A DNA stretch of 64,000 nucleotides from Pseudomonas putida (GTDB taxonomy: Bacteria > Pseudomonadota > Gammaproteobacteria > Pseudomonadales > Pseudomonadaceae): NCBI RefSeq assembly GCF_025905425.1, contig NZ_CP109603.1, positions 5,286,501 to 5,350,500 of the forward strand, given 5' to 3'. Positions 1 through 64,000 of the stretch are shown here, in pieces (within the stretch, counting starts at the first letter, position 1; every line of letters begins with the position of its first letter). Made by a program: the position numbers and the translations under genes. Under the pieces are notes generated by a model that was not told the DNA's origin, made no database searches, and was given only the letters and a program-made list of their open reading frames with translations.

Positions 1-1463
1 TCCACAACATCCAGCGGGCCACTGCCCATGCGGCAGGTACCCACAGGGTGGAAGATGGTGGTGCCGATCTTGCCTGCAGCCTCGAACAAGTCTTCTTCGC
101 TTTGCAGGGCAGCGCCCGGCAGGTATTCCTGTGGGGCGAAAGCCGCAAGGGCAGGGGCCTGGACAATGCGCCGGGTCATACGGATGGCGTCGGCGGCGAC
201 ACGCAAGTCCTGTGGGTCGCTGAGGTAGTTGGGGTCGATCAGTGGGGCGCTTTGCATATCTGCAGCGCGGATATCGATGCGCCCGCGGCTGACCGGGCGC
301 AGGTTGCACACCGATGCGGTGAATGCCGGGAAGCGGTGCAACGGCTCGCCGAACCGCTCCAGCGACAAGGGCTGCACGTGGTACTGCAGGTTGGCGGTGG
401 CATGCTCGGGGCTGGAGCGCACAAAGGCGCCCAGCTGGCTCGGCGCCATGGCCAGCGGGCCGCTGCGGTCATAGAGATAACGCAGGCCCATGCCCATCTT
501 GCCCCACAGGCTGTTGGCCATCTGGTTAAGGGTGCGAGTGTTGCGAATCTGGTAGATCAGGCGCAATTGCAGGTGGTCCTGCAGGTTGCCGCCGACGCCG
601 GGCATGTCATGCCGTACGCCAATCCCCAGGTCTTCCAGCAGCTTGCGTGGGCCGATGCCAGAACGTTGGAGGATGCCCGGCGAGCCTACGGCACCCGCGC
701 ACAGAACAATCTCGCGACGTGCAGCGAACTCATTCCAGGCACCTTGCCAGCGGGCTTTTACCGCACGGGCACGGGTGTTATTGAGCAACACCTGATCGAC
801 TTCCACGCCGGTCAGCACGGTCAGGTTCGGCCGGCTGAGCACGGGCCGCAGAAACGCCTTGGAGGCATTCCAGCGCACACCGCTGCGCTGGTTGACCTGA
901 AAGTATCCACAGCCCTGGTTGTCACCGGTGTTGAAGTCGTCGACCTTGGCGATGCCACTTTGCTCGGCCGCATCGCGGAACGCGTCGAGAATCGGCCAGC
1001 TGTAACGCTGGCGCTCGACCCGCCATTCACCGGCAGCGCCATGGTGCTCGCTGTCACCGGCAAAGTGGTTTTCGCTGGCTTTGAACAGTGGCAGTACGTC
1101 CTTCCAGGCCCAGCCTGGGTTACCTTGCTCGGCCCAGTGGTCATAGTCGGCCGCCTGGCCGCGCATGTAGATCATGCCGTTGATCGAGGAACAACCGCCA
1201 AGCACCTTGCCCCGTGGATAACCCAGGCTACGCCCGCCCAGGCCATGTTGCGCCTCGGTCTTGAAGCACCAGTCGGTGCGCGGGTTGCCAATGCAGTAGA
1301 GGTAGCCGACGGGGATGTGGATCCAGGGATAGTTGTCACGGCCACCCGCTTCCAGCAGCAGCACGCGGCAGGAAGGGTCGGCGGACAAACGATTGGCCAG
1401 CAGGCACCCGGCGGGACCGGCGCCTACGACCACGTAGTCGAAGACAGAATCGGCTGATGGCAT
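1..1463 (-). CDS. GMC-family FAD oxidoreductase (choline dehydrogenase-like), 3' end outside window
   Basis: FAD-dependent alcohol dehydrogenase/oxidase of the GMC family; the substrate cannot be told from sequence. The ATG at 1463 opens MPSADSVFDYVVVGAGPAG, a beta-alpha-beta dinucleotide fold, followed by LLEAGG and the GMC signature region around GKVLGGCSSINGM. About 487 codons are visible. The last ones contain HPVGTCRMG, which holds the conserved active-site His, so probably only the C-terminal 50 or so residues are missing. It is divergent from a LysR regulator with a 170-bp intergenic gap, the usual arrangement for a LysR-controlled catabolic gene. The family is clear; the role (choline, glycol or other alcohol oxidation) is open. 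Confidence 0.9.
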   Translation of the reverse strand, partial: MPSADSVFDYVVVGAGPAGCLLANRLSADPSCRVLLLEAGGRDNYPWIHIPVGYLYCIGNPRTDWCFKTEAQHGLGGRSLGYPRGKVLGGCSSINGMIYMRGQAADYDHWAEQGNPGWAWKDVLPLFKASENHFAGDSEHHGAAGEWRVERQRYSWPILDAFRDAAEQSGIAKVDDFNTGDNQGCGYFQVNQRSGVRWNASKAFLRPVLSRPNLTVLTGVEVDQVLLNNTRARAVKARWQGAWNEFAARREIVLCAGAVGSPGILQRSGIGPRKLLEDLGIGVRHDMPGVGGNLQDHLQLRLIYQIRNTRTLNQMANSLWGKMGMGLRYLYDRSGPLAMAPSQLGAFVRSSPEHATANLQYHVQPLSLERFGEPLHRFPAFTASVCNLRPVSRGRIDIRAADMQSAPLIDPNYLSDPQDLRVAADAIRMTRRIVQAPALAAFAPQEYLPGAALQSEEDLFEAAGKIGTTIFHPVGTCRMGSGPLDVV

Positions 1464-1633
1464 GTGCAACCTCGCGCCTGATTATTGTTCTTGTCCCGAC
1501 CCATCTTATTGATTAATTTCGCTGTGGAAACACGAGATTTCGCGCAGCCGCTGTGCGTTTTAGCACAGCGGCCACCATGGGAAATACACGCGCCTACACA
1601 AGGACCGCGTAATCGGGATGCACAGGGATCAGC

Positions 1634-2521
1634 ATGTTCGACTGGAACGATCTGCGGTTTTTCCTAGAGTTGCAGCGCAGCGGCCGCCTGCTAACTGCTG
1701 CCAAGCGCCTCAACACCACCCACAGCACGGTCGCCCGGCATATCGAGAGCATCGAGAAAAGCCTGGGCACGCCACTGTTCGTACAGCACGCCCAAGGCTA
1801 CGACCTGACCCCGTCCGGGCAGGCCCTGCTCAAGCACGCCGAAGCCATGGAAAACGTCGCCTTGCTGGCGCAGGAAGAAATCACCCAGGCCATCACCCCG
1901 CTGGGCAAGATCCGCCTTGGCGTGACCGAAGGCATTGGCATCATGTTCTTCACTCCACGCATGAATGCGCTGTTCGAGCGCTACCCAGGCCTTGAGGTGG
2001 AACTGGTGGCCGTGCCGCGTTTCGTCAGCATCCTCAACCGCGAGGCCGAAATCAGCATCCACCTGGAGCGGCCCAATGCCGACCTGCTGATCACTCGCAA
2101 ACTCACTGACTATCGCCTGGCGCTCTACGCAAGCCAAGCTTACCTCGACCGCGCGCCGCCGCTGCGCAACCGCGAAGACCTGGCCCGGCACAGCTGGATC
2201 GGCTACGTCGATGACCTACTGTTCAGCCAGGAGCTGCTGTTTCTCAACAGCTTCTGCCGCGCCCCTAATGTGGCGTTTCGCAGCACCAGCGTGATCGCCC
2301 AGCAACAGGCCGCTCGTGCAGGCCTCGGCATTGCCGTGCTGCCCAACTTCATGGCGCGCCATGACCCGACGCTGGTGCGTGTGCTGCCCAGCGAAACCAT
2401 CCAGCGCAGCTATTGGATCTGCACCCGGCGTGAACTGCACAAGTCGGTACGCCTGCGGGTAGTGTGGGACTACCTGCTGGCGCTGTGTGCCGCTGAACAG
2501 GGCGAATTGCTAGCTCCATAG
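1634..2521 (+). CDS. LysR-family transcriptional regulator
   Basis: A 295-residue LysR-type regulator, the normal family length. The N-terminus is a winged helix-turn-helix (MFDWNDLRFFLELQRSGRLL, then AAKRLNTTHSTVARHIESIE), and the remainder fits the periplasmic-binding-like effector domain. It is divergent from the GMC oxidoreductase and so probably controls it; LysR proteins typically bind the shared intergenic region (1464-1633) and repress their own gene. The 3' end overlaps the convergent TauE gene by 12 bp. The effector is unknown. Confidence 0.9.
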   Translation: MFDWNDLRFFLELQRSGRLLTAAKRLNTTHSTVARHIESIEKSLGTPLFVQHAQGYDLTPSGQALLKHAEAMENVALLAQEEITQAITPLGKIRLGVTEGIGIMFFTPRMNALFERYPGLEVELVAVPRFVSILNREAEISIHLERPNADLLITRKLTDYRLALYASQAYLDRAPPLRNREDLARHSWIGYVDDLLFSQELLFLNSFCRAPNVAFRSTSVIAQQQAARAGLGIAVLPNFMARHDPTLVRVLPSETIQRSYWICTRRELHKSVRLRVVWDYLLALCAAEQGELLAP

Positions 2522-3328
2522 TGCCTTGCCGGCCAGCAGTAGGGCAGCCAGCCAACCCGCCACGGCAAACATCTGTTGCACGCGCGGCCCTGCCAGCCTG
2601 GCCGCCAGGGGCCGCGCCAGCAGCAGGCCGATCACCGCCCCAGCAGCAAAAGGTGCGCCGACCTGCCAGTGCATGACGCCTGCCAGGCTGGCGCTGACCA
2701 CGCTACCGGTGGATACCAGCGCAATCACCGCCAGCGAGGTGGAGACGATGCTGGCCATGCGCAAATTGGTGTAGCGGTTCAAGGCTGGAATGATCACGAA
2801 ACCACCGCCCACCCCCAGCAGGCCGGACAACAAACCCGACAGTGCACCGGTCATTGCCAAGGCACGTGCGCAGGGTAGCGTCCAACGCAAGCGCCCTTGC
2901 AAGGGGTTGAGCACGCACGGTTCGATGTACCGGTGAGCGTCGTTGGCTGCGCCGCGCAGCTCCCTGGCCGCCTTGCGCCAGATGCGCAGGCAGGCATAGA
3001 CCAGCACGCCGGCGAATACCAATTGCAGCGGCGTATTGGGCACGCGATGCGCCAGCATCAACCCCAAGGGCGCGACCGCTACGCCGATCAGGGCAATGAA
3101 CAACGCCGCACGATAGCGCACCAATCCCTGGCGCAACCCCAGCACGGCACCTACGGCTGCAGCCAGGCCCACCGCCAACAGGCCGACCGGCGCCGCTTCG
3201 ACCATCGACAGGCCAAGGCCGAACACCAGCAGCGGCACCGCGAGAATACCGCCCCCTGCGCCGGTCAATGCCAGCACAGCCCCGATGATCGCCCCCAGCA
3301 CCGCGCCCAACAGTTGATGTTCGATCAC
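2510..3328 (-). CDS. TauE/SafE-family sulfite/sulfonate exporter-like membrane protein
   Basis: A 272-residue polytopic inner-membrane protein of the TauE/SafE family (former DUF81). Glycine-rich hydrophobic segments such as LTGAGGGILAVPLLVFGLG and the internal repeat LLGVGGGFVIIPALN are typical. I take the GTG at 3328, because its GTGA overlaps the TGA stop of the upstream sulfide:quinone oxidoreductase gene, a sign of translational coupling; an in-frame ATG at 3370 would lie inside the upstream gene. As third gene of a persulfide dioxygenase-SQR operon it most likely exports sulfite or thiosulfate formed by sulfide oxidation. The transported ion is inferred from context. Confidence 0.85.
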   Translation of the reverse strand: MIEHQLLGAVLGAIIGAVLALTGAGGGILAVPLLVFGLGLSMVEAAPVGLLAVGLAAAVGAVLGLRQGLVRYRAALFIALIGVAVAPLGLMLAHRVPNTPLQLVFAGVLVYACLRIWRKAARELRGAANDAHRYIEPCVLNPLQGRLRWTLPCARALAMTGALSGLLSGLLGVGGGFVIIPALNRYTNLRMASIVSTSLAVIALVSTGSVVSASLAGVMHWQVGAPFAAGAVIGLLLARPLAARLAGPRVQQMFAVAGWLAALLLAGKALWS

Positions 3329-4605
3329 TTCCCAGCCTCGGCTACCAACGGCTGCGGCCGCGCCATCCATTCACGCCCCTTGAGCATGCCTTTCCAGTAC
3401 AAGGGCGGCAGCACCCGCGCCTTGAGCAGCCAGGCCAGACGCGTCGGCTGTCGGCCATCGAGCAACCAGCGCGGGAGGCTCGGCGCCACCTTACCGCCAT
3501 ACGTGAACTCGGCCAGCACGATCTTGCCGCGCTCGACAGTCAGCGGGCAGGAGCCATAGCCATCGTACATGGCGAGGGTAGGGAGCCTGCCCAACGCCAC
3601 CAGCACATTGTTGGCCACCACCGGCGCCTGCTTGCGCGCGGCCGCAGCAGTCTTGGCATTGCTGGTGTTGGCCACGTCGCCCAAGGCATGGATGTTGGTG
3701 AACTTTCGGTGGCGCAAGGTCTGCGGGTCGACATCGACCCAGCCAGCGGCATCCGCCAGCGGGCTTTCGCGAATGAACTCGGGCGCCACCTGCGGCGGCA
3801 CCACATGCAGCATGTCGAAGGCCTCGATGCGGGTTTCAGTACTGCCATCGGCCAATGTACGCACGAACGTCGCACGCTTGCCGGGGCCGTCCACCACCGC
3901 CAGGCGGTGGGCGTAGTTGAGGTCTACAGCGTACTTGTCGATATAAGCCATCAGTGCAGGGACGTAGTCGGCCACGCCAAACAGCACGGCACCGGCGTTG
4001 AAGAAGCTGGCTTTTACCTGCCCTAGATGACCGTGACGCAACCAATGGTCGCAAGACAGGTAAAGCGCTTTCTGCGGCGCACCGGCGCACTTGATCGGCA
4101 TCGGCGGCTGGGTGAACAGGGCACGGCCTTGCTTGAGCTTCTGCACCAGTTGCCAGGTGTAAGGGGCCAGGTCGTAGCGGTAGTTGGAGGTCACGCCGTT
4201 GCGGCCCAAGGTCTCGCTCAGGCCATCAATAGCCTGCCAGTCGAGTTTCAGGCCTGGGCAAACCACCAGTTGCTCGTAGCTGATGGTGCGGCCACCTTCG
4301 AGGACAACGAGCTGGCCCAAGGGGTCGAAGCCCTGCACCCGTGCCTTGATCCACTGCACGCCCCGGGGAATGGTCGAGGCCATGGTGCGCGCCGTGCTCG
4401 GCGCCTTGAACACACCTGCGCCGACCATGGTCCAGCCGGGCTGGTAGTAATGCACTTCGGCAGGGTCGATCAGCGCAATATCCAGCGATGGATCACGGCT
4501 GATCAGGCTGGACGCCGTGGCGATACCGGCGGCGCCGGCACCGACGACGACCACTTTGTGGTGGTCGGTATTGGAAGCGTTGGCAGGGGACAGCAAGGCA
4601 GGCAT
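3325..4605 (-). CDS. sqr: Sulfide:quinone oxidoreductase, type II
   Basis: FAD enzyme of the inner membrane that oxidises sulfide to sulfane sulfur and passes electrons to ubiquinone. The ATG at 4605, preceded by CAGGAATTACCGCC, gives 426 residues; the longer open frame (to 4899) runs into the upstream gene and is not used. Features: FAD fold VVVGAGAAGIA near residue 20, then the redox Cys contexts IKCAGAPQKALYLS and GYGSCPLTVERGK, followed by LAEFTYGG. These contexts match human SQOR-type (type II) enzymes as I remember them. The C-terminal amphipathic stretch (LPPLYWKGMLKG) fits membrane attachment. It is the second gene after persulfide dioxygenase, 38 bp downstream. Confidence 0.92.
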   Translation of the reverse strand: MPALLSPANASNTDHHKVVVVGAGAAGIATASSLISRDPSLDIALIDPAEVHYYQPGWTMVGAGVFKAPSTARTMASTIPRGVQWIKARVQGFDPLGQLVVLEGGRTISYEQLVVCPGLKLDWQAIDGLSETLGRNGVTSNYRYDLAPYTWQLVQKLKQGRALFTQPPMPIKCAGAPQKALYLSCDHWLRHGHLGQVKASFFNAGAVLFGVADYVPALMAYIDKYAVDLNYAHRLAVVDGPGKRATFVRTLADGSTETRIEAFDMLHVVPPQVAPEFIRESPLADAAGWVDVDPQTLRHRKFTNIHALGDVANTSNAKTAAAARKQAPVVANNVLVALGRLPTLAMYDGYGSCPLTVERGKIVLAEFTYGGKVAPSLPRWLLDGRQPTRLAWLLKARVLPPLYWKGMLKGREWMARPQPLVAEAGK

Positions 4606-4643
4606 GGCGGTAATTCCTGGAAATCTCGTTATGGGAAAAGCGA

Positions 4644-5528
4644 TCACAGCTTGTTCAGTGGAATCTTCAGGTAGCTCACGCCATTGGCCTCGGGCTTCGG
4701 AAAGTGGCCGCTGCGCATGTTGACCTGCACCGATGGCAGGATCAGCACGGGCATGTCGAGGGTCTTGTCGCGGGCTTCGCGCATGGCCACGAAGCTGTCT
4801 TCGTCGATGCCGTGGTGGATGTGAATATTGCTGCTGCGCTGCTCGGCCACGGTCGTGACGTACTGCATGTCGCGCCCGCCCGGTAGGTAGTCGTGGCACA
4901 TGAACAACTGGGTCTGGTCGGGGTAGGCCAGCAGGCGGCGGATCGAACGGTACAGGGTACGCGCGTCAGCACCGGGGAAGTCGCAGCGGGCCGTGCCGTA
5001 GTCAGGCATGAACAGCGTGTCACCGACGAACACCGCCGTTTCACCGCCATCCACCACCACATAGCTCATGCATGCCGGTGTGTGCCCCGGCGTGTGCAAG
5101 GCACGGGCATGCAGGTTGCCGATGCGAAAACCTTCTTCGTCCTCAAGCAGGGCATCGAACTGGCTACCATCTCGGGCAAAGCCGGGTTCGGCATTGAACA
5201 GCGCGCCGAAGACTTTTTGTACCTGAGTGATGTGCGCTCCGATGGCTGTGTGGCCGCCGAGCTTTTGCTTGAGGTAGGCCGCTGCCGAAAGGTGATCTGC
5301 GTGAACATGGGTTTCCAGAATCCACTGCACCTGCGCACCCAGCGCCTCCACCCTGGCGATCAACCGGTCTGCCGAGGCGGTGCAGGTACGCCCTGACTTG
5401 GGGTCGTAATCGAGGACGCTGTCGATCAACGCGCACTTGCGCGTCTCGCCGTCCATGAGCAGGTAGCTGATGGTCGAGGTCGCCTCATCGAAGAAGGCTT
5501 CCACGTGAAGGTTGTTACCGATGATCAT
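4644..5528 (-). CDS. Persulfide dioxygenase-like metallo-beta-lactamase protein (ETHE1/Blh family)
   Basis: Metallo-beta-lactamase-fold protein of 294 residues. The family oxidises glutathione persulfide, made from SQR-derived sulfane sulfur, to sulfite. The metal motif THVHADH lies at residues 73-79, and HTPGHTPACMSYV, VFVGDTLFMPDYG and FMCHDYLPGG supply the remaining ligands. The ATG at 5528 is preceded by GGAGAACGTG; an in-frame upstream ATG at 5591 lies at the predicted promoter start and is unlikely. It is the first gene of the persulfide dioxygenase-SQR-TauE operon, transcribed from a sigma54-type promoter and opposed by a FisR-type activator. The substrate is inferred from family and operon. 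Confidence 0.9.
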   Translation of the reverse strand: MIIGNNLHVEAFFDEATSTISYLLMDGETRKCALIDSVLDYDPKSGRTCTASADRLIARVEALGAQVQWILETHVHADHLSAAAYLKQKLGGHTAIGAHITQVQKVFGALFNAEPGFARDGSQFDALLEDEEGFRIGNLHARALHTPGHTPACMSYVVVDGGETAVFVGDTLFMPDYGTARCDFPGADARTLYRSIRRLLAYPDQTQLFMCHDYLPGGRDMQYVTTVAEQRSSNIHIHHGIDEDSFVAMREARDKTLDMPVLILPSVQVNMRSGHFPKPEANGVSYLKIPLNKL

Positions 5529-5586
5529 CACGTTCTCCAAAGTTTCCTCCACCCCTAGTAGAGGCGTAGGCAGTGACCGGAGGTTT

Positions 5587-5602
5587 ATCAAGATGCATGC
5601 CA
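5587..5602 (-). promoter_or_regulatory. Candidate sigma54 (-24/-12) promoter of the sulfide oxidation operon
   Basis: Read on the minus strand the site is TGGCATGCATCTTGAT. It fits TGGCAC-N5-TTGC with correct 10-base spacing between the -24 GG and the -12 dinucleotide; the -12 element reads GA instead of GC. Transcription would start near 5575, giving a leader of about 50 nt before the ATG at 5528. A sigma54-dependent activator gene is divergent to it. Confidence 0.65.
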
Positions 5603-5661
5603 GGGTTTTTCACAGGTCTTGGCCAATGAATGCGGGCCTGACTGGCGCTTGCCCGGCAACA

Positions 5662-5711
5662 TGGCAGTGACACTGGCAGTCGACTGTCAGCCAATGGCAG
5701 TGTTTGGCAGT
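5662..5711. promoter_or_regulatory. Candidate FisR upstream activating sequence: TGGCAGT repeats and 18-bp palindrome
   Basis: TGGCAGT occurs at 5662, 5674, 5695 and 5705, with the inverted near-copy ACTGTCA at 5683. The central 18 bases, CTGGCAGTCGACTGTCAG (5673-5690), form a palindrome with one mismatched pair. Its centre is about 110 bp upstream of the predicted operon start, the usual distance for a sigma54 enhancer. The repeats also sit just upstream of the activator's own ATG at 5751, so autoregulation is possible. Confidence 0.6.
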
Positions 5712-5750
5712 CCTTGCTACCCTGCGCCGGGTTATCACATCGGTGCCCTC

Positions 5751-7055
5751 ATGCCTCAAGCCCATCCCATCATCCTAGCGCTGGTTTCCTACCTCGAACA
5801 CGATGCGCTGCCTACCATCGTGCTGGATACCGACTACAACATCCTCGCCGCCAACGCGGCCTATCGCCGTCAGTTCGGCCGAGACGACCAAGCGCCGCTG
5901 GGTGAAAAGTGCCACAAGGTCTCGCACCACTATGCCGTGCCTTGCGACCAGGCCGGTGAGCATTGCCCGATGCGCAAGGCATGGGACAGCAAGGTTCCGG
6001 AGCGTGTGTTGCACATTCATCACACGCCACGAGGCCCTGAGCATGTGGATGTCGAACTGCGGCCGATCCTGGATGAGCAGGGCAGGGTGGTGGCCTTCGT
6101 CGAGCGCCTCACCACGATCACACTCGCCTCGGCGCAGCCTCAGGAGCAAGGGTTGGTAGGGCGGGCGCCAGCATTCAAGACGGCACTGGCCAGCCTGCAG
6201 CGCGCAGCGCCCGCGCAGATCCCGGTTTTACTTCAAGGCGAATCGGGTACCGGCAAAGAGCTGTTCGCCCGCGCCATCCACATGGGCAGCCCGCGCGCCA
6301 ACGGGCCGCTGGTGGTGGTCGACTGCACCGGCCTGACCGAGTCGCTGTTCGAGAGCGAGTTGTTCGGCTACGAAAAGGGCGCGTTCACCGGCGCCAACCA
6401 GCGCAAGATCGGCCTGGCCGAAGCGGCGCATGGCGGCACGCTGTTCCTCGACGAAATCGGTGAAGTGCCGATGGCGATGCAGGTCAAACTGCTGCGCCTG
6501 ATCGAGTCTGGCAGCTTCCGGCCAGTGGGCAGCCTGCGCACCGTGCACTCGGATTTCCGTTTGGTTTCGGCCACACACAAGCCGCTCAAGAAAATGGTTG
6601 CCGAGGGGACGTTCCGAGAGGATCTGTATTACCGCATCAGCGGTTTTCCTATCCGGCTGCCCGCACTGCGTGAGCGTGTGGACGATCTGCCGTTGCTCGT
6701 CGAAAGCCTCCTTCAGCGCATGGGGGGCAAGCCACCGCCACGCTTGACCGATGAGGCACTGCAACAGCTTGGCTTGCATCCGTTCCCAGGCAATATCCGC
6801 GAGTTGCGTAACATCCTGGAAAGGGCTCGGCTGTTTGCCGATGACGGGCTGATCCGTCCCGAACACCTACCAGAAGACATCGGCCCGCCGACCTCACCCG
6901 GCTTGGCCAGGGGCCGAAGCCATAGCGCCCTGGGTGAGCTGGCGCAGGCGCTGGAGCAGTTTCAGGGGCCACGCAGTGAACTGGCGCGCCACCTGGGCAT
7001 GAGTGAGCGCACCCTCTATCGACGCTTGAAGGCACTGGGCTTGGGTTCTGAATGA
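5751..7055 (+). CDS. fisR: FisR-type sigma54-dependent transcriptional activator (sulfane sulfur sensor)
   Basis: A 434-residue enhancer-binding protein from the ATG at 5751; the frame is open further upstream, but that part covers the activator-site repeats. Layout: PAS-like sensor domain (1-120), AAA+ ATPase with GESGTGKE near 161 and the sigma54-contact loop GAFTGA near 208, and a C-terminal Fis-type helix-turn-helix ([20 protein letters not shown]). Cys54, Cys65 and Cys72 lie in the sensor domain, one residue offset from the three cysteines reported for Cupriavidus FisR, which senses polysulfide. It faces the persulfide dioxygenase-SQR operon and very probably activates it. Confidence 0.88.
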
Positions 7056-7131
7056 GCCTCACCTTATCTCGGGTTGGCAAAACCGCTGGCTCAATTTTCA
7101 ACGGCTACTGAGGACGCCGATTCGCACACAC

Positions 7132-7157
7132 AAAAAAGCCCGCTTTCGCGGGCTTTT
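7132..7157. terminator. Bidirectional rho-independent terminator between fisR and gyrB
   Basis: AAAAGCCCGC / GCGGGCTTTT stem with a TTTC loop, flanked by A and T tracts. It can end both the plus-strand fisR transcript and the minus-strand dnaA-gyrB transcript. Confidence 0.9.
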
Positions 7158-7181
7158 CCATGGCGGTCAATCTACACCGGA

Positions 7182-10710
<3,529 letters not shown>

Positions 10711-10725
10711 TCGGCCTGCTACAGG

Positions 10726-11829
10726 TTACAGACGCATAGGCATGACAACGTAGGAAGAGTCATCATTGCCAGCCTCCTGCAGCAGCGCACTGCTGTTGGA
10801 GTCGGACAGAATCAGACGCACCTGCTCGGTCGTCATGACGCCCAGCACATCCAGCAGATAGCTGACGTTGAAGCCGATTTCCAGCGCACTGCCGTTGTAG
10901 TCGACGCTGATTTCTTCCTCAGCTTCTTCCTGTTCCGGGTTATTGGCCTGGATCTTCAATTGGCCGGCGGCCAGTTGCAGGCGAATACCGCGGTACTTTT
11001 CGTTGGACAGAATCGCGGTACGGCTGAATGCCTCACGCAGTGCCTGACGATCACCCACCACCAGTTTGTCGCCACCTTTGGGCAACACACGCTCGTAATC
11101 CGGGAACTTGCCATCCACCAGTTTCGAGGTGAAGGTAAATTCGCCAGTGGTCGCGCGGATATGGTGCTGCCCGAGGACGATGCTGACCATGCCCTCTGGG
11201 TCGGTCAGCAGGCGCGCCAGCTCCAGGATACCTTTGCGCGGCACGATCACTTGATGGCGATCATCCTGCTCGATTGGCGCGCTCATGGAGCACAGCGCCA
11301 AGCGGTGACCATCGGTAGACACTGCACGCAGGGTGTTACGCGACACCTCCAGCAGCATGCCGTTGAGGTAGTAGCGAACATCTTGCTGGGCCATGGCGAA
11401 GCTGGTGCGTTCGATCAAACGGCGCAGCTTGCTCTGTTCCAGGTTGCAGGTCAGCGAACCCGGGCCTTCTTCCACAGTCGGGAAGTCATTGGCGGGCAGG
11501 GTCGACAGGGTGAAGCGGCTGCGGCCGGCCTTGACCAACAGTTTTTGCTCGTCGACCTTGATATCGATCAGGACGTCGTTCGGCAGGCTTTTGCAGATGT
11601 CCATCAGCTTGCGAGCCGGGACAGTGATTTCGCCAGGCTCAGCTGGCTCTTCCAGTTGCACGCGGCCTACCAGTTCGACTTCCAGGTCGGTACCGGTCAA
11701 CGACAGCTGCTGGCCTTGCACAACCAGCAATACGTTGGACAGGACCGGCAAGGTCTGACGGCGCTCGACGACACCGGCGACCAGTTGCAGGGGTTTCAAC
11801 AGGGCTTCGCGTTGAATGGTGAAATGCAT
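10726..11829 (-). CDS. dnaN: DNA polymerase III beta subunit (sliding clamp)
   Basis: Ring-shaped processivity clamp that tethers DNA polymerase III and other enzymes to DNA. 367 residues, the usual length for three clamp domains. Starts MHFTIQREALLKPLQ with the family stretch RRQTLPVLSNVLL, contains VPARKLMDICKSLP and ends in YVVMPMRL, the typical clamp C-terminus. It lies 40 bp downstream of dnaA and 15 bp before recF, the standard dnaA-dnaN-recF order. Confidence 0.98.
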   Translation of the reverse strand: MHFTIQREALLKPLQLVAGVVERRQTLPVLSNVLLVVQGQQLSLTGTDLEVELVGRVQLEEPAEPGEITVPARKLMDICKSLPNDVLIDIKVDEQKLLVKAGRSRFTLSTLPANDFPTVEEGPGSLTCNLEQSKLRRLIERTSFAMAQQDVRYYLNGMLLEVSRNTLRAVSTDGHRLALCSMSAPIEQDDRHQVIVPRKGILELARLLTDPEGMVSIVLGQHHIRATTGEFTFTSKLVDGKFPDYERVLPKGGDKLVVGDRQALREAFSRTAILSNEKYRGIRLQLAAGQLKIQANNPEQEEAEEEISVDYNGSALEIGFNVSYLLDVLGVMTTEQVRLILSDSNSSALLQEAGNDDSSYVVMPMRL

Positions 11830-11869
11830 GGTCTAGTCCCTTGCCTTCAATTAGCTGCGCAGACGGCCA

Positions 11870-13399
11870 TCAGGTCGTCAGCGTCCGCAGCAGGTTCTTG
11901 TAGTCCTCGCGGATGTCCGCGTCGGATTCCTTCAGTTCGTTGATTTTGCGGCAGGCGTGCAGCACGGTCGTGTGGTCGCGACCACCAAACATGTCGCCGA
12001 TTTCCGGCAGACTGTGGTTGGTCAGCTCCTTCGACAGGGCCATGGCCACCTGGCGCGGGCGCGCGACAGAGCGCGAGCGACGCTTGGACAACAGATCGGA
12101 GATCTTGATCTTGTAGTACTCGGCCACGGTGCGCTGGATGTTATCCACACTGACCAGCTTGTCCTGCAGCGCCAGCAAATCCTTGAGCGACTCACGAATC
12201 AGTTCGATGGTGATGTCGCGGCCCATGAAGTGCGAGTGGGCGATTACCCGCTTCAATGCACCTTCCAGTTCGCGGACGTTGGAACGGATGCGCTGGGCAA
12301 TGAAGAAGGCTGCGTCATGCGGCAGCTCAACTTTGGCCTGGTCGGCCTTCTTCATCAGAATCGCTACACGGGTTTCCAGCTCTGGCGGTTCTACGGCAAC
12401 GGTCAGGCCCCAGCCGAAGCGGGATTTCAGACGTTCTTCCAGGCCTTCGATTTCTTTCGGGTAACGGTCAGAGGTAAGGATCACCTGCTGGCCGCCCTCG
12501 AGCAGGGCGTTGAAGGTGTGGAAAAACTCCTCCTGCGAACGCTCCTTACGGGCGAAGAACTGGATGTCGTCGATCAGCAGCGCATCGACCGAGCGATAGA
12601 AGCGCTTGAACTCGTTGATGGCATTGAGCTGCAGCGCCTTGACCATGTCGGCGACGAAACGCTCCGAATGCAGGTAGACCACCTTGGCATTCGGGTTTTT
12701 CTTCAGCAGATGGTTACCCACAGCATGCATCAAGTGGGTTTTACCCAGGCCAACACCGCCATAAAGGAAGAGCGGGTTATAGCCATGCTTGGGGTTATCG
12801 GCGACCTGCCAGGCAGCAGCACGCGCCAGCTGGTTCGACTTACCTTCGACGAAGGTGTCGAAGGTGAACGTGCGGTTCAAGTAACTGGTGTGCTTGAGCG
12901 CACCTTCGACCTGAACGGTGCGTTGCTCGGTGCGGGTACTGGTAGCCGGCACCGGCGCGGGCTCGGCCATGGCATCAAAGCTGTCGCGCGAAGACGGCTC
13001 GGCCACCTCGTTGATCAGCACCGTCTCTACAGGCGCAGCAGCTGGTTCCGCTGACACAGCAGCGGGGGCGGCTTTCTGTACCTGGGTGTGCGCCAGCGAA
13101 GCTGCCACGGCGGCACTGACAGGCGCATTGGGAGCGGCGCGCGGAGCCGAACTGCGACGGCTGCCTATTAATAAGGAAAGGGCAGGTGCGATGCCGCTGC
13201 CATTTTCACCCAACAGCTCGAGCAGACGACCCAGGTACTTTTCATTGACCCAATCGAGAACGAAACGGTTAGGCGCATAGACGCGCAACTCGTCGCCTTC
13301 GGCTTCGACCTGTAGCGGACGGATCCAAGTGTTGAATTGCTGGGCAGGCAGTTCATCGCGCAGAAGCTCCACGCACTGCTGCCAAAGTTCCACTGACAC
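11870..13399 (-). CDS. dnaA: Chromosomal replication initiator DnaA
   Basis: AAA+ initiator that binds DnaA boxes at oriC and melts the origin. 509 residues from a GTG start at 13399, preceded by GGGGA. Domain I (1-80, [21 protein letters not shown]), an Ala/Pro-rich linker (about 85-165), an AAA+ domain with Walker [11 protein letters not shown] at about 214-223 and the Walker B stretch LLIDDIQF, and domain IV with the DNA-binding signature [15 protein letters not shown] near the C-terminus. A perfect DnaA box at 12141-12149 lies in its own coding sequence. Autoregulation through boxes in the adjacent oriC is likely. Confidence 0.98.
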
Positions 13400-13439
13400 G
13401 GATATCCCCTGAGTTTGAAAGCCGGATGAGGCAAAAGCA

Positions 13440-13820
13440 AACCGCCATTGTACCGGTCGAGCGGTCAGTTATCCACATGTGGATACGTTCGGATCCGTGA
13501 CAAAACAGCCATTTATCGACCAAAACGTCTTCATCACGCTGTGCATAAGCCCTGTGGATAACCGCACCTGAGGGCTATGCACAACCCTGGGTTGAGATCT
13601 GTTGATAACTCACCTGTGGATAATGAGCGTTTTAATCCACAGATTCTGCGCAGGCGGAGCACAAGCGCAGCACCGGATACCGACAGGGTTTCAAAACTCT
13701 GTAAAGCATGAATTTCCTGGTCTGCAGAGGTTTATCCACAGAAAGTTATCCACTTAAGATTTATAAGTTCTTTAAAAAAGCTTTTTAAATGTCTCTTCTT
13801 TTTTTTCATGTTATCCACGA
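13440..13820. other. Chromosomal replication origin oriC (DnaA boxes plus AT-rich unwinding element)
   Basis: The 595-bp dnaA-rpmH gap holds perfect boxes TTATCCACA at 13469 (+), 13553 (-), 13615 (-) and 13732 (+), and TTATGCACA at 13540 (-). One-mismatch boxes lie at 13478 (-), 13575 (+), 13600 (-), 13633 (+), 13746 (+) and 13811 (+). The pair at 13469/13478 forms the perfect palindrome TATCCACATGTGGATA. An AT-rich tract, 13755-13810, lies between boxes on the rpmH side and is the probable DNA unwinding element. Position and content match the known pseudomonad origin. Confidence 0.95.
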
Positions 13821-13905
13821 TCGCGTTTCCCGAACAGGTCGCGTCTGGGCAACCTCAGCGCGGGCAAATCCAGCACGCCTTCTATAAGGAATGATTGGTT
13901 GGAAA

Positions 13906-13934
13906 TTGACCTATTGCCTTGCTTTCTCTAGAAT
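13906..13934 (+). promoter_or_regulatory. Sigma70 promoter of rpmH-rnpA
   Basis: TTGACC at 13906-13911, a 17-base spacer and TAGAAT at 13929-13934. It is correctly placed 60 bp before the rpmH ATG, just outside the last DnaA box. Confidence 0.85.
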
Positions 13935-13994
13935 CGCCGGTCTCTTAAAAAGGGGGCCATCCCGGCCGTCGTCGACAAACCCAGGTAACACGCC

Positions 13995-14129
13995 ATGAAA
14001 CGTACTTTCCAACCAAGCACCATCAAGCGCGCGCGCACTCACGGTTTCCGTGCCCGTATGGCTACCAAGAACGGCCGCGCTGTTCTGTCGCGTCGTCGTG
14101 CCAAAGGCCGTAAGCGTCTGGCCATTTGA
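13995..14129 (+). CDS. rpmH: 50S ribosomal protein L34
   Basis: 44-residue, Arg/Lys-rich large-subunit protein: [20 protein letters not shown] and the tail [11 protein letters not shown] are diagnostic for L34. First gene of the plus-strand run from oriC, with a strong promoter just upstream; 13 bp before rnpA. Confidence 0.98.
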
Positions 14130-14142
14130 TTTTTCGGCACAG

Positions 14143-14547
14143 GTGGTGAGTCAGGACTTCAGTCGGGAAAAGCGACTGCTTACACCCCGACACTTCAAAG
14201 CGGTCTTCGACTCCCCAACCGGCAAGGTTCCAGGGAAAAACCTGCTGATCCTTGCTCGCGAGAACGGCCTCGATCATCCACGCCTTGGCCTGGTGATCGG
14301 CAAGAAGAGCGTCAAGCTCGCCGTTCAACGCAATCGCCTCAAGCGCTTGATGCGCGATTCCTTTCGTCTGAACCAGCAGATGCTCGCTGGCCTGGACATC
14401 GTGATCGTCGCGCGCAAGGGATTGGGTGAGGTAGAAAACCCGGAATTGCATCAACACTTTGGCAAGCTCTGGAAACGCCTGGCGCGCAGCCGGCCTTCTC
14501 CAGCGGTTAGCGCCGATTCCGCAGGGGTAGACAGCCAAGATGCGTAA
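14143..14547 (+). CDS. rnpA: Ribonuclease P protein component
   Basis: Protein cofactor of RNase P, which trims the 5' leader of tRNA precursors. 134 residues from the GTG at 14143 (a second GTG follows at once), giving [22 protein letters not shown]; the frame is open further upstream but overlaps rpmH. The RNR box [18 protein letters not shown] is the RNA-binding helix. The C-terminal extension after KRLARSRP is Ser/Ala-rich. The 3' end overlaps yidD by 8 bp. Confidence 0.96.
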
Positions 14548-14785
14548 ACTGGCACTCGTTCCGATCCAGTTTTACCGTTATGCCATCAGTCCTCTGATGG
14601 CCAATCACTGTCGTTTCTTCCCCAGCTGCTCCTGTTACGCTTACGAAGCCATCGAAAACCATGGCTTATGGCGTGGTGGGTGGCTGGCCGTTCGTCGCCT
14701 GGGGCGTTGTCATCCGTGGAACGACGGCGGTTTCGACCCCGTTCCACCCGCTCCTTCCTCCCGAACTTCTTCGATAGCCGAGTAA
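14540..14785 (+). CDS. yidD: Membrane protein insertion efficiency factor YidD
   Basis: 81-residue inner-membrane-associated protein thought to assist YidC-dependent insertion. Contains the family core [11 protein letters not shown], then [15 protein letters not shown] and [12 protein letters not shown] with conserved cysteines. It overlaps rnpA by 8 bp and ends 2 bp before yidC, so the three are translationally linked. Confidence 0.96.
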
Positions 14786-14787
14786 TC

Positions 14788-16470
14788 ATGGATATTAAAC
14801 GCACGATCCTGATCGCCGCGCTGGCAGTCGTGTCCTACGTCATGGTCCTGAAGTGGAACGATGACTACGGCCAAGCTGCCCTGCCGACTCAGAATACTGC
14901 TGCCAGCACTGTTGCTCCGGGCTTGCCCGATGGCGTGCCGGCCGGTAACAACGGTGCCAGCGCCGATGTACCGAGCGCCAACGCCGAATCGAGCCCTGCC
15001 GAACTGGCACCGGTCGCACTCAGCAAGGATCTGGTCCGGGTCAAGACCGATGTTCTGGAACTGGCTATCGACCCGGTTGGTGGTGACATCGTCCAGCTGA
15101 ACCTGCCGAAGTACCCACGCCGTCAGGACCACCCGAACATTCCGTTCCAGCTGTTCGACAACGGTGGCGAGCGTGTGTACCTGGCCCAGAGCGGCCTGAC
15201 CGGCGCCAACGGCCCGGACGCACGTTCCACGGGTCGTCCGCTGTACGCAGCCGAGCAGCGCAACTACCAGCTGGCCGATGGCCAGGAACAACTGGTGGTC
15301 GACCTGAAGTTCAGCGACAACGGTGTGAACTACATCAAGCGCTTCAGCTTGAAGCGTGGTGAGTACGACCTGACCGTCAGCTACCTGATCGACAACCAGA
15401 GCGCGCAGGCCTGGAGCGGCAACATGTTTGCCCAGCTCAAGCGTGACGCCAGTGGCGATCCGTCTTCGAGCACTGCCACCGGCACCGCTACTTACCTGGG
15501 CGCCGCCCTGTGGACAGCTGCCGAGCCGTACAAGAAAGTGTCGATGAAGGACATCGACAAAGGTAGTTTGAAAGAAAATGTGTCCGGCGGCTGGGTCGCC
15601 TGGCTGCAGCACTACTTCGTCACTGCCTGGATCCCTGCCAAGTCGGACAACAACGTTGTTCAAACCCGCAAGGACAGCCAAGGCAACTACATCATCGGTT
15701 ACACCGGCCCTACCCTCAGCGTACCTGCTGGCGGCAAGGTCGAAACCAGCGCCATGCTGTACGCCGGTCCGAAGATCCAGTCCAAGCTCAAAGAGTTGTC
15801 CCCAGGCCTGGAACTGACCGTCGACTACGGCTTCCTGTGGTTCATTGCTCAGCCGATCTTCTGGCTCCTGCAACATATCCACAGCCTGCTGGGTAACTGG
15901 GGCTGGTCGATCATCGTGCTGACCATGCTGATCAAAGGCCTGTTCTTCCCGCTGTCGGCTGCCAGCTACCGCTCGATGGCGCGCATGCGTGCCGTGGCGC
16001 CGAAGCTCGCCGCGCTGAAGGAACGCTTCGGTGACGATCGCCAGAAGATGTCCCAGGCGATGATGGAGCTGTACAAGAAAGAGAAGATCAACCCGCTGGG
16101 TGGCTGCCTGCCGATCCTGGTTCAGATGCCGGTATTCCTGGCCCTGTACTGGGTACTGCTGGAAAGCGTCGAGATGCGCCAGGCCCCATGGATGCTGTGG
16201 ATCACTGACCTGTCGATCAAGGATCCGTTCTTCATCCTGCCGATCATCATGGGCGCCACCATGTTCATTCAGCAGCGTCTGAACCCGACGCCGCCGGATC
16301 CGATGCAGGCCAAGGTCATGAAAATGATGCCAATCATCTTCACCTTCTTCTTCCTGTGGTTCCCGGCTGGTCTGGTGCTGTACTGGGTTGTGAACAACTG
16401 CCTGTCGATTTCGCAGCAGTGGTACATCACCCGCCGTATCGAAGCAGCGGCTAAAAAAGCTGCTGCTTGA
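14788..16470 (+). CDS. yidC: Membrane protein insertase YidC (Oxa1 family)
   Basis: Inserts and folds inner-membrane proteins, alone or with SecYEG. 560 residues from the ATG at 14788. One N-terminal membrane segment (RTILIAALAVVSYVMVL), a large periplasmic domain (about 60-350), then the conserved Oxa1 core: GWSIIVLTMLIKGLFFPLS, a cytoplasmic hairpin with KMSQAMMELYKKEKINPLGG, and further helices to ADWYIT-like SQQWYITRRIEAAAKK. The open frame extends upstream over yidD and is not used there. A terminator follows. Confidence 0.98.
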   Translation: MDIKRTILIAALAVVSYVMVLKWNDDYGQAALPTQNTAASTVAPGLPDGVPAGNNGASADVPSANAESSPAELAPVALSKDLVRVKTDVLELAIDPVGGDIVQLNLPKYPRRQDHPNIPFQLFDNGGERVYLAQSGLTGANGPDARSTGRPLYAAEQRNYQLADGQEQLVVDLKFSDNGVNYIKRFSLKRGEYDLTVSYLIDNQSAQAWSGNMFAQLKRDASGDPSSSTATGTATYLGAALWTAAEPYKKVSMKDIDKGSLKENVSGGWVAWLQHYFVTAWIPAKSDNNVVQTRKDSQGNYIIGYTGPTLSVPAGGKVETSAMLYAGPKIQSKLKELSPGLELTVDYGFLWFIAQPIFWLLQHIHSLLGNWGWSIIVLTMLIKGLFFPLSAASYRSMARMRAVAPKLAALKERFGDDRQKMSQAMMELYKKEKINPLGGCLPILVQMPVFLALYWVLLESVEMRQAPWMLWITDLSIKDPFFILPIIMGATMFIQQRLNPTPPDPMQAKVMKMMPIIFTFFFLWFPAGLVLYWVVNNCLSISQQWYITRRIEAAAKKAAA

Positions 16471-16489
16471 CGGGCTGCTAGTCTGTGAA

Positions 16490-16518
16490 TAAAAACGCCC
16501 CCTAGTGGGGCGTTTTTG
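16490..16518 (+). terminator. Rho-independent terminator after yidC
   Basis: Perfect AAAAACGCCCC / GGGGCGTTTTT stem with a short CTAGT loop, ending in a T run. It closes rpmH-rnpA-yidD-yidC. Confidence 0.92.
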
Positions 16519-16552
16519 CTATCTGTCGTTTTTGTCGTAGAGGCTTTCGAGC

Positions 16553-17923
16553 ATGAACACTGTGCGTGAGACCATCGCTGCCATCGCTACCGCCCAGGGC
16601 CGCGGAGGCGTGGGTATTGTCAGGTTGTCCGGCCCGTTAGCGGCCAAGGCTGGCCAGCTCATCACCGGCCGCACCCTGACGCCGCGCCACGCGCACTACG
16701 GCCCCTTCCGTGATGAGCAGGGCCTGGTCCTGGACGAAGGCATTGCGTTGTACTTCCCTGGGCCTAACTCGTTCACGGGCGAGGATGTGCTTGAGCTACA
16801 GGGGCATGGCGGGCCGGTGGTCCTGGACATGCTGCTGCAACGCTGTGTGCAACTGGGTTGCCGCCTGGCTCGTCCGGGTGAGTTCAGCGAGCGAGCATTC
16901 CTCAACGACAAGCTCGACCTGGCGCAAGCCGAGGCAATCGCCGACCTCATCGAGGCCAGCTCCAGCCAGGCTGCGCGTAATGCCCTACGCTCGCTGCAGG
17001 GCGAGTTTTCCAAGCGTGTGCACAGCCTCACCGAGGCGCTGATTGCTTTGCGCATCTACGTCGAGGCAGCGATCGACTTCCCGGAGGAGGAGATCGACTT
17101 CCTGGCCGATGGCCACGTGCTGTCGATGCTCGATGCGGTGCGCGGCGAGTTGTCCACAGTGCAACGCGAAGCCGGGCAGGGTGCATTGCTGCGCGACGGC
17201 ATGACAGTGGTCATCGCCGGTCGTCCGAATGCGGGTAAATCCAGCCTGCTGAATCGCCTTGCCGGCCGCGAAGCCGCCATCGTCACTGACATCGCCGGCA
17301 CCACCCGGGACATTCTGCGGGAACATATCCACATCGACGGCATGCCGTTGCACGTGGTCGACACTGCGGGCCTGCGCGATACCGATGACCATGTGGAAAA
17401 AATAGGCGTCGAGCGGGCGCTCAAGGCCATTGGCGAGGCCGATCGGGTGTTGCTGGTGGTCGACTCCACGGCACCTGAGGCCATTGACCCGTTTGCCCTC
17501 TGGCCGGAATTCCTCGATCAGCGGCCGGACCCGGGCAAAGTCACCCTGATCCGTAACAAGGCTGACCTCAGTGGTGAGGTCGTGGGCTTGGAACAGTGTG
17601 ATGACGGCCATGTGACCATCACCCTCAGTGCCAAGGATGACGCCAGTGGGCTGCAGTTGCTGCGTGACCACCTCAAGGCCTGCATGGGTTATGAACAGAC
17701 CGCCGAGAGCGGTTTCAGCGCCCGCAGGCGCCATCTGGATGCCCTGCGCCAAGCTAGCGATCACTTGGAGCATGGTCGGGCGCAGCTGACCCTGGCGGGC
17801 GCCGGAGAACTGCTGGCAGAGGACCTGCGCCAGGCTCAGCACGCCTTGGGAGAGATCACAGGGGCGTTCAGCTCGGATGACCTGCTGGGGCGGATCTTCT
17901 CCAGTTTCTGCATCGGTAAGTAA
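16553..17923 (+). CDS. mnmE: tRNA uridine-5-carboxymethylaminomethyl modification GTPase MnmE
   Basis: GTPase that, with MnmG, installs the cmnm5 group on wobble U34 of several tRNAs. 456 residues. N-terminal tetrahydrofolate-binding domain ([22 protein letters not shown]), a helical domain interrupted by the G domain ([32 protein letters not shown]), and the C-terminal FCIGK motif whose Cys is essential. Its partner mnmG is the next gene, 530 bp away across an origin-like region. Closed by a terminator at 17959. Confidence 0.98.
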
Positions 17924-17958
17924 TCCACAGGCCCTCAAAAGGCCACTCGCTATACCAG

Positions 17959-17986
17959 GCCGCTCCTCAGGGAGCGGCTTTTTTTT
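17959..17986 (+). terminator. Rho-independent terminator after mnmE
   Basis: GCCGCTCC / GGAGCGGC stem with a 4-base loop followed by eight T residues. Confidence 0.92.
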
Positions 17987-18044
17987 GTCCGGCGATTAGC
18001 GAGGAGGGCCTGTGAATGCCAAAAGGGTCGTTGCAGACATGCTT

Positions 18045-18360
18045 TTTTTCATCCACAGGTGGAAAAAGCCCACCCTGTACCCTGTGGAAAACCATCCATC
18101 AGCTCTCTTGATAACCCCCTCTTTTTCTTGAGGAAAAAACCGCCTGTGTATAAATAGGCATTTAATCCACAGGCTAAAGGGCGTTATCCAGAGCCCTTAT
18201 GGCACTTGAATAACAGGGTTTAATTTCGCTGTACACAGCGCACAATAAGGGCTACAGAACCTTATCCACAGAAAGGTGTGTGCATAAGAATAAACATAAA
18301 AACAAAGCTTTATTAAATTTCTCTTCTTTGATTTTGTTGTCTGCCACTCATCCACAGCCT
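18045..18360. other. Second DnaA-box cluster with AT-rich tract upstream of mnmG (oriC-like module)
   Basis: The 531-bp mnmE-mnmG gap contains a perfect TTATCCACA at 18262, TTATNCACA boxes at 18145 (-) and 18279 (-), and one-mismatch boxes at 18049, 18163, 18184 and 18348. An AT-rich tract runs from about 18285 to 18340. The order box, GAAAG, AT-rich tract with AAGCTT, TCTCTTCTTT copies the right half of oriC: box to AAGCTT is 43 bp here and 46 bp in oriC. DnaA-box regions before gidA have been described for P. putida from memory of the literature. Whether it initiates replication cannot be told. Confidence 0.75.
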
Positions 18361-18454
18361 GATCAAATTTTGCGCAAGCGGTTCCTTTGCAAGGGGGTAA
18401 GTCCCTATACTTGTCCGCTTACCTTCTCTATTCGCAAAAACAGGCACGAGGTGC

Positions 18455-20350
18455 GTGGTGGATTTCCCTTCCCGTTTTGAAGTGATCGTCATCGGCGGCG
18501 GCCATGCCGGTACCGAGGCTGCGCTTGCGTCTGCACGCATGGGTGTCAAAACCCTGCTGTTGACCCATAACGTGGAAACCCTCGGTCACATGAGCTGCAA
18601 CCCCGCGATTGGCGGTATTGGCAAAAGCCATCTGGTCAAAGAGATCGATGCGCTCGGCGGTGCCATGGCATTGGCCACCGACAAGAGCGGCATCCAGTTC
18701 CGCGTTTTGAACAACCGCAAAGGCCCGGCCGTACGCGCCACCCGAGCGCAAGCTGACCGCGCCATCTACAAGGCAGTGGTTCGCGAAATCCTGGAAAACC
18801 AGCCCAACCTGTGGATATTCCAGCAGTCCTGTGACGACCTGATCGTCGAGCAGGACCAGGTCAAAGGTGTGGTGACCCAGATGGGCCTGCGGTTCTTCGC
18901 CGAATCCGTGGTGCTGACTACTGGTACCTTCCTCGGTGGCCTTATCCACATTGGCCTGCAGAACCATTCCGGCGGTCGCGCCGGCGATCCACCTTCGATT
19001 GCCCTGGCGCACCGCATGCGTGAACTGCCGCTGCGCGTGGGCCGTTTGAAAACCGGGACCCCGCCGCGTATCGATGGCCGGTCGGTGGACTTCTCGGTCA
19101 TGACCGAACAACCGGGCGACACTCCGATCCCGGTCATGTCGTTCATGGGCAATGCCCAGATGCATCCGCGCCAGGTGAGCTGCTGGATTACCCACACCAA
19201 CGCCCGCACCCATGAAATCATCGCGTCGAACCTCGACCGTTCGCCGATGTACTCGGGTGTGATCGAAGGCGTAGGCCCGCGCTACTGCCCGTCGATCGAA
19301 GACAAGATCCACCGCTTCGCCGACAAGGAAAGCCATCAGGTGTTCATCGAGCCAGAAGGCCTGACCACCCATGAGCTATACCCCAACGGTATTTCGACTT
19401 CGCTGCCGTTCGACGTGCAGCTGGAGCTCGTGCGTTCGATCCGCGGCATGGAAAACGCACACATCGTGCGCCCAGGCTATGCCATCGAATATGACTACTT
19501 CGACCCGCGTGACCTGAAGTACAGCCTCGAGACCAAAGTCATCGGCGGCCTGTTCTTCGCTGGCCAGATCAACGGCACCACCGGTTACGAAGAGGCCGGT
19601 GCACAAGGCCTGTTGGCCGGTACCAACGCCGCACTGCGTGCGCAAGGCCGCGAAAGCTGGTGCCCGCGCCGCGACGAGGCGTACATCGGGGTACTGGTCG
19701 ACGACCTGATCACCCTGGGTACCCAGGAGCCGTACCGCATGTTCACTTCGCGCGCCGAATACCGGCTGATCCTGCGTGAGGACAACGCCGATCTGCGTCT
19801 GACCGAGAAAGGCCGTGAGCTGGGCTTGATCGATGACGACCGCTGGGCCGCGTTCTGCGCCAAGCGCGACGGTATCGAACGTGAGGAGCAGCGGCTGAAA
19901 TCGACCTGGGTGCGCCCGAACACGCCCCAAGGCCAGGCCGTTGTGGATAAGTTCGGTACCCCCCTGAGCCATGAATACAGCCTGCTCAACCTGCTGGCGC
20001 GTCCAGAAATCGACTACGCCGGGTTGATCGAAGCGACAGGCGGTGAGGAAATCGATCCACAGGTAGCCGAGCAGGTCGAAATCAAGACCAAGTACGCCGG
20101 ATACATCGACCGTCAACAGGATGAGATTGCTCGCCTGCGCGCCAGCGAAGACACCCGCCTGCCTGTGGATATCGACTACACCACGATTTCTGGCCTGTCC
20201 AAGGAAATCCAGGGCAAGCTCGGCCAGACCCGTCCCGAGACGCTGGGCCAGGCTTCGCGTATTCCTGGTGTGACACCGGCGGCCATTTCGCTGCTGCTGA
20301 TTCATCTGAAAAAACGCGGCGCAGGCCGCGAATTGGAGCAAAGCGCTTGA
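18455..20350 (+). CDS. mnmG: tRNA uridine-5-carboxymethylaminomethyl modification enzyme MnmG (GidA)
   Basis: FAD-dependent partner of MnmE in wobble-uridine modification. 631 residues from the GTG at 18455; the adjacent GTG at 18458 is better spaced from GAGG and may be the true start. FAD motif [19 protein letters not shown], the conserved [17 protein letters not shown], the NADH-binding central part, and the EYRL / [10 protein letters not shown] region. Perfect DnaA boxes lie in the gene at 18942 and 19942. Its TGA overlaps the TTG start of rsmG. Confidence 0.98.
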
Positions 20351-20997
20351 GTTCCCAGGTCACCCCGCAACACGCCGAAGAATTATCCACAGGCGCGCGC
20401 CAGCTCGGCATCGAGCTGAGCGCGCAGCAGCACGAAATGCTGCTGGGCTACCTGGCCCTGTTGATCAAATGGAACAAGGCCTACAACCTCACTGCCGTGC
20501 GCGATCCGGACGAGATGGTTTCCCGGCATCTGCTCGACAGCCTCAGTGTCATGTCGTTTATCCACAGCGAGCGCGATAACTGGCTGGATGTCGGCAGTGG
20601 GGGTGGCATGCCGGGTATTCCCTTGGCTATCCTGCACCCACACAAGCAAGTGACGGTTCTGGACAGCAATGGCAAGAAGACCCGCTTCCTGACCCAGGTG
20701 AAACTGGAGCTCAAGCTGGACAACCTGCAGGTTATCCACAGCCGGGTCGAGGAATTCAAACCGGCGCAACCGTTCAGCGGAATCATCTCGCGTGCCTTCA
20801 GCAGCATGGAGAACTTCACCAACTGGACCCGCCATCTGGGCGACACCGGGACGCAATGGCTTGCAATGAAGGGGCTGCATCCTGCCGATGAACTGGTAGC
20901 ATTGCCCGCAGACTTCACAGTGGAAAGCGAGCAGGCCCTGACCGTTCCAGGTTGCCAGGGCCAGCGCCATCTGCTGATACTGCGCCGCAAGGCATGA
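20347..20997 (+). CDS. rsmG: 16S rRNA (guanine527-N7)-methyltransferase RsmG (GidB)
   Basis: SAM-dependent methyltransferase that makes m7G527 of 16S rRNA. 216 residues from a TTG start overlapping the mnmG stop (TTGA). The SAM motif [16 protein letters not shown], the substrate stretch [20 protein letters not shown] and [10 protein letters not shown] are present. Three perfect DnaA boxes (20383, 20558, 20732) fall in the first 400 bp. Followed 18 bp later by parA. Confidence 0.97.
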
Positions 20998-21015
20998 CTG
21001 GGAACACGCGCATCA

Positions 21016-21807
21016 ATGGCTAAGGTATTCGCAATCGCGAACCAGAAAGGTGGTGTGGGCAAGACCACCACCTGTATCAATCTCGCCGCTTCGCTGGCCG
21101 CGACCAAACGTCGTGTGCTGCTGATCGACCTCGATCCGCAAGGCAACGCCACCATGGGCAGCGGTGTCGACAAGCACGAGCTCGAGCACTCGGTATACGA
21201 CTTGCTGATCGGGGAATGCGACCTGGCCCAGGCCATGCATTACTCCGAGCACGGTGGTTTCCAGCTGTTGCCGGCCAACCGTGACCTGACCGCCGCCGAA
21301 GTGGTGCTGCTGGAAATGCAGGTCAAGGAAAGCCGCCTTCGCAACGCCTTGGCGCCGATCCGCGAGAACTACGATTTCATTCTCATCGACTGTCCGCCAT
21401 CGTTGTCGATGCTGACGCTCAACGCGTTGGTCGCCTCCGATGGGGTGATTATCCCGATGCAGTGCGAGTACTACGCACTGGAAGGTCTCAGCGACCTTGT
21501 GGATAACATCAAGCGCATCGCCGCCCGGTTGAATCCGGAGCTGAAAATCGAAGGCCTGTTGCGGACCATGTTCGACCCGCGCCTGAGCCTGAACAACGAT
21601 GTTTCGGCCCAGCTCAAGGAACACTTCGGCGAGCAGCTGTACGACACGGTCATCCCGCGCAACATTCGCCTGGCCGAGGCCCCGAGCTTCGGCATGCCGG
21701 CCCTGGCCTACGACAAGCAATCGCGTGGCGCGCTGGCTTATCTGGCCCTGGCTGGGGAACTGGTGCGCCGTCAGCGCCGTCCATCCCGCACTGCACAAAC
21801 AACTTAA
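21016..21807 (+). CDS. parA: Chromosome partitioning ATPase ParA (Soj)
   Basis: Deviant Walker ATPase that moves ParB-parS complexes over the nucleoid. 263 residues. The deviant Walker A NQKGGVGKTTTCINLA starts at about residue 8; LLIDLDPQGNATMGSG and FILIDCPPSLS follow. Forms an operon with parB, 9 bp apart. A perfect DnaA box lies at 21498 (-). Confidence 0.98.
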   Translation: MAKVFAIANQKGGVGKTTTCINLAASLAATKRRVLLIDLDPQGNATMGSGVDKHELEHSVYDLLIGECDLAQAMHYSEHGGFQLLPANRDLTAAEVVLLEMQVKESRLRNALAPIRENYDFILIDCPPSLSMLTLNALVASDGVIIPMQCEYYALEGLSDLVDNIKRIAARLNPELKIEGLLRTMFDPRLSLNNDVSAQLKEHFGEQLYDTVIPRNIRLAEAPSFGMPALAYDKQSRGALAYLALAGELVRRQRRPSRTAQTT

Positions 21808-21816
21808 GGAATCCGT

Positions 21817-22689
21817 ATGGCCGTTAAGAAACGGGGTCTCGGACGTGGGTTGGATGCACTGCTCAGTGGTCCTTCCGTCAGCGCGCTCGAAGAGCAGGCT
21901 GTCAAGATCGACCAGAAGGAACTGCAACACCTGCCGGTCGAGCTGATTCAGCGTGGCAAGTACCAGCCGCGTCGCGACATGGACCCGGTGGCGCTGGAAG
22001 AGCTCGCGCACTCGATTCGCACCCATGGCGTGATGCAGCCCATCGTGGTGCGCCCAGTGGGCGACAACCGCTACGAGATCATCGCCGGTGAGCGCCGTTG
22101 GCGCGCCACCCAGCAGGCTGGCCTGGACACCGTCCCGGCCATGGTCCGCGAAGTGCCTGACGAAACGGCCATCGCCATGGCGCTGATCGAGAACATCCAG
22201 CGCGAAGACCTCAACCCCCTGGAAGAGGCCCTCGCCCTGCAGCGCCTGCAGCAGGAGTTCGAACTGACCCAGCAGCAGGTGGCGGATGCCGTGGGCAAGT
22301 CGCGGGTTACCGTGGCCAACTTGTTGCGCCTGATCACGCTGCCCGAAGCGATCAAGACCATGCTCGCCCATGGCGACCTGGAAATGGGTCATGCCCGCGC
22401 TTTGCTCGGCCTTGAAGAGAATCGTCAGGAGGAGGGGGCGCGTCATGTTGTCGCACGTGGCCTCACCGTGCGCCAAACCGAAGCACTGGTGCGTCAGTGG
22501 CTCAGCGACAAGCCTGATCCGGTCGAACCGAGCACACCTGATCCGGATATCGCACGCCTTGAACAGCGGCTCGCAGAGCGCCTGGGCTCGGCCGTGCAGA
22601 TCCGTCATGGCAACAAGGGCAAAGGGCAGTTGGTTATTCGCTATAACTCGCTTGACGAGTTGCAAGGCGTCCTTGCTCACATCCGCTGA
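21817..22689 (+). CDS. parB: Chromosome partitioning protein ParB (Spo0J)
   Basis: parS-binding CTPase that spreads along DNA and loads condensin. 290 residues. N-terminal GLGRGLDALLSG; CTP-binding region with GERRWRATQQAGL and ENIQREDLNPLEEA; helix-turn-helix TQQQVADAVGKSRVTVANLLRL; C-terminal dimer domain. Its targets, parS sites, are seen at 9644, 10274 and 55891. Confidence 0.98.
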   Translation: MAVKKRGLGRGLDALLSGPSVSALEEQAVKIDQKELQHLPVELIQRGKYQPRRDMDPVALEELAHSIRTHGVMQPIVVRPVGDNRYEIIAGERRWRATQQAGLDTVPAMVREVPDETAIAMALIENIQREDLNPLEEALALQRLQQEFELTQQQVADAVGKSRVTVANLLRLITLPEAIKTMLAHGDLEMGHARALLGLEENRQEEGARHVVARGLTVRQTEALVRQWLSDKPDPVEPSTPDPDIARLEQRLAERLGSAVQIRHGNKGKGQLVIRYNSLDELQGVLAHIR

Positions 22690-22734
22690 AACAATTCCTG
22701 TTGTAGCGCGCAGTCGGAAATCACTACCGAAGAG

Positions 22735-22763
22735 TTGAATAGGGGTTAATCCACCCCTATACT
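22735..22763 (+). promoter_or_regulatory. Sigma70 promoter of the ATP synthase operon
   Basis: TTGAAT at 22735-22740, a 17-base spacer and TATACT at 22758-22763, 76 bp before atpI. The spacer itself is bracketed by AGGGG and CCCCT, an imperfect dyad. Confidence 0.8.
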
Positions 22764-22838
22764 CTGCGCGCATTTTGTCGGCACAAATTATGCCAAGTCA
22801 TAGCTGACTGGTTGGTCGACTTCCGAGGAGCAGTTGTG

Positions 22839-24132
<1,294 letters not shown>

Positions 24133-24152
24133 GACCGCCTGGCGTGTCTGAT

Positions 24153-24182
24153 AGCCTTCCCCGCCTGTTCGGGGGGAGGGCT
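24153..24182 (+). other. Intercistronic hairpin between atpB and atpE
   Basis: AGCC-TTCCCCG pairs with CGGGGGGAGGGCT with one bulge; followed by TAAAAA rather than a T run, so it looks like an mRNA processing or stability element rather than a terminator. Confidence 0.6.
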
Positions 24183-24259
24183 TAAAAAGTCCGCAAGGGC
24201 AGCTGTACTCACGATTTGTTTTACCGCTTCAAACTAAAAACCTAACCAATACGACGTAA

Positions 24260-24532
<273 letters not shown>

Positions 24533-24589
24533 TCACTCGTCACTACGAGTTGATTTGCTGTATGAATTAAGACCGAGCGAGGTGTTGGC

Positions 24590-25060
24590 GTGAACATTAA
24601 TGCAACCCTGATTGGCCAATCCGTTGCTTTCCTGATTTTTGTACTCTTCTGCATGAAGTACGTATGGCCTCCGGTCATCACTGCTCTGCAAGAGCGCCAA
24701 AAGAAGATTGCCGATGGCTTGGACGCTGCCAACCGCGCAGCTCGCGACCTGGAGCTGGCCCAAGAGAAAGCGGGTCAGCAACTGCGTGAAGCTAAAGCGC
24801 AGGCAGCCGAAATCATTGAGCAAAGCAAGAAACGCGCTGCTCAGCTTGTCGAGGAAGCCCGTGACCAGGCCCGCGTCGAAGCTGACCGTGTGAAGGCTCA
24901 GGCTCTGGCCGAGATCGAACAGGAACTGAACAGCGCTAAAGACGCTCTGCGTGCCCAAGTGGGTGCTCTGGCCGTTGGCGGTGCTGAAAAGATCCTTGGC
25001 GCCACAATCGATCAAAACGCGCATGCGGAGCTGGTTAACAAACTGGCCGCTGAAATTTAA
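24590..25060 (+). CDS. atpF: F1Fo ATP synthase subunit b
   Basis: Peripheral-stalk subunit: one N-terminal membrane helix ([23 protein letters not shown]) followed by a long charged coiled coil to the end. 156 residues from the GTG at 24590. Lies between atpE and atpH; 12 bp before atpH. Confidence 0.97.
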
Positions 25061-25072
25061 GCGAGGGCGATC

Positions 25073-25609
25073 ATGGCAGAACTGACCACGTTGGCCCGAC
25101 CTTACGCTAAGGCTGCCTTTGAGCATGCCCAGGCCCATCAGCAACTGGCCAATTGGTCAGCCATGCTCGGCCTGGCTGCTGCGGTGTCGCAAGACGACAC
25201 CATGCAGCGCCTGCTCAAGGCCCCGCGACTGACGAGCGCAGAAAAGGCCGCCACGTTCATTGACGTGTGCGGTGACAAGTTCAATGCACAGGCACAGAAT
25301 TTCCTTCATGTTGCCGCGGAAAACGACCGTCTCCTGCTTCTGCCGGAGATTGCCGCTCTGTTCGACCTGTACAAGGCCGAGCAAGAGAAATCCGTGGACG
25401 TGGAAGTCACCAGTGCCTTCGCGTTGAACCAAGAACAGCAAGACAAACTCGCCAAGGTTCTCAGTGCACGGTTAGGCCAGGAAGTGCGCCTGCACGCGTC
25501 GGAGGATGCCAGCCTGATTGGCGGCGTCGTCATCCGCGCTGGTGACCTGGTAATCGATGGCTCTGTTCGCGGCAAAATCGCGAAACTGGCCGAAGCATTG
25601 AAATCTTGA
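25073..25609 (+). CDS. atpH: F1Fo ATP synthase subunit delta
   Basis: 178-residue F1 subunit that joins the peripheral stalk to the alpha3beta3 head. N-terminal [13 protein letters not shown] and the C-terminal [22 protein letters not shown] are the family hallmarks. 21 bp before atpA. Confidence 0.97.
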
Positions 25610-25630
25610 GTTTGAAGGGGCAGCAGAGCA

Positions 25631-27175
<1,545 letters not shown>

Positions 27176-27180
27176 GCCGC

Positions 27181-27202
27181 AGCGGGGGCTCAGGCCCCCG
27201 CT
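27181..27202 (+). other. Intercistronic hairpin between atpA and atpG
   Basis: Perfect 9-bp stem AGCGGGGGC / GCCCCCGCT with a 4-base loop and no T run. It begins 5 bases after the atpA stop, so probably an mRNA stability or translation-rate element. Confidence 0.65.
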
Positions 27203-27223
27203 TGCTAACCTGATAGGTGATAC

Positions 27224-28084
27224 ATGGCAGGCGCAAAAGAGATTCGCAGTAAGATTGCGAGCATCAAAAGCACGCAAAAAATTACCAGCGCCATGGAGAA
27301 AGTGGCGGTAAGCAAAATGCGCAGAGCACAAATGCGCATGGCTGCTAGCCGTCCTTACGCGGAGCGTATCCGCCAGGTGATCGGTCATCTGGCCAACGCC
27401 AACCCGGAATACCGCCACCCGTTTATGATCGAGCGCCCTGTAAAGCGCGCCGGTTATATCGTGGTGAGCAGTGACCGTGGTCTGTGCGGTGGCTTGAACA
27501 CCAACCTGTTCAAGGCCCTGGTCAAGGACATGAGCGCAAACCGCGAACAGGGCGTGGAAATCGACCTGTGCGTGATTGGCAGCAAGGGTGCGACTTTCTT
27601 CCGCATCTTTGGCGGCAACGTCGTAGCCGCGATCAGCCACTTGGGCGAAGAGCCATCGATCAACGATCTGATCGGCTCCGTCAAAGTGATGCTGGACGCC
27701 TACCTGGACGGCCGTATCGATCGCCTCTCCGTGGTTTCGAACAAGTTCATCAACACCATGACCCAGAAGCCAACGGTCGAGCAATTGGTACCGTTGGTGG
27801 CAACCCCGGATCAGGATCTCAAGCATCACTGGGATTACCTGTACGAACCCGACGCAAAAGAGCTGCTGGACGGCTTGATGGTGCGTTACGTGGAGTCGCA
27901 GGTTTACCAGGCGGTGGTCGAGAACAACGCTGCTGAACAAGCGGCCCGGATGATCGCGATGAAGAACGCCACAGACAACGCCGGTGATTTGATCAAAGAG
28001 CTTCAGTTGATCTACAACAAGGCGCGTCAGGCTGCGATCACCCAGGAGATCTCGGAAATCGTCGGCGGCGCTGCCGCGGTTTAA
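27224..28084 (+). CDS. atpG: F1Fo ATP synthase subunit gamma
   Basis: Central rotor shaft of F1, 286 residues. N-terminal coiled-coil helix [20 protein letters not shown], the conserved [15 protein letters not shown], and the C-terminal helix [18 protein letters not shown]. 27 bp before atpD. Confidence 0.98.
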
Positions 28085-29488
<1,404 letters not shown>

Positions 29489-29493
29489 TTCCT

Positions 29494-29511
29494 GCGCCCC
29501 GCAAGGGGCGC
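29494..29511 (+). other. Intercistronic hairpin between atpD and atpC
   Basis: GCGCCCC / GGGGCGC with a GCAA tetraloop, a stable GNRA-type hairpin, without a T run. Confidence 0.6.
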
Positions 29512-29531
29512 TATCAGGTTGAGGCAAGCAG

Positions 29532-29951
29532 ATGGCTATGACAGTCCATTGCGATATCGTCAGCGCGGAAGGAGAGATTTTCTCCGGTCTGGTCGAGATG
29601 GTGGTTGCGCACGGTAACCTGGGTGATCTTGGTATCGCTCCAGGCCACGCGCCGCTGATCACCAATCTGAAGCCAGGTCCGATTACGCTGACCAAGCAGG
29701 GTGGCGCCCAAGAGGTGTTCTACATCTCTGGTGGTTTCCTCGAGGTTCAGCCGAACATGGTCAAGGTGCTTGCCGATACCGTGCAACGTGCTGCAGACCT
29801 GGATGAAGCTCAGGCTCAGGAAGCCCTCAAGGCTGCCGAGAACGCCCTGAATCTGAAAGGCGCGGACTTCGACTACGGCGCCGCCGCCGCACGTCTGGCC
29901 GAGGCCGCAGCTCAGCTGCGTACCGTCCAGCAAATGCGCAAAGGCAAGTAA
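29532..29951 (+). CDS. atpC: F1Fo ATP synthase subunit epsilon
   Basis: Regulatory F1 subunit of the rotor, 139 residues. N-terminal beta-sandwich with [30 protein letters not shown] and [12 protein letters not shown], then a helical hairpin rich in Ala/Glu. Last gene of the operon; a strong terminator follows at 29991. Confidence 0.97.
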
Positions 29952-29990
29952 TCGGCCCCGGCTGATGACTTCTGTTGCGATTGAGTAAAA

Positions 29991-30020
29991 GGGTAGCCTC
30001 GGCTACCCTTTTTCTTTTTT
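29991..30020 (+). terminator. Rho-independent terminator of the ATP synthase operon
   Basis: AGGGTAGCC / GGCTACCCT stem, two-base loop (TC), then a T-rich tail. Confidence 0.92.
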
Positions 30021-30068
30021 CGATTTTCTCCGGTCATTTCACTGACCGCCCAGGATTGGTAGCCAGTA

Positions 30069-31436
30069 ATGTCACTCGATATCGTTATTCTCGCCGCCGG
30101 CCAAGGCACCCGCATGCGCTCGGCGCTGCCCAAGGTGCTGCACCCGGTTGCCGGCAATTCCATGCTCGGCCATGTTATCCACAGCGCTCGCCAGCTCCAG
30201 CCGCAAGGTATCCACGTGGTCATTGGCCATGGTGCCGAGCAGGTGCGTGAGCGCCTGGCAGCTGACGACCTGAACTTCGTCATGCAGGACAAGCAGCTGG
30301 GCACAGGCCACGCCGTTGCCCAGGCGCTGCCGGCATTGAGCGCCGACACCGTGCTGGTACTGTACGGCGATGTGCCGTTGATCGAAGTCGAAACCCTGCA
30401 GCGTTTGTTGGCCAAGGCCAACGACCAGCAGTTGGGCCTGCTCACTGTCACCCTCGAAGACCCGACCGGCTACGGCCGTATCGTGCGTGACGAGCAGGGC
30501 AAGGTAACGGCCATCGTTGAGCACAAGGATGCCAACGATGCACAGAAAGCGATCAAGGAAGGCAACACCGGCATTCTGGCCCTGCCAGCCGCGCGTCTGG
30601 CGGACTGGATGAGCCGTTTGTCGAACAACAACGCCCAGGGCGAGTACTACCTGACCGATGTCATCGCCATGGCGGTATCCGACGGCCTGGTGGTTGCCAC
30701 CGAGCAACCTCATGACCCGATGGAAGTGCAGGGCGCCAACGATCGTCGCCAGCTGTCCGAGCTTGAGCGCCACTATCAGCTGCGTGCTGGCCGCCGCCTG
30801 ATGGCCCAGGGTGTCACCCTGCGCGACCCGGCGCGGTTCGATGTGCGCGGTGAAGTGACCGTTGGTCGTGACGTGCTGATCGACATCAACGTGATCCTCG
30901 AAGGCAAGGTGGTCATCGAGGACGATGTTCAGATCGGCCCTAACTGCGTCATCAAGAACACCACCCTGCGCAAAGGCGCGGTGGTCAAGGCTAACAGCCA
31001 CCTCGAAGGCGCCGTGATGGGCGAGGGCAGCGATGCCGGCCCGTTCGCCCGCCTGCGCCCAGGCAGCGTGCTGGACGCCAAGGCCCATGTGGGTAACTTC
31101 GTCGAGCTGAAAAACGCCCACCTGGGTGAAGGCGCCAAAGCGGGTCACCTGAGCTACTTGGGTGATGCCGAAATCGGCGCACGCACCAACATCGGCGCTG
31201 GCACCATCACCTGCAACTACGATGGCGCCAACAAGTTCAAGACCGTGATGGGTGAGGACGTGTTCATCGGTTCCAACAACTCGTTGGTGGCCCCTGTGGA
31301 TATCCAGTCCGGCGCCACCACTGCTGCCGGTTCGACGATCACCCAGACAGTAGAAGCGAGCCAGCTTGCTGTAGGCCGTGCGCGCCAGCGCAATATCGAA
31401 GGCTGGAAGCGGCCGGAGAAGATCACGAAGAGCTGA
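30069..31436 (+). CDS. glmU: Bifunctional GlmU: GlcN-1-P acetyltransferase / GlcNAc-1-P uridyltransferase
   Basis: Makes UDP-GlcNAc, precursor of peptidoglycan and LPS. 455 residues. N-terminal uridyltransferase with [20 protein letters not shown] and YGDVPLI; C-terminal left-handed beta-helix with hexapeptide repeats ([12 protein letters not shown]) and the acetyltransferase stretch [31 protein letters not shown]. Shares its pathway with glmS, two genes downstream. A perfect DnaA box lies at 30175. Confidence 0.98.
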
Positions 31437-31459
31437 GTTATACACAGTTGTTTCGATCG

Positions 31460-31496
31460 AAAGCCGACCTGTGTGAACGGGTCGGCTTTTTTTTTG
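31460..31496 (+). terminator. Rho-independent terminator after glmU
   Basis: AAGCCGACC / GGTCGGCTT stem with a 10-base loop, followed by nine T residues. A DnaA box (TTATCCACA, 31533-31541) lies just downstream, before the DeoR-type gene. Confidence 0.9.
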
Positions 31497-31618
31497 GCTG
31501 TAATATGACCGCGCGTAGCGGGCCCTAGGGAGTTATCCACACCACGTCAGGCTTGACGAAATCACTGTCTTAGGTTTTGATTGCACCTATTATCTTTCGA
31601 ATCGAAACTTAAGCACTC

Positions 31619-32395
31619 ATGTCGAAACGTAACACGCCTCAACGCCGCCACAATATCCTGGCCCTGCTCAGCGAGCAGGGTGAGGTCAGTGTGGACGCGT
31701 TGGCCAAGCGCTTCGAAACCTCGGAAGTCACTATTCGCAAAGACCTCGCCGCCCTGGAAACCAATGGCCTGCTGCTGCGTCGCTACGGCGGTGCGGTGCC
31801 GGTGCCACAAGAGTTGCTTGGCGAACCTACCCAGCCTGTGTCCGCCTACAAGAAGGCCATTGCGCGCGCTGCGGTAGGGCGTATCCGCGAACATGCGCGG
31901 ATCATCATCGACAGCGGCAGCACGACAGCGGCCATGATTCCTGAGCTGGGCCGGCAGCCTGGCTTGGTGGTGATGACCAACTCATTGAACGTGGCCCGTG
32001 CCATCAGCGAGCTGGAGCATGAGCCGGTGTTGCTGATGACCGGTGGTACCTGGGACCCACACTCCGAGTCGTTCCAGGGCCAAGTGGCCGAGCAGGTGCT
32101 GCGTTCATACGATTTCGATCAGCTGTTCATCGGTGCCGATGGCATCGACCTCAACCGGGGTACCACCACCTTCAATGAACTGCTTGGGCTCAGCCGGGTC
32201 ATGGCCGAGGTGGCCCGAGAAGTGATCGTGATGGTCGAGTCCGACAAGGTGGGGCGCAAGATCCCTAACCTCGAGCTGCCCTGGGGCAGTGTGAATACCC
32301 TAATTACAGATGAACGCCTGCCCGCAGCGGCACGCGAACACATTCAAGCCCGCGGCATCAACCTGATTTGCGCCGCGATCAGCCAGGAGCAATAA
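31619..32395 (+). CDS. DeoR-family transcriptional regulator upstream of glmS
   Basis: 258-residue DeoR-type repressor. N-terminal winged helix [39 protein letters not shown], then a sugar-phosphate-sensing domain with [37 protein letters not shown]. Ends 2 bp before the glmS ATG, so it is in the same transcript. It probably adjusts glmS expression to amino-sugar phosphate, an inference from its position and the ligand class of the family. Confidence 0.93.
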
Positions 32396-32397
32396 AC

Positions 32398-34233
32398 ATG
32401 TGTGGAATCGTTGGTGCCGTAGCCGAGCGTAATATCACAGCCATTCTGATCGAAGGCCTCAAGCGCCTCGAATACCGCGGGTACGACAGTGCCGGCCTGG
32501 CCGTTTACAGCCAGCAGGGTGAACTGGAGCGTCGCCGCCGTATCGGTAAGGTCAGCGAGCTGGAAGCCGCCGTTGCTGCTGAGCCGCTCGTCGGCCAGCT
32601 GGGTATCGCCCACACCCGTTGGGCTACTCATGGCGCGCCGACCGAAGGCAACGCTCACCCACACTTCTCGGGCAGTGATGTGGCGGTTGTGCACAACGGC
32701 ATCATCGAGAACCACGAAGAGCTGCGTGAAGAGCTCAAAGACCTGGGCTACGTGTTCACGTCGCAGACCGATACCGAAGTCATCGTCCACCTGATCCACC
32801 ACACGCTCAAGACTGTTCCAGACCTGACCGACGCGCTCAAGTCCGCAGTCAAGCGCCTGCATGGCGCCTATGGCCTGTCGGTGATCAGCGCTAAACAGCC
32901 TGACCGCCTGGTAGCTGCTCGCAGCGGCAGCCCACTGGTGATCGGCCTGGGCCTTGGCGAAAACTTCCTGGCCTCGGACCAATTGGCTCTGCGCCAGGTC
33001 ACCGACCGCTTCATGTACCTGGAAGAAGGCGACATCGCTGAAATCCGCCGTGACCAGGTCAGCATCTGGGACCAGGCCGGCAACAAGGTCCAGCGTGAAA
33101 CCGTGCAGTACCACGAAGGCGCTGAAGCGGCGGACAAGGGTACCTACCGCCACTTCATGCTCAAGGAAATCCACGAGCAGCCAAGCGTGGTCCAGCGTAC
33201 GTTGGAAGGCCGCCTGGGCAAGGACAACGTGCTGGTCCAGGCCTTCGGCCCGAACGCCGCCGAACTGTTCGCCAAGGTTCGCAACGTGCAGATCGTCGCA
33301 TGCGGTACCAGCTACCACGCCGGCATGGTTGCCCGTTACTGGCTCGAAGGCCTGGCCGGCATCCCATGCCAGGTCGAAGTGGCCAGCGAGTTCCGTTACC
33401 GCAAGGTAGTGGTGCAGCCCGACACCCTGTTCGTCTCGATCTCGCAATCCGGTGAAACCGCCGATACCCTGGCTGCCCTGCGCAACGCCAAGGAGCTGGG
33501 CTTCCTCGGCAGCCTGGCGATCTGCAACGTCGGCATCAGCTCGCTGGTGCGTGAATCCGACCTGACCCTGCTGACCCTGGCCGGCCCAGAGATCGGCGTT
33601 GCCTCGACCAAAGCGTTCACCACCCAGCTGGTTTCGCTGATGCTGCTGACCCTGGCCTTGGGCCAAGTGCGCGGCACCCTCGAAGCCGGTGTGGAAGCCG
33701 AGCTGGTTGAAGAGTTGCGTCGCCTGCCGGCCCGTCTGGGCGAGGCACTGGCCATGGACGCGACCGTCGAGAAGATCGCCGAGCTGTTCGCTGACAAGCA
33801 CCACACCCTGTTCCTGGGTCGTGGCGCCCAGTACCCGGTGGCGATGGAAGGTGCGCTCAAGCTCAAGGAGATCTCCTACATCCACGCCGAAGCCTACCCG
33901 GCAGGCGAGCTGAAGCACGGCCCGCTGGCGCTTGTGGATAACGACATGCCGGTGGTTACCGTGGCGCCGAACAACGAACTGCTGGAGAAGCTCAAGTCCA
34001 ACCTGCAGGAAGTGCGTGCCCGTGGTGGTGAGCTGGTGGTGTTCGCCGACGAACAGGCTGGCATGACCAACGGTGAAGGGACCCACGTGATCAAGGTGCC
34101 GCACATTTCTGACGCCCTGGCACCGATCCTGTACACCATTCCGCTGCAGCTGCTGTCGTACTACGTGGCCGTGCTCAAGGGCACCGACGTTGACCAGCCG
34201 CGCAACCTGGCGAAATCGGTGACGGTGGAATAA
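32398..34233 (+). CDS. glmS: Glutamine--fructose-6-phosphate aminotransferase (isomerizing)
   Basis: Makes glucosamine-6-phosphate from fructose-6-phosphate and glutamine, first step to UDP-GlcNAc. 611 residues from the ATG at 32398: MCGIVGAV, with the N-terminal nucleophile Cys. Glutaminase domain with HTRWATHG, then two SIS domains ([44 protein letters not shown]), and the C-terminus [11 protein letters not shown], whose DNA forms the Tn7 recognition site. A perfect DnaA box lies at 33933. Confidence 0.98.
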
Positions 34234-34280
34234 CCAACGGGCAACACTTGAAGTGACACAAAAGAATAAAGTTTGACACA
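34198..34280. mobile_element. attTn7 site with a short Tn7-end-like motif downstream
   Basis: The last 12 codons of glmS are the conserved TnsD target; Tn7-family elements insert about 25 bp after the stop codon. Exactly there (34254-34280) lie two direct TGACACA repeats, 20 bp apart, flanking AAAGAATAAAGTTTGACAC, which resembles the AATAAAGT core of Tn7 TnsB-binding sites from memory. No tns gene is present. The attachment site is solid; the relic is a guess. Confidence 0.5.
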
Positions 34281-34286
34281 ACGCGT

Positions 34287-34312
34287 AAACCCCCGTTTCT
34301 ACGGGGGTTTTC
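34287..34312 (+). terminator. Rho-independent terminator after glmS
   Basis: AAACCCCCG / CGGGGGTTT stem with a 6-base loop and a short T tail. It lies beyond the attTn7 point, 53 bp after the stop codon. Confidence 0.88.
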
Positions 34313-34441
34313 CGTTTCTGGGCTATGCCGTTGCTCCGCAATAGCCGCTTCGCTTGTCAGCGAGAGCAGTCTGGGAATCCCTGCGACAAGGCGACAGCCC
34401 GCAGCCCGCACGTTGGAAGAACTACGGTGCTCGCTGTAGTC

Positions 34442-35347
34442 CTATTTCTTGGATATCTTGTTGCCGGGTAGGTGCAGATAGGACATCACGCTTTCGGTTA
34501 GCTCTGTCGCTAACTTCACGGCTTCCTTATTTCGTGCCATGACACCAGCTACCAGGCCTTCGATCAGGGCTAGCACAGCAATGTTGGAACTGGTCAGCAC
34601 CGGGTGATCGCCAGGCGCGAACAATACATGGTGTGCAATGGCTGTCAGGGGGGAAGCGGGCGAGTCGGTAATCGCCAGCACTGTGGCATTGCGCTCGCGG
34701 GCAAAACGCGACAACTGGAGAGTATCTTGGGAGTAACGCGGCATAGCAATCGCCAGCAGCACGTCCTGCTTGGTAATTGCAGCCAGGCGATAGGCGGCAT
34801 TCTCGTTTCCGCCTTCCATGCTGATAGCACAGGTATCTTTGCAAAACGGCACCAATGTCGAGGCCGCAAGACCGGCGAGGTAGACACTGTTGCCAAAACC
34901 TAGCACATAAATTTTGCGGGCCGAGGTTAAGCTGTTAATGAAGGCTTCTAACGTGTCGGCCTGATTGTTGCTGCCCGCTGCAGCCAAGTTACTGCTGGCG
35001 CTCTGGATTTGCTCATGTAGGCCGAACTCGCCGCTGGGGCGCTGGGCCAGCTCGTTGCGTAGCTTGTCCACGGGCGAGACTATCTGTTGCAAGGTCGCTA
35101 CAAGTTCAGCCTTCATGCCCGTATAGCCGCCCAGATCCACGGCCTTGGCCAGTCGGTTGACCGCTGCTGGTGAAGTCACAGTAGCCTGGGCCAGCTCTTC
35201 GATGGTGAGGGTAGCGGCCTTCAGTGGATGACGCAGGATGTAATCAGCGACCTTGCGCAACGAAGGCGGCAGGTCGTGCAGGCTCTCCGACAGCTTGCGC
35301 ATGACCGGTGAGGCATAGACAGTGGTTTGCTTTGAATGGCTGGGCAT
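34442..35347 (-). CDS. RpiR-family transcriptional regulator (HTH + SIS)
   Basis: 301 residues. N-terminal RpiR helix-turn-helix (about 15-90: LPPSLRKVADYILRHPLKAATLTIEELAQATVTSPAAVNRLAKA) and a SIS ligand domain (about 130-280: KIYVLGFGNSVYLAGLAAS, LLAIAMPRYSQDTLQLSRFA). RpiR proteins usually sense phosphosugars, but some control amino-acid uptake. It follows an Aot-like transporter operon on the same strand, 79 bp after the ATPase gene and beyond a hairpin, where P. aeruginosa has argR. It is the likely regulator of that operon. Confidence 0.92.
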   Translation of the reverse strand: MPSHSKQTTVYASPVMRKLSESLHDLPPSLRKVADYILRHPLKAATLTIEELAQATVTSPAAVNRLAKAVDLGGYTGMKAELVATLQQIVSPVDKLRNELAQRPSGEFGLHEQIQSASSNLAAAGSNNQADTLEAFINSLTSARKIYVLGFGNSVYLAGLAASTLVPFCKDTCAISMEGGNENAAYRLAAITKQDVLLAIAMPRYSQDTLQLSRFARERNATVLAITDSPASPLTAIAHHVLFAPGDHPVLTSSNIAVLALIEGLVAGVMARNKEAVKLATELTESVMSYLHLPGNKISKK

Positions 35348-35387
35348 CCTGCACTAGGCTCCCTGGAAGATTGGCGCAGTGTATCTC

Positions 35388-35420
35388 AAGGGCCCCCTAG
35401 GCCGCAGCCGGGGGGCTCTT
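35388..35420 (-). terminator. Hairpin after the ABC transporter operon
   Basis: AAGGGCCCCC pairs with GGGGGCTCTT (one mismatch) around a 13-base GC-rich loop. Possible weak terminator or attenuator between the ATPase gene and the RpiR gene. Confidence 0.45.
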
Positions 35421-35426
35421 GGTCCT

Positions 35427-36191
35427 TTACTTCAGGCTACCAGCAAGAAACTGCTGCAAGCGCTCGGACTGTGGCCGGGCCAGCACCTCCCGCGGATTGC
35501 CGCGCTCCAGGGCCAGCCCCTGGTGCAGGAACATGACCTGGTTGGAGACCTCCCGGGCAAAGCCCATCTCGTGGGTCACCACCACCATGGTGCGGCCCTC
35601 CTGTGCCAGCGCCTGCATCACCTTCAATACCTCGCCAACCAGCTCGGGGTCGAGCGCCGAGGTCGGCTCGTCGAACAGCATCACTTCCGGCTCCATGGCC
35701 AGCGCCCGGGCAATCGCCACGCGTTGCTGCTCGCCGCCGGACATGTGCGCCGGATAGGCGCTACGGCGGTGGCTGACACCGACCTTGTGCAGGTAGTGCT
35801 CGGCTCGTTCACGGGCTTCCTTGCGGGCCATGCCCAGCACATGTACCGGGGCTTCCATCACGTTGTCCAGGGCGCTCATGTGCGACCAAAGGTTGAAATG
35901 CTGGAAAACCATGCTCAGCTGTGAGCGCAGGCGTTGCAGCTGGCCCGGGTCTGCGGCGCGCAGCCCGCCGCGAGGGCAGGAGCGCAACTTCAAGTCTTCG
36001 CCATTGACCTTGATCTGCCCTGCATTGGGTTGCTCAAGCAGGTTGATGCAACGCAGGAAAGTGCTTTTGCCTGAGCCGCTGGAGCCGATGATGCTGATCA
36101 CATCACCAGCCTTGGCCTGCAGCGAAACGCCCTTGAGTACCTGATGGTTGCCGTAGCTTTTGTGCAGCTCGTGAATTTCCAGTTTGTTCAT
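35427..36191 (-). CDS. Polar amino acid ABC transporter ATPase (AotP/HisP-like)
   Basis: 254-residue ATP-binding subunit. Walker [14 protein letters not shown], signature [35 protein letters not shown] with Walker B, switch His in [10 protein letters not shown]. The insertion [36 protein letters not shown] is typical of the HisP/ArtP class. I use the ATG at 36191 rather than an upstream TTG. It is the last gene of a five-gene transport operon, 19 bp after the deacylase gene. Confidence 0.93.
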
Positions 36192-36210
36192 CAAAGGATA
36201 CTCGTTGGTG

Positions 36211-37323
36211 TCAGTCGCTGAACAAGCGACCGTGGCGAATAGGCAGGCTGCCGGCTACTTTCGCAAGCCATAGGCCTGGTTGGGCGAAGCGCAGGCGTTC
36301 GCGGGCATACAGAACACCGTCGGTGCTGGCCCTGACAACGCTGTGTCGGTCACTAAGCGGGTCGATGACTTCAAACAGCGGGTCGCCGGTTCTGACCTGC
36401 GCCCCCAGGGGTTGCAGGTAGCTGACCACGCCCGGGTGTTCGGCATAGGCATACTGGGCGCCGGCAAACGGTGTGGCCTGACAGCAGTGGGTTGGTGCCG
36501 GCGGCCACGGGCCGCTGACCAAGCCCTGATCAGCCAGGTAGGCAAGAATGTGTTCAGCATCGGCCTGGCACCGTTCGCGTTCGGTATCGGCCATGCCGCG
36601 CAGCTCGAGGGTGGTGGCAATACAGGCCAGCGGGATGTTCGCCTGGGTAAAATGTTCGGGCAGCTTTACCCACGGCAAAGCACAGGCTTCGTCGAACGCG
36701 TTGCCACCGGCGTCCTCGGCAAGCAGCGCCGCTTCAGCGCCCAGGCGTGCCGCCAGCGAGCGCAAGCGGGGCCAGTTTTGTGGCAGTGCATAAAGCAGCA
36801 TCACTGATTCAAAATCACAGTGCAGGTCGATCACCACGTCGGCATCACACGCATGCTGCAGAAGCAGCCGACGAAGGGCGTCAAGCTCTGACTGCGCCGC
36901 AGGCAGTTCGCCGAGAATGTCGTGCATGGCACGGCGAATGGTGGCGACGTTATCTTCGCCGTTCTCGCCCAGCTGACCTTCCAGGCGCTTGACCAGCGCT
37001 TCGGTCAGTGCCGGAAAGTCGCGGTTGAAGTTCTTGCCGCTGTTGAACTCGAAACGGCCCTGGTGGGTGGCCTGGAACATCTGGCCGATGCCAATCGGGT
37101 TGGCCAGCGGCACCAGTTCTATTACGCCAGTCAGCCGCCCTTGCGCCTCCAGTTCGGCCAGGCGGGCCTTCAATGCCACTGCCACGCGCATGCCTGGCAA
37201 TTCGTCAGCGTGCAGCGAGGCCTGGATATAGGCTTTGCGCGGGCCGTTACCGAAGCGAAACACGCTCAGGGTGCGTTGCGTACCGCAGGCGCTCCAGGGC
37301 AGGGTATGGTCGATTTTCTGCAT
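36211..37323 (-). CDS. Succinylglutamate desuccinylase/aspartoacylase-family deacylase (AotO-like)
   Basis: 370-residue zinc-dependent hydrolase of the M14-like AstE/AspA family. Zn ligands [10 protein letters not shown] (His, Glu) and VIDLHCDFE (His); substrate stretch NFNRDFPAL; the C-terminal [25 protein letters not shown] resembles a biotinyl-lipoyl-like beta domain. Ribosome-binding site AGGAGCTTCC. It is embedded between permease and ATPase genes, the same place as aotO in the P. aeruginosa arginine/ornithine operon. It may deacylate an imported N-acyl amino acid; substrate unknown. Confidence 0.88.
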
Positions 37324-37332
37324 GGAAGCTCC

Positions 37333-38031
37333 TCAGTGCTTGCGTGGGGCGAGGTAGGCCAGCCAGCGGCGCTCGGCCACTTTGAATAGGCGTACCAGCA
37401 GGAAGGTCAGGGCCAGGTAGATCAGCCCTGCGGTAATGAATGCTTCAAATGGCAGGTAGTAACGGGCGTTGAAGGTTTTGGCCGCGCCCGTGATATCGAC
37501 CAGGGTAACGATCGACGCCAGGCTGGTGGTCTGCAGCATCATCAGCACTTCGTTGCTGTATTGCGGCAGCGACCGGCGCAGGGCAGACGGCAGCAGGATG
37601 CGCCGGTACAGGGCCAGACGCGACATACCCATGGCGCGTGCCGCTTCGACTTCGCCCCGTGGTGTGGCACGCAGGCTGCCGGCCAGCAACTCGGCGCTGT
37701 AGGCGCTGGTGTTGATGGCGAACGCCAGGCACGTGCAGAACGTCGCGCTGGACAGATACGGCCAGAGCGGGCTCTGGCGCACCAGCTCGAACTGAGCTAG
37801 GCCGTAATACACCAGAAACAACTGCACCAGCATCGGTGTACCGCGGATTACATAGGTGTAGAGCCAGGTCGGGTAGCGCAGCAGGCAATTGCGTGACACG
37901 CGCATCAATGCCAGCGGAATCGCCAGGGCCAGGCCGCAGGCCAGGGAAATCAGCAGCACTTTCAGGGTTAGCGCAATGCCATTGAGGTACAGCGGCAGGC
38001 TCTGCCAGATCAGTTGGTAGTCAAGCATCAT
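37333..38031 (-). CDS. Polar amino acid ABC transporter permease (AotM/HisM-like)
   Basis: 232-residue membrane permease of the HisM class. Segments LPLYLNGIALTLKVLLISLACGLALAIPLAL, YVIRGTPMLVQLFLVYYGL, and the EAA loop EVEAARAMGMSRLALYRRILLPSALRRSLP, which contacts the ATPase. Pairs with the upstream permease, 12 bp away. Start at 38031; the adjacent ATG at 38028 is an alternative. Confidence 0.93.
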   Translation of the reverse strand: MMLDYQLIWQSLPLYLNGIALTLKVLLISLACGLALAIPLALMRVSRNCLLRYPTWLYTYVIRGTPMLVQLFLVYYGLAQFELVRQSPLWPYLSSATFCTCLAFAINTSAYSAELLAGSLRATPRGEVEAARAMGMSRLALYRRILLPSALRRSLPQYSNEVLMMLQTTSLASIVTLVDITGAAKTFNARYYLPFEAFITAGLIYLALTFLLVRLFKVAERRWLAYLAPRKH

Positions 38032-38043
38032 GCAAACCTCCCC

Positions 38044-38733
38044 TCACAGTTCGGCGGCTTTGATGCCGAACGAATAACGATTTTCCACACGGCGCAGCAG
38101 CAACAGCGACAGGCTGGTCAGCAGCAGGTAGAGGCCTGCCACGGTGAGGAAGAACGTGAACGGTTCATGGGTGGCATCGGCCGCGTTCTTGGCTTTGAAC
38201 ATCATGTCCTGCAGGCCGATCACGGAAATCAGTGCGGTGGACTTGGTCAGTACCAGCCAGTTGTTGGTGAAGCCCGGCAGCGCCAGGCGCACCAGTTGCG
38301 GCACGCTGATGCGCCAGAACACCTGCAGGCTGCCCATGCCGTACGCGGCACCTGCTTCGACCTGGCCTTTGGGAATGGCGAGGAAAGCCCCGCGAAAGGT
38401 CTCCGAGAGATAGGCGCCGAAGATGAAACCCATGGTGCCGACCCCGGCAATGAACGGGTTGATGTCGATGTACTGCTCGTAGCCCAGCGCCAGTGCCAGG
38501 CGGTTGACCAGATCCTGGCCGCCGTAGAACACCAGCAGGATCAGCACCAGGTCTGGGATACCGCGCACTACCGTGGTGTAGATCTCGCCCAGGGCGGCCA
38601 GCCAGCGCAGCGGTGACAGCCGGCAGGCCGCGCCGATCAGGCCGAGGCTGATGGCCAGAGCCATCGCCATCAAGGCCAGGCTGATGCTTAACCACGCGCC
38701 ATCGAGAATGCTCGATCCGTAGCCGTGAAGCAT
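38044..38733 (-). CDS. Polar amino acid ABC transporter permease (AotQ/HisQ-like)
   Basis: 229 residues from the ATG at 38733, preceded by GAGGACC; a longer open frame upstream overlaps the binding-protein gene end and is not used. Membrane segments ILDGAWLSISLALMAMALAISLGLIGAA, VVRGIPDLVLILLVFYGGQDLV; EAA loop GQVEAGAAYGMGSLQVFWRISVPQ. Partner of the HisM-like permease. Confidence 0.93.
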   Translation of the reverse strand: MLHGYGSSILDGAWLSISLALMAMALAISLGLIGAACRLSPLRWLAALGEIYTTVVRGIPDLVLILLVFYGGQDLVNRLALALGYEQYIDINPFIAGVGTMGFIFGAYLSETFRGAFLAIPKGQVEAGAAYGMGSLQVFWRISVPQLVRLALPGFTNNWLVLTKSTALISVIGLQDMMFKAKNAADATHEPFTFFLTVAGLYLLLTSLSLLLLRRVENRYSFGIKAAEL

Positions 38734-38758
38734 GATGAAGGTCCTCGTCAGCCGGGGT

Positions 38759-39535
38759 TTATTGGCCGTAGATATCGAATGGGAAGTACTTGGCCTGCAC
38801 CTGCTGGTAGGTGCCGTTGGCGCGGATTGCGGCAATGGCGGCGTTCAGGCGCGCTAGGTTGGCGGTGTCCCCCTTGCGCACGGCAATGCCTGCGCCGCGG
38901 CCGAAGTATCGAGGGTCGTTGATGTCCGGCCCGACCAACGCAAAGCCTTGGCCTGCGGGCGTCTTGATGAAGCTTTCTTCGGTATTGACGATGTCGGCGA
39001 GGGTGGCGTCCAACCGCCCCGCTACAAGGTCGAGGAAGGCTTCGCTCTGTGCGGCGTAGCGCACCACCTCGACCCCGGCACCTTCGAGTTGCTCGGTAGC
39101 GAAGCTGTCGTAGGTGGATGCACGCTGCACGCCGAGTTTCTTGCCTTTGAGGTCCTGTGCCGGGTCGTTGACCTGGCTGCCGGCCTTCATCGCGAACTTA
39201 CCGGGGGTGTGGTAGTACTTGTCGGTGAAGTCGACCGATTTGAGACGATCTTCAGTAATCGACATTGAAGACAGCACCGCGTCGATCTTGCGCACTTTTA
39301 ACGACGGGATCATCCCGTCGAATTCCTGGACTACCCACTGACACTTGACCTGCATCTGCGCGCACAGTGCGTTGCCGATGTCGTAGTCAAAGCCGGCAAT
39401 TTCGCCTTCCGGGGTGCGATAGGAGAAGGGCGGGTAAGCCGCTTCGATGCCAATGCGCAGGCTGCCTTCGTCAGCCTGGGCCAATGCGCTGCAGGCACAG
39501 AGTGTCAGTGCGCCTAGAAGTCCGGTCTTGTTCAT
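38759..39535 (-). CDS. Periplasmic polar amino acid-binding protein (AotJ/HisJ-like)
   Basis: 258 residues with a signal peptide, MNKTGLLGALTLCACSALAQA, cleaved before DEG. Type II periplasmic-binding fold: LRIGIEAAYPPFSYRTPEGEIAGFDYDIGNALC, MSITEDRLKSVDFTDKYY, and KLGVQRASTYDSF. FDYDIGNAL and the two Cys in ALCAQMQVKC are typical of lysine/arginine/ornithine-binding proteins. First gene of the transporter operon, so the ligand is probably a basic amino acid or a derivative. Confidence 0.93.
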   Translation of the reverse strand: MNKTGLLGALTLCACSALAQADEGSLRIGIEAAYPPFSYRTPEGEIAGFDYDIGNALCAQMQVKCQWVVQEFDGMIPSLKVRKIDAVLSSMSITEDRLKSVDFTDKYYHTPGKFAMKAGSQVNDPAQDLKGKKLGVQRASTYDSFATEQLEGAGVEVVRYAAQSEAFLDLVAGRLDATLADIVNTEESFIKTPAGQGFALVGPDINDPRYFGRGAGIAVRKGDTANLARLNAAIAAIRANGTYQQVQAKYFPFDIYGQ

Positions 39536-39609
39536 ATTCTTGACTCCGGTGGATAGGGCGGTACCGGCCGGTGCCCGGGAGGGGTGCGGCTCGGCAGGAA
39601 AAAAATGAC

Positions 39610-39649
39610 ACGTTTAATTTCACAAATCAAATTAAATGGAAATAAACGT
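39610..39649. promoter_or_regulatory. Nested inverted repeat upstream of the binding-protein gene (candidate RpiR operator)
   Basis: Outer arms ACGTTTA (39610-39616) and TAAACGT (39643-39649) enclose inner arms TTTAATTT (39613-39620) and AAATTAAA (39629-39636). It is the only AT-rich patch of the 390-bp gap 39536-39925, placed 75-115 bp before the first gene of the operon. I see no other gene or clear signal in the rest of that gap. Confidence 0.55.
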
Positions 39650-39925
39650 ATCGCTCACAGCGGCAAGTGGCTGTCCGAAGTGGCCGAACAAGGTCACTGT
39701 GGCTCAGCTATCGAAGCCGACGCGATAGGTGGGATAGAGGAGTAAATGAGGCTTTCAACAGTTACCTGGCCACTGGCACCTTCCACCCAGGCTGAGGTCC
39801 GCGACACGCCGACCCCTGCCACCATCAGTCGGCATATCGGCGAGCCTTTGTAACCTGCTCTATATTCACTAGCGCGGCACAGGCAATGAGCCAGGCCGTG
39901 TAGCCGATGACAGGGAGGTCGTCTC

Positions 39926-40648
39926 ATGGCGCGCCAGGCTAATGCACCCCTGCCAGCATGGGTGCGCGACACCTGCAATGACCCGCTCAAGTGTGCGTTA
40001 TGGGCTGCCAGCCTCGTGGCATTTGTGTTGATGGCGCTCAGTGACGACAGCCACCACGATCTTGAATCGTTTTGTATTTCCGGCTCGCCTTCGATGCTCA
40101 CCGAGGGATGGCTGAACGTGCGCCTCTATTACTCCAGCATGGACATCGCCGTCTTCACCGGTGCGGTGGGGCTGATGCTGGTCGCAATGATGCTCCCCGC
40201 GCTGCAGGGGCCATTGGCGCATCTGTGGCGTCAATCAAGCCCCTACCAAGGTGGGCCTGCTGTCACGGCATTCCTGCTGGGGTATTTTTGCGTGTGGCTG
40301 GCGGGCAGTGCACTGCTGCTCATCGTTGCGTTGTTACTGGTTTCCTTCACGGGCTCGCAACTCGTGGCAGGGTTGCTGGCGCTGATCGGGGCAGGGGGGT
40401 GGCAGTTGTGCACGATCAGGGCACGTTGCCTTGCGCGCTGCCATCGGCGCGAAAAAGTCGCCAACCCACTGGCAATGGGGGCGATGCATGGGGTGTGGTG
40501 CTGCGCCACCTGCTGGCCGTTGATGCTGATTGCGTTTTGCCTGCCGGCGGTTCATCTGCCCGTGATGATCGCCGGGGCAATCATCATTGCCCATGAGCGC
40601 AGGGCCGCCCACCCGGGTCAGATAGACCGAACGTGCTCAAGCGCCTGA
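39926..40648 (+). CDS. DUF2182-like predicted metal-binding membrane protein
   Basis: 240-residue polytopic membrane protein, about six hydrophobic segments (CALWAASLVAFVLMAL; MDIAVFTGAVGLMLVAMMLPAL; FLLGYFCVWLAGSALLLIVALLLVSF; AGLLALIGAGGWQL; MGAMHGVWCCATCWPLMLIAFCLPA). The AMMLPAL motif, the HGVWCC-CW cluster and the topology fit DUF2182. The Cys/Met/His content suits copper handling. It has a good ribosome-binding site (GGGAGGTCGTCTC) and ends 46 bp from the convergent tyrosinase gene, a copper enzyme. The link is inferred; family call moderate. Confidence 0.65.
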   Translation: MARQANAPLPAWVRDTCNDPLKCALWAASLVAFVLMALSDDSHHDLESFCISGSPSMLTEGWLNVRLYYSSMDIAVFTGAVGLMLVAMMLPALQGPLAHLWRQSSPYQGGPAVTAFLLGYFCVWLAGSALLLIVALLLVSFTGSQLVAGLLALIGAGGWQLCTIRARCLARCHRREKVANPLAMGAMHGVWCCATCWPLMLIAFCLPAVHLPVMIAGAIIIAHERRAAHPGQIDRTCSSA

Positions 40649-40693
40649 GAGCAGCGCCCGAAACCAGGCTTCGGGCGCTGCGCCGGCGGTGGT

Positions 40694-42298
40694 TCAGTAG
40701 GTCTCCAGTTTGAACGGCCCGTCTGTGGCAGCGGCGTTGCTGCTGTTGAGCCTTGTCCCCTGTGGCTGCTTCAGGACGGTGTCACGGGTCTGCACTTGCA
40801 CCTCGATAGTGCTTTCATCAATCGCCGAGTTATCAGCGTTGAGTGGCAGCTTGAAGGTGGCGGTGGCTTCCAGATGGGTCTGGCAGTTCATGCAGCCTTC
40901 CACGTGCCAACGGCTGAGAATCGGCCGGGTACCCAGGTACTCACGCTTGCCATCGACCTTGGCGTAGGCGCTGATCAGGAACGATCCGCGGATCTTGCCC
41001 CGGTTGATACGGCTCACCCGCAAGGTCTTGCCGGCGGGCTGCACGGCCTCGGCTTTGAACAGCAGCTGCTGGGTGGGTTGGACGTAGGCGTCCAGGGAAC
41101 CTTTGCCGTAGCCATAGCCCAGCTGGGTCTCGATGTTGAAGCAGTCCCGTGTGGTGAAGGGGCTACCGTCGGCTTTCACGAACGGGTCGAGCGTGGTGTC
41201 CAGGCTAAGAATAGCGTTCGGGTCCAGGCCTGCGGCCCCTGCTGGCGGTTGCACGTCAGCGGGTTTGTAATAGCTGGCGCCAGGGTCGCTGGCATCGATG
41301 CTGAATTCATCGGTCGCGCCTTGCCGGCGTTGCCAGGTCCAGAACACATAGTCGATGAAGCAGTGGTGGAAGAAGAAGATCGGGTCCAGGCCCGCGGTCT
41401 CATTCTCGCCCATGTCGCCGTTGGCACCCGGGATCGCCGAACTGTTGCCCTGGCCTGGGTAATCGAAGCCACCGACTGCCAGGTGCATGAAGTTATGCGG
41501 CTCTTCCAGGGATACATGGTGAGGGCCTGCGGGGTCGGATTTGTTTTTCGCGGCGGCCGAGGTGGTATTGGAGAACAGGGTGTAGGTCGGGGCATCCAGG
41601 CAGTTTTCGAAGCGGGTGAACACCTCACCACGCCACTTGCCACCGATCTTGATCTTGCCGTTCAGCCAGGTACTGATGTTGTCATTGAGGTACCCGATGT
41701 TCTGCTCAGCGTCAGGGAATTGCGCATTGTGTGCGTCGGTCTTGGCGCGGTCCTCATCAGTACCGACCAAGCCGGACAGCGGGTAACGCACCGTCTCATA
41801 GCCTTCCGGCTTGCTGTAGATGATCGGGGTGTCCTTGACCTCGTCGGTAATGGCTTGGGGGAACACGAATGAGCGCAGGGGGTTTTCGATCTTGTGGCCG
41901 TCGAGCACGAAGTACTCCTGGGTCAGGGCCGAAGGGATGCCTTTTTCCCGTGATTGCTCACTGCATTCATCCCAGAATGGCAAGGTCACGTCGTTACAGC
42001 CGGGGATACTGCGCAACGCTTCTTCCAGGCGCCAGAGGTAGGCGCGGTGCCAGCTTGGGAACAGCACCGTCCCGTGCTGGCAGTAGCCACCCCACCAGTT
42101 GGGGTCGGTCTTGCCTTGGTCACGGAAGGGCTCGCCGTGCAGGCCACCGAGGGTGAAGAATGAGTTGGGGTCGTTAGCGGGGAGATCCTTGATGCCCTTC
42201 CAGGCACGGATCAGGTTTTCAAGTTCTGCTTTATTGCCTTGGTCGTAGTCGGCCTGGATATCGCTGAGCGAACGACGGACACGCGGGGTGGATGACAT
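40694..42298 (-). CDS. Tyrosinase (type 3 copper monooxygenase), fungal-like with C-terminal domain
   Basis: 534 residues from the ATG at 42298, preceded by a perfect GGAGG. Di-copper site: CuA ligands likely His54 (GGLHGE), His75 (YCQHG) and His84 (SWHRAYLWRLE); CuB ligands His268 and His272 (EPHNFMH) and His311 (FFFHHCFIDYVFW). Cys73 lies two residues before His75, the C-x-H arrangement that makes a thioether in fungal tyrosinases. It is far longer than Streptomyces tyrosinase; the C-terminal domain has a CxxC at 469-472. Oxidises phenols or catechols to quinones. No signal peptide. Confidence 0.92.
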   Translation of the reverse strand: MSSTPRVRRSLSDIQADYDQGNKAELENLIRAWKGIKDLPANDPNSFFTLGGLHGEPFRDQGKTDPNWWGGYCQHGTVLFPSWHRAYLWRLEEALRSIPGCNDVTLPFWDECSEQSREKGIPSALTQEYFVLDGHKIENPLRSFVFPQAITDEVKDTPIIYSKPEGYETVRYPLSGLVGTDEDRAKTDAHNAQFPDAEQNIGYLNDNISTWLNGKIKIGGKWRGEVFTRFENCLDAPTYTLFSNTTSAAAKNKSDPAGPHHVSLEEPHNFMHLAVGGFDYPGQGNSSAIPGANGDMGENETAGLDPIFFFHHCFIDYVFWTWQRRQGATDEFSIDASDPGASYYKPADVQPPAGAAGLDPNAILSLDTTLDPFVKADGSPFTTRDCFNIETQLGYGYGKGSLDAYVQPTQQLLFKAEAVQPAGKTLRVSRINRGKIRGSFLISAYAKVDGKREYLGTRPILSRWHVEGCMNCQTHLEATATFKLPLNADNSAIDESTIEVQVQTRDTVLKQPQGTRLNSSNAAATDGPFKLETY

Positions 42299-42518
42299 GG
42301 TGAACCTCCTTGTTGCCACTGGTCCCGAAAACTCGGGGGTTTACTGCTCCATCGTCCAGCATATCCGGGTTGTAAAAATCTGCCTGGGCGGGCGCCAGAC
42401 GGTTGATCCTGTGGTGAGGGGAGCTCGCGTAGGCGCCCTTTGAGTACGGCTTTTGCTGCCCTGCGGTGAGGGTCCATTCAACCCCAAGCCAGCTCCCACA
42501 ACGCCTTCATCTTGGCCC

Positions 42519-44273
42519 CTATGAGCGTGCCGCCACCTTGATAGCGCCTGCCTTGCCTTGCTTGGCATCATCCAACCCGGCCGCATGCCGGGCCACTCGC
42601 CAACCAAATACAATGGCAGGCCCCAGGGTGGTACCTGGGCCTGGGTAGGTGCCGCGAAAGATCGAGGTCAGGTCATTACCGCAGGCGTATAGCCCCTCAA
42701 TCACCTGGCCTTGAGTATCCAGCACCTGGCCGTCGGAGTTGCCGCTCAAGCCTGCGCTGCAGGCGAGGTCGGCTGGTTGCACTGTGACTGCATAGTAGGG
42801 CCCGTCGCCCAGCGGGCGCACGCAGGGATTGGGTGTTTGCTGTGGGTCGCCGTTGTGACGGTTCATGGGGCTGCTGCCACGGTTGAACGCGGGGTCTTCA
42901 CCGTGTGCGGCCGCGGCGTTGTAGGTGCTTACCGTGTTCGCGAGGCCCGCGGCATCGATCTTGAGCTTGCTGGCAAGCTCGGCCAGCGTGCTGCCTTTGA
43001 CCAGGTAGCCGGCCTTCACGAAGCGGGCGATGTTGGCGGCGGTGCGCAGTGGCATCACCAGGCCCAGGCCATAGCGGCGCAAGAAGGCCTCGTCGCAGAT
43101 CAGGTGAGCGGTAGGGCTGCCATCGGCGAGCATGCCCATGACAAAGTCGTGGTACGAGTCCGACTCATTGACGAAGCGCAAGCCCCGGCGGTTGACAGCG
43201 ATCAGCCCTGGCTTGGCGCGGTCTAGCAGGATGTGTGGCCAGACGGCCTGATATCCAGCCTTGGTTGTGTGTATCGAGCAGGGCATCCATAGACCGGGGC
43301 TGTCGTGGCCGTTGTCGAGCTGGGCGTTGGCCTTCAGCGCGCGATCGATGCCGTCGCCGGTATGGGTCAAGGGCGCCAGTGAAAGGGGCTGGGCCGCAGC
43401 CGGAAACAACTGCTTACGTAAGGTCGGGTGGCGGGTTACGCCGCCGGTGGCCATTACCACGCCCCGGCGGGCTCGGATACGCTGGAGCTGACCGTTGTGC
43501 ATGACCACCGCGCCCACCACCTGGCCGTTTTCCTGGATCAAGTCGTGCAAAGGTGTTTCAAAACGAATGCTGACGTTGCGCTGGCGCAGGCTGTAGAACA
43601 AGCGGGCAACCAAGGCGTTGCCCATCACCAGGTTCGTGCCACGGGGGTGGCTCAGGCGGTCGATGCAATAGCGGCCGACCACACTCAGGGTACGGCTCAG
43701 GTTTTTCAACGAGGCAAATGGCGACAGCAGCGCGTCCAGGTCGGCGCGGGGCACCATCATGCCGCCCAGCCCCATGAACTCCGGGCGTGGTGGCCGCACG
43801 CGGACGAAGTCTTTGCCCAGTAGCCTGCCGTCGAACGCGAGCGGTGCCAGGGCTCGACCACCGAATGCAGCCCCTGGCCCGCTGACGTAATCGGGGTGGG
43901 CGGCGGCAGCCACGAATTTGACTTCGCTGATGCGCTCCAACTCGTCGATTGCCTGCGGCCCGCTGGCTAGAAAGGCTTCGCGTAAGGTTTCACCACCGCG
44001 CTCACCAACCACCGCCTTAAGAAAGGTTGCAGCGTCTGCCACGTTGTCCGCTACCCCGGCGCGCTGGCTCTGGGTGGTGCCGGGCACCCAGGTCGTGCCG
44101 CCCGAAGTCGCACTGATGCCGCCCACGACTGCAGTTTTTTCACACAGCAGCACGTCCAACCCGTGGTGGCTGGCCATCAACGCGGTTGTCATACCTGCGG
44201 TGCCTGCGCCGAACACCAACAGGTCGACTTCCTGGTCCCAGCGTGGGGGGAGGGGGGGGATGGAGCTCATCAT
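42519..44273 (-). CDS. FAD-dependent KstD/fumarate reductase-like dehydrogenase (downstream copy)
   Basis: 584 residues. N-terminal FAD fold LLVFGAGTAGMTTALMASHHGLDVLLCEKT, then GGISATSGGTTWVPG; C-terminal GPYYAVTVQPAD and GLYACGNDLTSIFRGTYPGPGTTLGPAIVFG. These are the landmarks of 3-ketosteroid-delta1-dehydrogenase-type flavoproteins, including the Tyr of the catalytic pair. Start at 44273; ATG 44270 is an alternative (AGGAGA just upstream). It lies 83 bp after a paralogue. Probably desaturates a ring ketone; substrate unknown. Confidence 0.85.
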   Translation of the reverse strand: MMSSIPPLPPRWDQEVDLLVFGAGTAGMTTALMASHHGLDVLLCEKTAVVGGISATSGGTTWVPGTTQSQRAGVADNVADAATFLKAVVGERGGETLREAFLASGPQAIDELERISEVKFVAAAAHPDYVSGPGAAFGGRALAPLAFDGRLLGKDFVRVRPPRPEFMGLGGMMVPRADLDALLSPFASLKNLSRTLSVVGRYCIDRLSHPRGTNLVMGNALVARLFYSLRQRNVSIRFETPLHDLIQENGQVVGAVVMHNGQLQRIRARRGVVMATGGVTRHPTLRKQLFPAAAQPLSLAPLTHTGDGIDRALKANAQLDNGHDSPGLWMPCSIHTTKAGYQAVWPHILLDRAKPGLIAVNRRGLRFVNESDSYHDFVMGMLADGSPTAHLICDEAFLRRYGLGLVMPLRTAANIARFVKAGYLVKGSTLAELASKLKIDAAGLANTVSTYNAAAAHGEDPAFNRGSSPMNRHNGDPQQTPNPCVRPLGDGPYYAVTVQPADLACSAGLSGNSDGQVLDTQGQVIEGLYACGNDLTSIFRGTYPGPGTTLGPAIVFGWRVARHAAGLDDAKQGKAGAIKVAARS

Positions 44274-44356
44274 AGGTTCTCCTGAGTGGTAAGGGAGGAG
44301 GTCTTGGAAGCTAACGACATGGAGGATCCTGAGGATTAAGGCCTGTAGTCCGGGCG

Positions 44357-46075
44357 CTATTCGTAGGCTGTGGCGCCAGCCAGGTGGCGCCCGGCGATAT
44401 AGCCAAACGTGGCGGCCGGCCCCAGGTTGATTCCGCCGGCCGGGTAATGCCCGCCCATGATGCTGGCCATATCGGACCCCGCCGAATACAGGCCTGCGAT
44501 CGGCTGCCCTTCAGTGTTGAGGACTTGCGCATGGGCGTTGGTCTTGAGGCCCGCGAAGGTGCCGAAGCAGCCTGCCTCGACTTTCACCGCATAAAATGGG
44601 CCCTGCTCGATTGGCGCGACGCAAGGGTTTGGCGTGTGCTGCGCATCACCCTGCTTGCGGTTGTAGGGCGTAGTGCCGCGACCGAACTGTGGGTCTTCAC
44701 CCTTGCGGGCGTGGCGGTTGTATTCGGTCACAGTCTGGCTCAGCCCTACGGGGTCAATCCCGCACGCCAACGCCAAGGCCTCGATGGAATGGCCGGTCTT
44801 CAGGTAGCCGGAGCGAATGAACGGCTCAACCGGTAGAGGGAAAGGCCGGGATGCTCCCAGCCCATAACGCCGCTGAAACGCGTGCGTGCAGATCAGCCAG
44901 GAGGCAACCTCGGTGCCGGGCGCGACCGCAACCATGGCTGCAACATAGTCATAGTAGCCATTGGCTTCGTTGACGAACCGTTGGCCGTTGGCGAGGACGC
45001 CGATGATGCCTGGCTTGCCGCGTTCGATGATGTGCGGGAAGTGCCCGTAGCTGCCGTCCTTGTAAGGCACGCGAGACACGGGTGCCCAAGCGGCAGCACT
45101 GGCCAGGTCATCGGCGACTTGGCCGCCGACGCTTTCGCCCAGGCGCAAACCATCGCCATTGACGCCCAGAGGCGGCAGCGCCAGATGCTCATGGCCGGTT
45201 GGCGTGCGCGGGAACAGTGCCTTGCGTCGTTCAATGTCATTGGCAAAGCCACCCGCAGCTAACACCACACCTTTGCGTGCCCGAATGGCAATGCGGCCCT
45301 TTGCAGTTTCAACCACGGCACCGGCTACCCGGTCGTGTTCATGTATCAGCTCGGTGGCTGGCGCCGACTCCCAGAGCTGTACGCCAAGGTCTTCGGCTGA
45401 CTTGGCCAGACGGGCGATCAAGGCGACGCCGTTGACCAAGTGCATGGCGCGCCCCTTGAGCGCCAAGTCGATCACGTGCTTGCCGAAGCGCTTGGTCACG
45501 TGCAGCAGCGAACGCCAGGAACGCGTCAGGGTAAGGAAAGCCGTCAGGTCATGGCCGGCCATGATCGGCATGCCCATGAACGAGGTTTCGCGCATTGTCT
45601 TGCGCAGCCGCTTCAGCAGTACGCCTACCTCGTAGGCGTCGTAGGGTGCAGCGATCACCGATCGACCGCCGGTTCCGGCGCCTGGCGTGTCTCCGTGAAT
45701 GTCAGCAATTGCGTTACCGTCGGTGAATTGCAAAGCGGTATGGCGCTCAAAAAAGGAGACCATATTGGGCGCGGCTTCCAGAAAGGCATCGATCATGGTC
45801 GGGTCGAAGTGCTTACCCAATACATGTTCAAGGTAGGTGCGCGGCAGCGAGCGGTCCTCAACGATCCCGGCGCGCTGAGCCAACGGATTGCCGGGGACCC
45901 ACATCCAGCCACCCGACCACGCCGTGGCACCGCCGAACACTTCATCTTTCTCGATCACGATCACCCGCTGGCCATGCCATGCGGCAGTCACGGCTGCGCT
46001 GAGCCCGGCTGCGCCAGAGCCGATGATCAGGACATCGCAGTCAACTGTGGTGTGCAGGGAAGTGTCGGCAAGCAT
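44357..46075 (-). CDS. FAD-dependent KstD/fumarate reductase-like dehydrogenase (upstream copy)
   Basis: 572 residues from the ATG at 46075 (AGGAGACCTCTTG upstream; an earlier in-frame ATG at 46108 is less well spaced). FAD fold VLIIGSGAAGLSAAVTAAWHGQRVIVIEKDEVFGGATAWSGG, C-terminal GPFYAVKVEAG and GLYSAGSDMASIMGGHYPAGGINLGPAATFGYIAGRH. A paralogue of the next gene with the same landmarks. The two may act on successive intermediates or as a pair. Follows the TIM-barrel gene by 44 bp. Confidence 0.86.
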   Translation of the reverse strand: MLADTSLHTTVDCDVLIIGSGAAGLSAAVTAAWHGQRVIVIEKDEVFGGATAWSGGWMWVPGNPLAQRAGIVEDRSLPRTYLEHVLGKHFDPTMIDAFLEAAPNMVSFFERHTALQFTDGNAIADIHGDTPGAGTGGRSVIAAPYDAYEVGVLLKRLRKTMRETSFMGMPIMAGHDLTAFLTLTRSWRSLLHVTKRFGKHVIDLALKGRAMHLVNGVALIARLAKSAEDLGVQLWESAPATELIHEHDRVAGAVVETAKGRIAIRARKGVVLAAGGFANDIERRKALFPRTPTGHEHLALPPLGVNGDGLRLGESVGGQVADDLASAAAWAPVSRVPYKDGSYGHFPHIIERGKPGIIGVLANGQRFVNEANGYYDYVAAMVAVAPGTEVASWLICTHAFQRRYGLGASRPFPLPVEPFIRSGYLKTGHSIEALALACGIDPVGLSQTVTEYNRHARKGEDPQFGRGTTPYNRKQGDAQHTPNPCVAPIEQGPFYAVKVEAGCFGTFAGLKTNAHAQVLNTEGQPIAGLYSAGSDMASIMGGHYPAGGINLGPAATFGYIAGRHLAGATAYE

Positions 46076-46119
46076 CAAGAGGTCTCCTGGTGTGGTGGGC
46101 GTGGTCAAGCGTCAATGAT

Positions 46120-46929
46120 TTACAGCGGCTCAATGATTGCCTTGGCTGCCGCCAACGCCTCTCGGGCCCAAGCCTCCACCCCCACCTGCGCTACCCTTCG
46201 GTTATTCGGGATCTCGACACTGACCGGAACCGCGGCGGTCAGGCTGCGCCAGATTCTGGCCAGATCAATGTCACCTTCCCCAGGCAACAAACGCTCACAG
46301 CGCGCCGCCTGGATCAGCCCCTCGTGGGTGTCGGGTCGCATCGCAGGGCCGTCGCAAATTTGTGCGTAGTGCAGCCACTGCGCTGGGATTCGTTGTAAAT
46401 CCTCGAAGCGGCTGTCTGAACGATCAAAATGCAGGGCGTCCACCAGGACGCCCCCGTTGGCGCGATCGGCCTGCTCCACAATATGCAGCGCGCTGGCCAG
46501 GTCACTGACGGCCGTCCAAGGCATGAATTCGAGGTCTGCTGAGAGGCCGAAGGGTTGCATGGCGTCGCATAGCCGAGCGTAGTGCTCTATAAGTCGGCCT
46601 TGCTCCGGATCGTCGCCGGCTACCAGTACAGCTTTGGCCCCCAGCTGGGCACCGACCTCAAAAAAAGGCAGGTAACGTTGCAGGTCGAATTGCCCATCAA
46701 GACGAATCAGTTCCAGATCGAAGACCTTCACGCCGGTGTCGTTCATCCGCGCGAGCGTTTCACGCAGCATGGGGGCGTCATCCATCAACGAATAGGCGAT
46801 GGCCCCTGGCGCGACGGGTAACAAGCGCATGCCAGCTTGGTCATAGCCGGTGCGGGCAGCCAATTCGATGATTTGCGGCGGGCTGAAATCGAGAGCGGTC
46901 AGTTGGGCGATGGAATAGCTGGCTTGCAT
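46120..46929 (-). CDS. Sugar phosphate isomerase/epimerase-like TIM-barrel enzyme
   Basis: 269 residues of the xylose isomerase-like TIM-barrel family (AP endonuclease 2 superfamily). Likely metal ligands in ADLEFMPW (Glu), LVDALHFDRS (Asp, His), QICDGP and VEIPN (Glu). The family includes inosose dehydratase and 3-dehydroshikimate dehydratase, both acting on six-membered rings, and this cluster also has an AroE-like gene. The specific reaction cannot be assigned. Confidence 0.82.
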   Translation of the reverse strand: MQASYSIAQLTALDFSPPQIIELAARTGYDQAGMRLLPVAPGAIAYSLMDDAPMLRETLARMNDTGVKVFDLELIRLDGQFDLQRYLPFFEVGAQLGAKAVLVAGDDPEQGRLIEHYARLCDAMQPFGLSADLEFMPWTAVSDLASALHIVEQADRANGGVLVDALHFDRSDSRFEDLQRIPAQWLHYAQICDGPAMRPDTHEGLIQAARCERLLPGEGDIDLARIWRSLTAAVPVSVEIPNNRRVAQVGVEAWAREALAAAKAIIEPL

Positions 46930-46965
46930 GGCAGATCTCCGTTAGGGGTAAAAGCGCGCTGGAAT

Positions 46966-48309
46966 TCAATTGACTGGGCTAGGAATCGCCGACGTTCTGC
47001 GCTTACGGCCTTTGATCCATAGCGCCGTGACCCCGATCAAGGAAGGGATGGCGAGGAATAGGAAGACCTGACTGAAGTCCCATTGGGCGGCCAACATGAG
47101 CGCGCCGATCCCGGCGCCGCTGATAGCGCCCAGGCGACCGATGCCGGTCGCCCAACACACCCCAGTGGCACGGATCTGGGTTGGGTAGAAAGATGCCGCC
47201 AACGCATAGCCGCCGACGTTGACGCCGTTGAGGAAGTAGCCCAGCAACAGGATCAGCGGGCAGAGGACTTGCATCGTCGGCTGCTGCAGCGCGATGAGTA
47301 CTGCGCAGGCGCCACCGCAGAACACCGTCATGCCGACCACTTTATGGTGGTCCCAGCGATCCATTTTCATGCCGACGGTGAAGTTGCCCAGCATCCCGCC
47401 GAGTTGTAGCAACGAGCCCAACAGTGCCGCCTCGCCCATGCTAAGACCCGCATCGCGGCTAAGCAGCGGCAGCCAGCTCGATAGCAGGTACATGGTCAGC
47501 AGGCCCATGAACAGCGTGATCCAGATCATGCAGGTACCGAGGCTATAACCGGACGCGAACAACGCGCTGACCTTGCCAGCCTTTTCGACCGACGCTTCGC
47601 TGCTAAGAAACCGGGTACGGGCGTCGGCCAAGCCAGGGGCAACTCTGTTGATCTCCTTGATCAGACGTTCCTTCAAAGCACTGTTCTGGGCCAAGAAGCG
47701 GATCGACTCTGGAAGGCTGAAAAGCAGCAGAAGCGCAAAGGCAATGGGCAGCACACCGCCGACCACCAATACCGATCGCCAGCCAAAATGTTCGATCAGC
47801 CACTCGCTCCCCAAGCCGCCCAGCGCCGCGCCAAAGGCGAAACCGCAGTAGACGAAAGAGACCATATGAGAGCGGTAACGCTTGGGTGCAAACTCGGAAA
47901 TCAGTGTTGCGGTATTAGGCATTGATGCACCTAGACCGACCCCGGTCAGAAACCGCAGCACGGTCAGGCTGACGACCCCGGTGGCCCAGGCTGAAGCGAG
48001 GCTCCAGAGACCGAACAGCAGCACAGAACCGATGATTACCGGCCTGCGGCCAAACCGATCAGCCAACGGGCCCGCAGTCAATGAACCGAAGGCCAGCCCA
48101 AGCAGGCCGCTCATCATCACGGGGCCAAGGTCTTGTCGCTGCAAACCCCAGTCGTCGACCAGCGCGGGTGCAATGAAGCCAATCGCCGTCGTATCGAACC
48201 CATCAAACACAAGCACCATGAAGCCCAGGAACAGCACCAGCCATTGCCTGCCGCTCATCTTTCGAGCGTCCATAAAGGTGCTGACATCGAGGTTGGGAGA
48301 ATTCGACAT
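46966..48309 (-). CDS. MFS transporter, aromatic acid:H+ symporter (AAHS) type
   Basis: 447 residues, 12 predicted membrane helices. The AAHS marker DGFDTTAIGFIAPAL is in helix 1, and the MFS loop motif GPLADRFGRRPVIIG follows helix 2. PcaK/BenK-like transporters of this group take up aromatic or hydroaromatic acids. It is the first gene of the operon MFS-TIM barrel-flavoprotein-flavoprotein; a GGAA-N5-TTCC palindrome lies about 105 bp before its start. Confidence 0.9.
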   Translation of the reverse strand: MSNSPNLDVSTFMDARKMSGRQWLVLFLGFMVLVFDGFDTTAIGFIAPALVDDWGLQRQDLGPVMMSGLLGLAFGSLTAGPLADRFGRRPVIIGSVLLFGLWSLASAWATGVVSLTVLRFLTGVGLGASMPNTATLISEFAPKRYRSHMVSFVYCGFAFGAALGGLGSEWLIEHFGWRSVLVVGGVLPIAFALLLLFSLPESIRFLAQNSALKERLIKEINRVAPGLADARTRFLSSEASVEKAGKVSALFASGYSLGTCMIWITLFMGLLTMYLLSSWLPLLSRDAGLSMGEAALLGSLLQLGGMLGNFTVGMKMDRWDHHKVVGMTVFCGGACAVLIALQQPTMQVLCPLILLLGYFLNGVNVGGYALAASFYPTQIRATGVCWATGIGRLGAISGAGIGALMLAAQWDFSQVFLFLAIPSLIGVTALWIKGRKRRTSAIPSPVN

Positions 48310-48415
48310 AGATGACTCCTGCTTTTTGTTTTTATGAGAACGCTTTTTCTAGCCGTGGCGTTTCTTGGAAAACACCAGGGCATGTTCAGAGGGGCGGTAA
48401 TGACACTATCACAAA

Positions 48416-48430
48416 TGGAAAGCCATTCCA
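48416..48430. promoter_or_regulatory. Candidate IclR operator before the MFS operon
   Basis: TGGAAAGCCATTCCA, TGGAA-N5-TTCCA. A half-site, TTCCA at 48444-48448, follows 14 bases on. The same palindrome occurs before the IclR gene and before the AroE-like gene. Confidence 0.7.
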
Positions 48431-48556
48431 AAAGTAAAATGCATTCCATATGATTTTTGAAAAACGCGAATCTGACCCTAGTCGTTAAGCACTAGGCAGA
48501 GCTTCAGGAGGGGAGGCGGCCAGCTCGGGACGACAGGCCGCGTTGTTCAGGTCCGA

Positions 48557-49366
48557 TCAGTCGGTATGTTCGGTGACTCGGGAGGTCATCATCGACAGCT
48601 TGGGAAGACTGTCCAGACTGATTGCGGTGATTTCTTCGGCGGCCTCGAACAGTGCCGCTTTGAGGGTCTGCATACGCTCTGGGGTCAACCGAACGCTTGG
48701 GCCGGCGATGCTGATCACGCCGATGACTTGTTGCTGTGAATCGCGGATAGCTGTCGCCATTGCCGCCGCGCCAATTTCAAAACTTTCGTCAACGGACGCA
48801 TAGCTTTGATCACGTGCAAGCTGCAGATGTTTAAGAAGCTGATCGATCGTGGTCGCCGCGTTGGGCCCATATTCACCCGATTTGGCCAGGCCTTGGCGAT
48901 AGACCAGCTCTAGTGCGCGTTCGTTGCTCAGGCAGCTCAGCCAGGCAAGCCCCGACGCTGTGCAACAGAGTTTGGCTTCGGCACCGGCATCTGGATCGTA
49001 GCGAAGCCCGGAGCGCGTGCCTTGCGCCTTGGATATCCAGACCAGATTGTCGCCATCGACAATGCTCAAACGCACCAGTTCGCCAGACACACGGGCGAGG
49101 CGTTCAAGTACCGGTTTGGCGAGGTCGACGATGTCGCTCTGGGACAGGTGCTTTAGCGCAAGCGATACCACCTTCAGGGCGAGAACATAATTACCGTGCT
49201 GAGGGTCTTGGCGTACAAAACCCTGTTCAACCAAGCAATTAAGCATGCGATGAGTGGCGCTCGGCGGAATGTCCAACGCTTCAGCGACTTGCGCAAGCGG
49301 TAGCCCCGTGCTTTTTCCGGCCAGTAGCTCAATAGCGTGCAGGCCGCGTTCCAATGCATTGCTCAT
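48557..49366 (-). CDS. IclR-family transcriptional regulator
   Basis: 269 residues from the ATG at 49366 (AAGGAACAACC upstream). N-terminal winged helix (ERGLHAIELLAGKSTGLPLAQVAEALDIPPSATHRMLNCLVEQGFV) and the IclR effector domain (ETVYRQGL-like ALELVYRQGL, GAAAMATAIRDSQQQVIGVISIAGPSVRLTPER). It lies between the MFS operon and the AroE-like gene. A perfect 15-bp palindrome overlaps its promoter region, indicating autoregulation. The effector is probably a pathway intermediate. Confidence 0.92.
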   Translation of the reverse strand: MSNALERGLHAIELLAGKSTGLPLAQVAEALDIPPSATHRMLNCLVEQGFVRQDPQHGNYVLALKVVSLALKHLSQSDIVDLAKPVLERLARVSGELVRLSIVDGDNLVWISKAQGTRSGLRYDPDAGAEAKLCCTASGLAWLSCLSNERALELVYRQGLAKSGEYGPNAATTIDQLLKHLQLARDQSYASVDESFEIGAAAMATAIRDSQQQVIGVISIAGPSVRLTPERMQTLKAALFEAAEEITAISLDSLPKLSMMTSRVTEHTD

Positions 49367-49413
49367 GGTTGTTCCTTGATTTGCGAGGGATGAGCTCCCG
49401 CAGAAAAATGCGA

Positions 49414-49428
49414 TGGAATAGTATTCCA
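49414..49428. promoter_or_regulatory. Candidate IclR operator before the IclR gene (perfect palindrome)
   Basis: TGGAATAGTATTCCA, a perfect palindrome of TGGAATA and TATTCCA around a central G, 48 bp before the IclR start. Confidence 0.75.
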
Positions 49429-49479
49429 CTCACTGGCAGGCTACAAATGAAGCGGCCCTCCCGCTCTAGTGTTAAGGTC

Positions 49480-50286
49480 TCAGATCTTGAAAAACTGCCT
49501 GTAGCAGCCTAATTGCTCACTGAGCATGTGGCTGCCTGGGTGCACAGGATGCCCCGCAGCTTGCGCCACGCGTAGTAGGCGAGTCTCCACGGGTTGCATG
49601 ATGATGTCTGCCACCAGTGTTCCGGGGGACAGGGCGGCAAGGTCAACAGGAAGTGGATCTTCGTCTGAGAGACCCAACGGCGTTGCGTTGATCACAACAT
49701 CGGCTAACCCGAGGTGTTGCGGCTGGGCAGCCTCGCATCGCCCCGGCCAATGTTGCTCCAGCCTGGCGAGCAGCGCTTGAGCTTTGACGGCATCCGGCTC
49801 TTGCAGATACAGCTGGCCAATGCCTGCTTGCAGTAATGCGACAGCAATCGAACTGCCCGCACCACCGCCTCCGGCCAGTACGACACGTTTCCCCGCCAGC
49901 TCGTACCCCTTGCGCTGCAGGCCCAGGGTAAACCCTACCCCATCGAAGTTGTCAGCTTCCCACACGCCTTGTTCGTTGCGCCGCAATGCGTTGGTGCTGC
50001 CGGAGACCTGGACAGCCAGGCTCACCTTATCCGCGAATTCACGAGCAGCAAATTTGTACGGAATGGTGATCAGCATTCCCGAGAAGTTTTCCATCGCTTG
50101 CAGGCCGCGTATTACCGTCGCGAGCTGTTCAGGTCGGGCATGCACTGCAATCATCACCGCGTCCACAGCGTGCTCAGTAAACACCTGGTTGAGTAGCTGT
50201 GGAGCCTTCACTTGCTTTACCGGGTCACCTACAACCGCATAGATTCGGGTATTGCCTGTAGGACTAGGTATCAACAATTGAGACAT
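49480..50286 (-). CDS. Shikimate dehydrogenase-like oxidoreductase lacking the carboxylate-binding serines
   Basis: 268 residues from the ATG at 50286 (AAGGAGAACTCG upstream). AroE fold: N-terminal YAVVGDPVKQVKAPQLLNQVF, the catalytic Lys78 in TIPYK, Asn99 in STNAL, Asp115 in NFDGVGF, and the nucleotide motif LAGGGGAGSSIAVAL. The two serines of AroE (HSKS) that hold the shikimate carboxylate are Val26 and Ala28 here. So it is probably not a biosynthetic shikimate dehydrogenase; it may oxidise a related ring compound. Separately transcribed, with its own GGAA-N5-TTCC site. Confidence 0.85.
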   Translation of the reverse strand: MSQLLIPSPTGNTRIYAVVGDPVKQVKAPQLLNQVFTEHAVDAVMIAVHARPEQLATVIRGLQAMENFSGMLITIPYKFAAREFADKVSLAVQVSGSTNALRRNEQGVWEADNFDGVGFTLGLQRKGYELAGKRVVLAGGGGAGSSIAVALLQAGIGQLYLQEPDAVKAQALLARLEQHWPGRCEAAQPQHLGLADVVINATPLGLSDEDPLPVDLAALSPGTLVADIIMQPVETRLLRVAQAAGHPVHPGSHMLSEQLGCYRQFFKI

Positions 50287-50354
50287 CGAGTTCTCCTTGG
50301 GTGCGATTGAGGCAGACAAAAGGCGGCTGCGGTACAAACCTACCATAGGGAAAT

Positions 50355-50369
50355 CGGAATTTCATTCCA
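50355..50369. promoter_or_regulatory. Candidate IclR operator before the AroE-like gene
   Basis: CGGAATTTCATTCCA, GGAA-N5-TTCC with one mismatch in the outer pair, 69 bp before the start codon. Confidence 0.65.
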
Positions 50370-50435
50370 TTTGAGAAACTCGTTCCTGTAGTGATGTTGG
50401 TGGGGATTGGGCTGCGTGGCAGCCCAACGTTTCCA

Positions 50436-51836
50436 TCAAATCTGCATCGCCATCCCATCCACATTCATCGCCGCCTGACGCAACGCCTCGGAGCGGGTCG
50501 GGTGCGGGTGGCAGGTGAGGGCGATGTCTTCTGCCGAAGCCGAGAACTCCATGGCTACACAGAACTCACCGATCATCTCGCTGACACTCGGGCCCACCAG
50601 GTGTACGCCCAGTACTTCGTCGGTGTTGGCATCGGCAAGGACCTTGGCGAAACCTTCGGTCTCATGGTTGATCTTGGCGCGGCTGTTGGCAGTGAAGGGG
50701 AACTTGCCGACCTTGTAGGCGCGGCCTTCGGCTTTGAGCTGTTCTTCGGTCTTGCCGACGGTGGCCAGTTCCGGGCGGGTATAGATGACGCCGGGGATAA
50801 GGTTGTAGTTGACCTCATGGGCCTTGCCGGCAATGCGCTCGATGCACGATACCGCTTCATCCTCGGCCTTGTGCGCGAGCATCGGGCCAGAGGTGACGTC
50901 GCCGATTACCCAGATGCCGGGCACCGAACTGCGGTGGTGATCGTTGCCCAGCATGCCGCGCTTGTCGGTCGCCAGGCCCACGCTTTCCAGGTTCAAGCCC
51001 TGGGTGTAAGGGCGACGACCGATGGCTACCAGCACGTAGTCGGCCTGCAAGGTTTGTGCGTCGCCACCGGCGGCAGGCTCCAGGGTCAGGCTGACGCCGT
51101 CGGCTGAAGGCGTGGCTTGTGTCACTTTGCTGCCGAGCTTGAAGCTCATACCTTGCTTGGCCAGGGCCTTCTGCAGGGTTTTGGCGGTTTCTTCATCGGT
51201 GCCCGGGCAAATGCGGTCGAGGTATTCGATGACGGTAACCTGGCTGCCCAGGCGCCGCCATACCGAGCCCAGCTCCAGGCCGATGACGCCGGCACCGATG
51301 ACGATCAGGTGCTTGGGTACCTGCGGCAGCGACAGTGCACCGGTCGAGTCGATGATGCGTTGATTGTCGATGGTCACGCCTGGCAGGGGAGTGGGCTCGG
51401 AGCCGGTGGCAATCACGATGTCCTTGGCCTCAAGGGTGGTTTCGCTGCCATCCTCGGCCTTGACCACCACCTTGCCCACGCCATCCAGACGGCCCCAGCC
51501 CTTGACCCAGTCAACCTTGTTCTTACGGAACAGGTACTCGATGCCCTTGGTCAGGCCGGTCACGCTCTCGTCCTTTTGTTTCATCATCTGGGCGAGATTC
51601 AAGGTCGGCTTCACTTCGATACCGAGGTGGGCGAACGCTTCGCCGCTGGCGGCCTCGTACAGCTCGGATGCATGCAGCAGCGCCTTGGATGGCATGCAGC
51701 CAACATTGAGGCAGGTGCCGCCCAGGGTCGAGCGGCCTTCCACACAGGCAACGCTCAGGCCCAACTGGCCGGCACGGATTGCCGCGTTATAGCCGCCAGG
51801 GCCACCGCCGATGATCACCACGTCGTAGGATTTCAT
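50436..51836 (-). CDS. lpd3: Dihydrolipoamide dehydrogenase
   Basis: 466-residue E3 flavoprotein that reoxidises dihydrolipoamide. FAD motif DVVIIGGGPGGYNAAIRAGQLG, redox disulfide GGTCLNVGCMPSK, NAD motif IVIGAGVIGLELGSVW, C-terminal active-site HPHPTRSE. No E1/E2 genes are nearby, so it is a stand-alone copy; P. putida has a third such enzyme, LPD-3, encoded alone, which fits. Divergent from cfaB over 208 bp. Confidence 0.94.
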   Translation of the reverse strand: MKSYDVVIIGGGPGGYNAAIRAGQLGLSVACVEGRSTLGGTCLNVGCMPSKALLHASELYEAASGEAFAHLGIEVKPTLNLAQMMKQKDESVTGLTKGIEYLFRKNKVDWVKGWGRLDGVGKVVVKAEDGSETTLEAKDIVIATGSEPTPLPGVTIDNQRIIDSTGALSLPQVPKHLIVIGAGVIGLELGSVWRRLGSQVTVIEYLDRICPGTDEETAKTLQKALAKQGMSFKLGSKVTQATPSADGVSLTLEPAAGGDAQTLQADYVLVAIGRRPYTQGLNLESVGLATDKRGMLGNDHHRSSVPGIWVIGDVTSGPMLAHKAEDEAVSCIERIAGKAHEVNYNLIPGVIYTRPELATVGKTEEQLKAEGRAYKVGKFPFTANSRAKINHETEGFAKVLADANTDEVLGVHLVGPSVSEMIGEFCVAMEFSASAEDIALTCHPHPTRSEALRQAAMNVDGMAMQI

Positions 51837-51976
51837 GGGTTCAACTCCAGGATGAAGAAGCGCGAGAGGGGCACAAGGTTAGTCTGTGCGTTTAAAGTTG
51901 TATACAATCTGCGTGTTTTTCATGTCGGTTGGTTCTAGACCATCGTCGTGTAAAGCCCAAAAACCGCACCAATGAA

Positions 51977-51983
51977 CTACCCT
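51977..51983 (+). promoter_or_regulatory. Candidate RpoS-type -10 element of cfaB
   Basis: CTACCCT, about 60 bp before the cfaB start. cfaB of P. putida is known to be induced in stationary phase by RpoS; the -10 match is weak, and I recognise it mainly by position. Confidence 0.4.
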
Positions 51984-52044
51984 GATCCGGTGGCGTCCGA
52001 ACTTATGAGGCGTGACGCCCCGCTACCTGAAGGGAGGGTCATTG

Positions 52045-53229
52045 ATGCTTGCGCAACTTCCACCTGCGTTGCAGAGCCTGCACTTACCTTTGCGTCTGAA
52101 GTTGTGGGACGGCAACCACTTCGATCTTGGGCCGAGCCCGCAAGTCACGATCCTGATCAAGGAGCCTCAGCTCATTAGCCAGCTGACCCACCCGAGCCTG
52201 CACGAACTCGGTGAGGCCTTCGTTGAAGGCAAGCTTGAGCTTGAAGGTGATATCGGGGAGGTCATCCGTGTTTGCGACGAACTCAGCGAAGCCCTGATGA
52301 GTGACGACGGGGACACTACCCCGCAGCGTATCGCCCATGACAAGGACACCGACGCTGAAGCCATTTCCTATCACTATGACCTGTCCAACGCGTTCTACCA
52401 GTTGTGGCTGGACCCGGACATGGCCTACTCCTGTGGTTACTTCCGGGAGCCAGACAACACACTGGCCCAGGCCCAGCAGGACAAGTTCGATCACCTGTGC
52501 CGCAAGCTGCGCCTGCAGGCGGGCGACTACCTGCTGGATGTAGGCTGTGGCTGGGGCGGGCTGTCACGCTTTGCTGCGCGCGAATATGGCGCCAAGGTAT
52601 TTGGCATTACCCTGAGCAAGGAGCAGCTCAAGCTGGGCCGTCAGCGGGTGAAGGAGGAGGGGCTGGCCGGGCAGGTCGACCTGCATATCCTCGACTACCG
52701 TGACCTGCCCCAGGATGGCCGTTTCGACAAGGTGGTCAGCGTCGGCATGTTCGAACATGTGGGCCATGCCAACCTGCCGTTGTATTGCCAGAAGCTGTTC
52801 GGTGCCGTGCGCGAAGGCGGCCTGGTGATGAACCACGGCATCACCGCCAAGCATGTGGATGGCCGGCCGGTAGGGCGGGGGGCGGGCGAATTTATCGACC
52901 GTTATGTGTTCCCCCACGGCGAGCTACCCCACCTGTCGATGATCAGCGCGAGCATCTGTGAAACGGGCCTTGAAGTCGTCGATGTAGAAAGCCTTCGCCT
53001 GCATTACGCCAAGACCTTGCATCACTGGAGCGAGAACCTGGAGAACCAGCTGCACCGTGCCGCGGCGATGGTGCCGGAAAAGACCCTGCGCATCTGGCGG
53101 CTGTACCTGGCCGGTTGTGCCTATGCCTTCGAGAAGGGCTGGATCAACCTGCACCAGATATTGGCCGTGAAACCTTATGCCGACGGTCACCATGACCTGC
53201 CCTGGACCCGTGAGGACCTCTACCGCTAG
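52045..53229 (+). CDS. cfaB: Cyclopropane-fatty-acyl-phospholipid synthase
   Basis: Adds a methylene from SAM to double bonds of membrane phospholipid acyl chains in stationary phase or stress. 394 residues from the ATG at 52045 (GGGAGGGTCATTG upstream; TTG at 52042 possible). N-terminal lipid-binding domain, then SYHYDLSNAFYQLWLDPDMAYSCGYF, the SAM motif LLDVGCGWGGLSRFAA, VSVGMFEHVGHANL and RYVFPHGELP. Monocistronic, ending at a REP-like hairpin. Confidence 0.96.
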   Translation: MLAQLPPALQSLHLPLRLKLWDGNHFDLGPSPQVTILIKEPQLISQLTHPSLHELGEAFVEGKLELEGDIGEVIRVCDELSEALMSDDGDTTPQRIAHDKDTDAEAISYHYDLSNAFYQLWLDPDMAYSCGYFREPDNTLAQAQQDKFDHLCRKLRLQAGDYLLDVGCGWGGLSRFAAREYGAKVFGITLSKEQLKLGRQRVKEEGLAGQVDLHILDYRDLPQDGRFDKVVSVGMFEHVGHANLPLYCQKLFGAVREGGLVMNHGITAKHVDGRPVGRGAGEFIDRYVFPHGELPHLSMISASICETGLEVVDVESLRLHYAKTLHHWSENLENQLHRAAAMVPEKTLRIWRLYLAGCAYAFEKGWINLHQILAVKPYADGHHDLPWTREDLYR

Positions 53230-53246
53230 CCTTCGCGTACGGTCCC

Positions 53247-53297
53247 TTGTAGGAGCGGCCTTGCCGGTGCGCCGGACAGGCAAGGCCGCTCCTACAA
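53247..53297. repeat. REP-type palindromic element between cfaB and cls
   Basis: Perfect 19-bp inverted repeat, TTGTAGGAGCGGCCTTGCC against its complement, with a 13-base loop. This is the typical P. putida REP sequence, sitting between convergent genes where it can act as a bidirectional terminator. Confidence 0.85.
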
Positions 53298-53318
53298 CGG
53301 CGGTGATCAGCTATCGAC

Positions 53319-54758
53319 TCAAAGAATCGGCGAGATCAACCTAGCAATTCGCATCCCAAGCTGTTGCAGCCGATGGGTATCGAGACTGTCCTCGGGTGTG
53401 ATTTCCCGCGCTTGCTCAAAGTCATGCAGCAACATCTGCTCGACCTGGTCGGCAAAGGCGCGATCGACCGTCAGCAAGGTAATCTCGAAGTTCAGGCGGA
53501 ACGAACGGTTATCCAGGTTCGCGCTGCCGATCGCGCTAACCTCGTCATCCACCAGCACCACCTTCTGATGCAGAAAGCCCGGCACGTAACGGAACATGCG
53601 CACACCGGCACGCACTGCCTCGAAGGCGAACAGGCTGGAGGCGGCGTAAACAATACGGTGGTCGGGCCGTGACGGAATCAGCACGCGTACATCCACCCCC
53701 CGCAGTACGGCCAAACGTAATGCGGCGAACACCGCCTCATCCGGGATGAAATAGGGGCTGGTGATCCACACCCGGCGTGTCGCGGAATGGATCGCTTCGA
53801 GGAAGAACAGCGAGCAGGTTTCCTGCGGGTCCGCCGGCCCGCTGGCAAGCGCCTGGCACAGTACGCCGTTCTCAGGGTAGGTGTCGGGCAGGATCAACGG
53901 CGGCAGCTGGCGCGTTGCCCAGTACCAGTCTTCAGCGAACGACTCCTGCAAGCAGGCCAGCACGGGCCCACCGATCTGCACATGGGTATCACGCCAGGGC
54001 GACAGCTGGGGGTGACCCCCCAAGTACTCATCACCCACATTGTGCCCGCCAATAAATCCGAGCAGGCCATCCACCACCACGATCTTGCGGTGATTGCGGA
54101 AGTTCACCTGGAAGCGGTTGAACCAGCCGCGGCGCGTGGCGAAGGCATGAATCTCCACACCGCCCTCTCGCAGCACCTGGCTATAGCTCGCAGGCAAGGC
54201 ATGGCTGCCAACACGGTCGTAGAGGACGAAGACCTTCACCCCTTCGGCCGCTTTGCGCAACAGCAACTGCTGCAGTGCCCTGCCCAGGGTGTCATCGTGA
54301 ATGATGAAGAACTGCACCAGGACCACTTCGCGGGCTTGATCGATCGCGGCGAAAATGGCGTCGAAGGTCGCTTTACCGTCGATCAACAGCTTCACCTGAT
54401 TGTTCGCCAGGCACGGCATTCGACCCAGTTTTGGCATGGCGCGCAGGGCCGCGTAGCTCTCCGACTCGCGGGCGGTGAGTGCCTCTTCAACCCAGGGGCG
54501 CCAGTTCAGGTTGGCCATGGCCACGTGCATCTCCTGGTTGGCCTGGCGCCTTGCCTTGATGTAGGCATAGAAGGAGCGGGCGCCGAAGATCAGGTAAGGG
54601 ATCAAAGTCAGGTAGGGGATGAAGACCAGTGGCATGGCCCAGGCGATCGCACCTTGGGCAGTGCGCACGGTGAACACTGCATGCAGTGCGGCGATGATGC
54701 CCAACAGGTGAATCAGGCCGAGCACATAACCGAAAAAGTAGGGGCTGTGGTAATCCAT
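53319..54758 (-). CDS. clsA: Cardiolipin synthase
   Basis: Condenses two phosphatidylglycerol molecules to cardiolipin at the inner membrane. 479 residues from the ATG at 54758 ([14 protein letters not shown]); the frame is open to 54782. Two N-terminal membrane helices ([45 protein letters not shown]), then two phospholipase D HKD motifs: [17 protein letters not shown] and [24 protein letters not shown]. Convergent with cfaB; divergent from the DUF3617 gene. Confidence 0.95.
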
Positions 54759-54889
54759 ATGCATCCTGCTTGCCGAGTACACTGTGGGTAACAGAACACG
54801 TTCCCGGTCCAGCTTGCAACCTGCAGGTGGATTTGGCGTCTAAGGCTCAGCCCGGCCCGTTGGCCGGTTTATTCCAGGAGCGTTCGTCC

Positions 54890-55417
54890 ATGAAGATTCG
54901 TCTGCCACTGTTGGCGCTGGCCTTTGGCCTGAGCAGCCCGCTGGTGCATGCACAGATGTTGCAGCCCGGCTTGTGGGAGCTGACCACCAGCAACATGCAG
55001 GTCGATGGCAAGCCGTTACCCGACATGGAGTTCATGCTCGGCCAGTTGAAAAATCTACCACCGGAACAGCGCGCCATGATGGAAGGCGTGTTGGCTAAGC
55101 AAGGCGTAACAGTGGGTGGCAAGGGCGTGCGGTCGTGCCTGACGCCAGAGCAGGTGGCAACCAACGATATCCCGCTGCAGGACCCGAAATCAGGGTGCAC
55201 CCAGAAGATCACCGACCGCAGCGGCAATGTCTGGAAGTTCCAGTTCAGCTGCCCTAAGGCTCAGGGTACAGGGCAGGCTACCTTCCTGAGTGACAGAGAG
55301 TTCACCACCCAGGTCAACGGCACGTTCAACGCATCCGGTGTGCAGCAGCAAGGCAGCATGAACACCCGTGCGGTCTGGTTGGGCAATGACTGTGGGGCGG
55401 TCAAACCGCGTAGCTGA
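54890..55417 (+). CDS. DUF3617 periplasmic protein
   Basis: 175 residues from the ATG at 54890 (CAGGAGCGTTCGTCC). Signal peptide MKIRLPLLALAFGLSSPLVHA, then the DUF3617 pattern QPGLWELTTSNMQVDGK, CLTPEQVA and the GCTQKITDRSGNVWKFQFSC cysteine pair. Function unknown. Its end overlaps the convergent folE2 by 17 bp. Confidence 0.85.
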   Translation: MKIRLPLLALAFGLSSPLVHAQMLQPGLWELTTSNMQVDGKPLPDMEFMLGQLKNLPPEQRAMMEGVLAKQGVTVGGKGVRSCLTPEQVATNDIPLQDPKSGCTQKITDRSGNVWKFQFSCPKAQGTGQATFLSDREFTTQVNGTFNASGVQQQGSMNTRAVWLGNDCGAVKPRS

Positions 55418-56306
55418 AATCCCACTGCCATTGGCTGGTGGCGACTGCGTCGTGGGCATGCAGGCTTTCTGCATGTTCCACGCGTAGCTTGAATGCAGTC
55501 GCCCATTCCATCTGTCGTAACGATTGGTGCAGCCGTCGTGCGGCGTCTTCGCAGAACATCAGGTTCTGCCCATTGGCTAAAGCGAAAGCCTGTTCGTCCG
55601 CACGCTTAACGGCAGTTTGCACGGCCGTTCCCAGGCTGGCCTCCACACGGTTGATCAACTCAGTGATCGGAAGCTCCAATAAGTTGCGCTTCAAACGCAC
55701 GTGAATCTGCGCGCTGCTGCGCTGGCTATGAGGCGTCGCTACGATCCCCTGGCTGCTGCCCAGCCACTCAAGCACCGTGGCTTTATCTAATGGCAGCTCT
55801 GCAAAATCCGCTTCGAATTGCTGCTGAATCAGCTGCCTTGCAAGGGCGGCCGAGCAGGGGCATGTGGACGAGTAAGGCACAGAAACAAATAGTTCCACGT
55901 GGAACATTTCACTTTCGATCCGCGCGTCGATCGTAATTGGATAACTTTTCCAGCCCGCCAATGGGCTGATCAGGGCCGGTCGTTTCAGCAAATGATCGAA
56001 GGAGAGGCGCAGATAAGCAGCCGTAGAGAGCCCCTCGTGGCTACTCAGAAAGTCAGCCAGTAGCTGACGCATCGCGAGCGGTGTGAGTGGTTGACCTTCG
56101 AGTGATTCCAGTGCCAGGTAAAGGCGTGACATGTGGATGCCGCGTGAGCTGCCGTCCACCAGGCTGACACCTGCGTCCACACGCGCCGCCGCTGTACGCC
56201 CCTCGAATAGCACGGGCAAGGCAATCCCGCACATGCCTACCCAGTTCAAGGGTAAGGCGTGCTGCTGGGCTTGGGCGGCGATATCGGGAAGCTTGAGCTG
56301 GGTCAT
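55401..56306 (-). CDS. folE2: GTP cyclohydrolase FolE2 (type IB)
   Basis: Converts GTP to dihydroneopterin triphosphate, first step of folate synthesis; the IB type works without zinc and is made when zinc is scarce. 301 residues from the ATG at 56306. Family landmarks: GMCGIALPVLF, SRGIHMSRLYLALE, and the active-site Cys/His region VPYSSTCPCSAAL. Contains a parS site, read as FHVE. 24 bp after a small secreted-protein gene, with a Zur-type site upstream of both. Confidence 0.93.
   Translation of the reverse strand: MTQLKLPDIAAQAQQHALPLNWVGMCGIALPVLFEGRTAAARVDAGVSLVDGSSRGIHMSRLYLALESLEGQPLTPLAMRQLLADFLSSHEGLSTAAYLRLSFDHLLKRPALISPLAGWKSYPITIDARIESEMFHVELFVSVPYSSTCPCSAALARQLIQQQFEADFAELPLDKATVLEWLGSSQGIVATPHSQRSSAQIHVRLKRNLLELPITELINRVEASLGTAVQTAVKRADEQAFALANGQNLMFCEDAARRLHQSLRQMEWATAFKLRVEHAESLHAHDAVATSQWQWDFSYAV
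55891..55906. promoter_or_regulatory. parS-like site (one mismatch), inside folE2
   Basis: AGTTCCACGTGGAACA, with the 14-bp palindrome core intact. About 42 kb from oriC on the side opposite the recF parS sites. Confidence 0.88.
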
Positions 56307-56330
56307 GTGTAATTCCAAACAGAAGGTGGT

Positions 56331-56717
56331 TCAGCGGCAACCGCCAATCAAGCTGCAGTGCAGGTTGACGCGCTGCCCGCTGGAACTTGAAACACGGTTC
56401 AAGGTGGTCCAGCCGATGCGACGGCTATAGCCCACCCAAGCTTCGCCATCGCTGGCCAAGCCTGTGTAGAACGTCAACGAACCATAGCGGCTGTTGGTTT
56501 GCGCCCATAAACGCCGGCTCGTGTGCTCATACCCACGCAGATAGAACGTGCTGCCTTCGGTGCGCACACTGTAGTAACTGCCCTTGCCATCCTGGCAGGC
56601 CAACAGGGTTGCACTGCGCGTGCACAGTGCCAACGCGTTGTTTTGTGGCATGGCTAACAGGGTTGAGGGCACGGCCATCAACAGCAACATCACCGCGCGC
56701 TGCGGCTTCATTTTCAT
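56331..56717 (-). CDS. Small secreted cysteine-containing protein in the Zur divergon, unknown function
   Basis: 128 residues with a signal peptide (MKMKPQRAVMLLLMAVPSTLLA). The mature part has four Cys (ALCTRSATLLAC and NLHCSLIGGC), enough for two disulfides, and many Ser, Tyr and Arg. I do not recognise the family. It is the first gene before folE2 and is 44 bp from a Zur-like palindrome, so it is probably made under zinc limitation. Start may be 56717 or the ATG at 56711. Confidence 0.75.
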   Translation of the reverse strand: MKMKPQRAVMLLLMAVPSTLLAMPQNNALALCTRSATLLACQDGKGSYYSVRTEGSTFYLRGYEHTSRRLWAQTNSRYGSLTFYTGLASDGEAWVGYSRRIGWTTLNRVSSSSGQRVNLHCSLIGGCR

Positions 56718-56760
56718 TTCCGGTGATCACTCTGCGACGAGAACAGCTTGGCGAAATTGT

Positions 56761-56779
56761 ATTGTTACTTTATAACATT
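56761..56779. promoter_or_regulatory. Zur box between the folE2 and cobW operons
   Basis: ATTGTTACTTTATAACATT: TGTTA-N5-TAACA, matching the gammaproteobacterial Zur consensus TGTTATANTATAACA at 12 of 14 specified positions. It is central in the 107-bp gap between two divergent operons whose genes (folE2, cobW, DUF1826) are known members of Zur regulons. Confidence 0.85.
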
Positions 56780-56824
56780 ATGCAATGCATCGTTTCGAAT
56801 GCGTCTGCCTGAAGAGGTTTCGCC

Positions 56825-58033
56825 ATGCCCACCCGTCTCCCCGTTACCGTGCTGTCTGGCTTCCTTGGCGCCGGCAAGAGCACCCTGCTCAATCACGTGC
56901 TGCGTAACCGCGACAACCTGCGCGTCGCAGTGATCGTCAACGACATGAGTGAAATCAACATTGATGCCAGCGAGGTCCAGCGCAACGTGAGCCTCAACCG
57001 CGCTGAAGAAAAGCTGGTGGAGATGAGCAACGGTTGCATCTGCTGCACCCTGCGCGAAGACCTGCTTGAAGAAGTTGCGCGGCTGGCTGAGGAGGGGCGC
57101 TTCGATTACCTGTTGATCGAGTCCACCGGGATCTCGGAGCCGCTGCCGGTGGCCGAGACGTTTACCTTTCGCGATGAGCAAGGTCGCAGCCTCAGCGACA
57201 TGGCACGCCTCGATACCATGGTCACCGTGGTCGATGGCCTGAACTTTCTTCGCGATTACCAGGCGGCAGACAGCCTGGCGAGCCGTGGCGAGACACTGGG
57301 TGAGGACGATGAGCGTTCGATCAGCGACCTGCTGATCGAGCAGGTCGAGTTCGCCGATGTGCTGTTGTTGAGCAAGATCGACCTGATCAGCCAGCACGAA
57401 CGGGAAGAGCTGACCGCCATTCTGCGCAGCCTCAACGCCAGGGCTCAGATCGTGCCCATGGTCATGGGCGAGGTGCCGCTGGCGCGTATCCTCGACACCG
57501 GCCTGTTCGACTTCGACCAAGCCGCGCAGGCACCCGGTTGGCTGCAGGAATTACGCGGCGAGCATGTACCGGAAACCGAAGAGTACGGCATCGCCGCCAG
57601 CACTTGGCAGGCCCGGCGTCCGCTTCATCCACAGCGCTTTTTTGACTTTATCCACAAGCCCTGGACTAACGGCCGGCTGCTGCGTTCGAAGGGGTTTTTC
57701 TGGTTGGCCAGCAAGTATCAAGAAGCCGGTAGCTGGTCGCAGGCAGGGGGCATGATGCGGCATGGCATGGCCGGTCGCTGGTGGCGATTCGTGCCACGTG
57801 AACATTGGCCGCAGGATGTGGATAACTCCGAGGCGATATTGAAGCACTGGACCGTCGAGACGGGTGACTGCCGCCAGGAACTGGTGTTCATCGGGCAGAA
57901 TATCGACTTCGAAAAGTTATCCACAGAGCTTGAAGCGTGCCTGTTGACGGATGAAGAAATGGACCTTGGGCCGATGGGCTGGCTACGCCTGGACGATCCA
58001 TTCGGCCCCTGGCACGAGGAGGCGGCAGCATGA
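56825..58033 (+). CDS. CobW/ZNG1-family GTPase (zinc metallochaperone)
   Basis: 402-residue COG0523 GTPase. Walker [17 protein letters not shown], the metal-binding GCICC in [12 protein letters not shown], Walker [23 protein letters not shown]-like LSKIDL, and a C-terminal CobW_C domain ([19 protein letters not shown]). Family members deliver Zn to chosen proteins in zinc limitation. Behind a Zur box; overlaps the DUF1826 gene by 4 bp. Carries three perfect DnaA boxes (57648, 57817, 57917). Confidence 0.93.
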
Positions 58034-59510
58034 ACCTCGCCCCCAGGCCTGTGGATATCTTTCAGGTGTTTGGTGATTCGCCGCAGGTGCTGACCGACGT
58101 TCTGCAGGACGGTGTGAACCTGGCGGTGTGGCGTCGGCGCTTGCCAGCGCAGTTGGAAGATTTTGCACAGTTGGTCATCAGCCTCGGCCAGCCTTTGGCT
58201 GACCAGCGCGTGATCGATGTGGACGAGCAGCAGATGCCGGTGTTTACCGACCTGCTGCGCGAAGCTGCCGACCTGCAGGGCTATGAAAGCTTCGTCGCCG
58301 ATGTGGCCTGGCTGGTAGCCGCCTATACCTGCCTGCTCGGCGCACGCCGGGTGGGCTTGCGCCTGCGTGTGCTGCAAGGGCCGATGTGCCCAAGGTTCCA
58401 TGTGGACCACGTGCCGCTGCGCCTGCTCACCAGCTATGCGGGCCCCGGCAGCGAATGGCTGGAAGAAGGCGCGCTAGATCGGCGCGAATTGCACCAGGCC
58501 ATCCCCCCTGTGGATAACATCCGGTGCCTGCAGGCGGGGGAAGTGGCCGTGCTCAAAGGCGAAAAGTGGCAGGGCAACGAGGGTACCGGGCTGGTGCATC
58601 GCTCGCCATCCGGGCGGCAAGGGCGCTTGTTGCTGAGCCTTGACTGGTTGGCGTGACGGCGCATAGTGAGGCTCACATCCAGCCTGAAGTCATGCCATGT
58701 TGCAGAACATTCCTACCCACGTGATCGCCGGCCCACTGGGGGCCGGCAAGACCACGCTGATCCGTCATTTGCTGGCGCAGCGCCCCGCAGACGAACGGTG
58801 GGCCGTGTTGATCAATGAGTTCGGCCTGGTAGGGCTCGACGCCGCGTTGCTAAGCCGCGACGAGGACGGTATCGCTATCGGCGAGGTTGCAGGGGGGTGC
58901 CTGTGCTGTGTCAACGGCATGCCGTTTCAGGTTGGCCTGGGGCGGCTGCTGCGCAAGGCACGGCCTGATCGGCTGTTCATCGAGCCATCCGGCCTTGGTC
59001 ATCCGTTGCAGTTGCTCACTCAACTCAAGCAGGCCCCTTGGGCTGGAGTGCTGACAATCCAGCCACTTCTGATGGTTGTGGACGCTCAGAAAATGGTACG
59101 GGGCGAGGCACTCCCAGAGGCTCAATTGCAGGCTTTTGATGCGTCTGAGACGGTAGTTTTCAACAAATCAGAGCGTGTGGATGAATATCATAGGTTGTTG
59201 ATAACTAAGAAATTTCAAAAAAAAGTTATCCTCTGGACAAGCCAGGGAGTGTTGCCCCTTTCGCAGCTTCCAATTTCATCCACAGGGGGTATTTCGTCCC
59301 CAGATGTGGATAACAGGATTGTCGACAATCTTGGAATTGCGCCTGCAACCCTATGGAATAAGCCTGATGAGCCAATCTGCAGTGCGCAGCAAGGGGAGGG
59401 TGGTTGGAGTATTGGCTGGCGCTGGCATCCCAGTCAGCAATTTTATCCACAACGCTTATTAGCGTTTTTGCACGCCTGGCCGTGGCGCCGTGCGAAGGGA
59501 GTTATCCACA
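57648..59510. other. DnaA-box cluster within the cobW-DUF1826-cobW2 operon
   Basis: Seven perfect TTATCCACA boxes in 1.9 kb: 57648 (+), 57817 (-), 57917 (+), 58509 (-), 59304 (-), 59443 (+), 59502 (+). One-mismatch boxes at 59176, 59196 and 59276 surround an AT-rich tract at about 59195-59230. The density is far above chance (about one per 130 kb per 9-mer on both strands at even composition). Possible DnaA titration or regulatory region. Confidence 0.65.
58030..58656 (+). CDS. DUF1826 protein of the zinc-starvation operon
   Basis: 208 residues starting with an ATGA overlap to cobW. DUF1826 is typical next to cobW in pseudomonad Zur regulons. The stretch [14 protein letters not shown], together with GLVHRSP, looks like a His-x-Asp...His metal site of a cupin or 2-oxoglutarate-dependent oxygenase, but that is only a similarity of pattern. 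Carries a perfect DnaA box at 58509. Confidence 0.82.
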
Positions 59511-59668
59511 CAGGCCAAGGCTGGCAGTCTTTCAATGGGCTGGACGGGGTGTTACCGGACTGGCAGCCGAGCGACTGGCGCAGGGATACGCGCATCGAGT
59601 TGATTTTTGATCAAGCTCAACCGCGACCGGCCCTGGAGGCCGGTTTGAAGGAATGCCTTATTCGCTGA
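58697..59668 (+). CDS. Second CobW-family GTPase
   Basis: 323-residue COG0523 protein, distinct from the first. Walker A AGPLGAGKTTLIRHLL, metal motif GCLCC in GGCLCCVNGMPF, LFIEPSGLGHPLQLL, NKSE-type FNKSERVDE, and a short C-terminal domain with HAWPWRRAKGVIHTGQGWQ. The middle part (about 59150-59320) is unusually AT-rich against its neighbours. Carries three perfect DnaA boxes (59304, 59443, 59502). Third gene of the operon, 40 bp after DUF1826. Confidence 0.88.
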   Translation: MLQNIPTHVIAGPLGAGKTTLIRHLLAQRPADERWAVLINEFGLVGLDAALLSRDEDGIAIGEVAGGCLCCVNGMPFQVGLGRLLRKARPDRLFIEPSGLGHPLQLLTQLKQAPWAGVLTIQPLLMVVDAQKMVRGEALPEAQLQAFDASETVVFNKSERVDEYHRLLITKKFQKKVILWTSQGVLPLSQLPISSTGGISSPDVDNRIVDNLGIAPATLWNKPDEPICSAQQGEGGWSIGWRWHPSQQFYPQRLLAFLHAWPWRRAKGVIHTGQGWQSFNGLDGVLPDWQPSDWRRDTRIELIFDQAQPRPALEAGLKECLIR

Positions 59669-60061
59669 TCAGTTGCGCCAGCGGTTGTGCTCCTGACGCC
59701 ACTGCTGCATCTCGATCACATTGTCGGTGCGTGGGGGCGTCTTGATCTCGAACGGGTAGGGCGCCAGTTCGATCTGCACGCTGTGGGCACCGAACTGGGT
59801 GACGGTGCCTGGGTGGCGCTGCTCACCCGTTACGGTGAACTCGAAGGCATAGATGCGCGCCAGGCGCTTTTTGCCATTGGCGTCACGCACAAAGGCGATG
59901 CGCTTGAGGGCGACGGCATCGTCCAGCAGTTCGAGGTCGAGCTTGGCGCAATGCTGCTTGACCCGCTCCAGGGCTTTCTCGCGCAACCCATGGTTGTGCC
60001 ACAACCAAGCGCCTGCCGTGGCTACCAGCATCAGGACGAAGAGATTCTCCAGGGTCAACAT
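59669..60061 (-). CDS. DUF3301 small membrane-anchored protein
   Basis: 130 residues from the ATG at 60061, with GGAG 9 bp upstream; the longer open frame begins with TTG at 60076. N-terminal membrane helix [20 protein letters not shown], then a soluble domain with [28 protein letters not shown] and [15 protein letters not shown], as in DUF3301. Function unknown. Divergent from pdxY over 120 bp. Confidence 0.8.
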
Positions 60062-60181
60062 TTGCGTATGCTCCAAACAGGTCGAACCAGCTTAACTGCG
60101 TCCCTGGCCTGTCGTACAGGTGGCAATCGAGTTCATACTGCGCTGCGCACAATCCTTGAAACAGCTTTGGAAATCTCCCGC

Positions 60182-61054
60182 ATGAAACGTACCCCGCACC
60201 TGCTCGCCATCCAGTCACATGTGGTGTTCGGCCACGCCGGAAACAGCGCCGCGGTGTTTCCCATGCAGCGTATTGGGGTCAATGTCTGGCCGCTCAATAC
60301 CGTGCAGTTCTCCAATCACACTCAGTATGGCCAGTGGGCAGGCGAAGTGCTTGCTCCAGCGCAAATTCCTGCGTTGGTGGAAGGCATTTCCAACATCGGC
60401 GAGTTGGGCCACTGCGATGCGGTGCTGTCTGGCTACCTGGGCAGTGCTGAACAAGGGCGGGCGATTCTGGCTGGGGTCGAACGCATCAAGGCGGTAAACC
60501 CCAAGGCGTTGTACCTGTGCGATCCGGTCATGGGCCATCCGGAGAAAGGCTGCATCGTGCCGCAGGAGGTCAGCGAGTTTCTGCTCGACGAAGCGGCTGC
60601 CAGGGCTGACATCCTCTGCCCTAATCAGTTGGAGCTGGACAGCTTCTGCGGCCGCCGCGCGCAGTCGCTGGAAGATTGCGTGCAGATGGCGCGTAGCTTG
60701 CTCGAACGCGGGCCGCAGGTAGTGTTGGTCAAGCACCTGGCCTACCCCGGGCGTGCCGATGACCAGTTCGAGATGCTGCTGGTGAGCGCTGAACAAAGCT
60801 GGCACCTGCGCCGCCCACTGCTGGCGTTTCCGCGTCAACCGGTGGGGGTGGGCGACCTGACGTCGGGCCTGTTCCTGGCCCGCGTACTGCTTGGGGACAA
60901 CTGGCTGCAGGCGTTCGAGTTTACCGCCGCGGCGGTGCATGAAGTGCTGCTCGAAACACAGGCCAGCGCCAGCTACGAATTGCAGCTGGTACGGGCCCAG
61001 GATCGCATTGCCCACCCGCGCGTGCGCTTCGAGGCGCAGCGCCTGGCGTTTTAA
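60182..61054 (+). CDS. pdxY: Pyridoxal kinase PdxY
   Basis: Phosphorylates pyridoxal to pyridoxal 5'-phosphate (salvage). 290 residues from the ATG at 60182. Ribokinase fold: [57 protein letters not shown], and the anion hole [14 protein letters not shown] near the end. Overlaps the end of the convergent thioesterase gene by 4 bp. Confidence 0.96.
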
Positions 61055-61536
61055 ATGGCGTCGGTTTTCAGGTCCTGGTAGCGCTTTTCCAGCTCTTGGC
61101 GAATTTGCCTGCGTTGCTGGCCCTGCAGGAACCGGCGCTTCTCCTCGCTGCTGTGCGGCTGGCGCGGCGGCACCGCCACCGGGCGGCGGTTGTCATCGAC
61201 CGCCACCATGGTGAAGAAACAGCTGTTGGAGTGACGCACGGAACGCTCCCGGATGTTCTCCGTCACCACCTTGATGCCCACCTCCATCGAGGTGTTGCCG
61301 GTGTAGTTGACCGATGCGAGGAATGTCACCAGTTCGCCGACGTGCACGGGTTCGCGGAAGATTACCTGGTCGACCGACAGGGTCACCACGTAACTGCCGG
61401 CGTAACGGCTTGCGCACGCATAGGCGACTTCATCCAGGTATTTGAGCAGGGTGCCGCCATGCACGTTGCCGGAGAAGTTGGCCATGTCCGGGGTCATCAG
61501 GACGGTCATGCTCAGCTGGGCGTTTCCAGGTTCCAT
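61051..61536 (-). CDS. Acyl-CoA thioesterase (hot-dog fold, YciA/cytosolic type)
   Basis: 161 residues from the ATG at 61536; the frame is open to 61587. Single hot-dog domain with [34 protein letters not shown], where the Asp and the HGG are typical, [23 protein letters not shown], and [12 protein letters not shown] basic C-terminal tail ([23 protein letters not shown]) is typical. Hydrolyses medium or long acyl-CoA; the exact range is unknown. Confidence 0.9.
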
Positions 61537-61857
61537 AGTGTGCTCACGGTGAGGTTGCGCTGAATCGGGGCGGGTATCTGCAGACACTTCTGTTTCCCCT
61601 TTTTGAGTTTGCCTTCCTGGTACGGGACGTTGGCTGACGCTCCATCGTCACGCTGATCACGCCATCGGCAGCGGTTAACCTGCCGATCTGTTTCTACATA
61701 TTGCACCGACGTTACGCGGCGGGGTGCGATGTTAACCTGAGTACGCCCATGCAACATGGGCTTTCCTGCATTCAATACAGTATGTACTTGCTGCTCGCTC
61801 GGTTTGCCTTGGCAGAGGAGCGGTCTGCCCGGGCATCGAGAAAAGGAGTATCGCGCC
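61537..61857. other. 321-bp gap between thioesterase and antiporter genes
   Basis: No gene recognised. It contains the promoter region of the divergent antiporter gene; CTGCATTCAATACAG (61767-61781) is an imperfect dyad without a known match. Confidence 0.4.
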
Positions 61858-63618
61858 ATGCATGCCATCAGCTTCATCCAGGACCTGGCAGTGATCATGC
61901 TGGTTGCCGGGGTGGTCACGATTCTCTTCCACCGCCTCAAGCAGCCCGTCGTGTTGGGCTACATCGTCGCCGGCTTCATCATTGGCCCGCACACCCCGCC
62001 GTTTGGCCTGATCCACGATGAAGACACCATCAAGACCCTGGCTGAGCTGGGGGTGATATTCCTGATGTTCTGCCTGGGGCTTGAGTTCAGCTTGCGCAAG
62101 CTGTTCAAGGTCGGCGCCACAGCGTTCATCGCGGCGTTCCTGGAAATCGTGCTGATGATCTGGATCGGTTTCGAGATCGGTCGCTGGTTCGGTTGGAACA
62201 CCATGGATTCGCTGTTCCTCGGCGCCATCCTGGCGATCTCCTCGACCACCATCATCGTCAAGGCGCTCAACGACCTGAAGATGAAGAACGAGCGCTTTGC
62301 CCAGCTGATTTTCGGCGTACTGATCGTCGAGGATATTCTCGGTATCGGCATCATTGCCTTGCTGTCCGGCATCGCTGTCAGCGGCACGGTCAGCTCTGGC
62401 GAAGTGTTTTCCACGGTCGGCAAGCTGTCGCTGTTCATGATCGTCGCGCTGGTCATTGGCATCTTGCTGGTGCCGCGGCTGTTGGCCTATGTGGCCAAAT
62501 TCGAGAGCAACGAGATGTTGCTGATCACCGTGCTGGGCCTGTGTTTCGGGTTCTGCCTGCTGGTGGTGAAGCTGGAATACAGCATGGTCCTGGGCGCCTT
62601 CCTGATTGGCGCGATCATGGCCGAGTCGCGCCAGTTGCTGAAGATCGAGCAACTGATCGAGCCCGTACGCGACCTGTTCAGCGCCATTTTCTTTGTCGCC
62701 ATCGGCCTGATGATCGACCCTCAGGTACTGATCGACTACGCCTGGCCGATCGTGGTCATCACCTTGGCCGTGGTGCTGGGCAAGATGCTGTCCTGTGGCA
62801 TGGGGGCGTTTATCGCGGGCAATGATGGCCGCACTTCGCTGCGTGTCGGCATGGGGCTTTCCCAGATCGGCGAGTTCTCGTTCATCATCGCCGCGCTGGG
62901 CATGACCCTGCAGGTCACCAGTGATTTCCTCTATCCGGTGGCTGTGGCTGTTTCGGCAATCACCACACTGCTGACGCCTTATCTGATCCGCGCGGCCGCC
63001 CCCCTGTCGTTGAAGCTGGGCAATGTGGTGCCAAGCCGTCTGGCGCGTGTGCTGTCGCTGTATGGCGAGTGGCTGCGCAACATCCAGCCGCAGGGTGAGG
63101 GGGCCATGCTGGCGGCAATGATCCGGCGCATCCTGTTGCAGGTTGGCGTGAATCTGGCGCTGGTGATCGCCATCTTCTTCAGCGGTGGTTACTTCGCTGG
63201 GCGCATTGGCAACTGGCTCAGTGAGTGGGTCACCGATGTCAGCCAGCAGAAGGCTGTGATCTGGGGGGCGGCACTGCTGCTGTCACTGCCGTTCCTGATT
63301 GCGGCGTATCGCAAGCTCAAGGCGCTGTCGATGCTGCTGGCGGAAATGGGCGTGAAGCCTGAAATGGCGGGGCGTCACACCCAGCGTGTGCGCCGAGTGA
63401 TTGCCGAGGTGATCCCACTGCTGTCGCTGCTGGTGATCTTCCTGCTGCTGTCGGCGCTGTCGGCGAGCATCCTGCCCACCAGTGAGTTGCTATTGGTGAT
63501 TGCAGTGGTGGCGGCGGTGGTGGTGGCTGTGCTGTGGCGATGGTTCATCCGCGTGCATACACGCATGCAGATTGCCTTGCTGGAGACGTTGGAGAACAGC
63601 CGCGAGAACACGCACTGA
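61858..63618 (+). CDS. Monovalent cation:proton antiporter, CPA2 (KefB/YbaL-like without TrkA domain)
   Basis: 586 residues from the ATG at 61858 (AAAAGGAG); the frame is open to 61756. About twelve membrane helices: LAVIMLVAGVVTILFHRL, KQPVVLGYIVAGFIIGPHTPP, ELGVIFLMFCLGLEFSLRKL, then the CPA2 landmarks FGVLIVEDILGIG, GAFLIGAIMAESR and GLSQIGEFSFIIAALG. No NAD-binding RCK domain at the C-terminus, only two more helices, so it is not gated like KefB/C. Ion (K+ or Na+) unknown. Confidence 0.9.
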   Translation: MHAISFIQDLAVIMLVAGVVTILFHRLKQPVVLGYIVAGFIIGPHTPPFGLIHDEDTIKTLAELGVIFLMFCLGLEFSLRKLFKVGATAFIAAFLEIVLMIWIGFEIGRWFGWNTMDSLFLGAILAISSTTIIVKALNDLKMKNERFAQLIFGVLIVEDILGIGIIALLSGIAVSGTVSSGEVFSTVGKLSLFMIVALVIGILLVPRLLAYVAKFESNEMLLITVLGLCFGFCLLVVKLEYSMVLGAFLIGAIMAESRQLLKIEQLIEPVRDLFSAIFFVAIGLMIDPQVLIDYAWPIVVITLAVVLGKMLSCGMGAFIAGNDGRTSLRVGMGLSQIGEFSFIIAALGMTLQVTSDFLYPVAVAVSAITTLLTPYLIRAAAPLSLKLGNVVPSRLARVLSLYGEWLRNIQPQGEGAMLAAMIRRILLQVGVNLALVIAIFFSGGYFAGRIGNWLSEWVTDVSQQKAVIWGAALLLSLPFLIAAYRKLKALSMLLAEMGVKPEMAGRHTQRVRRVIAEVIPLLSLLVIFLLLSALSASILPTSELLLVIAVVAAVVVAVLWRWFIRVHTRMQIALLETLENSRENTH

Positions 63619-63679
63619 GGAGGTAATGCCTTCTGCGCAAGATTTCACCGTCGTCCGAGGGGATGGAGCGGTAGCGATG

Positions 63680-63712
63680 TCGCCAGGCGCAGAAAGCCTG
63701 GCGATTTTAATC
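63680..63712 (+). terminator. Rho-independent terminator after the antiporter gene
   Basis: TCGCCAGGC / GCCTGGCGA stem with a 7-base loop, followed by TTTTAAT. Confidence 0.8.
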
Positions 63713-63772
63713 GCATTAATGGCTTTGAGCCATTATTTTACCTGTCGATATTTTGCAGCTTTGTAGGAACGA

Positions 63773-64000
63773 TCAGCTTTCCAGCCAGACGTCCCGCGCC
63801 CAGTGCCATACCGATTCCCAGCTGTCTTCACCGACGATTTCATCTTCGGCATCCCACAGCACTACCGTGCCGTCTTCCTCGACGCAGTAATAATTATCAC
63901 CGTCCTGGCAAATCGGGATGAGGTCGCGTGGCACGCCGGCATCCCAGGCATTGGATGCTACGTCCGGCAGGTAGGTATGCGATTGCGGGTCGGTGATCGT
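63773..64000 (-). CDS. SMI1/KNR4-like protein, C-terminal end only
   Basis: The last 76 codons of a minus-strand gene whose start lies outside the window. The visible part (ending VWHWARDVWLES) contains LIPICQDGDNYYCVEEDGTVVLWDAEDE, the typical end of SMI1/KNR4/SUKH-fold proteins, which often act as immunity proteins or scaffold proteins. Acidic and Trp-rich. Role unknown. Confidence 0.7.
   Translation of the reverse strand, partial: TITDPQSHTYLPDVASNAWDAGVPRDLIPICQDGDNYYCVEEDGTVVLWDAEDEIVGEDSWESVWHWARDVWLES

Follow-up and report, generated by a model that had tools for sequence, protein, structure and literature searches.

A conserved cluster of DnaA boxes within the coding sequence of an origin-proximal zigA operon in Pseudomonas putida

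The window, by which we mean the whole 64,000-nucleotide stretch of Pseudomonas putida DNA analysed here, carries a three-gene operon consisting of zigA, a DUF1826 gene and a second cobW gene, cobW2. The coding sequences of these genes contain seven perfect copies of the DnaA box TTATCCACA, three in zigA, one in the DUF1826 gene and three in cobW2 (Table 1). Five additional sites, at 57625, 58050, 59176, 59196 and 59276, each differ from the perfect box by one mismatch, and the cluster is made up of the seven perfect boxes and about three well-conserved variant boxes. A profile search places folE2 near the operon, and the closest named relative of cobW2 among the matches listed is that of P. 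capeferrum (88%). The window also includes dnaA and the adjoining oriC box cluster, and the operon thus lies 44 kb from the origin. An earlier note on this DNA had reported the seven boxes on both strands between 57648 and 59510, all of which are present, but overlooked oriC within the window and the presence of other box clusters, besides that of the operon, close to the origin.

Table 1. Genes, DnaA boxes and other features of the window
Feature	Position	Strand	Description	Evidence or conservation
dnaA	11870..13399	-		TIGR00362 629.7 bits (cut-off 343.9)
oriC box cluster adjoining dnaA	13469..13819		four perfect boxes (13469-13740) and variants including TTATCAACA
Neighbouring origin-proximal cluster	18262..21506		7 perfect boxes; begins just upstream of mnmG and reaches a parA-like gene	genes profile-matched
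Further origin-proximal boxes	30175, 31533, 33933		region 30175..33941
Zur-like operator	56763..56779	+	~60 bp upstream of zigA	two mismatches against the consensus TGTTATANTATAACATT
zigA	56825..58033	+	zinc metallochaperone GTPase, COG0523 family	NF038288 683.5 bits (cut-off 600); PF02492 and PF07683
Variant box TCATCCACA	57625..57633	+		no special conservation, z 0.2-0.7
DnaA box TTATCCACA	57648..57656	+	inner codons ATC CAC	exact in 16/22 clade rows
DnaA box TTATCCACA	57817..57825	-	inner codons GTG GAT	exact in 8/22 clade rows
DnaA box TTATCCACA	57917..57925	+	in-frame TTA TCC ACA
DUF1826 gene	58030..58656	+	1 perfect and 1 variant box	PF08856, E 2.6e-62
Variant box ATATCCACA	58050..58058	-		synonymous conservation z 4.9
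DnaA box TTATCCACA	58509..58517	-		exact in 19/22 clade rows
cobW2	58697..59668	+	second cobW/COG0523 gene; 3 perfect boxes plus variants	PF02492 and PF07683
Variant box TCATCCACA	59176..59184	-		kept in 28/42 named loci (L141-L182)
AT-rich tract	59190..59235		74% AT	holds the conserved variant box 59196
Variant box TTATCAACA	59196..59204	-	same variant in oriC at 13600
Variant box TCATCCACA	59276..59284	+		weak conservation, synonymous z 2.1
DnaA box TTATCCACA	59305..59313	-	197 bp from partner 59502	exact in 7/22 clade and 28/46 other Pseudomonas rows
DnaA box TTATCCACA	59443..59451	+		exact in 8/22 clade rows
DnaA box TTATCCACA	59502..59510	+	most widely kept	exact in 20/22 clade and 28/46 other rows

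The abundance of the boxes was compared with several random expectations. Dinucleotide shuffles of the window yield a mean of 0.14 and a maximum of 2 perfect boxes in 100 shuffles, versus 22 observed; the figure of about 0.01 originally expected for 1.9 kb was of the right order, the shuffles giving approximately 0.004. Codon-preserving shuffles of zigA, the DUF1826 gene and cobW2 give means of 0.27, 0.09 and 0.45 boxes, together 0.82, against 3, 1 and 3, or seven, in the actual genes, and the largest counts in 3000 such shuffles are 2, 1 and 4, respectively, so that by itself only zigA exceeds them all. Within 100 kb on either side of oriC, TTATCCACA ranks first of 1680 permutations in each of the four genomes scored, with 41 boxes in the present genome (G000), 34 in G065, 36 in G121 and 18 in G113 against permutation means of 0.3-0.56. 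Chance as the source of the operon boxes is ruled out by these dinucleotide shuffles, codon shuffles and word permutations. The boxes are also locally concentrated: when 41 boxes are placed at random over 190 kb, seven fall within 1.86 kb in a fraction of only 0.0001 of 20,000 simulations.

Across the whole genome there are 116 perfect boxes, compared to 8 copies of the reversed word, and their distribution is graded, with 41 less than 100 kb from oriC, 63 at 0.1-1 Mb and only 12 over the 4.1 Mb that remain (sort order was used to place 16 boxes, beyond 5.83 Mb, and individual positions to place the others). The 88 boxes of G065 divide over the same three distance classes as 34, 47 and 7, and five of the seven box positions in the cluster at 18262..21506 are kept in that genome. 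Equal density elsewhere in the chromosome, which the earlier note had set against its own proposal, is not found in the 464 kb covered: no other 1.86 kb there is as dense as the operon, the second-highest count being 5. The general density of boxes near oriC is insufficient as the whole explanation, since 80 named loci contain 329 perfect boxes in the operon and 6 in the flanks (approximately 4 kb per locus), with no copy of the reversed word.

Several other arrangements of boxes were observed in this genome. A second dense cluster, 385 kb away from oriC (L111 8483-10479; G000:C1:4914983-4916979), has five perfect boxes within 2 kb and lies in and upstream of what appears by eye to be an electron-transfer-flavoprotein operon. 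Three boxes in the order +,-,- occur at approximately 6240-7105 of L112 (G000:C1:4577740-4578605), and their counterparts in G065, at 4377198, 4377868 and 4378043, have the same order and similar spacing. At a distance of about 1.4 Mb from oriC, two perfect boxes next to a gene of FKBP-like appearance by eye form an inverted pair with five bases between them (L113 ~5275-5297; G000:C1:3921775-3921797), and the 14-base-offset pair is also found in G057, G017 and G065. The cumulative GC skew of the window reaches its minimum at about 34 kb (bin 32001-34000), roughly 20 kb from the dnaA-side oriC.

Conservation of the boxes was followed in two sets of relatives. The 80 named loci, the best-matching of 362, are biased to near relatives; 78 carry Pseudomonas in their titles and two (L166 and L169) Pantoea, presumably misnamed records, and the set was divided by rank, with no tree, into L141-L182 (42 loci) and L183-L220 (38 loci). 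Codon tests employed 22 clade rows (L022-L043, chosen on their DUF1826 identity rank) and a further 46 rows (L044-L090, L052 excluded); because the rows share descent, binomial P values serve as guides and do not describe independent events. Of 154 comparisons of box words between the 22 clade relatives and the window, 95 are exact, versus 12% for other nine-base words. Loss of boxes at synonymous sites in close relatives had been named beforehand as evidence against the proposal; the boxes are mostly kept, with 57817, 59305 and 59443 exact in only 7-8 of the 22.

Where a relative has the same inner residues, it uses the same codons in 96 of 98 box comparisons, as against 34% of two-codon windows and 21% of three-codon windows elsewhere. 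The inner codons agree in 17 of 17 such rows at box 57648, in 8 of 8 at each of boxes 57817 and 59443, and in 19 of 19 at box 58509. At box 57917 the codons TTA TCC ACA are kept in 17 of 19 rows with matching residues, compared to 1 of 46 for the other TTA codons of the three genes. The minus-strand boxes extend this pattern beyond synonymous sites: the base immediately preceding GTG GAT is a third codon position, and in rows encoding V-D-N/K it is T in 34/34 clade and 29/29 other cases, fixed though the residue varies (D, H, P, S, Y, A, L, V, F, I, G) and T makes up 15% of third positions in the background. The box words encode six different peptides, and at some positions the box bases stay while the residues change. 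The presence of boxes in three frames and on both strands indicates that DNA rather than protein is conserved.

A scan for synonymous conservation, in which 866 codon windows were scored blind to the boxes, gives its top five positions to four perfect boxes and to the 59196 variant TTATCAACA; the best 16 places comprise eight boxes or variants and eight that are not boxes. Box windows rank above the rest with P values of 2e-9 for perfect and 2e-5 for variant boxes, values that are rough, as the windows overlap. The pair formed by 59305 and 59502 reaches furthest, its 197-bp spacing occurring in 32 of the 80 named loci. We conclude that the operon cluster is real and strongly selected: across much of Pseudomonas its sites are conserved at synonymous positions and even at positions where a change would alter the amino acid.

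TTATCCACA occurs in every one of the 149 genomes sampled from the genus, and the excess over the reversed word ranges from large, as in the present genome, to slight (32/24 in G014, 16/7 in G028 and 16/9 in G054). Boxes are absent from 10 of the 70 stretches L021-L090, one of which, L052, is without zigA and cobW2, and 26 of the 149 genomes have no DUF1826 match. These box-free stretches and DUF1826-less genomes imply that the cluster is dispensable somewhere and can be lost. At the level of the order, three single boxes occur in 29 stretches around DUF1826, 28 of them outside the genus, the stretches being defined by DUF1826. Over the region within 100 kb on either side, aligned boxes are kept in 28 of 40 cases in G065 (background 29%), 24 of 40 in G091 (24%) and 16 of 33 in G121 (18%). 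G113 keeps 1 of 20, below its background of 18%, yet the same distance around its dnaA (L131-L140) contains no reversed word and its 18 boxes, nearly all at other positions. Density is retained there although the individual sites have moved, which we take to reflect selection for how many sites lie near oriC, with no single layout fixed, and which suggests turnover under selection for density. In one genome, G029 (L221-L230; G029:C1:4302001-4502000), a rearrangement puts the operon block 1.3 Mb from dnaA, and the 197-bp pair is kept.

We consider it probable, with room for doubt, that the operon is an origin-proximal DnaA-titration cluster written into coding DNA and kept by selection on the DNA. 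Sites close to oriC are the earliest to be copied and can therefore soak up DnaA after initiation. Lying 44 kb from the origin, the cluster would be replicated soon after initiation; its replication would double the number of high-affinity sites, free DnaA would fall, and re-initiation would be delayed. Together with the other boxes within about 100 kb (41 including those of oriC itself), the operon cluster may form one distributed sponge. We infer binding of DnaA in the cell, a lowering of free DnaA and an effect on initiation timing from the arrangement of the sites. The reading of the cluster as a DnaA reservoir, which the earlier note had offered first, is supported by position near oriC and by conservation at the level of single bases.

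Some observations weigh against titration. Within the clade, box number does not track distance from oriC (rho -0.15, P 0.51; 21 genomes); over 28 genomes of mixed ancestry the values are rho -0.45 and P 0.017 (28 of the 30 loci L021-L050, two being left out because dnaA is on another contig), and distance has no clear effect overall. The boxes at 57817 and 59305 have synonymous z values of 2.3-2.9, below the 95th percentile of other windows (3.06), and half of the 16 best places in that scan are not boxes. The box-free stretches, the genomes with no DUF1826 match and the near-complete change of aligned positions in G113 are also contrary to it. In B. subtilis, an intragenic DnaA site in rplB is described as bound in vitro and undetected in vivo, perhaps as a result of transcription (PMC4447404), which implies that sites in coding sequence may not be occupied. 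Our search of open-licence literature returned no DnaA-binding or replication data for Pseudomonas, and no description of this box cluster in titles and the starts of abstracts. Moreover, titration alone does not account for the presence of boxes in this operon over its neighbours.

The cluster could instead be a regulator of the datA type, on which a DnaA complex would assemble and catalyse the hydrolysis of DnaA-ATP, an activity beyond storage. The dense mixture of perfect and variant boxes near oriC fits such a role, and datA itself, originally regarded as a site of titration, came to be described as one of hydrolysis (PMC5295017). We regard this as unlikely, because the sequence from 56701 to 59700 contains, on either strand, no match to the strict IHF consensus WATCAANNNNTTR (a weaker site may be present among the boxes), and the cluster is for this reason not classed as datA. 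The sets of boxes also vary among lineages, even the 197-bp pair being restricted to the 32 loci given above.

Quite unlikely, in our judgement, is a transcriptional role, in which DnaA within the body of the operon would block or tune transcription and couple zinc-starvation genes to the cell cycle. The concentration of boxes in the operon relative to its flanks is as such a role would have it, and DnaA bound at datA box 2 and at asnC is reported as able to attenuate transcription (PMC10950094). However, the 250 bp upstream of zigA hold one box summed over up to 80 loci, the boxes, which face either way, are spread from the late part of zigA to that of cobW2, and the array extends into genes unrelated to zinc, such as dnaA, mnmG and the parA-like gene.

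The Zur-like site upstream of zigA is of a kind expected 0.01 times per window by chance at three or fewer mismatches, and sites at this threshold are present in 64 of the 80 named loci versus 0 of 80 control segments inside zigA; the other 16 loci have 8-9 mismatches. In P. aeruginosa, ZigA is described as abundant only under zinc depletion, when it rises 57-fold (PMC11761036). Zur control of dksA2 and the genes following it is reported as absent in the putida and syringae groups (PMC10393844); unlike that dksA2-linked control, zigA here has its own Zur-like site. One can imagine a zinc-gated DnaA store, in which the operon would be off and its DNA would hold DnaA when zinc is replete, and in which Zur would leave upon starvation and transcription would eject DnaA and shift initiation. 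Indirect support comes from the zinc response of ZigA, from the Zur-like sites, from the statement that transcription through datA reduces IHF binding there (PMC10950094), and from the ending of the boxes at the operon edges in the 80 named loci. Against it, other conserved origin-proximal boxes lie within genes such as dnaA and mnmG, and Zur control of dksA2 is reported as absent in the putida group; we hold this scheme to be distinctly improbable.

The sequence within cobW2 had also raised the prospect of a cryptic or ancestral replication origin, as boxes and near-boxes were noted around an AT-rich tract. The tract and the variant boxes are indeed present, and an 11-mer of cobW2, TGTTGATAACT, is shared with oriC. 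The variant site at 59196 reads TGTTGATAA in 38 of the 42 loci L141-L182 and is the perfect box TGTGGATAA in 11 of the 38 loci L183-L220. The boxes are conserved, but the tract is not: among the 42 named relatives of highest rank its AT content varies between 33 and 80%, and the 38 that follow have a mean of 43%, so that the conserved AT-rich unwinding region expected beside the boxes of an oriC is lacking, and dnaA and oriC themselves are 44 kb away. Because the tract is not conserved, an origin at this site is not supported, and we consider it highly improbable. The observation made in the earlier note thus stands, whereas its interpretation does so in part, with the reservoir supported and the origin set aside. 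Finally, that the boxes are a by-product of protein or codon conservation is scarcely credible: GTG, GAT and ATC are well kept outside boxes in the operon genes (65%, 58% and 79%), and codon shuffles of cobW2 alone can reach its count, but the same codons occur per box in 89-100% of cases versus 0.3-38% expected, the shifting residues and the three frames speak against it, and codon usage and protein constraint are ruled out by codon identity inside boxes compared to elsewhere.

Whether titration of DnaA by chromosomal boxes controls initiation is an old question, and the authors of a 2025 study of E. coli state that experimental evidence for titration had been lacking (PMC12371093). Pseudomonas offers a sharp case, in which boxes are kept through codons at single-base resolution and lineages keep, move or lose them. 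Because the sites are part of genes, synonymous changes can eliminate them and leave the proteins untouched, making the titration model directly testable. These data further suggest that a DNA signal can determine short peptide stretches, such as VDN and IH in zigA and cobW2.

DARS1 and DARS2 of E. coli possess a three-box core of fixed layout. They resemble the operon cluster as chromosomal DnaA-box loci that affect initiation, and differ in that they reactivate DnaA (PMC5295017). The datA locus also resembles the operon cluster, being described as approximately 1 kb with five high-affinity boxes and as a negative regulator once seen as a sink (PMC5295017), but it is intergenic, lies downstream of tRNA-Gly genes and has an IHF site (PMC10950094). 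In E. coli and Salmonella, too, box density is reported as highest near oriC, which is seen as favouring titration (Olivi 2025, PMC12371093). That study analyses density per centisome, whereas the present work follows single sites through codons, and Pseudomonas is absent from its main text (0 occurrences). The oriC-proximal DnaA-box clusters (DBCs) of B. subtilis also lie outside oriC (Okumura 2012, via PMC5295017). According to that review, cells without six DBCs initiate early, an effect that is strong only if none of the six is left and that is partly relieved when one DBC is put back, and the review judges the DBCs to be of no significant role (PMC5295017). They belong to a distant lineage, and the Pseudomonas sites differ in being located in coding sequence and kept through codons, with a function that is here predicted. 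What we would look for in a DBC-like cluster, an excess of boxes beyond composition and codons and several boxes outside but near oriC (seven, 44 kb away), is found in the operon; conservation as DNA, a mark that we add ourselves, is found as well, though not in every lineage. The operon cluster most likely fits the DBC kind, a known type that would here have its sites in coding DNA.
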